Source of the DNA: Deltaproteobacteria bacterium
Lineage (GTDB): Bacteria; Desulfobacterota; DSM-4660; Desulfatiglandales; HGW-15
NCBI GenBank assembly: GCA_016931115.1
Contig: JAFGFM010000195.1
Coordinates: forward strand, 1 to 34,149
Length of the DNA stretch: 34,149 bases
Direction: 5' to 3'
Part shown: positions 1 to 34,149 of the stretch, piece after piece
Layout: each line of letters begins with the position of its first letter
Numbering within the stretch: position 1 is the first letter of the stretch
The notes under the pieces: generated by a model
The model's database searches: none
Seen by the model: only the letters and a program-made list of their open reading frames with translations
What the model was told of the DNA's origin: nothing
Translations under genes and position numbers: made by a program

Positions 1-1
1 A

Positions 2-1918
2 GCTCCTACTGCCAATGCAGGCGCTGACCAGACAAAGGCTGAAGCACAGCTTGTTACCCTTAACGGCTCAGGTTCTGACCCGGATGGCTCTATTGTCTCA
101 TATCAGTGGACACAGACTGGCGGCACCGCTGTTATCCTTAGCAGCGCAACAGCAGCACAGCCCTCCTTTACAGCACCAAATGTAGGTCAGGCAGGTGCAA
201 CACTTACATTCAGCCTTAAGGTGACAGACCCTCAAGGCCTATATAGCACTGATACAGTTGTTATAAATGTAACATGGGTTAATGCAGCACCTACTGCCAA
301 TGCAGGCGCTGACCAAACAAAGGCTGAGGGAGAGATTGTTACCCTTAACGGCTCAGGTTCTGACCCGGATGGTTCTGTTGTCTCATATCAGTGGACACAG
401 ACCGGCGGCAACGCTGTTACACTGAGCAGCTCTAGAGTTGCACAGCCCACTTTTACTGCCCCTGATACAGCACAGGCAGGAGCAACACTCACATTCAATC
501 TTACAGTGACCGATCCACAGGGTTTACAGGGCACAGATACAGTTGATATTAATATAACATATATAAATACTGTCCCGGTAGCTAATGCAGGCCCGGATCA
601 GAATATGGAAGAAGGAGAGGTAGTTGTCCTTAACGGTTTAAACTCCATTGACCCGGATGGCACAATCGACTCATACGAATGGAAACAGACAAGCGGAACC
701 ATAGTTACCCTGAGCAGTTCTATCACGGCACAGCCAACTTTTACGGCCCCATTTGTCAATCCAGAAGGTGAATCATTAATATTTGAATTGACAGTAACCG
801 ATTCTCAGGGCCTTAAAAGTACAGACTCATGTATAGTTAATATAGTATGGGTAAATGATCCACCAACAGCAGATGCGGGTGACGATCAGAATATTAATGA
901 AGGTCAGCAGGTTACCCTTTACGGTATAGATTCCATTGACCCTGATGGCACAATCGCATCCTATCAGTGGAAACAGACAAGTGGAACCATAGTTACCCTG
1001 AGCAGCTCTATCACTGCACAGCCAACCTTTATGGCCCCATATGTTAACCCTGAAGGCGAATCGCTTGCATTTGAATTGACCGTAACCGATTCAGAGGGAT
1101 TAAAGAGCTCTGATTCATGTATTGTCAATGTATTATGGGTAAACGATCCACCGGTGGCCAACGCAGGAAAAGATCAGAATGTCATCTCCGGACGATCAGT
1201 AACCCTTAACGGTTCAGCCTCTGTTGACCATGACGGTTATATAGTATCCTATATGTGGTCCCAGTTAAGCGGTACACCTGTGACACTTAAAAACCCCGCA
1301 GCAGTAAAACCGACCTTTACACCAAAGATAACTACACAGAGCGAGACACTGGTATTCCAGCTCGTCGTAACAGATGATGGCGGCCTGAAATCCTCAAGTG
1401 AATGCACTGTAAAGGTAACCAAATCAACCCGTACTATAAGAAGCATGTGGAACCTTGTCACTCTCTGGAAATCCACACAAAGTACAACGGTTAACGGCAC
1501 ACTTTCATCAATAATGGACAATATCATCAGTATATGGTCATATGATAATGGTTCATGGAAGGTGTATGACCAATCAAAACCAGAGACCAGCAACATACTC
1601 AATGAGCTTACACCTGGAACGGCTGTATGGATGAATATGAGTCAGGATGCTGAGCTCACCATCTCAGATGATGAGTCTGTTGACCCTGTTAGCCTGACGC
1701 CCGGCTGGAACCTTGTAGGATATAATTCACCAGTATCAAGGAATGTATCTGATGCCATATCCACCATCTCCAAGGATGTAAAGAGCGTGTGGACATATGA
1801 AGATGGAAAATGGAAGGTTTTTGATCCCCAAAATCCTGGGCTCAGCGATCTTAATGTCTTGGAGCCGGGATTTGGTTACTGGGTTAAGGTAGATAAACAG
1901 TGTTCATGGACATACTGA
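2..1918 (+). CDS. PKD-repeat surface protein, 5'-truncated
   Basis: The reading frame is open from base 2, so the gene starts outside the window; 638 codons are present. Five tandem Ig-like PKD domains (K319L/REJ-like type) occupy bases 5 to about 1436. Each has the pattern PxANAGxDQ, then VTLNG...DPDG, SYxWxQxxG, LSSS, PTFxAP and LxVTDxxGLxSxD. Two copies of a 75-residue module follow (about 1442-1690 and 1691-1915), each with W-N-L-V, SIWSY/SVWTY, WKVxD and a final G-x-x-x-W-x or GYWV. No sortase or membrane anchor is visible at the C terminus, which ends CSWTY. PKD arrays usually sit on the cell surface or in secreted enzymes as spacers or binding modules. The catalytic part, if any, lies upstream. 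The first in-frame GTG (221) is internal and not the start. Specific function unknown. Confidence 0.85.
   Translation, partial: APTANAGADQTKAEAQLVTLNGSGSDPDGSIVSYQWTQTGGTAVILSSATAAQPSFTAPNVGQAGATLTFSLKVTDPQGLYSTDTVVINVTWVNAAPTANAGADQTKAEGEIVTLNGSGSDPDGSVVSYQWTQTGGNAVTLSSSRVAQPTFTAPDTAQAGATLTFNLTVTDPQGLQGTDTVDINITYINTVPVANAGPDQNMEEGEVVVLNGLNSIDPDGTIDSYEWKQTSGTIVTLSSSITAQPTFTAPFVNPEGESLIFELTVTDSQGLKSTDSCIVNIVWVNDPPTADAGDDQNINEGQQVTLYGIDSIDPDGTIASYQWKQTSGTIVTLSSSITAQPTFMAPYVNPEGESLAFELTVTDSEGLKSSDSCIVNVLWVNDPPVANAGKDQNVISGRSVTLNGSASVDHDGYIVSYMWSQLSGTPVTLKNPAAVKPTFTPKITTQSETLVFQLVVTDDGGLKSSSECTVKVTKSTRTIRSMWNLVTLWKSTQSTTVNGTLSSIMDNIISIWSYDNGSWKVYDQSKPETSNILNELTPGTAVWMNMSQDAELTISDDESVDPVSLTPGWNLVGYNSPVSRNVSDAISTISKDVKSVWTYEDGKWKVFDPQNPGLSDLNVLEPGFGYWVKVDKQCSWTY
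5..1436 (+). repeat. Five tandem PKD-domain repeats (285-288 bp period)
   Basis: Repeat units begin at about 5, 290, 575, 863 and 1151, so the period is 285, 285, 288 and 288 bp. Units 1 and 2 are nearly identical at the DNA level over their first 130 bases. Units 3 and 4 share long near-identical tracts (about 675-830 against 960-1118). Unit 5 is the most diverged. This indicates recent in-frame duplication. Confidence 0.9.
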
Positions 1919-1960
1919 TTTAAAAAATCACTGATTATTCTGTCCATTTAATCATACAGC

Positions 1961-1993
1961 GGGGGCTTAAAATGCCCCCACATTCTTTTTTTT
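1961..1993 (+). terminator. Rho-independent terminator after the PKD gene
   Basis: A six-base-pair all-GC stem (GGGGGC 1961-1966 with GCCCCC 1974-1979) has a seven-base loop. It is followed by CATTC and a run of eight T (1986-1993). It lies 43 bases after the stop codon of the PKD gene. Confidence 0.85.
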
Positions 1994-2116
1994 AGCAATC
2001 AATAAAATTTAATAAACCCTGCATCAACACAGCTATCCTTTAGTTTTTCATGGATTAAAATCACCAATTTTTCCAGAAAGGTTAATAAGTTAAGAGATGC
2101 CATAACCACAATTTTC

Positions 2117-2145
2117 TTGACACATAATAGTATCCCAAATATATT
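2117..2145 (+). promoter_or_regulatory. Sigma-70 promoter of the UroD-like gene
   Basis: A perfect TTGACA (2117-2122) is followed after 17 bp by TATATT (2140-2145, five of six matches). Transcription would start near 2152, giving a leader of about 38 bases. The ribosome binding site AGGAGG is at 2175-2180, nine bases before the ATG at 2190. Confidence 0.7.
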
Positions 2146-2189
2146 CCATTTATTTAAATTAATATGAATAATTCAGGAGGTTTTCAGGT

Positions 2190-3188
2190 ATGAATAAAAA
2201 AGAGCAATTTCTATCAGTATTAAAAAATGAGCAGCCCATGAAATGGATGGGTTATGGGTTTGAAGCATTTCCTCAGATTATGTTTCACTGTGTAATAGAT
2301 CCTATATCTATCTGGGATATTCTCCAGTTTTCCGGCGAAGCGGCTATTGACAACTGGGGCGGTACACTTCGATTTCTGCCCGGTGACCCTGGAATTATTC
2401 CCATTGTCAATAAAAACAACCAGGTAATCAAAGACATCACAAAATGGAAAGATTATGTCAAATTTCCGAAAATTCCCGCCCTTGACTGGAGTGATGCCAA
2501 AAGAACAATCGATGGAATTGACAGAGATACTACACTGGTCATGGTTCCGACCTTCCGAGGGCTGTTTGAACGCACTCACTGCCTGATGGTATTTGAAGAC
2601 GCACTGATGAACATGTATGGTGAGCCTGAATCCATGTACGAATTTTTTGAAGCCTATACGGACTGGAAGCTCGAGGTAGTTAAACAGCTAATTGACAACC
2701 TTGAGCCGGATGTTATCCACTCCCATGATGACTGGGGCTCAAAGGACAACCTGTTTTTTTCACCGGATACATTTCGTGAAGTGCTTAAACCTCATTACGC
2801 CCGGCTATACAGCTATATAAAAAGCCGGGGTGTTCTTGTTCAGCATCACTCAGACACCTACTGCATGGGACTCGAAAAAGATATGGCAGAAATAGGCATT
2901 GATATGTGGCAGGGAGCTATGTCCACAAATGATATACAACTAGTCAAGAAAAACACTAACAATAAAATGCTCATCATGGGCGGTATCAGGCAGCATGTAA
3001 TCGACCAGGCGAACGCTACAGAAGAATTAATCCGCGCAGAAGTTCGCTGGGCTATAGATGAATTTGCCCCGGGTGGTTCATTCCTCCCCTGTATACCGAG
3101 CCTTGAGACTATTAACAAGCATGTAACACCTATCGTTATAGACGAATGCAACCGTTACGGCGCTGAATGGCTTAAGAAACAGGGCTAA
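2190..3188 (+). CDS. Uroporphyrinogen decarboxylase-fold protein (probable methyltransferase)
   Basis: The product has 332 residues with the layout of the UroD/MtaA/MtbA superfamily: an N-terminal KKEQFLSVLKNE helix, a core HSHDDWGSKD segment (177-186), a VLVQHHSDTYC segment (215-225) and a late MGGIRQ strand (263-268). In anaerobes, members of this superfamily that are not haem enzymes often move methyl groups between corrinoid proteins, methoxylated aromatics or thiols, using a zinc held by His and Cys. H219/H220 and C225 could serve here, with C301 as a further candidate ligand. True HemE is longer and has different N-terminal arginine motifs, so haem synthesis is unlikely. No corrinoid protein or activase lies next to it; the gene has its own promoter and terminator. 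O-demethylation of methoxy-aromatics such as ferulate is an attractive but unproven role. Start ATG is supported by AGGAGG nine bases upstream. Confidence 0.75.
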   Translation: MNKKEQFLSVLKNEQPMKWMGYGFEAFPQIMFHCVIDPISIWDILQFSGEAAIDNWGGTLRFLPGDPGIIPIVNKNNQVIKDITKWKDYVKFPKIPALDWSDAKRTIDGIDRDTTLVMVPTFRGLFERTHCLMVFEDALMNMYGEPESMYEFFEAYTDWKLEVVKQLIDNLEPDVIHSHDDWGSKDNLFFSPDTFREVLKPHYARLYSYIKSRGVLVQHHSDTYCMGLEKDMAEIGIDMWQGAMSTNDIQLVKKNTNNKMLIMGGIRQHVIDQANATEELIRAEVRWAIDEFAPGGSFLPCIPSLETINKHVTPIVIDECNRYGAEWLKKQG

Positions 3189-3201
3189 TGCAGTATTATA
3201 G

Positions 3202-3244
3202 AAGGCGCCCCTTTTTTCTACTGGAAAAAAGGGGTGCCTTTTTT
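3202..3244 (+). terminator. Strong terminator after the UroD-like gene
   Basis: A 17-bp stem (3202-3218 with 3224-3240; one G-T pair) closes a five-base loop. The descending arm ends in TT and runs into TTTT (3241-3244). It begins 14 bases after the stop codon. Confidence 0.85.
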
Positions 3245-3418
3245 GATCTACTATAATTACCTCCATCCTTTTCCTGGTCATCTCATATTTTCATTAGGGT
3301 TCACTCTCAAGTAGATATTTTTCAAATATTTTTTCATACAATAAAAAAGTCTTTTTAGGCAGTGCCCTTTATGGTAGAGCTAGGATAAATTAAAACCTTA
3401 TTAAGACCGGAAAATCAG

Positions 3419-4831
3419 GTGATGCAAAACATACTCTTATTATCAAAAAATCCAGATGTATACCGGCAGCTTATGCCCTGTTTTGGGGCTGAAATACAGA
3501 TAGGCAAGGCTGAAAACGATACCCAGGCCATCTCAATGCTCCAGAGCAGACGTTATGAATACCTGTTTATGGATATCTCTCTGTTCAGCACGCCTGAAAA
3601 GAACTGGATCAGTTATAAGAACTATTTACAGTCATTCATGAGCCTGTACCCTGCCCTTGACATAATTATTATCACTTCAGTTGAAAGGATAAGAGAAGCG
3701 GTAAATGCGGTTAAAGAGGGGGCAAGTGACTATATTCTGTTTCCGATCAAACCTGATGAAGTAATTTCTGTCTTAAAGAATATCAAAGATTCCCTTATTG
3801 CCAGATCAGAACCTGATTTTTTTAAAGACAGACTTAAAGATACTGATATACAGCAGACCATGAGGACTGCCAATGCAAAGATGAAAGCGGTCTATGAAAA
3901 ACTCAAGTCTGTATCTCCAACAAACAGTACTGTTCTTATTACAGGCGAGACCGGGACAGGGAAAGGGGTTATTGCAAGACTGATACACCGCCACAGCAGC
4001 AGAAAGGATGCCCAGTTTATAAGTGTCCACTGCGGGGCCATACCTGATACACTATTAGAAAGCGAACTTTTCGGCCATGAAAGGGGGGCATTTACCAGCG
4101 CAATAAAGCGTAAACTGGGCAAATTTGAGATCGCAGACAAGGGTACTATCTTTCTTGACGAAATAGGCACAATAACCCCTGCTGCACAGATCAAACTGTT
4201 ACAGGTACTTCAGGATGGTATATTTCAGCGTGTTGGTGGGGAGGTTACAATACATACCGATGCCCGAATTATTGCCGCCACCAACATGGACTTAAAAAAA
4301 ATGTGCGAGGATGGAGAGTTCAGAAAGGATCTCTATTACAGGCTTAATGTCTTTCCCATTGAGGTACCCCTTTTAAGGGAGAGGACTGAAGACATACCTC
4401 ATCTAGCTATGATGTTCCTTGAAAAGATGAATAAGCATAACACAAAGGCTATTAAGGGTTTTTCACCTGATGTGATGGAGGCATTTATGCATTATCCCTG
4501 GCCGGGAAATATCAGGGAGCTTGAAAACCTTATTGAGAGGGCATACATACTGGAGACCGGTTCAATCCTGCAACCTGACAATTTTCCATTGGAAATATTT
4601 GAGTATGGCCGACAGGATGTCGATAACACAAGAAAACGTACCGGAAACCTTGCAAATATCCGGAAAAAGGGCATTGAAGAGATTGAAAAAAATTATCTTA
4701 TGGATCTGCTTAATGAGACCATGGGTCGAATTAAACAGGCGGCAGAAACAGCAGGGATAACGACAAGACAGATACATAAATTGCTTACAAAATACAATAT
4801 ACACAAGGAAGATTATAAAGGTAGAAAATAA
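3419..4831 (+). CDS. NtrC-family sigma-54 activator with atypical receiver domain
   Basis: The product has 470 residues in three parts. Residues 1-125 are a receiver-like domain with the phosphoacceptor-position D52 (FMDIS), S/T at 86-87 and K111 (FPIKP). The usual acidic pair after strand 1 is missing: ILLLSKN replaces ILxVDDE. Residues 145-385 are the AAA+ domain with Walker A GETGTGKG (176-183), the sigma-54 loop GAFTSA (223-228, normally GAFTGA), Walker B TIFLDE (243-248) and the arginine segment FRKDLYYRLN (301-310). A Fis-type HTH (GRIKQAAETAGITTRQIHKLL) is near the C terminus. It should activate sigma-54 RNA polymerase. Start is GTG 3419 or ATG 3422; neither has a good ribosome site. 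No histidine kinase is adjacent. A sigma-54 promoter lies just downstream (4898-4913), ahead of the DksA-like gene, the most likely local target. Confidence 0.92.
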   Translation: MMQNILLLSKNPDVYRQLMPCFGAEIQIGKAENDTQAISMLQSRRYEYLFMDISLFSTPEKNWISYKNYLQSFMSLYPALDIIIITSVERIREAVNAVKEGASDYILFPIKPDEVISVLKNIKDSLIARSEPDFFKDRLKDTDIQQTMRTANAKMKAVYEKLKSVSPTNSTVLITGETGTGKGVIARLIHRHSSRKDAQFISVHCGAIPDTLLESELFGHERGAFTSAIKRKLGKFEIADKGTIFLDEIGTITPAAQIKLLQVLQDGIFQRVGGEVTIHTDARIIAATNMDLKKMCEDGEFRKDLYYRLNVFPIEVPLLRERTEDIPHLAMMFLEKMNKHNTKAIKGFSPDVMEAFMHYPWPGNIRELENLIERAYILETGSILQPDNFPLEIFEYGRQDVDNTRKRTGNLANIRKKGIEEIEKNYLMDLLNETMGRIKQAAETAGITTRQIHKLLTKYNIHKEDYKGRK

Positions 4832-4897
4832 AATGGGAAAAAGGGTATTAACTGAACAACACCCTTTATCGCCAAGCAATAATAAGACAAATGATTT

Positions 4898-4913
4898 TGG
4901 CATAAATTCTGCA
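4898..4913 (+). promoter_or_regulatory. Sigma-54 (-24/-12) promoter of the DksA-like gene
   Basis: The site TGGCATAAATTCTGCA has GG at 4899-4900 and GC at 4911-4912, the required ten bases apart. It matches TGGCAYR-N5-TGCA, and only the base before TGC departs from consensus. Transcription would start near 4923-4925, leaving a leader of about 115 bases before the ATG at 5041. An inverted repeat AAAGGGT/ACCCTTT (4840-4846 and 4861-4867) lies about 70 bp upstream of that start and could be an activator site or part of the end of the previous transcript. Confidence 0.65.
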
Positions 4914-5040
4914 TAAATGTCGCTGAAAAAAAATAAGAAGAAAATGCATTTTTTTCTTGATTCATGATTGATTTTACAATATTTGATGCCTTTTTTAATA
5001 GAACACTATATCTCTCATGTAAAAATGGGGAGGAGATTTC

Positions 5041-5706
5041 ATGACAAAAAATTCTACAAAGGTTGATTCTTCAAAACAGAAGAAAAAAATCATACCTGTT
5101 ATTAATAAACCTGAAAAAAAAATAAGAACAAAGGAAAGAACCGACCATTTCAGGACAAGATTTCATTCCCATCTCCTGGCAAAAAAGAGGGAGCTTGAAA
5201 GCGTAATTGATACTCTGATAAAGGAAAACAACGAGGACTTCAGCAAGATATCCTTTGATGGAATGATAGATGAACTGGACCGTACAGACAGGGAGATGGC
5301 GGCACAGAATTACTACAGGTTTCTGGACCGCAAAAAATTTGAGTTGAAGAGGATTGATTCCCTGATTGACAGGTTAAAACATGATCAGGACTTCGGAATA
5401 TGTGAAGAATGCGAGAAACCAATCCCGGAAGCAAGACTTATGATTGTCCCTGAGGCTGTCCTTTGTGTTGCATGCCAGGAGGAGCTTGAAAAAATAGAAT
5501 CAAGGGCCAACCTTGCTGCCAGCTCAGGTAAAATCCTTCCATACAGGGATGATTATGAGACTGATGAAGAGACCGAGAACATTGATGATGCCGGTCTTGT
5601 TACAAAGGCCGGTTCAGAATCAATGTCTCTGATGGATATGGAAGAGATCGACCTGCTGGATATACCTGAAGCTGCACCTGAAGAGGAGAATGAAATAACT
5701 CCTTAG
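5041..5706 (+). CDS. DksA/TraR-family zinc-finger protein with acidic tail
   Basis: The product has 221 residues, against about 150 for E. coli DksA. A basic N-terminal extension (1-35, many Lys) precedes a coiled-coil region (40-115) whose tip carries D77-E-L-D80-R-T, the equivalent of the DxxDxA tip that DksA inserts into the RNA polymerase secondary channel; Ala is replaced by Thr. The zinc finger is C121-E-E-C124, then 17 residues, then C142-V-A-C145. Residues 165-221 form an acidic, probably disordered tail rich in Asp and Glu. DksA proteins tune initiation together with (p)ppGpp. The ATG follows GGGGAGGAG (about 5027-5035). The gene stands alone after a sigma-54 promoter and ends at a bidirectional terminator, so its level is probably set by the sigma-54 activator upstream. 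Confidence 0.85.
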   Translation: MTKNSTKVDSSKQKKKIIPVINKPEKKIRTKERTDHFRTRFHSHLLAKKRELESVIDTLIKENNEDFSKISFDGMIDELDRTDREMAAQNYYRFLDRKKFELKRIDSLIDRLKHDQDFGICEECEKPIPEARLMIVPEAVLCVACQEELEKIESRANLAASSGKILPYRDDYETDEETENIDDAGLVTKAGSESMSLMDMEEIDLLDIPEAAPEEENEITP

Positions 5707-5750
5707 CATAACGACTGCATTTCAGAAGTTGTTTTATATCAAACAACATA

Positions 5751-5789
5751 AAAAAACGCGAAGCCGCATCCCTGCTCTTCGCGTTTTTT
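5751..5789. terminator. Bidirectional terminator between convergent genes
   Basis: A 13-bp perfect stem (5751-5763 with 5777-5789) with A6 at its left foot and T6 at its right foot works in both directions. It lies between the stop of the DksA-like gene (5706, plus strand) and the stop of araA (5811, minus strand). Confidence 0.85.
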
Positions 5790-5810
5790 ATTTTTTAACA
5801 GGATTACAGG

Positions 5811-7328
5811 TTAAACCCCTCCTGAAAAGGCCTTCAGGGTGTAATAGAGATCATTCCACTTGACCTCCTTTTTAAAAGAGCTGATATCGGTTTTATCATC
5901 TATTAAAACCATCTCTATACAGCACATTTCGCAGAAATCAATAAGCATCTCTGTTGTTACCTGTTTACTGTACCCGGTATGATGGGCACCACCGCCAAGG
6001 ATCCATGCATGGGATGCGGTCTCAAGATTTGGTTTAGGTTTCCAGAGAACACGCGCCACAGGGAGCCTTGGTAACTTTTCGGTGATGTCTACAGTATAGA
6101 CCTCATTCACAAGCAACCTGAACCGGTTTCCCATGTCGATCAGGGAGGCGTTAACAGAATCCCCTTCAGGCACGTTAAATACCAGCCTTACAGGGTCTTC
6201 CTTTCCGCCTATTCCAAGCGGATGTATCTCAAGCCGCACCTTTTCATTTCCAGATATGGTCGGGCAGACCTCAAGCATGTGTGCCCCTAGCACCATAGGA
6301 TTTGCAGGATCAAGGTGATATGTGTAATCCTCCATAAAAGAGGTGCCCCCTGAGAGCCCTTTACCCATAACCTTCATGGCGCGCACCAGAAGTGCAGTCT
6401 TCCAGTCCCCTTCTGCGCCAAACCCATACCCCTTTTCCATAAGCCTCTGGCATGCAAAACCGGGAAGCTGCCTCAGCCCTTCAAGATCTTCAAAGGTGGT
6501 GGTAAATGCAACAAAATTCCCATCCACTAAAAAGTTCTCTATGCCTGCCTCCAATCGCGCAGCCTCTCTCAGCTCTTCATGGCGGCTGCCACCGGGAAGG
6601 AGCGCTTTATCTATCTCATAAACCTCTTTGTATTCTTTGATCAAACTGTCAATCTGCTCTTCTTTAACCTCTTTTATCCTGGCTACCAGGTCACCCACCC
6701 CGTAGCCGTACACATCAAACCCAAATGCGATCTGGGCTGCAACCTTGTCCCCCTCTGTAACAGCCACATCCCTCATGTTATCCCCGAAACGGGCCACCTT
6801 TGCGCCCCTGATATCCTTGAGCGCTGCAGCAGCGCGTATCCATGAGCTGATGCCTTTGTGTACCTTATCATCCTTCCAGTACCCTGTGACCACCTTGCGT
6901 TCGATCTTCATGCGTGTATTGATGTAACCATGCTCCCTGTCACCGTGGGCCGACTGGTTCAGGTTCATGAAATCCATATCAATTTCACCCCAGGGTATAT
7001 CCCTGTTGTACTGGGTGTGAAGGTGAAGGATCGGTTTGGTTATCACCTTAAGGCCGTTGATCCACATCTTGGATGGTGAAAAGGTGTGCATCCAGAGTAT
7101 TACGCCCGCGCAATGGTCATCAGCGCTCGCCCTGATACAGAAATCAGTGATCTCCTGCGGTGTGGTCAGGATACCTTTGTACTGAATCTCAGCCGGGATA
7201 TTATCAAGGCTGCTCAAATATCCGGCAATCTCTTCTGTATGTGACCGAACCAGTTTCAGAGTCTCATCCCCGTAAAGGTGCTGACTTCCTGCAACCATCC
7301 ATATAGACATATTCTCGTATGCTTTCAT
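5811..7328 (-). CDS. araA: L-arabinose isomerase
   Basis: This cytoplasmic, Mn-dependent enzyme converts L-arabinose to L-ribulose, the first catabolic step. The 505-residue product is close to the 500 of E. coli AraA. The family's catalytic and metal residues fall at nearly the same numbers: E306 (GFGAEGDWK), E333 (SFMEDYTY), H350 (LGAHMLEV) and H449 ([11 protein letters not shown]). The start is ATG at 7328, preceded by AAAGGA (7340-7335); an in-frame TTG at 7343 would place the ribosome site inside the gene and was not used. It is the last gene of a minus-strand operon, 32 bases after the HAD gene, and ends at the bidirectional terminator. Expression should follow the LacI-type operator at 9733-9750. 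Confidence 0.97.
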
Positions 7329-7360
7329 ATCATTTCCTTTCAATTAATTATTGATCATCA

Positions 7361-8035
7361 TTAAAACGCCTTATGCTCATGAACAAGTGCTTTGAGATCG
7401 GTCAGCGTGATCTCTTCGAGAGTATTCACGACCCGGTCTGCGTTACTCAGGCAGTCATGTGTGGAGAGTACCCCAACACAGGCCATTCCTGCGTTACGGG
7501 CTGCCAATAGCCCTGCGGGTGCATCCTCAAGCACTATGCAGTTAGATGGGGAAACGCCAATTTTTTGGGAGGCGGTAAGACATCCCTCCGGATGTGGCTT
7601 ACCATTGATCACATCTTCAGCACAGACCAGAGCAGCAAATGTATCAGGTAGATTGAGCGCTTTAAGAATAGCATTTATGTTCTTGCGGGGCGCTGATGAA
7701 ACCACTACCTGGGGCCAGCCTTTAGTTTTCGCCTGATCTATGATCTGCCCTGCACCCGGCAGGAGCTTAACCCCTTTTCCTTTCAGCACCTCCCTGAATG
7801 CCTCCTCTTTGGCATCACCGATCCTGACCACTTCAGCATCCGATAGACCTGCACCGAACAGGCTGCGTAATATGGTGTCATTGCGCTGCCCAAAGGTCTT
7901 AAGAAAGGTTTCCCATGTGAGATCATACTTTTCAGCAGACAGTATTTGTTTCCAGGCGAGCCAGTGTGCCTTGCGTGTATCAACCATGGTTCCGTCCATG
8001 TCCCATATGAGAGCAAAGGTGTTATTTTCCTTCAT
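7361..8035 (-). CDS. HAD-superfamily phosphatase/phosphoglucomutase-like protein
   Basis: The product has 224 residues of the beta-phosphoglucomutase-like HAD subfamily. Motif I is D12-M-D14-G-T, motif II is VVVSSAP (about 110-116), the motif III lysine lies in GKPHPEG, and motif IV is VLEDAPAG. A helical cap sits between motifs I and II. Such enzymes hydrolyse or isomerise small sugar phosphates. It lies between the kinase and the isomerase genes, with AAGGGAA ahead of its ATG. Bacillus subtilis has a different-class HAD phosphatase (AraL) in its ara operon that removes excess sugar phosphates; a similar safety-valve role is inferred here from position only. The actual substrate cannot be read from sequence. 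Confidence 0.85.
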   Translation of the reverse strand: MKENNTFALIWDMDGTMVDTRKAHWLAWKQILSAEKYDLTWETFLKTFGQRNDTILRSLFGAGLSDAEVVRIGDAKEEAFREVLKGKGVKLLPGAGQIIDQAKTKGWPQVVVSSAPRKNINAILKALNLPDTFAALVCAEDVINGKPHPEGCLTASQKIGVSPSNCIVLEDAPAGLLAARNAGMACVGVLSTHDCLSNADRVVNTLEEITLTDLKALVHEHKAF

Positions 8036-8060
8036 GTCTATTCCCTTTTAAATATTATCA

Positions 8061-8123
8061 TGTAGAGAGAGGTTTAATCCGCCGTCGCCTCTGGCTATGG
8101 CGAGACAAGAATCTGTCTCTACA
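8061..8123. repeat. REP-like palindromic element overlapping the araB stop
   Basis: Terminal inverted arms TGTAGAGA (8061-8068) and TCTCTACA (8116-8123) enclose an inner hairpin GAGACA/TGTCTC (8102-8107 and 8114-8119). The right arm covers the stop codon of the kinase gene. The GTAGAGACA core recurs in the palindrome at 11733-11760, suggesting one dispersed repeat family. It fills most of the 83-bp gap between the kinase and HAD genes. Confidence 0.6.
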
Positions 8124-9714
8124 AATAGGTTACAGCAGCCTTTTCTATGGCAAGCCCCCTGTGGTACCGTTCTAAGAATTTATTAAAACCCCTTATATCC
8201 TCAGAATCAGGCTTTACAGCCTTCTGTATGCTGTTACAAAAAACATGTTCGAGGAATTCAGGCAGGATAACAGTTTTATCCTTTCGAATCATAAAAGCTG
8301 CAAGCAGTGCCATTCCCCATGCACCGCCCTCTCCTGCGGTCTTCAGGGTGGAGACGGGTGTCCCTGTGGCCGCTGCCATGATCTTCTGACCTACATCAGG
8401 GGATTTAAAAAAACCGCCATGCCCTTTTATCTCATCTACCCTTACCCCCTCTTCATTAAAGAGTATATTAAGACCTGTCCTAAGCGCACACAGTGAGGTA
8501 AACAGATTAGTGCGCATAAAATTTGCCAGGTTGAATTGTGCCTCAGGGGAGCGGACAAACAAAGGACGGCCTTCAGTAAAACCGGTAATGTGTTCCCCTG
8601 AAACATATCCATAACTCATTAGCCCGCCGCAGTCAGGCTCTCCCTTTAATGCCTGCTCAAGCAGTGTATCATAAAGAAGAGGTCTGGATATCTCTTTACC
8701 TAAGCTTTCAAGGACCTCGCCGAATAGATTGATCCATGCATCGTAATCCGTGCTGCAATTGTTGGAATGGGCCATGCCCACAAGGTGACCGTCCGGGGTG
8801 GTGACAAGGTCTACCTCATGGTGTACCTTTTTCAGCTCCTTTTCCAGGACAATCATTGCAAAGACAGATGTACCGGCTGATACATTCCCTGTCCTTATGG
8901 CCACACTGTTAGTGGCTGCCATGCCCGTACCCGCGTCACCTTCAGGAGGTGCAACAGGAACTCCCGCATTCAATACACCTGATGGGTCGAGCAGAAGGGC
9001 ACCTTCATCTGTGAGTAGAGCCCTCCCCTCTCCTGCGCACAGCACCTCAGGAAGGATATCCCTGATCCGCCATTTAATGTTTTTTTCTTTTATGTGGTTA
9101 TCAAACAGGGCGCACATATCCATGTTGAACCCTTTAGTTTTAAGATCAATGGGAAACATCCCTGAGGCATCACCTATACCTAATTCCTTTTGTCCGGTGA
9201 GTTTCCAGTGTATGTAACCTGCCAGGGTAGTCATAAAGGCGATATCCTTCACATGTGCCTCATTATTAAGGACTGCATGGTAAAGATGGGCAATGCTCCA
9301 GCGCTGGGGAATGGGATAATTAAAAAGGGCGGTCAGTTCTTCTGATGCAGCCCCTGTTATATTGTTGCGCCATGTCCGAAAGGGGGTGAGCTGATTGCCT
9401 TTACTGTCAAAAACCATGTAGCCATGCATCATTGCGCTAAACCCCATGGCCTTGATCCGGCTTAAGGTCACGCCATATTTATCCCGGACATCCTGTGCAA
9501 GGTCTGCATAACATGCCCTGAGACCTTCCCAGATCTGCTCAATGGAATAGGTCCATATTCCATTTGTCAGGGAATTCTCCCATGCAAATCCCCCTGAAGC
9601 CATGGGATTGTGATCTTCACCGATCAGCACAGCCTTGATCCGGGTGGAACCCAATTCAATGCCCAGAACGGTATCTCCGCCTTCAATCATGGATAAGGAT
9701 TTTTTTATTTCCAT
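8119..9714 (-). CDS. araB: FGGY-family sugar kinase, probable L-ribulokinase
   Basis: The product has 531 residues. It starts with the FGGY phosphate-1 motif GIELGSTRIKAV (18-29), has the mid-protein segment GDAGTGMAATN followed by GTSVFAM, and ends with the adenosine motif GEGGAWGMALLAAF. It would phosphorylate L-ribulose to L-ribulose 5-phosphate. The sequence style (IELGSTRIKAVLIGED, ENxLxNGIWTY) is that of the kinase found in Bacteroidetes arabinose loci rather than the E. coli AraB type, so the assignment rests on context as well as fold; xylulose kinase activity is the alternative. It is the first gene of the minus-strand operon, starting 19 bases from the operator, with AGGA before the ATG. 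Confidence 0.85.
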   Translation of the reverse strand: MEIKKSLSMIEGGDTVLGIELGSTRIKAVLIGEDHNPMASGGFAWENSLTNGIWTYSIEQIWEGLRACYADLAQDVRDKYGVTLSRIKAMGFSAMMHGYMVFDSKGNQLTPFRTWRNNITGAASEELTALFNYPIPQRWSIAHLYHAVLNNEAHVKDIAFMTTLAGYIHWKLTGQKELGIGDASGMFPIDLKTKGFNMDMCALFDNHIKEKNIKWRIRDILPEVLCAGEGRALLTDEGALLLDPSGVLNAGVPVAPPEGDAGTGMAATNSVAIRTGNVSAGTSVFAMIVLEKELKKVHHEVDLVTTPDGHLVGMAHSNNCSTDYDAWINLFGEVLESLGKEISRPLLYDTLLEQALKGEPDCGGLMSYGYVSGEHITGFTEGRPLFVRSPEAQFNLANFMRTNLFTSLCALRTGLNILFNEEGVRVDEIKGHGGFFKSPDVGQKIMAAATGTPVSTLKTAGEGGAWGMALLAAFMIRKDKTVILPEFLEHVFCNSIQKAVKPDSEDIRGFNKFLERYHRGLAIEKAAVTYL

Positions 9715-9732
9715 TTCACATCCTGTATTTTT

Positions 9733-9750
9733 TGCGTTATCGATAACGCA
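9733..9750. promoter_or_regulatory. LacI-family operator at the kinase-operon promoter
   Basis: The perfect 18-bp palindrome TGCGTTATCGATAACGCA has the central CG typical of LacI-family sites and extends to 20 bp with flanking T/A. It directly abuts the -10 of the minus-strand promoter and would cover the transcription start, consistent with repression. An identical copy lies 118 bp away at 9851-9868. Confidence 0.88.
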
Positions 9751-9779
9751 ATATTATTAGAGAGCCATATTTTTGTCAA
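9751..9779 (-). promoter_or_regulatory. Sigma-70 promoter of the araB-HAD-araA operon
   Basis: On the minus strand, TTGACA (9779-9774) is followed after 17 bp by TAATAT (9756-9751), a four-of-six -10. The operator begins at the very next base. Confidence 0.6.
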
Positions 9780-9822
9780 TTATATCTTTTAGATAGAGTA
9801 AATGTGCCTCCACGAAAAATAA

Positions 9823-9851
9823 TTGACAGGTAAAATGAGAGATAATATAGT
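9823..9851 (+). promoter_or_regulatory. Sigma-70 promoter of the regulator-araD operon
   Basis: TTGACA (9823-9828) is followed after 17 bp by TATAGT (9846-9851, five of six). The last base is the first base of the operator at 9851. Transcription would start around 9858, inside the operator, so the regulator probably represses itself and the genes behind it. Confidence 0.65.
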
Positions 9852-9868
9852 GCGTTATCGATAACGCA
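9851..9868. promoter_or_regulatory. LacI-family operator at the regulator promoter
   Basis: This is an exact second copy of TGCGTTATCGATAACGCA, 16 bases before the regulator's start codon. It overlaps the predicted +1. The centre-to-centre distance of 118 bp to the first copy is close to a whole number of helical turns (about 11), so looping between two bound dimers is possible. Confidence 0.88.
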
Positions 9869-9883
9869 TAAGCAAAGGTTCAT

Positions 9884-10951
9884 ATGGCAACCATGAAGGA
9901 TGTCGCTGAGGCCGCAGGTATTTCCATCGGTACAGTGGACAGGATAATCCATAACAGGGGACGTTATTCAGAAGAAACAGCAGAACTGGTGCGTAAATCC
10001 ATGAAGGAGCTGAATTATACCCCCAACATTCATGCCAGGGGCCTTAAGCAGACAAAAAAACACATCTTCAGTGTTGTTCTTCCGCACAGGGAACAGGACG
10101 GCGGGTACTGGCGTCTGGTAGAAGAGGGGATACTCAAGGCCGCTGATGAGCTTATTTCCTTTGGAAACGATATCAGGATATTTCCCTTTGACCGCTACTC
10201 CTCCTCTTCCTGCATTGATGCCCTTTCAGGGGCGCTCTCTACTGATACAGAAGGTATGCTTATTGCCCCATGCCGCCCGGATGATATGAGGGCGCTCCTT
10301 GAACACACGAATATACCCTACATCTTTATTGATACCAATATCCCTGATCTCAAGAGAAGAACCGCATACATTGGTCAGGACTCCCGTCAGAGCGGCATTC
10401 TCGCAGGGAAGCTGATGAGCCTGCTCATTGCCCGCAATGCCTCAACAGGGCAGGATCAATATGTTCTGGTTGTTGATCCCCCTGGAAGCAATTTTCACCT
10501 CAATAACCGCATCGAGGGGTTCCGCTATTATATGGATGCGGTCATGCCGGAAATCGGATTAATGACCCTAAAGGCAGAGGCGGATGATGAACTGCACTTT
10601 CACCGCAGGCTTAAGGAATTCCAAACAAAGAACCATCTCCTGCCCATCGGGATATTCGCGGCAAACTCCTCTGTGTACTACATCGCATCATTTCTTGAAA
10701 AAGAGGGTGATGAATGCAGCTCCATTCCGCTTATAGGCTATGATATCATCCCTGGCAGAGAGTCTGCTGTGGAGAGGGGGACTATCGATTTCATACTTAC
10801 ACAACAGCCGGAAATCCAGGGATACCGGGGCATCATTATGCTCTATGACCATATTGTACTCAAGAAAGAGGTAAATAAAGAGGTTATCATGCCTCTGAAT
10901 ATCATAACCAGGGAAAACATACATACCTTTACAGGTTACGTGAACGGCTGA
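9884..10951 (+). CDS. LacI-family repressor of the arabinose locus
   Basis: The product has 355 residues. The N-terminal LacI HTH is TMKDVAEAAGISIGTVDRII (3-22), followed by the hinge region NYTPNIHARGLKQ. A periplasmic-binding-protein-like sensor domain then runs to the end, with SVVLPH, VLVVDPPGS, NNRIEGFRYY and LIGYDIIPG strands. The two perfect palindromes in its own upstream region are the obvious targets. By position it senses L-arabinose or an oligosaccharide and controls both the minus-strand kinase operon and the plus-strand araD run. AAAGG (9874-9878) precedes ATG 9884. araD begins 19 bases after its stop, so the two are co-transcribed. The ligand is inferred from context. Confidence 0.92.
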   Translation: MATMKDVAEAAGISIGTVDRIIHNRGRYSEETAELVRKSMKELNYTPNIHARGLKQTKKHIFSVVLPHREQDGGYWRLVEEGILKAADELISFGNDIRIFPFDRYSSSSCIDALSGALSTDTEGMLIAPCRPDDMRALLEHTNIPYIFIDTNIPDLKRRTAYIGQDSRQSGILAGKLMSLLIARNASTGQDQYVLVVDPPGSNFHLNNRIEGFRYYMDAVMPEIGLMTLKAEADDELHFHRRLKEFQTKNHLLPIGIFAANSSVYYIASFLEKEGDECSSIPLIGYDIIPGRESAVERGTIDFILTQQPEIQGYRGIIMLYDHIVLKKEVNKEVIMPLNIITRENIHTFTGYVNG

Positions 10952-10970
10952 TCATGGCACAGGAGGGAAT

Positions 10971-11678
10971 ATGACTAAATACAAGGAATTGAAAGAGGTG
11001 TGCTGGAGGGCCAATATGGAGATCCCTAAGAATAAACTGGCGATCTCCACCTTCGGGAATGTAAGCTCCCTTGATGCCAAAGAGAGGATATTTGCAATCA
11101 AGCCAAGCGGTGTCCCCTATGATGAGATGAAACCTGCTGATATGGTTATTGTGGATATGGATGGAAACAGGGTGGAGGGGAAGATGAACCCCTCTTCTGA
11201 CACCCCTACCCATGCTGTGCTGTACCGCTCTTTACCGGGTATTTGCAGTATAGCACACGCTCACTCAGCCTATGCAGTGGCATGGGCCCAGGCCTGCCGC
11301 CCGATCCCCATTTACGGAACAACGCACGCTGATCATCTGGCACACGACATCCCTGTTACCAAAGTGATGAGTGATAAAATGATAAAAGGCCAGTATGAAG
11401 AGGAGACCGGCCATCAGATTATAAATGCCCTTAAAGAAAATAATCTGTCACACCTTGATGTGGAGATGATCCTGGTTGCATGTCATGGGCCTTTCACCTG
11501 GGGCGCAACACCGGACAGGGCGGTCTACAATGCGGTTGTACTCGAAGAGATAGCGAAAATGGCCTGCATAACAGAGCAGGTTAACCCTGATATCAAAAGG
11601 ATGAAGGCGACCCTGATCAATAAACATTATCAGAGGAAACATGGTAAAGGGGCCTACTATGGTCAAATTAATAAATAA
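10971..11678 (+). CDS. araD: L-ribulose-5-phosphate 4-epimerase
   Basis: This class II aldolase-fold enzyme converts L-ribulose 5-phosphate to D-xylulose 5-phosphate, feeding the pentose phosphate pathway. The product has 235 residues (E. coli AraD has 231). Zinc ligands are in place at H96 and H98 (AHAHSAYA) and H172 (CHGPFTWG), with D77 in SSDTPTH and the catalytic-position D121 in THADH. GGAGGG precedes the ATG. It follows the LacI-family regulator by 19 bases. A pair of palindromes separates it from the GH51 gene, so read-through into the later genes may be partial. Confidence 0.95.
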   Translation: MTKYKELKEVCWRANMEIPKNKLAISTFGNVSSLDAKERIFAIKPSGVPYDEMKPADMVIVDMDGNRVEGKMNPSSDTPTHAVLYRSLPGICSIAHAHSAYAVAWAQACRPIPIYGTTHADHLAHDIPVTKVMSDKMIKGQYEEETGHQIINALKENNLSHLDVEMILVACHGPFTWGATPDRAVYNAVVLEEIAKMACITEQVNPDIKRMKATLINKHYQRKHGKGAYYGQINK

Positions 11679-11702
11679 GCAAAAACCTGCGAGCCTTAGT
11701 AG

Positions 11703-11760
11703 GGTCGGGATTTATTCCCGACCGGTATTTACGTAGAGACAAGGCATGCCTTGTCTCTAC
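11703..11760. repeat. Two adjacent palindromes (REP-like)
   Basis: A stem GGTCGGGA (11703-11710) / TCCCGACC (11716-11723) is followed by a perfect 28-bp palindrome at 11733-11760 with half-site GTAGAGACAAGGCA. There is no T tract behind the first hairpin, so neither is a standard terminator. The GTAGAGACA core matches the element at 8061-8123. It lies in the 117-bp gap between araD and the arabinofuranosidase gene. Confidence 0.75.
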
Positions 11761-11795
11761 TACTTTTAATCCGAATTATCCAAAGGAGGGATATC

Positions 11796-13763
11796 ATGAA
11801 AAGTATCATTATCAGCCTTCTGGCAATAAACCTTTTAGTAATTCCTTTAGCAAAGGCCGAAACCGTGAACATAAAACTTGACCTTAAAAATCAGGGGGAG
11901 GCGATCAACCCCTTTATATATGGTCAGTTCATCGAACACCTTGGCCGCTGCATCTATGGCGGTATATGGGCAGAGATGCTTGAAGACAGGAAGTTCTATT
12001 TCCCGATCACCGGGAATTATGCACCCTATGTGAGTCTGACAGATACCGGTTATCCTGTAGTAGGCGCATCCCCATGGAAGATAACTGGTGATCCCTCCAG
12101 GGTTAAAATGGTGAAAAAAGAGCCCTTTGTTGGCGACCATACACCTCATTTAAAAAAGGGAGTTGCTATAGAGCAGCATGACCTGGCAGTTGTTTCCGGT
12201 AAAAAATATATCGGCTACATCTGGCTTAAATCGGATAACAGTAAAAACGCACGCGTCAGTGTCTCCCTCATGATTGATGGTAAAACCATTCCGGGCAAGG
12301 TTATATCCTCTGGAGACAGTTATGAGAAAACCGATTTTGAATTCACTGCAAATAAAGATAGTGACAGGGCAACACTTAAAATAGAGGCACTTGAGGGTGA
12401 GGTTTTTATAGGGACAGTTTCACTCATGCCAGGAGATAATATCAAAGGTATGCGCAGGGACACAATTACCCTGCTCAAGGAGTTGAATGCCCCGCTTTAC
12501 CGCTGGCCCGGCGGAAACTTCACAAGCGGTTATGACTGGCATGATGGTATTGGTGACCGTGACCGCAGACCTCCCCGCAAAAACCCGGCATGGACAGGCG
12601 TGGAACATAATGATTTCGGCACGGATGAGTTCATCGCCTTCTGCCGTGAAATCAATACTGAACCAATGATAGCCGCAAATACAGGGTTTGGCGATGCCTA
12701 CTGTGCAGCAGAATGGGTAGAGTACTGTAATTCAGGTGCGAAGACCACGGGCGGCAAATACCGCATTGAAAACGGCCATAAAACGCCCTTCAATGTAAAA
12801 TACTGGTGTGTGGGCAATGAGATGTTTGGTGACTGGCAGCTTGGCTTCATGCAGCTTAAACAATATACAATCAAACATAATATAGTGGCAAAGGCAATGT
12901 GGGAAAAGGACCCTGGCCTTGTGCTTGTAGGTGTTGGAAGCTTTGACACCATTAATGCGGCATTTGATCCTGATTCAAAGCAGAGAAACAGGACATGGTC
13001 AAGGGGTATGCTTGAGGAGAGCGCTGAGTATATGAACATGCTCTCTGAACATTTTTATGTAGGCCGTGTTCCATGGAACCAGGATGAACGCAAGCCTGTT
13101 CTTGAGCATGTACCAATGGTAAAAAACTCTATCCGTGAACGGGTGGAGGCACACAAAAAATTACAGGCATCAATAGAAGTGCTTAAAGGCCGTTTTGTGC
13201 CAATCACACTTGATGAATGGAATTACTGGCATCGTGACTATGTATATGGCGAGCTGGGCTGTATATATGACCTGCAGGATGCCCTTGGTATTGCAATGGG
13301 TCTGCACGAGTTTTTTCGCCAGAGCAAATATATCCATGCGGCAAATTATGCTCAGACTGTAAATGTGATAGGCGCTATCAAGACCACCAAAACAAATGCG
13401 GAGTTTGATACGACAGGTCTTGTGCTCAAGCTTTACCGCAACCAGTTCGGTTCAATACCATTAAAATTCATTGGGGAGATAGGCGCCCTTGATGTGATGG
13501 CAGCCCTGAATAAAACAGGGGAGATACTTACTGTAAGCGCTGTAAACCCTACAGATAAAGAAATCGTAATAAAACTTGATGCTCTGAGCCTTCCATCAGA
13601 TGCAGTAAACTATGTTATAACCGGTGAAAAGGATACCTCATACAATGCACCGGGTAAAAAACGGGGAGTGGATATCCATAACAAGGGCAAGGTATCTATT
13701 AATGGAGGGCTTAAGGCCGCTCCTTTAAGCGCAAGCCTCTGGGAGATTAAGATCAACAAGTAG
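11796..13763 (+). CDS. GH51 alpha-L-arabinofuranosidase, secreted
   Basis: The product has 655 residues. It starts with a signal peptide (1-21, MKSIIISLLAINLLVIPLAKA, cut after AKA). The GH51 signature YGQFIEHLGRCIYGG follows at about 42-56, then a carbohydrate-binding-like beta insert (about 95-215) and the barrel. The acid/base E342 is in YWCVGNEMFG and the nucleophile E474 in PITLDEWNYW. It removes terminal L-arabinofuranosyl residues from arabinoxylan or arabinan side chains, probably in the periplasm or outside the cell. The start is ATG 11796 with AAGGAGGG at 11783-11790; an earlier in-frame TTG (11751) lies inside the palindrome and is rejected. Many bacterial GH51 enzymes are cytoplasmic; this one is exported. 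Confidence 0.93.
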   Translation: MKSIIISLLAINLLVIPLAKAETVNIKLDLKNQGEAINPFIYGQFIEHLGRCIYGGIWAEMLEDRKFYFPITGNYAPYVSLTDTGYPVVGASPWKITGDPSRVKMVKKEPFVGDHTPHLKKGVAIEQHDLAVVSGKKYIGYIWLKSDNSKNARVSVSLMIDGKTIPGKVISSGDSYEKTDFEFTANKDSDRATLKIEALEGEVFIGTVSLMPGDNIKGMRRDTITLLKELNAPLYRWPGGNFTSGYDWHDGIGDRDRRPPRKNPAWTGVEHNDFGTDEFIAFCREINTEPMIAANTGFGDAYCAAEWVEYCNSGAKTTGGKYRIENGHKTPFNVKYWCVGNEMFGDWQLGFMQLKQYTIKHNIVAKAMWEKDPGLVLVGVGSFDTINAAFDPDSKQRNRTWSRGMLEESAEYMNMLSEHFYVGRVPWNQDERKPVLEHVPMVKNSIRERVEAHKKLQASIEVLKGRFVPITLDEWNYWHRDYVYGELGCIYDLQDALGIAMGLHEFFRQSKYIHAANYAQTVNVIGAIKTTKTNAEFDTTGLVLKLYRNQFGSIPLKFIGEIGALDVMAALNKTGEILTVSAVNPTDKEIVIKLDALSLPSDAVNYVITGEKDTSYNAPGKKRGVDIHNKGKVSINGGLKAAPLSASLWEIKINK

Positions 13764-13775
13764 AGGAGCCATATC

Positions 13776-15302
13776 ATGTTAAAAAGAGTCATGGTTGAAA
13801 ACGGTCTGGTCGAGGGTTTACCTGCGGCTGACCCGCGTATAACATCCTTTAAGGGTATCCCTTTTGCTGCACCTCCTGTTGGTGAAAACCGCTGGAGGGC
13901 GCCACAGCCTGCAAATAACTGGGATGGGATACTGTGCACTTATCAATTCGCACCCATATCAATGCAGCACATACCTGGTGAAGACCCTGAAATCATCTAT
14001 ACAAGGGAGTGGAATGTGGACACCTCCATTGAAATGGATGAAGACTCACTCCATCTCAATGTGTGGACACCTGCAAAAAAGGCGAATGAAAAGCTGCCTG
14101 TATTTGTCTGGTATTTTGGAGGGGGATTACAGGAGGGAAATACCGCTGAGATGGAGTTTGACGGCGAGCGCATTGCAAGGCGCGGTATCGTTGTGGTTAC
14201 CATAAATTACAGGCTGAATGTGTTTGGTTTCATGTGCCATCCTGAGATTACAGCAGAAACCCCTGAGACACCTGCCAACTTCGGCTTTCTTGACCAGCAG
14301 TTCGGGACACGCTGGGTAAAACGCAATATTGCCGCCTTTGGGGGAGACCCTGATAACATCACAATAGGGGGGCAGTCAGCTGGTGGCGGCAGTGTAATGG
14401 CGCAGGTTACCTCTCCTACAAATAGTGGCCTGTTCCACAAGGCCATTGTAGACAGCGGCCTTTCAATGACTGCCTATCCGGGATCCCTTTTCCATAAAGA
14501 AAAGACCCTGGCAGAGGCTGAACAGGCAGGGGTTGATTTTTTTAAATTCCTTGGTATATCATCCCTTAAAGAGGCCCGCAATCTGGATGCCTTATACTTA
14601 AGGGACAAAATGGTGGAATACAAGGCATTCTGGGGCCCTGTAATTGATAATAAATTTTATGTGGGTGATGCCAATGAGCTGTTCATGGCAAACAGATGCC
14701 AGCTTGTCCCCATGATGTTCGGCCACACTGCAACAGAATTTCCTGACAGACCCCTGGTCAAGACTGTCGATGAATTTGTGACCTTTGCCAGAGCGGCCTA
14801 TGGAGCGGATGCAAACGAATTCCTTAATCTCTGCAAGTCAGAGACAGGGAGTATCTCTGAAATGCTCTATAAGGCCACTGTGAGTCACCTGGAATACTCC
14901 ATCAGATTAATCGGAAAGGCAAAGGCCAGTGCAGGGGATAAGACACCTGTATATTACTGGGTCTTCAACGCCGGGATTCCAGGCTGGGACAATCCAGGGG
15001 CATTTCATTCGGTTGATCTCTGGTTCTTTTTTGAGACGCTCTCAAAGTGCTGGAGACCCTTTGTGGGTAAACATTATGATCTGGCGCGTAAGATGTGTAA
15101 TTACTGGGCAAACTTTATCCGAACCGGTGACCCCAACGGAAAGGATGCTGATGGATCAGACATGCCTTTATGGAGGCCATTTACTGAAGATGACCCAAAC
15201 AGGATCTGTTTCTATGATGATGTATGCGTCGATAACAGAGTACCTGACGACCTGATGAAATTCCTGATGCGGCAATTTTTAATAAAACAGAGACAGGGTT
15301 AG
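13776..15302 (+). CDS. Type-B carboxylesterase, cytoplasmic
   Basis: The product has 508 residues of the carboxylesterase/cholinesterase family (CE10-like). Family signatures are FKGIPFAAPPVGENRWRAP (25-43), EDSLHLNVWTP (89-99) and the nucleophile elbow GGQSAGGG with S201. A glutamate in HTATEFPD and a histidine in GAFHSVDLWFF can complete the triad. The usual oxyanion HGGG is written YFGGG here (113-117), replacing His by Phe. No signal peptide is present, so it acts inside the cell, possibly on esterified arabinose or short oligosaccharides after uptake. It starts 12 bases after the GH51 gene with GAGGAG overlapping the end of that gene, so the two are in one transcript. Substrate unknown. 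Confidence 0.88.
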   Translation: MLKRVMVENGLVEGLPAADPRITSFKGIPFAAPPVGENRWRAPQPANNWDGILCTYQFAPISMQHIPGEDPEIIYTREWNVDTSIEMDEDSLHLNVWTPAKKANEKLPVFVWYFGGGLQEGNTAEMEFDGERIARRGIVVVTINYRLNVFGFMCHPEITAETPETPANFGFLDQQFGTRWVKRNIAAFGGDPDNITIGGQSAGGGSVMAQVTSPTNSGLFHKAIVDSGLSMTAYPGSLFHKEKTLAEAEQAGVDFFKFLGISSLKEARNLDALYLRDKMVEYKAFWGPVIDNKFYVGDANELFMANRCQLVPMMFGHTATEFPDRPLVKTVDEFVTFARAAYGADANEFLNLCKSETGSISEMLYKATVSHLEYSIRLIGKAKASAGDKTPVYYWVFNAGIPGWDNPGAFHSVDLWFFFETLSKCWRPFVGKHYDLARKMCNYWANFIRTGDPNGKDADGSDMPLWRPFTEDDPNRICFYDDVCVDNRVPDDLMKFLMRQFLIKQRQG

Positions 15303-15337
15303 CAATTACAAACTCAGGTTTGAAAGGAAATAGATAT

Positions 15338-16426
15338 ATGTCGAAGATATTTAAACCGTTACAGATCAACAGATTAAGTATAAAAAACCGCTTTGTCAGG
15401 TCCGCAACAGTTGATAACCTTGGTGAAAACCAGGTTGTAACCGATGCACAGCTCAATTTTTACAGGGAACTTGCAAGGGGTGAGGTCGGGCTCATCATTT
15501 CCAGCGGGCTCTTCCCCAGCCTTGACGGATGGGCTGCCCCTGGCCAGCTTGGGATTCATACAGATGAAATGATCCCATCCCTTAAAAAGATAACCGACAC
15601 TGTCCATGCAAATGACGGAAAGATAGTTGCCCAGCTCATGCATGCAGGCTGGTTCGGAAACCCCGGGCTGTGCGGATTACAGACAGTTGGCCCATCTGAG
15701 ACAGTCAATCCTGCAAATAATCTCAAAGTAAGAGGGCTCTCTTCGGATGAGGTTGAGGAAAAGGTGGATGAGTTTGTGAAGGCAGGTGTCAGGGCAGTAG
15801 AGGCAGGCTTTGACGGTGTGCAGATTCATGCTGCACATGGCTGGCTTGTAAGCGCATTCCTCTCGCCTGTTACAAACAGGAGAAATGATAACTGGGGCGG
15901 ATCAGCTTCAAACAGGGCAAGGTTTGTGATAAAGATTACCGAGGGTATGCGAAAGGCAGTAGGACCCGATTATCCAATTTTAATCAAGATGGGGATCAAA
16001 GAATATCATCCTGAAGGAAAGAGTACTGAAGAGGGGATCAATTCGGCAATACTGTTCATCAATGCCGGAATGGATGCGATAGAGGTAAGCGAGGGTGTTG
16101 AAGAGACCCCTTTTAATCACATCAGGCCTGACAGGATGGACCCTTACTATGTTGATGAATGCAAAAAGGCGAGAGAGGCCATATCAAAGCCCTTAATACT
16201 GGTCGGCGGAATGAGGAACCTTTCTGATATAGAAAAGGTAGTGGATGAGGGTATTGCAGACGCCATATCAATGTGCAGGCCATTTATTATGGATCAGCAT
16301 ATTGTAAAGAAGTTCAGACAAGGATCATCAAAGAGATCTTTATGTACCTCCTGCAACAAATGTATACCGACAATGCTGGAGAGAAACCTGCATTGTACCT
16401 TTAACTCAGGATTGATTAATTTTTAA
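15338..16426 (+). CDS. NADH:flavin oxidoreductase, Old Yellow Enzyme family
   Basis: The product has 362 residues forming a single FMN-binding TIM barrel. Hallmarks are FKPLQINRLSIKNRFVRSAT, IVAQLMHAGW, the active-site segment QIHAAHGWLVSAFLSP with NRRNDNWGG, and the phosphate-binding end LVGGMRN. It ends with CTSCNKC...C, the 4Fe-4S motif of the 2,4-dienoyl-CoA reductase/enoate-reductase branch, but lacks the C-terminal FAD/NAD domain of those larger enzymes. It would reduce an activated C=C bond, such as an enoate or quinone-like acceptor. The ATG at 15338 follows AAAGGAAA; an in-frame TTG at 15320 overlaps that ribosome site and was rejected. Sitting between two esterase genes, it may act on a released unsaturated acid. 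Substrate unknown. Confidence 0.87.
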   Translation: MSKIFKPLQINRLSIKNRFVRSATVDNLGENQVVTDAQLNFYRELARGEVGLIISSGLFPSLDGWAAPGQLGIHTDEMIPSLKKITDTVHANDGKIVAQLMHAGWFGNPGLCGLQTVGPSETVNPANNLKVRGLSSDEVEEKVDEFVKAGVRAVEAGFDGVQIHAAHGWLVSAFLSPVTNRRNDNWGGSASNRARFVIKITEGMRKAVGPDYPILIKMGIKEYHPEGKSTEEGINSAILFINAGMDAIEVSEGVEETPFNHIRPDRMDPYYVDECKKAREAISKPLILVGGMRNLSDIEKVVDEGIADAISMCRPFIMDQHIVKKFRQGSSKRSLCTSCNKCIPTMLERNLHCTFNSGLINF

Positions 16427-16454
16427 ACCGTCTTTTTAGAAAGGAGATTTTAAC

Positions 16455-18095
16455 ATGAAAATTAAACACTCAATCTGGCTTACAATCATCATGTTTATTT
16501 TTTTCATAACCTTTGCATGCGATTCATCGCCTGATAAAAATCAGGTTAATGAAAGCAGCGCCCCTGATGTAAAGGAAGAGATAAAGGAGGCGCCTCCTGT
16601 TACAGCAAAGGTTGAAGTAACAGGCGGGACAATAGAAGGTATTGAGCAGGATGGTATATTAACCTATAAGGGTATCCCATTTGCTGCACCGCCTGTAGGT
16701 GACCTGCGCTGGAAGGCCCCTGCCGCGGTCCAGGCCTGGACTGATGTTAAAAAGGCTGACACCTTCTGTAATGCCTGTATGCAGGCAGCAAACGCTATGG
16801 GTAACACAGCACCTGTGAGTGAAGACTGCCTTTACATTAATGTATGGACTCCCGCAAAAAAGATGGATGAAAAGCTGCCTGTTATCTACTGGGTACATGG
16901 CGGCGGTTACAGTGGAGGCTCTACCAGCACACCCATGTATGACGGGATGGGATTTGCGAAAAAGGGAGTGGTTCTTGTAAGTGTTGCCTATCGTCTGGGT
17001 GTATTCGGTTTCCTTGCACACCCGGAATTAAGCCTTGAGAGCGGCAATGGTTCAGGCAACTATGGAATGCTTGACATGGTTGAAGGCCTGAAATGGGTAA
17101 AGGATAATATTGCAAATTTCGGTGGAGACCCATCTAATGTGACCATATTCGGCCATTCTGCGGGCGGGGCAGCCATAAGCCTGCTTGCAGCTACACCTCT
17201 TACAAAGGGGCTTTTTCACAGGGCCATCTGCATGAGCGGGGGATCATTTTCACCCCTTATGACAGGGAATCAGGCAGGTATTGGTCTGGGTCTCCCCACG
17301 CTCAAACTGGCAGAATCAAACGGCGAACAGTTTTTAAAGGACCTGGGTGTTGCAGACATTAAGGCAGCCCGTGCATTAAGCGCAGAGGATATCCAGGGTA
17401 AACTTACTGGCGGGATGGGAGGCATGAGATTCAGGCCTGTAGCAGACGGCTATGTTATCTCAAATGACCTTTACTCCCTGTATATGGCAGGCAATTTTAA
17501 TGACACACCGGTTTTGCTCGGCCACACATCCAATGAAATGGGCTCATTCGGCGGAAACCAGAATATAACAAAGGCCGATTTTGGAAAACAGATCAAGGAG
17601 CAGTATGGCCAGCAGGCCGAATTAATTCTTAGTGCATACCCCCATTCAACAGATGCTGAGGCAACAAGGGCATCTAAGGATATCAGGAACGACAGCTCCT
17701 TCTCATGGAATACCTGGACATGGTCACGCCTTCAGTCACAGAAAGGGAAAAACAGGGCCTACCAGTATTATTTTGATTACAATCCAAAGGCGCCGGATGC
17801 AGGTTCAGGACATGGCAGTGATGTCCCATATGCATTTCGAACACTGGGCAATCCGGCTGAACCTCCAAAAGAAGAGGATATGAAACTCTCTAACATGATA
17901 AACGCCTACTGGGTAAACTTTGCAAAAACCGGTGATCCGAATGGCCAGGGGCTGCCCGAATGGCCAGCTTTCAGTGAGAGTGATCAAAAGGTGATGGTGT
18001 TTGATGCAGCGCCAGGGGCAAGGCCTTTACCTGTTCTTGAGAGGTTGAAGGTAATCGATATCTATTTTTCAGGGCTGAGGGAAAAGAAGGAATAA
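16455..18095 (+). CDS. Type-B carboxylesterase, lipoprotein
   Basis: The product has 546 residues. A lipoprotein signal ends in FITFA-C22 with D23 next, which in enteric bacteria would retain it at the inner membrane. After a short Glu/Pro linker (25-50), the esterase domain shows YKGIPFAAPPVGDLRWKAP, EDCLYINVWTP, the oxyanion segment WVHGGG (146-151) and the nucleophile elbow GHSAGG with S235. E in HTSNEMGS and H in GSGHGSDVPYAF can complete the triad. Unlike the cytoplasmic paralogue at 13776, it keeps the HGGG motif. It probably removes acyl groups (feruloyl, coumaroyl or acetyl) from hemicellulose fragments in the periplasm. It is 28 bases after the OYE gene and 33 before the first Tat flavoprotein, all co-directional. 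Confidence 0.9.
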   Translation: MKIKHSIWLTIIMFIFFITFACDSSPDKNQVNESSAPDVKEEIKEAPPVTAKVEVTGGTIEGIEQDGILTYKGIPFAAPPVGDLRWKAPAAVQAWTDVKKADTFCNACMQAANAMGNTAPVSEDCLYINVWTPAKKMDEKLPVIYWVHGGGYSGGSTSTPMYDGMGFAKKGVVLVSVAYRLGVFGFLAHPELSLESGNGSGNYGMLDMVEGLKWVKDNIANFGGDPSNVTIFGHSAGGAAISLLAATPLTKGLFHRAICMSGGSFSPLMTGNQAGIGLGLPTLKLAESNGEQFLKDLGVADIKAARALSAEDIQGKLTGGMGGMRFRPVADGYVISNDLYSLYMAGNFNDTPVLLGHTSNEMGSFGGNQNITKADFGKQIKEQYGQQAELILSAYPHSTDAEATRASKDIRNDSSFSWNTWTWSRLQSQKGKNRAYQYYFDYNPKAPDAGSGHGSDVPYAFRTLGNPAEPPKEEDMKLSNMINAYWVNFAKTGDPNGQGLPEWPAFSESDQKVMVFDAAPGARPLPVLERLKVIDIYFSGLREKKE

Positions 18096-18128
18096 AAACA
18101 GAATTATTTAGATAAAGGAGAATATACC

Positions 18129-19610
18129 ATGAAATCTTCTGTTGAACATAATATCGGCATAACACGACGTGATTTTTTCAAAAGTACAACTATTACTGGA
18201 GCAGCGATTGCTGCCGGAGCAGGAGGAATGTTGTTTCCTGTATCAGCAAGTTCAGCACAGCAGGCCGCAATTACCGGTAAGACAATCAAGGAGGCTGCCC
18301 GCGAAACAAAGGTATGCCGTACAGCCGATGTTGTGGTTGTAGGCGGAGGCCCAGGTGGTATTGGGGCTGCCGTGTCAGCAGCAAGGAACGGTGCTGACAC
18401 AGTTCTTATTGAAAGGTATGAACACCTGGGGGGCATGGGAACAGGGGGCCTTGTCACCATTATCCCTGCCATGACCGATATTACCGGCAAACAGGTTATA
18501 GCCGGAATTACCCAGGAATGGATAGAGAGACTGGATAAAAGGGATGGAGCTGATTACCCGAAAAAGGAGCACTGGGGTTCAACCGATAAAAAGCTTGTTG
18601 AATATTATAATAACCGCTCCTTCTTTTATGCGACAGGTAACAGGGTAGGATATTCCGCACACATAGATGCAGAGATATCAAAGTGTCTGTTTCAGGACAT
18701 GATGGAAGAGGCTAAAATAAAGACCTATCTTCACTCCTGGGGCACAGAGCCCATAATGGAGGGCAACAAAGCAAGGGGCGTTATCTTTGAGAGTAAATCA
18801 GGCAGACAGGCGGTGCTGGCAAAGGTCGTAATCGACTCAACAGGTGATGGTGACCTGCTGCCATATGCCGGTGCAGAGTTTGAAACCCATATCGAACGCA
18901 CCATGAGAATAGCAAACCTCTCCTTTTCATACTGGATAGACAATGTTGATCTTAAAAAATATGAGGGATATAAAAAATCCAATGCCAAAGAACTTTCCGA
19001 AAAGATGCGTGAACTCAGGAAGCTTGGCGGATCAGGCGGTTTTCTTACAAGCAACCTTAAAAACCAGGAGAATGTTGTCTGGTGCTTTCCCCGCTATGCA
19101 AATACATGTCAGTATGATGTAGAGGAGCTTACACGGGTAGAGTTTTTAGGCCGTAAAGAGATGCTTATAACACACGATTTTTTTAAAAAGCATGTTCCCG
19201 GTTTTGAAAAGAGTTTCATAGTTTTGTCAAATATGCAGCTAGGCACCCGCGGAGGCAGGAGGGTTATTGGAGATTATGTTGTAAAAAAAGAAGATATGAA
19301 TTTAAAAACCCCATTTAATGACACTATTGCCATATTCCCTAACCTGGATGATAAAAACCCGTTGATGTATATGCCCTATCGTTGTCTGATACCACGCAAT
19401 GTAGACAATATGCTTGTTGCCTGCAGGGCCTTTTCATCAGATGCGGTAATCAATGATTCTTTCAATTTGATACACCATTGTGTCTCACTTGGAGAGGCGG
19501 CAGGGGCAGCGGCGGCACAGGCGGTTAATGCGGGTATTGATGTCAGGAAGGTCGACATCAAGGCCTTACAGGCCACCCTTAAGAAGCAGGGTGTAATCCT
19601 GCCAGGTTAG
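18129..19610 (+). CDS. Tat-exported FAD-dependent oxidoreductase, copy 1
   Basis: The product has 493 residues. The Tat signal is T12-R-R-D-F-F-K followed by a hydrophobic Ala/Gly stretch and a likely cut near SSA-QQ (43/44). The Rossmann dinucleotide motif VVVGGGPGGIGAA lies at 69-81, with E94 to bind FAD ribose (LIERYEHLGGMGTGG). Later family marks are IDSTGDGDLLPYAG and the C-terminal VACRAFSSDAV...LGEAAGAAAA. This fits the FAD_oxidored family (PF12831 type), often found in sugar or aromatic loci but of poorly known substrate. Tat export implies folding with FAD before transport to the periplasm. No haem motif is present, so electrons must come from or go to a partner. AAAGGAG precedes the ATG. 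Substrate unknown. Confidence 0.88.
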   Translation: MKSSVEHNIGITRRDFFKSTTITGAAIAAGAGGMLFPVSASSAQQAAITGKTIKEAARETKVCRTADVVVVGGGPGGIGAAVSAARNGADTVLIERYEHLGGMGTGGLVTIIPAMTDITGKQVIAGITQEWIERLDKRDGADYPKKEHWGSTDKKLVEYYNNRSFFYATGNRVGYSAHIDAEISKCLFQDMMEEAKIKTYLHSWGTEPIMEGNKARGVIFESKSGRQAVLAKVVIDSTGDGDLLPYAGAEFETHIERTMRIANLSFSYWIDNVDLKKYEGYKKSNAKELSEKMRELRKLGGSGGFLTSNLKNQENVVWCFPRYANTCQYDVEELTRVEFLGRKEMLITHDFFKKHVPGFEKSFIVLSNMQLGTRGGRRVIGDYVVKKEDMNLKTPFNDTIAIFPNLDDKNPLMYMPYRCLIPRNVDNMLVACRAFSSDAVINDSFNLIHHCVSLGEAAGAAAAQAVNAGIDVRKVDIKALQATLKKQGVILPG

Positions 19611-19694
19611 TTTGTATCCATCCGGAAAGAGGTTATCTCTGGATGAGGTATTCTGGCAATAAGATATTTATTTTTTTATAGAGGAGTTTTGGTT

Positions 19695-21185
19695 ATGAAA
19701 TCGCAAAATGAAAATGGGATAACACGGCGTGAATTTTTCAGGAATACTACTATCACAGGAGCAGCCATTGCTGCCGGGGCAGGAGGCATGCTGCTTCCTG
19801 TATCATCCAGTTCAGCCCAGCAGACCGGTATAACAGGAAAAACAATCAAAGAGGCTGCAAGGGAGACCCGTGTTTGCCGCACAGCAGATGTTGTGGTTGT
19901 AGGCGGCGGCCCTGGCGGTATAGGCGCAGCGCTCGCAGCAGCGAGGAGCGGCGCAGATACTGTCCTGATAGAAAGATACGAGCACCTTGGCGGTATGGGC
20001 ACTGGCGGGCTTGTTACCATTATCCCAAACCTGAGCGACTTCAGCGGTAAACAGCAGATAGCAGGCATTACCCAGGAGTGGATAGACAGGCTTAACAAAA
20101 GGGAGGCGGCAGATTACCCGAAAAAAGAGCACTGGGGTTCGGATGATAAAAAGCTTGTGGCCTATTACCAGAACCGCTCCTTTTTTAATATACGTGAACA
20201 GAGGGTAATATACTCTGTTCATATTGATGCTGAGATATCAAAATGCATTTTGCAGGACATGATGGAGGAGGCCAAGGTAAAGACATACCTTCATGCCTGG
20301 GGCACAGAACCCATAATGGAGGGCAACAAGGCAAGGGGCGTTATCTTTGAGAGCAAGTCAGGAAGGCAGGCCGTGCTTGCAAAGATTGTTATAGACTCCA
20401 CAGGAGATGGGGACCTTCTGCCATATGCAGGGGCCGATTTCAAGATGGATATAGAACGCACAATGAGGATTGCAAACCTCTCATTTTCATACTGGATAGA
20501 CAATGTTGATCTAAAAAAATATGAGGATTACAAAGCGTCCCATACCAAGGAACTGACAGATCATATGCGCGAGGTCAGAAAGGCCGGAGGGCATGGGGGA
20601 TTTCTTGCAAGCAACCTGAAAAACCAGGAGCATGTGGTATGGTGCTTCCCACGCTATGCAAATTCCAGCCAGGTGGATGTAGATGAGCTTACCCGTGTTG
20701 AATTTAAAGGCAGGAAAGATATGCTTATAACGCACGATTACTTCAAAAAAAATATCCCCGGTTTTGAAAAGAGCTTTATCGTGCTTTCAAACCCTCAGCT
20801 TGGCACACGCGGGGCAAGACGCGTTACAGGAGATTATGTGGTGAAGGAAAAGGATATGAATACAGATATCCCCTTCCCTGACACTGTCGCAGTATTCCCT
20901 GATGTAGATCGCGGCAAAAATTCTATAAAATACCCTGTAACATACATGCCATACCGCTGTATGATCCCGGCAAAGGTGGACAATATGCTGGTTGCATGCA
21001 GGGCATTTGCATCGGAGATGATTGTAAACGAATACTTTAACCTGATACCCCATTGTATTGCCCTTGGCGAGGCGGCAGGGGTAGCAGCAGCACAGGCAAT
21101 AGCCGGTAACGTGGACTTAAGAAAGATTGATATAAAGGCATTGCAGGCAACCCTTAAAAAGAGGGGCGTAATCCTTCCAGGATAG
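19695..21185 (+). CDS. Tat-exported FAD-dependent oxidoreductase, copy 2
   Basis: The 496-residue product is a tandem paralogue of the upstream gene, roughly three quarters identical by eye with long shared blocks (IMEGNKARGVIFESKSGRQA, FSYWIDNVDLKKYE). The Tat motif is T10-R-R-E-F-F-R, and the FAD motif VVVGGGPGGIGAA is conserved. Differences cluster in the region after the Tat/FAD segment (FNIREQRVIYS against FYATGNRVGYS), in the mid-protein loop before YMPYRC, which is longer here (DVDRGKNSIKYPVTYMPYRC), and in the segment after VACRAF (ASEMIVNEYFNLIPH against SSDAVINDSFNLIHH). These may set different substrates. ATG 19695 follows GAGGAG; an in-frame TTG at 19689 was rejected. The membrane protein gene starts 16 bases after its stop. 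Confidence 0.88.
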   Translation: MKSQNENGITRREFFRNTTITGAAIAAGAGGMLLPVSSSSAQQTGITGKTIKEAARETRVCRTADVVVVGGGPGGIGAALAAARSGADTVLIERYEHLGGMGTGGLVTIIPNLSDFSGKQQIAGITQEWIDRLNKREAADYPKKEHWGSDDKKLVAYYQNRSFFNIREQRVIYSVHIDAEISKCILQDMMEEAKVKTYLHAWGTEPIMEGNKARGVIFESKSGRQAVLAKIVIDSTGDGDLLPYAGADFKMDIERTMRIANLSFSYWIDNVDLKKYEDYKASHTKELTDHMREVRKAGGHGGFLASNLKNQEHVVWCFPRYANSSQVDVDELTRVEFKGRKDMLITHDYFKKNIPGFEKSFIVLSNPQLGTRGARRVTGDYVVKEKDMNTDIPFPDTVAVFPDVDRGKNSIKYPVTYMPYRCMIPAKVDNMLVACRAFASEMIVNEYFNLIPHCIALGEAAGVAAAQAIAGNVDLRKIDIKALQATLKKRGVILPG

Positions 21186-21201
21186 GCACGAGGAATATAG
21201 A

Positions 21202-22455
21202 ATGAGAAAATCCGGTAACAATCTATGGGCTGTACTTGGTCCGGGAATTTTATACACTGCCGCGGCAGTAGGTGTATCCCACCTGGTTTACTCGACACGC
21301 TCCGGTGCAGTGTATGGCCTGGCAATGATCCCTTTTATCCTGTTTTTCTGCCTGATCAAGTATCCTGGCATTCGTTTCGGCAGCGAGTTTGCTGCTTCAA
21401 CCGGACGTACACTTGTGGACAGCTATATCAGTTTTGGAAGGTATACCCTTTGGCTTTTTGGTCTCTCCCAGTTATTGAGCATGGTATTTATTACAGCGGC
21501 AATAGGGCTGGTTACTACTTCGCTCATCAATGCGGTATTCGGGGTTTCTTTCGGGATGCTGGTTGATAACGTAATCCTTCTTGTAATTTGCGCCGTGATC
21601 CTGATCACTGGACGCTACCATATACTTGAGAGGCTGACTAAAGGCATAGTTATCCTGTTCACACTTCTGATCATACTGACCACTATAAGCGCCCTGTTCA
21701 AGCTGAGACTTAACGGTATGTCACTTGGGTACGTGAACTTTGACGGGGCTACCATGCTTTATGTTGTGGCAATGGCAGGTTATATGCCCACGCCTCTTGA
21801 TGCATCTGTGCTTCAATCCTTGTGGGCACGCGCAAAGGCCAGGGACTTTGGCCGCGAGGTTACAGTTACTGAGGCCCGGCTGGACTTTAATATCGGTTTT
21901 GTCACCACCTTTGTACTAGCCGTATGCTTTGTGCTGCTCGGCATGGTTGTGATGTATTGTAATGGCATAACCCCTGAGAAAAATTCCATTGGTTTTGCCA
22001 ATCAGGTTATAAGACTTTTTACCGAACTTGTAGGGAACTGGGCCTATTACCCAATAGGCATAGCAGCCATTACTGTCATGTTTTCAACCCTTATCACGGT
22101 GATGGATGGATATCCCCGTGTGATAGAGGCGCTTGCTATTGAGATGCTGCCCAGGTCAGGCGGCCAATTTTTAGGAAGGCGCTTCTATGACTGGGTCATG
22201 GTATTTCTGGTTATTGTAAGTTTGACAGTTATGGCCACATTGATGAAAACCTTTGAGGCATTTATTGACATGACCTCTGTGATAGCCTTTCTTGTAGGGC
22301 CTTTTATCGCATGGCTTAATCACAGAAGCATGTTCGGTGGCCAGGTTCCTGCTGCTGATCAGCCCGGTTCTGTAATGAGGTTGTGGAGCGGAGTAGCCAT
22401 TATGATCCAGATTCTGATATCCGCTTACTATATCTATCTTAGAATTGCAGGTTGA
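21202..22455 (+). CDS. Nramp-fold membrane transporter lacking the metal motifs
   Basis: The 417-residue protein is highly hydrophobic, with about eleven predicted membrane segments. The start WAVLGPGILYTAAAVGVSHLVYSTRSGAVYG resembles the GPG...G.YG opening of Nramp (SLC11) transporters, but the DPGN metal motif of helix 1 is absent (VGVSHL). The helix 6 MPH motif is replaced by GYMPTPLDAS. The family's bound divalent metal is therefore unlikely to be the substrate, or is bound differently. Known Nramp-related proteins carry other cations; an organic acid or other substrate in the APC-fold superfamily is also possible. It is 16 bases after the second flavoprotein and 24 before the NapHG-like gene, so it is probably part of their unit. 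GAGGAA precedes the ATG. Confidence 0.75.
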   Translation: MRKSGNNLWAVLGPGILYTAAAVGVSHLVYSTRSGAVYGLAMIPFILFFCLIKYPGIRFGSEFAASTGRTLVDSYISFGRYTLWLFGLSQLLSMVFITAAIGLVTTSLINAVFGVSFGMLVDNVILLVICAVILITGRYHILERLTKGIVILFTLLIILTTISALFKLRLNGMSLGYVNFDGATMLYVVAMAGYMPTPLDASVLQSLWARAKARDFGREVTVTEARLDFNIGFVTTFVLAVCFVLLGMVVMYCNGITPEKNSIGFANQVIRLFTELVGNWAYYPIGIAAITVMFSTLITVMDGYPRVIEALAIEMLPRSGGQFLGRRFYDWVMVFLVIVSLTVMATLMKTFEAFIDMTSVIAFLVGPFIAWLNHRSMFGGQVPAADQPGSVMRLWSGVAIMIQILISAYYIYLRIAG

Positions 22456-22479
22456 TATAGTAATGGAGGTTTTTAATAA

Positions 22480-23697
22480 ATGAATAGAGAAAGGCAAAAC
22501 ATGCGCCTGTACGTGAGACTGGGATGCCTGCTGATTACAATATTATTACTGCTGCCATTACCTTTCTGGGTTTACAGCTCAAGGATATTTGTCCAGGCAA
22601 GCCCATTTGTCACAATATGTACAATACTGGCCGGTGGGGCATTATGGCTGGGATCAATCCTGGGCCTCCTTTTTTTCATAATATCCCTGTTCCGGAAAAG
22701 GTTTTTTTGCCGCCATGTTTGTCCTGTCGGCCTGATACTTGATACTGTTTCAGGTATCAGACCTTCTGTTAAGCCCTGGTGGAAAGGCTCTCCCTTAATA
22801 GGCAGATATATTGTTTTTCTGACTCTTGCAGGGGCAATCGCAGGATACCCCATTTTTTTATGGATGGACCCCCTGGCATTATTAAACAGTGCATTTAATG
22901 TCTATAAGGCATCTAATTTATCCTCTGTTATAATTTCTATTTCAGGCATGGTAATATTACTTTTGCTTTCACTGACTTCAGGCAATCTCTGGTGTGCCTG
23001 CATATGCCCTTTAGGTGCAACACAGGATATCCTTGATGATACAGCCTCTTTTTGCAGGAGATTTATTAAAAAGCCGGAAACAGATGCAAAGGTAAAAAAT
23101 GGTTACAAAGAGCTACTTCCATCCACGCGCAGGGTATTTATGGCAATTGCAGCAGGAGTGGGGTTAGCCATCCTAACAAAAAAAGTGGGACATGCAGAAT
23201 CCAGGGATTCCCTGCTGCGTCCGCCAGGCGCAATTAAAGAGGATGAATTCACCGGCCTCTGCCTGCGATGCGGTAACTGCGTCCGCGCCTGCCCTTCCGG
23301 GATCATACATCCTGATACAGGAAGCTCCGGTGTTCTGGGTTTTTTTACACCAGTACTCAGGTTTAATAAAGAATACTGCAATGAAAATTGTAATGCATGT
23401 ACAATGGCATGCCCCAGCGGGGCCTTAAAGAACCTTAATCTGGAGCAGAAGAAGAGATATGTAATTGGTATTGCAAGGGTGGATATGTCCCTGTGCCTTT
23501 GGGGTATGAGCGACTGCAATACCTGCATACGCGCCTGCCCATTTGAGGCTATAAAAATCACATGGGATGAAGAGGCATATGAATCATATCCGGCTGTTGA
23601 TCCTTTAAAATGTAATGGCTGCGGGGCCTGTGAGGCATATTGCCCGACAGGAGACATCAAGGCCATAAGGGTATGGAAACAAATAAAAACAAATTAA
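22480..23697 (+). CDS. NapH-NapG-type fused membrane ferredoxin (quinol dehydrogenase-like)
   Basis: The product has 405 residues. The N-terminal half (1-190) has four membrane helices and the two NapH/CcoG-like cysteine motifs, C77-RHV-C81-P and W171-C-A-C-I-C176-P. A short linker carries S215-T-R-R-V-F-M-A-I-A-A, a Tat-like segment. The C-terminal half has four 4Fe-4S clusters: CLRCGNCVRACP, C300-x3-CNACTMACP, C339-x6-CNTCIRACP and CNGCGACEAYCP. In nitrate respiration NapH (membrane) and NapG (Tat-exported ferredoxin) together pass menaquinol electrons to a periplasmic reductase; here they appear as one chain. By position its partners are the two Tat flavoproteins upstream. Start ATG has ATGGAGGT nine bases upstream. 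The direction of electron flow is inferred. Confidence 0.82.
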   Translation: MNRERQNMRLYVRLGCLLITILLLLPLPFWVYSSRIFVQASPFVTICTILAGGALWLGSILGLLFFIISLFRKRFFCRHVCPVGLILDTVSGIRPSVKPWWKGSPLIGRYIVFLTLAGAIAGYPIFLWMDPLALLNSAFNVYKASNLSSVIISISGMVILLLLSLTSGNLWCACICPLGATQDILDDTASFCRRFIKKPETDAKVKNGYKELLPSTRRVFMAIAAGVGLAILTKKVGHAESRDSLLRPPGAIKEDEFTGLCLRCGNCVRACPSGIIHPDTGSSGVLGFFTPVLRFNKEYCNENCNACTMACPSGALKNLNLEQKKRYVIGIARVDMSLCLWGMSDCNTCIRACPFEAIKITWDEEAYESYPAVDPLKCNGCGACEAYCPTGDIKAIRVWKQIKTN

Positions 23698-23719
23698 TTT
23701 TTTTTGGAGGTATCACCGT

Positions 23720-24679
23720 ATGAAAAAGATAATCAATACCGCTATAGTAATTCTTGCAACCATATTATTACTGCCAGGTTGCACAGGATCAGACAAAGAT
23801 GACGGCACTATTACTGTAGGATTCTCACAGATAGGGGCAGAAAGCGCATGGCGGGTCGCCAATACCGAATCCATCCGGAGCGAGGCAGCAAAAAGACCCA
23901 ATATTAAACTGATCTTCTCGGATGCCCAGCAGAAACAGGAGAACCAGATCAAGGCCATCCGAAATTTTATTGCCCAGGGCGTTGATGTTATCGCATTTTC
24001 GCCTGTTGTTGAAACCGGATTTGAGGCGGTTCTGAGGGAGGCCAAAGATGCAGGCATCCCGGTTATCCTGATTGACCGTGCAGTGGATGTGCAGGATGAT
24101 TCACTATGGGTGACATTCATGGGTTCTGACTTTGTTGAGGAGGGTCGCAGGGCAGCGCGCTGGCTCATTGAAAAGGGCTACACGAATGTAAAGATAGTGG
24201 AACTCCAGGGCACAGTGGGTTCAGCCCCTGCCATAGACAGGAAAAAAGGCTTTGAAGAGGTTATAAAGGATCATCCAGGAATGGTGGTAATCAAGAGCCA
24301 GAGCGGCAATTTCACCCGATCCGGCGGAAAAGAGATAATGGAGGCATTTCTTAAAACCGATGGTAAAGAGATTAATGTCCTCTTTTCACACAATGACGAC
24401 ATGGCCATAGGCGCCATACAGGCGATAGAAGAATATGGACTGGCTCCGGGCAAGGATATTATTATTGTCTCCATTGACGCTGTGCGCGGCGCATTTGAGG
24501 CCATGATAGAAGGGAAGCTAAACTGTACAGTTGAATGCAGCCCGCTTCTTGGGCCACAGATGTTTGATGCAGTAGAGGCGCTGGCAAAAGGTGAATCGAT
24601 TCCCAAAAAGATAGTAACCGAAGAGGGTGTGTTTCCTCAGGAGACTGCAGCTGAGGCGATAGGGAGTAGAAAATATTAG
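23720..24679 (+). CDS. ytfQ: Furanose ABC transporter, substrate-binding lipoprotein (YtfQ-like)
   Basis: The product has 319 residues. The lipobox is LLLPG-C21. The mature protein closely follows E. coli YtfQ (galactofuranose-binding): TVGFSQIGAESAWRVANTES, DAQQKQENQIKAIRNFIAQGVD, PVILIDRAVDV, VVELQGTVGSAPAIDRKKGF and HNDDMAIGAIQAIEEYGL. YtfQ selects the furanose form of sugars. With a GH51 enzyme in the same locus, L-arabinofuranose is the likely ligand, galactofuranose the alternative. Most Gram-negative homologues are free periplasmic proteins; here it is lipid-anchored. GGAGG precedes the ATG. A gap of 192 bases with a large inverted repeat separates it from the ATPase gene, which may let the binding protein be made in excess. 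Confidence 0.92.
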   Translation: MKKIINTAIVILATILLLPGCTGSDKDDGTITVGFSQIGAESAWRVANTESIRSEAAKRPNIKLIFSDAQQKQENQIKAIRNFIAQGVDVIAFSPVVETGFEAVLREAKDAGIPVILIDRAVDVQDDSLWVTFMGSDFVEEGRRAARWLIEKGYTNVKIVELQGTVGSAPAIDRKKGFEEVIKDHPGMVVIKSQSGNFTRSGGKEIMEAFLKTDGKEINVLFSHNDDMAIGAIQAIEEYGLAPGKDIIIVSIDAVRGAFEAMIEGKLNCTVECSPLLGPQMFDAVEALAKGESIPKKIVTEEGVFPQETAAEAIGSRKY

Positions 24680-24709
24680 AGGCAAGTTGAAATAAACAGA
24701 AAACAAAAT

Positions 24710-24826
24710 ATGAACTTCCAACGTTCAACACTCAACATCCAATGTTCAATAAAAGGCAAAACACATTGTCTTGTCTTTGCTTTTAGGTTTTAATTGGATG
24801 TTGAAAGTTCGATGTTGGACGTTCAT
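24710..24826. repeat. Imperfect inverted repeat between ytfQ and ytfR
   Basis: Two 34-base arms (24710-24743 and 24793-24826) pair imperfectly: ATGAACTTCCAACGTTCAAC... against the complement of ...GATGTTGGACGTTCAT, about 80 percent matched. They are built from a degenerate motif TTGGATGTTGAA / TTCAACATCCAA and separated by about 49 bases. There is no coding content. Repeats of this TTGAACGTTGGATG style are common as dispersed intergenic elements in several phyla. A transcript could fold the arms into a long hairpin in the operon's largest internal gap. Confidence 0.75.
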
Positions 24827-24871
24827 AATTTAACATGCTCCATTTTTATTTGACAAGGAGATGAGATATTG

Positions 24872-26401
24872 ATGCCAGATATTGGCAATGTTTTGCTTGA
24901 AATAAGGGGCTTAAGCAGGAGCTTCCCCGGTGTTAAGGCCCTTGATGCCGTGGATTTCACCCTGAGGCGCGGGGAAATCCATGCACTCATGGGTGAGAAC
25001 GGCGCTGGAAAATCCACCCTGATCAAGGTTCTTACAGGAGTCCATAAAAAAAACAGCGGGTCCATTAAACTTGAAGGCAAAGGGTTTGAGGCATCATCCC
25101 CAATGGATGCGGCCAGTAAGGGTATCAGCACTGTATACCAGGAGATAAATCTGCTTCCCAATCTTTCTGTAGCAGAAAATATATTTATTGGCCGCCAGCC
25201 CATGAAAGGGTTCAACATAGACTGGAAGGCTATTAATATGAATGCAAAGAAAGCCCTTGTTAAACTCAATCTTGAAATAGATGTTACCCTCCCCCTCTCC
25301 TCTTTCTCCACCGCTATCCAGCAGATGGTGGCCATAGCAAGGGTAATTGATATCAGGGCAAAAATCCTGATCCTGGATGAACCTACATCCAGCCTTGACA
25401 TGGCGGAATGCGAAAACCTCTTTAAGACTATGAATAGGCTTAAGGAAGAGGGCATGGGCATCATCTTCATTACACACTTTCTTGACCAGGTATATGAGAC
25501 ATCCGACCGGATCACGGTCTTAAGGAACGGGCAGTTTATCGGTGAATACAAAACAGCAGAGCTTCCGCGTTTCAGGCTGATATCAAAGATGCTGGGTAAA
25601 GAGCTGGAACAGGAGATGGTATCCCCTGGTAATACACAGGGTGACACACCCGCCCGAAAAGAGCCCTTCATGACCCTCAATAATGTGGAAAAAAAAGGAG
25701 TCCTGTTTCCATTTGATCTTGAGATATGCGAAGGTGAGGTGGTTGGCCTGGCCGGGCTGCTTGGCTCCGGACGGACAGAGGTGGCAAAACTCCTGTTCGG
25801 CATTAACAGGCCCACAGGCGGAACAATGGAAATAGACAAACGCCCTGTTGCCGTTAACTCGCCCAGGAATGCGATCTCTCATTCAATCGCCTTCTGCCCT
25901 GAAGACAGGAAAACCGAAGGCATAATCCCTGATCTTACTGTAAGGGAAAATATTGTTCTGCCGCTGCAGTCCTGCAGAGGTTTCTTTAGGGGTATATCAA
26001 GGAAGGAACAGGAAAAGATAACAGACCATTATATAGAGCTGTTAAAAATAAAGGTATCAAACAGAGAGCAGAAGGCCGGGACCTTGAGCGGAGGAAACCA
26101 GCAGAAGGTTATCCTGGCCCGCTGGATGGCCATGAATCCGCGCCTCCTGATACTGGATGAACCCACACGGGGTATTGATGTGGGCGCAAAGGCAGAGATT
26201 GAAAAATTGATCTTCAGGTTAAGGGAGGAGGGCCGCAGCATACTCTTTATATCATCAGAGCTGGAAGAGATCGTTCACACATGCAGCCGTGTAGCAATAC
26301 TGAAGGATAGAAAAAAGGTGGGGGAGATCTCGGGTGAAAACATATCTGAAGAGAAAATCATGACAACACTGGCGCAGGAAGGCACTGGAGAGAGATTATG
26401 A
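24872..26401 (+). CDS. ytfR: Furanose ABC transporter ATPase (YtfR-like, two NBDs)
   Basis: The 509-residue protein has two nucleotide-binding domains, as in RbsA/AraG/YtfR. The first has Walker A GENGAGKST (41-49), Q90, a degenerate signature LSSFSTAIQQMVAIAR (142-157) and Walker B ILILDEP (165-171). The second has the reduced loop GLLGSGRTE (about 294-302), the signature LSGGNQQKV (405-413) and Walker B LLILDEPTRGIDVG. Such pairs usually have one weak ATPase site. ATG 24872 follows AAGGAG (24855-24860); the TTG three bases earlier is less likely. The stop overlaps the next start by four bases (ATGA), so ATPase and permease are translationally coupled. Confidence 0.93.
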   Translation: MPDIGNVLLEIRGLSRSFPGVKALDAVDFTLRRGEIHALMGENGAGKSTLIKVLTGVHKKNSGSIKLEGKGFEASSPMDAASKGISTVYQEINLLPNLSVAENIFIGRQPMKGFNIDWKAINMNAKKALVKLNLEIDVTLPLSSFSTAIQQMVAIARVIDIRAKILILDEPTSSLDMAECENLFKTMNRLKEEGMGIIFITHFLDQVYETSDRITVLRNGQFIGEYKTAELPRFRLISKMLGKELEQEMVSPGNTQGDTPARKEPFMTLNNVEKKGVLFPFDLEICEGEVVGLAGLLGSGRTEVAKLLFGINRPTGGTMEIDKRPVAVNSPRNAISHSIAFCPEDRKTEGIIPDLTVRENIVLPLQSCRGFFRGISRKEQEKITDHYIELLKIKVSNREQKAGTLSGGNQQKVILARWMAMNPRLLILDEPTRGIDVGAKAEIEKLIFRLREEGRSILFISSELEEIVHTCSRVAILKDRKKVGEISGENISEEKIMTTLAQEGTGERL

Positions 26402-27456
26402 ACATTGTAAAGAAAAAGACCTCTCTCCTGAACTTTGGCTTATCAGAACTGAGCATCATCTATCCCCTGCTGGCCTTTATTGCCATACTTTTATTCAATC
26501 TTGTTTTCACAGAGGGGTTTTTCCACATTGAGATAAAGAACGGCCACCTGTTCGGCTCATTGATAGATATATTCAACAGGGGTGCGCCAGTTATACTTAT
26601 CACAATCGGTATGACCTTAGTTTACGCAACAGGGGGCGTTGATCTGTCAGTTGGCGCAATCATTGCCATCTCAGGCGCACTGGCAGCACAGATGATCCGG
26701 CCTGATTATGTTAAAGGCATCCTGGAATACGGGGATCAGACCTCTTTAATCATGGTGCTTCTTGTGCCTCTGGCCCTTTCCATCATCCTGGGCCTGTGGA
26801 ACGGTTTTCTTGTGGCATACATTGGTGTGCAGCCCATTATCGCTACACTTATACTCATGACAGTGGGCAGGGGAATTGCCCAGCTTATCACACACGGGCA
26901 AATCATTGTATTTGAGCACCAGCCCTTCCAGTTTATAGGAAGCGGCTTCTTCCTGGGGCTGCCCTTCCCTGTTATCATGGTGATCCTCCTCTTTGCTCTC
27001 ACCTGGGCGCTTACCAGAAAAACCACACTAGGGCTTTTTATTGAGGCATCAGGCGCAAATCCCCTTGCAAGCCGTTATATGGGTATACCGGTAAGGGTGA
27101 TCACAACCCTGACCTATGGGTTTTCCGGGTTCTGTGCAGGCCTGGCAGGTCTGATCATTACTGCGGATATAAAGGCAGCGGATGCCAACAATGCAGGAAT
27201 ATTTATGGAACTGGATGCAATTGCAGCCGTTATTATCGGTGGAACCATAAACGGCGGACGTTTTTCAATGGCTGGCGCCATCATCGGGGCCTTGATTATC
27301 CAGTCCCTTACCACAACCATTATTACACGCGGTGTCCCGCCCCAGGTCGTACTGGTCTTTAAGGCAGTCATTATCATCATGGTGGCGCTGATACAGTCTA
27401 AAAAGCTGCGGGATCAGCTCTCGCTTATTTTACATTCAGGAGACAGGCCATCATGA
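26398..27456 (+). CDS. ytfT: Furanose ABC transporter permease 1 (YtfT-like)
   Basis: The 352-residue inner-membrane permease belongs to the RbsC/AraH/YtfT family. Typical segments are GAPVILITIGMTLVYATGGVDLSVGAIIAISGALAA, GVQPIIATLILMTVGRGIAQ and the ATPase-contact loop EASGANPLASRYMGIPV. Then come AADANNAGIFMELDAIAAVIIGGT and GGRFSMAGAIIGALII. About nine to ten membrane helices are expected. The start overlaps the ATPase stop and its own stop overlaps the next start (ATGA in both cases). It would form a heterodimer with the following permease. Confidence 0.92.
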   Translation: MNIVKKKTSLLNFGLSELSIIYPLLAFIAILLFNLVFTEGFFHIEIKNGHLFGSLIDIFNRGAPVILITIGMTLVYATGGVDLSVGAIIAISGALAAQMIRPDYVKGILEYGDQTSLIMVLLVPLALSIILGLWNGFLVAYIGVQPIIATLILMTVGRGIAQLITHGQIIVFEHQPFQFIGSGFFLGLPFPVIMVILLFALTWALTRKTTLGLFIEASGANPLASRYMGIPVRVITTLTYGFSGFCAGLAGLIITADIKAADANNAGIFMELDAIAAVIIGGTINGGRFSMAGAIIGALIIQSLTTTIITRGVPPQVVLVFKAVIIIMVALIQSKKLRDQLSLILHSGDRPS

Positions 27457-28430
27457 GATTTAGACTGAGTCAGAAAAACATACCCATTCTATCCACCTTT
27501 CTGGTATTCATCCTGCTCTATCTCTCCGGGGCATTTGCCTACAAAGGCTTTTTTTCTCTCAGGGTTTTTATTAACCTTTTTATAGATAACGCATTTGTTG
27601 GCATCATTGCCATTGGTATGACCTTTGTTATAATATCAGGCGGGATAGACCTTTCTGTTGGCTCCCTTGTTGCATTTACAGGTGTTTTATGCGCAAACCT
27701 GCTGTCACGCACCGACATACCGCCATATATGGTTATTTTTATCTGCCTGCTCTGCGGTGCAGCGCTGGGCCTTGCCATGGGAAGCCTGATACATTTTCTT
27801 GAAATGCCCCCTTTTCTGGTAACCCTTGTAGGGATGTTCCTGGCACGAGGGTTATCCTTCGTAATAAGCCTTGACTCTGTGCCCATCCGCAATGAGCTGT
27901 TTTTGAGTATCTCAAAGGCCTCTATTCCATTGGGTAATGGCATCAGGCTGCCTGCCTATGCGGTTACCTTTATTATTATGGCGCTGATTGGCGCATACAT
28001 CCTGCATTATACACGTTTTGGCAGAAATATTTACGCAATAGGGGATAATGAAAAATCGGCTCTCCTTATGGGGCTTCCGGTGGGAAGGACAAAAATATTT
28101 ATATACACCATTAACAGCACCATCTGTGCAGCAGGGGGGCTGGTCTATTCCCTCTATACCCTTGCAGGATATCCCCTGGCAGGCACAGGACTTGAACTGG
28201 ACGTAATTACCGCTGTTGTCATAGGCGGAACGCTTTTAACAGGCGGTGTGGGCTTTATGGAGGGGACAGTTATCGGTGTCATGATACTCGGGCTGATCCA
28301 GACAATCATCACATTTCAGGGGAACCTGAGCACCTGGTGGACAAAGGTTTTTATCGGTATTCTTCTCTGCATCTTTATCCTGTTGCAGAGATATATAGCA
28401 GCGAGAAAGATACAGGATAAAAATAAATGA
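27453..28430 (+). CDS. yjfF: Furanose ABC transporter permease 2 (YjfF-like)
   Basis: The 325-residue paralogue of the previous permease has the family marks DNAFVGIIAIGMTFVIISGGIDLSVGSLVAFTGVL, MPPFLVTLVGMFLARGLSFVIS, the contact loop AIGDNEKSALLMGLPVGRTKI, and GTGLELDVITAVVIGGTLLTGG. In E. coli YjfF pairs with YtfT in the galactofuranose importer, and the same gene order Q-R-T-F is kept here. Its stop codon overlaps the ATG of a decayed PIN-domain gene (28427). No clear terminator follows directly; a long hairpin without a T tract lies at 28813-28850. Confidence 0.92.
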   Translation: MRFRLSQKNIPILSTFLVFILLYLSGAFAYKGFFSLRVFINLFIDNAFVGIIAIGMTFVIISGGIDLSVGSLVAFTGVLCANLLSRTDIPPYMVIFICLLCGAALGLAMGSLIHFLEMPPFLVTLVGMFLARGLSFVISLDSVPIRNELFLSISKASIPLGNGIRLPAYAVTFIIMALIGAYILHYTRFGRNIYAIGDNEKSALLMGLPVGRTKIFIYTINSTICAAGGLVYSLYTLAGYPLAGTGLELDVITAVVIGGTLLTGGVGFMEGTVIGVMILGLIQTIITFQGNLSTWWTKVFIGILLCIFILLQRYIAARKIQDKNK

Positions 28431-28622
28431 TATTGTTGGATAATACAGTCCTGTCAAACTTTGCGCTGGTTGATGAACTTACATTACTTAAGCATTTTTG
28501 CGTTGACTCAGTGGGGGTTTCATAAAAGGGTAATAACCATTAAAAAAGGAAACAGTATTTTAAAGCATTTTATTAAACGGGGATACTTCTCACCTGTTGA
28601 AAAACTTGATGAATATATCTAA
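28427..28622 (+). pseudogene. PIN-domain (VapC/DUF3368-like) toxin remnant
   Basis: From ATG 28427, which overlaps the permease stop, the first 32 codons read MILLDNTVLSNFALVDELTL..., the typical N terminus of a PIN nuclease with its first catalytic Asp (D5). A TAA at 28523 ends it. From 28527, in another frame, the sequence reads like the C terminus of the same family (IKRGYFSPVEKLDEYI, TAA ending 28622). About 80 central residues and the other acidic residues are gone. It therefore looks like an internally deleted, frameshifted gene. No antitoxin gene is seen beside it. Similarity was judged by eye from family patterns. Confidence 0.5.
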
Positions 28623-28968
28623 ATCCACAGTTTCCTATCTGAACTATTTAATTCGGCAATTTAAAATCGTAAGGCTGTTAAGGAAAATAAACCTTTAATA
28701 TTCTCGTTGTTACTGAATCCCATGGTTTCTTATTTTCTAATGGACCCTGTTTCCCTTTTAAATTCAATTTTTATTATCATGAGCTATTCGGAGATTTGTG
28801 ACCCCTTTATAAACAAAGGCAGTTAAGATTTTTATCTTAACCGCCTTTGTATTACAGGGTATCTGTCTTATATATCAATAATGATTATCTGATAATGATC
28901 TTTTCACCATAATTTTCAACCTCGGTCTTATAAGCTCTGAATTGTGCAGAAGACACCCAATGCTTCTA
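28623..28968. other. Decayed intergenic stretch with hairpin
   Basis: AT-rich DNA lies between two convergent transcription units. No intact gene is seen. It holds the hairpin at 28813-28850. Next to the esterase stop on the minus strand (28965-28885) is a 26-codon open stretch with protein-like composition (WVSSAQFRAYK...ENYGEKIIIR then TAA), possibly the tail of a lost gene. Confidence 0.5.
28813..28850. terminator. Long hairpin between convergent units, possible terminator
   Basis: ACAAAGGC-x-GTTAAGAT (28813-28829) pairs with ATCTTAAC-x-GCCTTTGT (28834-28850): 16 pairs with one mismatch and a TTTT loop. No T tract follows on either strand, so intrinsic termination would be weak; it could instead protect mRNA 3' ends. 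Confidence 0.45.
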
Positions 28969-30315
28969 CTATCGTCCACCTCCTGGCATCCCTCCACCGC
29001 CGAAGCCGCCCATTCCACCTCCCAGACTGCGTTTCAGCTTGAGTTCAAAGCCTGAAAGGGTTCCTGTCCATTTCATTTTAAAACTTTGTTCACCCATCTT
29101 GCGTTCATAGGAAAAAGAGATATTGTCTCCCTCTATTGTTCCATCCTCAATTTCAATTGCCCCGGGCATTTGCGTATTCTCGATGGTGCCTGTAAATTTG
29201 GTGCCATCAACCTTAAAATCAAACTTCAAATCGTTGTCACCATCCTTTGCGATCCATTTCCCTGCGATCCCCTTTGATGTGCTGTCGCTCTTATCTCTTG
29301 TTGCAGTAAACTCGGTATTCATTCCGCCACCCGGTGCCCCTGCACCAGGCATTGGGCCACGACCCATGCCCGGCATCCCCATGCCCATACTGACCGGCTG
29401 GGTGCCGTCATAATTTCCGATAGAGGGCGGAGGTGTAACTGATCCTGCGGGTTTAAAGAGCATCTGGGCGAACAGGTAAAGATTATTATCCCATACAGGG
29501 ACTTCGTGCACCCCTGAATCAAGATACCATACATGGTTAATTTTTGCCTCATCAAGGGCCTTATGCAGGTTCCAGCTTCCAGTGATCAGGTTGTCCTTGT
29601 CCCCGCAGCCTATCCAGAGCAGGCTCAGCTTTTCCTTAGTATTCTGGATCTTGGGGACGAGAACATTGGGCGGCTGGAGGTTGGGCGCAGAGGAAAAGCC
29701 GCCTACCCAGGCAAACTTGTCGATGTTGTTGATGCCGAAATTAAGCCCCTGACCGCCTCCCATGGAAAGGCCTGTAAGGGCCTGGTAATCCCTGCCTGTG
29801 TTTACAGGATAGTGTGATTCTATATAGGGCTTCAAATCATTCAGTAAATCCGGTTCAAGGTTGGCGTAGTAATTGAAATCCGCCATGAAATTAGTTGAGG
29901 GCGGTTCAGCAGTGGCCCGCCCGTTAGGCATTACAATGATCATTGGTACAGCCTTTTTATCAGCGATCAGGTTATCAAGGATTTTATTGGCTGAGCACAG
30001 GGTTGTCCAATGGGTCTCATTGCCTCCGATTCCATGCATTAGATAGAGAACCGGATATTTTTTATTCGGATCATAGTTGGGAGGGGTATAGACGACCGCC
30101 TTGCGATCCACACCTATGCTTTTTGAGTTATATGTAATAGTTTCCAGCTTCCCTTTCGGTGTATCCGGTCTGATTTGGGTAAAGTCCGCCGGTGCGTGAC
30201 CGGGAAGAGCAAGGGCTGCAAAGGCTGACTTACTTCCGATTGTTGTCTGGAATAAAAGTGCCATAAACAGGCAGCTAAACAAAAGTCCATAACACAACTT
30301 CATTGTTCTTTTCAT
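28969..30315 (-). CDS. Secreted CE1/esterase-D family esterase with extra C-terminal domain
   Basis: The product has 448 residues. The signal peptide runs to about residue 33 (KSAFA). The alpha/beta-hydrolase domain (55-288) matches the feruloyl/acetyl-xylan esterase (CE1) and esterase D family: VYTPPNYDPNKKYPVLYLMHGIGG, nucleophile elbow GLSMGG with S184, D239 or D241 in CGDKDNL, and H270 in SGVHEV. A Met/Gly/Pro-rich linker (about 305-335) leads to a small beta domain (345-435, GKWIAKDGDNDLKFDFKVDG...). The tail is GGGMGGFGGGGMPGGGR. It probably removes feruloyl or acetyl groups from arabinoxylan outside the cytoplasm, complementing the GH51 enzyme. The ATG has AAGGAGG upstream. It is transcribed towards the ABC operon and away from the MFS gene. 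Confidence 0.88.
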   Translation of the reverse strand: MKRTMKLCYGLLFSCLFMALLFQTTIGSKSAFAALALPGHAPADFTQIRPDTPKGKLETITYNSKSIGVDRKAVVYTPPNYDPNKKYPVLYLMHGIGGNETHWTTLCSANKILDNLIADKKAVPMIIVMPNGRATAEPPSTNFMADFNYYANLEPDLLNDLKPYIESHYPVNTGRDYQALTGLSMGGGQGLNFGINNIDKFAWVGGFSSAPNLQPPNVLVPKIQNTKEKLSLLWIGCGDKDNLITGSWNLHKALDEAKINHVWYLDSGVHEVPVWDNNLYLFAQMLFKPAGSVTPPPSIGNYDGTQPVSMGMGMPGMGRGPMPGAGAPGGGMNTEFTATRDKSDSTSKGIAGKWIAKDGDNDLKFDFKVDGTKFTGTIENTQMPGAIEIEDGTIEGDNISFSYERKMGEQSFKMKWTGTLSGFELKLKRSLGGGMGGFGGGGMPGGGR

Positions 30316-30442
30316 GAAAAACCTCCTTCAGAAATTGATTAATAGAATGATTGATCTAATATATTAAAACCCAATAAATCTTGAGGGCACCAGTTTGGAA
30401 TTTATATTTCAGCACTCTGTTCTTGCCAAAATCGCAACTAAT

Positions 30443-30458
30443 GTATACAAGTATACAA
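30443..30458. promoter_or_regulatory. Paired GTATAC palindromes, putative operator
   Basis: TGTATACAAGTATACA contains two GTATAC six-mers separated by AA, in the 194-bp gap between the divergent esterase and MFS genes. On the minus strand a TTGACT followed after 15 bp by TATACT makes a possible esterase promoter whose -10 lies inside this site. TGTATACA-type palindromes are used by several GntR-family regulators. No such regulator is encoded in the window. Confidence 0.4.
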
Positions 30459-30509
30459 AAGTCTGAATTGAGTCAATAAAATTATCTGTGATGAAAAAGG
30501 AGTTGTTTC

Positions 30510-31778
30510 TTGGGGAATTTAAAAGCAGGGGAGCCAGTTACAATATGGAACCGTAATTTTATATGTATATTACTGATATCATTTATACTCTCCATTTCAC
30601 ATTTTTGCATTAATCCCCTTATTGCCTCCTATGCCCTTCATCTGGGGGCCAGCGCCCATATTATGGGGCTCTTAACAGGGCTTTTTTTTGGCGTCGCCTT
30701 TTCAATGCGGCCAGTATCAGGCCCTGTTCTTACCAAATTTGACAAGCGAAAACAGATGATACTGGTTTTTTTTATCGGGGGAGCAGCAAATATAGGTTAT
30801 GCACTCTTTAACAACATATCAGCATTTATAGCATTCAGGCTGCTTCACGGTCTTCAGTATGCACTGGTTGGAACCCTTACAATGACCCTTGCCGGGGATA
30901 ACATTCCCAAAGATAAAATGGCCTCCGGAATGGGTATTTATGGACTCAGTTCATCACTGAGTATGGCAATAGCGCCAACTTTAGGAATAAGCATTCTGAA
31001 CCTTGGCACACATTTAAAAAATGAAAACTTCGGATTTACATCTGTTTTTCTTTTTGCAGCGATTATCTCTTTTCTGGGGCTCATTCCGGGTCATTTTCTT
31101 TTACCTGAGAAAAAGACAAAGGAAGAGATATTAAGCACAGGTGCATGGTATAAAAATATAGCCTCTGTTCATGCGATACCCATGGCTGTGGTTATGTTTT
31201 TTATTTATTTAGGGTGGTCATTATATAATGTGTACATTGTTGAGTATGCAAAAGAGCTGGGGATATCAGGAATAAGTTCATTTTATACTGTACTTGCAAT
31301 AGTCCTTATAGTTGCAAGACCGGCAAGCGGTTATCTGACCGACCGATTCGGGTTAACCAGGATTCTTTTTCCAAGCCTGATAATAATGGCCCTGTCATTT
31401 ATAATAATCGGATCTGCTACAACAATCGGCACAATGCTCATTGGGGCAGCTGTTGCTTCTACAGGATTCGGCGCATTTCAGCCTGCCCTGTATTCCATGT
31501 GCATGCTTTCTGAAACGCCCCTTAAGAGGGGTGTTGCCAGTAATACTCTATATATCGGCATAGATGTAAGCCTTTTTCTTGGACCTATTTTAGGCAGTAT
31601 GGTGTATGATATGTATAATTATTCTGTTATGTTCAGGTCAGCTTCAGTGGTGATACTGATGGCCCTTGTTGTCTTTTTCCTGATTCTGCCATCCTATTAC
31701 CGCAGGCTCAGAGAGCTGGAAGAGGTGGATATAAAACCGGGTCTACGACTCGTATCCAAAAAAGGTTCGCACGGGTAA
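30510..31778 (+). CDS. Major facilitator superfamily permease
   Basis: The 422-residue protein is hydrophobic, with about twelve membrane helices in two halves. The MFS loop 2-3 motif appears as RPVSGPVLTKFDKRKQMI (about 67-84) and again in the second half as RPASGYLTDRFGLTRIL, the usual D-R/K-x-G-R-R/K pattern. The start is TTG 30510 with AAAAGGAG seven bases upstream; no in-frame ATG occurs before the first helix, so TTG is the credible start. Substrate cannot be read. It may export an aromatic or organic acid product, or import one, given the esterase opposite and the redox proteins downstream. Confidence 0.85.
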   Translation: MGNLKAGEPVTIWNRNFICILLISFILSISHFCINPLIASYALHLGASAHIMGLLTGLFFGVAFSMRPVSGPVLTKFDKRKQMILVFFIGGAANIGYALFNNISAFIAFRLLHGLQYALVGTLTMTLAGDNIPKDKMASGMGIYGLSSSLSMAIAPTLGISILNLGTHLKNENFGFTSVFLFAAIISFLGLIPGHFLLPEKKTKEEILSTGAWYKNIASVHAIPMAVVMFFIYLGWSLYNVYIVEYAKELGISGISSFYTVLAIVLIVARPASGYLTDRFGLTRILFPSLIIMALSFIIIGSATTIGTMLIGAAVASTGFGAFQPALYSMCMLSETPLKRGVASNTLYIGIDVSLFLGPILGSMVYDMYNYSVMFRSASVVILMALVVFFLILPSYYRRLRELEEVDIKPGLRLVSKKGSHG

Positions 31779-31808
31779 ACAAGAACAAGGAATGTTTTAA
31801 ATAGGGTG

Positions 31809-31875
31809 CAAGGCGCAGGACTCAGGGCACAGGGGAACAAGACACATGGGCACAAGGCGCAGGGCTCAGGGCGCA
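31809..31875. repeat. G-rich degenerate direct repeat
   Basis: A 23-base unit (core AAGGCGCAGG-R-CTCAGGGC) occurs at 31809-31831 and 31853-31875 with two differences. Related GGGCACA/GGGCGCA fragments lie between. It fills the gap between the MFS gene and the EFR1 gene, is non-coding, and has a composition unlike its surroundings. Confidence 0.65.
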
Positions 31876-31910
31876 AGGTATCGTTAAAAATTAAGAAGGA
31901 GAATATTTGA

Positions 31911-32867
31911 ATGAGAAGTATCATTATCTACCACTCATGGACAGGAAACACAAAACAGATAGCATCGGCAATACACTCCGGTATCAAAGAGATCTTTGAT
32001 AAATGTGATATTACCCCTATGAAGGATGTGGATATCAATAAATTAAAAGATTACGATTTGATTGGTCTCGGCTCCTTTGTACAGACCTTTCAGGAGCCTG
32101 TTCCTGTAACAGATTTTGTAAATGCCATGCCTGATCTGACCGGCAGATATGGATTTACCTTTTGTACACACGGCACATGCGCAGGGAGCTACATAGAAAG
32201 GATGGTAAAAGGGCTGAGGGGAAAGGGCATTACAGTCACAGGATGGAATGACTGGTATGGCGCTGGTTTCATACCGCTCATGCCTAAACCATATTATACT
32301 GATGGTCACCCTGATAAGATTGACCTGAAAGAGGCCATAGAGTTCGGAAAGGAGATAGCACAGCGCAGCCAGAAGATAGCCAGTGGTGAAATTAAGCTTA
32401 TACCCGAGTTACCGGTGAAAGAAGAATACGAAAAACTCTACGGGGCTGTGATGGATCTCGGTTCGAGAGACGATATGGCAGATTTGGTTAAGCTGAAACC
32501 TGTACATAATCCTGATAAATGTCTTTATCCCAAATGCACAAAATGCATGGATAACTGCCCCACTAAAAGCATTGATCTATCCGAATCACCAAAAATTAAC
32601 TATAATACCTGCGGCCCCTGCATGGTCTGGTTATGTGAACAGCTCTGCCCAACTGGCGCCATGGAGGTAAACTGGGATATAGCGGATAATATGATGAACA
32701 CAATGACCTCCATCTTTAAAAGGCTGGCTGAACCAATGGAGGAGTATAAGGAGCTGCGCCGATTCAGGAGCCTGATAACCGGGGAAGAGGGGAGCGGCAC
32801 ACCTTTATATAAGAAACAAAGGCGTCCAAAGCTTATTATTCGTGATGGTGTGATAAGAGAAAGTTAA
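31911..32867 (+). CDS. EFR1-type flavodoxin-ferredoxin fusion
   Basis: The product has 318 residues. The N-terminal flavodoxin-like domain (1-155) has the FMN phosphate loop S9-W-T-G-N-T (9-14), the segment IGLGSFVQTF and a GFTFCTHGTCAGSY strand. The C-terminal part has two 4Fe-4S motifs: C204-x4-C209-x2-C212-x3-C216-P and C234-x2-C237-x4-C242-x3-C246-P. It is a soluble one/two-electron switch between FMN and iron-sulfur centres, known in anaerobes as EFR1 family proteins. AAGGAGA precedes the ATG. The FAD oxidoreductase 58 bases downstream is its probable redox partner. Confidence 0.87.
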   Translation: MRSIIIYHSWTGNTKQIASAIHSGIKEIFDKCDITPMKDVDINKLKDYDLIGLGSFVQTFQEPVPVTDFVNAMPDLTGRYGFTFCTHGTCAGSYIERMVKGLRGKGITVTGWNDWYGAGFIPLMPKPYYTDGHPDKIDLKEAIEFGKEIAQRSQKIASGEIKLIPELPVKEEYEKLYGAVMDLGSRDDMADLVKLKPVHNPDKCLYPKCTKCMDNCPTKSIDLSESPKINYNTCGPCMVWLCEQLCPTGAMEVNWDIADNMMNTMTSIFKRLAEPMEEYKELRRFRSLITGEEGSGTPLYKKQRRPKLIIRDGVIRES

Positions 32868-32925
32868 TAATAGCAAGGGGTATACAGACTGTAATATATG
32901 ATATAATCATTAAGGGAGGTTCGAC

Positions 32926-34149
32926 ATGACTAACTGGCATGATTTTGTTGACATGGAAGGAACAACCCCATCCTGGCCTTACCCGGTTGACTATGAAAAA
33001 GAGAATGAAATAGAGACCGATGTCCTGGTGATTGGTGGCGGCATAGCCGGATGCTGGGCAGCAATCAGCGCCGCTAGGAAGGGAGTCAGGGTGGCGTTGG
33101 TGGAAAAGGGGGATACAGTGAGGAGCGGCGCCGGTGGCCCGGGCTGCGACCACTGGGGTCAGTGCCCAGCCAATCCGCATAGCAAAGTAGATCCTGATGA
33201 ATGGGCTAAAATAATAGCTGAACACCCCGGAACCATGGCGGAGGTGCCAAAGCATACCCCGGAAATCTCCTACGGAAACGGTATAGCTAGCCAGATCCAG
33301 TGCCGTGAGAGCTATGACACCCTTCTTGAAATGGAGCAGATGGGCGGTCAGATAAGGGATATTAATGATGAATATGTTGGTGCTGAGGGCAGGTATGATG
33401 ATACTAAATTTATGATTTCTCCCCGCACCAGCCCGAACCATGCCAATGAGATAGTTATACGTATCTGGGGAACCACATTCAAGCGTGCCCTGAAAAAAGA
33501 GTGCCAGCGGCTGGGAGTAAAGATCTTTGACCGTGTTATGGTTACAAGTCTGTTGACCGAGGAGGGCCAGCAGGGGGCAAGGGTTATAGGCGCGACAGGG
33601 TTTAATAACCGCTCAGGCGGGTTCATGGTTTTCAAATCCAAAGCTACAGTACTTGCTGCAGCGGGCGATTTTTACATGTGGATGCTCAATACCGAGCATG
33701 CCGGCTGCCGTCAATTTCGTTCCAGAAACGCAACAGGCGACGGACTGGCCATGGCCTGGAACGCAGGGGCAGAGCTTGTTTTGATGGAAAAGACTGTACC
33801 CCTCATGCTGGGGACAGGATACAAGCATAACTGGTACGGCGGTGCAGGGGATGCCAGCTATGAAAATCTTCAACTGGTGGATGCAAACGGTAAAAGGCTT
33901 CCCTGGCCAACCCAGGGATGGGCGGATGGCGGTGCTATGTTTCCACCGCCTGATGTTTTGGCATCCATCCGAAAGGGGATTTTCAGCGGTCAATGGGCAC
34001 TGCCCTTTTACGGGGATTTCCCGGGTATGCCGGATATTGAACGACGTACAACATGGGAGCTTATGCTGGGGCAGGAGTCGACCACAAAGGTAATTACCAG
34101 TACCTATGAAAGGGCCGGATTTGATCCATCCAGACATCTTCTTCAAAAC
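32926..34149 (+). CDS. FAD-dependent oxidoreductase (fumarate reductase/APS reductase-like), 3'-truncated
   Basis: 408 codons are present and the frame is open at the window edge. The dinucleotide motif VLVIGGGIAGCWAA lies at 34-46 with E60 at the end of strand 2 (VALVEKG). The SDH/FRD/AprA-type signature RNATGDGLAMAWNAGAEL is near 268-285. The segment RSGAGGPGCDHWGQC resembles the flavin-contact region of that family. No signal peptide is present, so it acts in the cytoplasm. AGGGAGGT precedes ATG 32926. With the EFR1 protein upstream it forms a likely two-gene redox pair. Substrate unknown; a C=C or sulfur-oxyanion reductase role is possible. Confidence 0.87.
   Translation, partial: MTNWHDFVDMEGTTPSWPYPVDYEKENEIETDVLVIGGGIAGCWAAISAARKGVRVALVEKGDTVRSGAGGPGCDHWGQCPANPHSKVDPDEWAKIIAEHPGTMAEVPKHTPEISYGNGIASQIQCRESYDTLLEMEQMGGQIRDINDEYVGAEGRYDDTKFMISPRTSPNHANEIVIRIWGTTFKRALKKECQRLGVKIFDRVMVTSLLTEEGQQGARVIGATGFNNRSGGFMVFKSKATVLAAAGDFYMWMLNTEHAGCRQFRSRNATGDGLAMAWNAGAELVLMEKTVPLMLGTGYKHNWYGGAGDASYENLQLVDANGKRLPWPTQGWADGGAMFPPPDVLASIRKGIFSGQWALPFYGDFPGMPDIERRTTWELMLGQESTTKVITSTYERAGFDPSRHLLQN

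Follow-up and report, generated by a model that had tools for sequence, protein, structure and literature searches.

A near-consensus −24/−12 element at positions 4898–4913 very probably constitutes a genuine sigma-54 promoter upstream of a DksA-like gene. Our best guess, drawn from comparison of related genomes, is that this gene would be controlled by the sigma-54 activator encoded next to it; the full account, a working sigma-54 promoter through which the neighbouring activator controls the DksA-like gene, we hold to be evenly poised between right and wrong. The window, by which we mean the whole stretch of DNA analysed, is 34,149 nucleotides long, and the features of the locus are collected in Table 1.

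Table 1. Features of the activator/DksA-like locus (positions in the window).
Feature	Position	Strand	Basis
Terminator-like hairpin and T-run (GGCGCCCCTTTTTT / AAAAAAGGGGTGCC, then T-run)	3204–3243	+	Read from sequence
Sigma-54 enhancer-binding activator gene, start GTG 3419 or ATG 3422	3419–4831	+	Pfam, orthologues
−24/−12 sigma-54 promoter element TGGCATAAATTCTGCA (putative); predicted start near 4924	4898–4913	+	Sequence, consensus match, G001 identity
Conserved leader of DksA-like gene	4944–5015	+	97% identity to G001
Ribosome-binding site GGGGAGGAG	5027–5035	+	Read from sequence
DksA-like protein gene, 221 aa	5041–5706	+	PF01258, clade placement
C4 zinc finger of DksA-like protein, C121-x2-C124 ... 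C142-x2-C145	5401–5475	+	Alignment of 19 sequences
Terminator-like hairpin flanked by A-run / T-run (AAAAAACGCGAAG / CTTCGCGTTTTTT)	5751–5789	. (unassigned)	Read from sequence

The first hairpin ends the upstream URO-D/MtaA-like gene and sets the activator gene apart from it; the second sits between the DksA-like gene and a convergent araA gene. Co-transcription of the pair with either neighbour is therefore unlikely. In an Rfam search, the hairpin near 3200 gave two weak matches that fell short of the gathering score. Transcripts from the predicted start would begin with a ∼ 117-base leader that contains a good ribosome-binding site.

Situated past the activator stop (4831) and ahead of the DksA-like ATG (5041), the element has its GG (4899–4900) and GC (4911–4912) ten bases apart and matches the consensus TGGCACGNNNNTTGCW at 9/12 specified positions. 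The preliminary description, which had placed a near-consensus −24/−12 element between an activator gene and a DksA/TraR-type gene, is borne out in this respect, the flanking genes encoding PF00158 and PF01258. For comparison, Geobacter promoters shown to be RpoN-type by primer extension match at 9 to 11 of 13 positions (PMC2725144). The activator/DksA-like pair is kept in a sister species (G001), where the two proteins are 95% and 92% identical. The core of the element is identical there at 16/16 positions, within a run of 22 identical bases, whereas the 62 bp upstream of it are 56% identical and third codon positions 76–78%. The element is thus conserved along with the gene pair, a check that the earlier description had proposed, although this conservation comes from one species pair, G001 being the only other genome examined in which the gene pair was found. 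It is stronger evidence for the element than the chance statistics given below. RpoN is encoded in both genomes, and in that of the window it matches PF04552 with E = 2.6e-64. Relatives of the DksA-like gene in other genera are mostly located elsewhere (in several genera adjoining tmk and holB) and lack the element, which is thus specific to the window's genus. Among 17 such relatives, only that of G013 has a loosely similar upstream element (TGGCCTCAATTTTGCA), which is not of the strict form. The tmk–holB stretches examined from the window's genus contain no DksA motif.

Pfam matches (PF00158, E = 5e-67; PF25601; PF00072, weak; PF02954) describe an activator made up of a degenerate receiver, a sigma-54 AAA+ domain, a lid and a Fis-type HTH. 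The AAA+ assignment is clear, and the loop of the activator reads GAFTSA in place of GAFTGA, a change confined among the orthologues to the window's genus. In the receiver D52 is retained; the acidic pair and the lysine are missing, as they are in the orthologues, so ordinary phosphorylation by a kinase seems doubtful. Many such activators take other input, and the receiver result limits only the two-component reading. NorR carrying serine at the GAFTGA glycine retains activity and partly escapes its regulatory domain (PMC2941729), and NtrC G219C, altered at the corresponding residue, reportedly works only when enhancer DNA is absent (work cited in PMC2941729).

Orthologues of the activator (46–60% identical) occur in ∼ 40 other genomes, mostly Desulfobacterota, and stand well apart from other activators (< 40%). 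In many of these genomes the activator gene is followed by a common architecture, with three GGAAC-N5-GTTCC sites ∼ 203, 173 and 70 bp upstream of a −24/−12 box. Within the order, a strict box and three sites are present in 9/9 orthologues that are at least 53% identical and have readable downstream DNA; G008 has its two far sites 24 bp more distant, and G024 has its box ∼ 715 bp past the activator stop. The architecture is repeated in named genomes and was not seen in some more distant orthologues. Eight of these promoters served to build the site matrix by eye, so their high scores follow in part from its construction; the KamA, groESL and G024 promoters and most of those from named genomes did not contribute to it.

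The usual target of this promoter is a small OB-like protein, unannotated and lacking a Pfam match, which is absent from the window's genus. The family (∼ 85–100 aa, motif PxDWDExGNVxxxAISxHDExEY) usually provides the first gene after the activator's promoter (L045–L048, L056, L057, L059, L141, L145–L148), and related copies stand in tandem on contig C69 of G006. A three-site promoter also precedes groESL in G006 and G052, adjoining the activator in the latter; it serves one of several groESL copies (L120, L138, L163). Activator sites were not found at groES in the window's genus, and negatives in other genomes are weak (ORF frames doubtful). A further three-site promoter precedes a conserved operon (L311, 2632–7846 on G000:C133; L312; L100) for a KamA-like lysine aminomutase, two D-Ala-D-Ala-ligase-like ATP-grasp proteins, a GNAT–histone-deacetylase-like fusion and a GNAT protein. 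No published description of such a regulon was found in the papers searched, which cover the literature in part. The activator family is widespread and apparently undescribed, and we infer that it is stress-related.

Neither species has the three family sites between −450 and +150 of the element, the best scores of −0.1 and 2.1 being below the 2.9 that shuffled sequences reach on average. They are present upstream of the KamA operon, at 199, 169 and 67, in both the window genome and G001, so the specificity of the activator appears intact. The description of the neighbour as the 'probable activator' of the DksA-like gene is, on this distribution of sites, not supported as worded, and its role at that promoter is one that we infer. 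The neighbour may act without upstream sites, or via the conserved leader, or not at all. A bolder idea, which we consider improbable, is that the GAFTSA activator works enhancer-free, from solution, at the DksA-like gene and yet uses enhancer sites at the KamA operon; if true, this would be a two-mode activator with a polymerase modulator as its local output.

The missing sites would also fit a sigma-54 promoter driven by an activator encoded elsewhere, the neighbour now serving only targets further away, the KamA operon among them, and its adjacency being an ancestral remnant. The window genome has 71 candidate activator places on first look, consistent with many other sigma-54 activators. 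This explanation is possible, if rather doubtful: in relatives, a box right after the activator gene has that activator's sites, no alternative activator site was identified at the DksA-like promoter and DksA genes fill the activator-adjacent slot in three other lineages.

In those lineages (L145, L148 and L154) a DksA-family gene belongs to an activator-adjacent sigma-54 unit, and the activators are 51–54% identical to that of the window. The L145 promoter (Desulfobacteraceae UBA5616) is divergent from the activator, with sites at 197, 167 and 67 and the gene order OB-like, DksA, HU-like. The L148 unit follows the activator (sites at 187, 114 and 73) and encodes an OB-like and then a DksA-like protein, and in L154 (a Desulfosudis oleivorans isolate) the box lies directly before DksA with one recognisable site at 101. 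Their DksA proteins fall into subfamilies other than the window's, on long branches whose exact placement is unsure. Such a promoter was found at none of 34 other DksA-family genes examined from the order (0/34). Genomes carry about six DksA-family genes each; we estimate that a DksA neighbour would arise by chance in ∼ 1 in 100 loci of such size, and three further lineages among ∼ 40 are more than expected.

The leader of the DksA-like gene is more conserved between the two species than the coding sequence, which is beyond what a sigma-54 promoter alone explains. It may hold a downstream site for the activator, a second promoter or an mRNA element. Its predicted fold is nothing unusual (z-score 0.24), on which basis RNA structure was rejected, and a comparison of the leader with Rfam gave nothing above the gathering score. 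The 11-mers common to the gap and other sigma-54-like upstream regions are merely short, mostly T-rich words. We think it unlikely that the main transcript comes from another promoter within this leader, for example a weak sigma-70-type one, with the −24/−12 element secondary or unused. The identity of the leader, a weak hexamer pair found in it by eye (TTGATG-18-TATATC, 8/12) and Geobacter dksA, for which an RpoN element was predicted and an RpoD start found (PMC2725144), would all suit such a promoter. However, the + strand of the gap holds no sigma-70 match of at least 9/12, in agreement with the preliminary description, which saw no normally spaced sigma-70 promoter, and the −24/−12 core is conserved amid diverged DNA.

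The strict pattern TGGCAYN6TGCW matches once in the whole window, where 0.58 matches are expected by chance; by this count the element is not unusual. In single-base shuffles of the 209-bp gap a strict match arises in 31 of 200,000. Genome-wide (5.2 Mb) there are 89 strict matches at the right spacing versus 58.5 per wrong spacing, a rate that translates into a chance of ∼ 1e-3 for one strand of the gap. These genome-wide counts were rejected as functional proof, since the wrong-spacing control leaves an excess of only ∼ 1.5-fold, and a reversed-pattern control (89 versus 3) was set aside as biased by CG content. A chance resemblance, with which the single match per 34 kb and the small genome-wide excess would agree, is nevertheless very unlikely, as the element is on the correct strand, falls in the single gap in which the activator family leads one to expect a promoter, and is fully conserved within diverged DNA.

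The product of the downstream gene carries a DksA/TraR zinc finger (PF01258, E = 1.8e-14), whose four cysteines are all invariant across 19 sequences, together with an N-terminal extension and an acidic C-terminal tail. It does not reach the equivalog cut-offs for canonical DksA (52.8 versus 115.5 and 59.7 versus 105 bits; TIGR02420 / NF033459) and belongs to a long, acidic-tailed clade distinct from the canonical DksA that these genomes also encode. Solved DksA/TraR structures, including 4ijj, 1tjl and TraR, are matched by a profile of the clade; a single-sequence structure prediction is of low confidence (pLDDT 57.8) and agrees only with two long helices. The canonical DksA coiled-coil tip has the motif DxxDxA. 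Here D80 and D83 are present and T85 replaces A in both species, where most relatives have A. A scan of genome contigs with the DksA-like protein confirmed no relatives. That the protein acts globally on RNA polymerase is an assumption based on its family. Separately, in both species (G000:C33, L228; G001:C116, L245) ∼ 2 kb separate a second groES copy from a DksA gene of canonical type, and groES and DksA genes are likewise within ∼ 2 kb on G003:C216.

The locus resembles known systems in its parts. With NtrC/NorR-type systems it shares an AAA+ sigma-54 activator with a Fis-type HTH and an activator-adjacent −24/−12 promoter, and the three upstream enhancer sites in relatives of the window's activator recall norV with its three NorR sites (PMC2941729). 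It differs from them in the degenerate receiver, the GAFTSA loop, the adjacent promoter without a recognisable enhancer and the DksA-like target. Like DksA, DksA2 and TraR, the DksA-like protein combines a C4 zinc finger with two long helices and the acidic tip DxxD, but it differs in its long acidic C-terminal tail, N-terminal extension, T for A at the tip and separate clade. Geobacter sulfurreducens dksA (GSU3206) likewise has a predicted −24/−12 element; primer extension found an RpoD promoter, the RpoN element was not confirmed and the extract of PMC2725144 describes no adjacent activator. We conclude that the parts are ordinary and the combination new: in the papers searched, whose coverage is partial, we found no description of either the regulatory combination or the conserved regulon.

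We propose that the DksA-like gene would be transcribed from a working sigma-54 promoter at positions 4898–4913, and that the neighbouring activator, a member of a conserved, mostly Desulfobacterota family, is of a kind that runs a stress-type gene set (small OB-like proteins, the KamA/ATP-grasp/GNAT operon, one groESL copy and DksA-family factors). On a signal, the activator hexamer would spend ATP to open the sigma-54 polymerase complex at the promoter, acting without the usual three sites, either from solution or through the conserved leader. The DksA-like protein so made would, by analogy with DksA, enter the secondary channel of the polymerase and shift transcription. In favour of this account are the element and its conservation, RpoN, the 9/9 orthologue architecture, the groESL and KamA sites, and the DksA units of L145, L148 and L154 set against 0/34 elsewhere. 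Against it are the absent sites, GAFTSA, the single species pair, the conserved leader and the RpoD precedent in Geobacter.

The canonical dksA genes examined have no sigma-54 signals. If this activator family is repeatedly linked to DksA-type factors from different subfamilies, a dedicated signal would be able to reset how the polymerase behaves. Work cited in PMC2725144 proposes that DksA with ppGpp favours sigma-54 transcription, so such a circuit could be self-reinforcing. With its three sites in a nearly constant arrangement, the regulon can be predicted in many genomes and put directly to the test.
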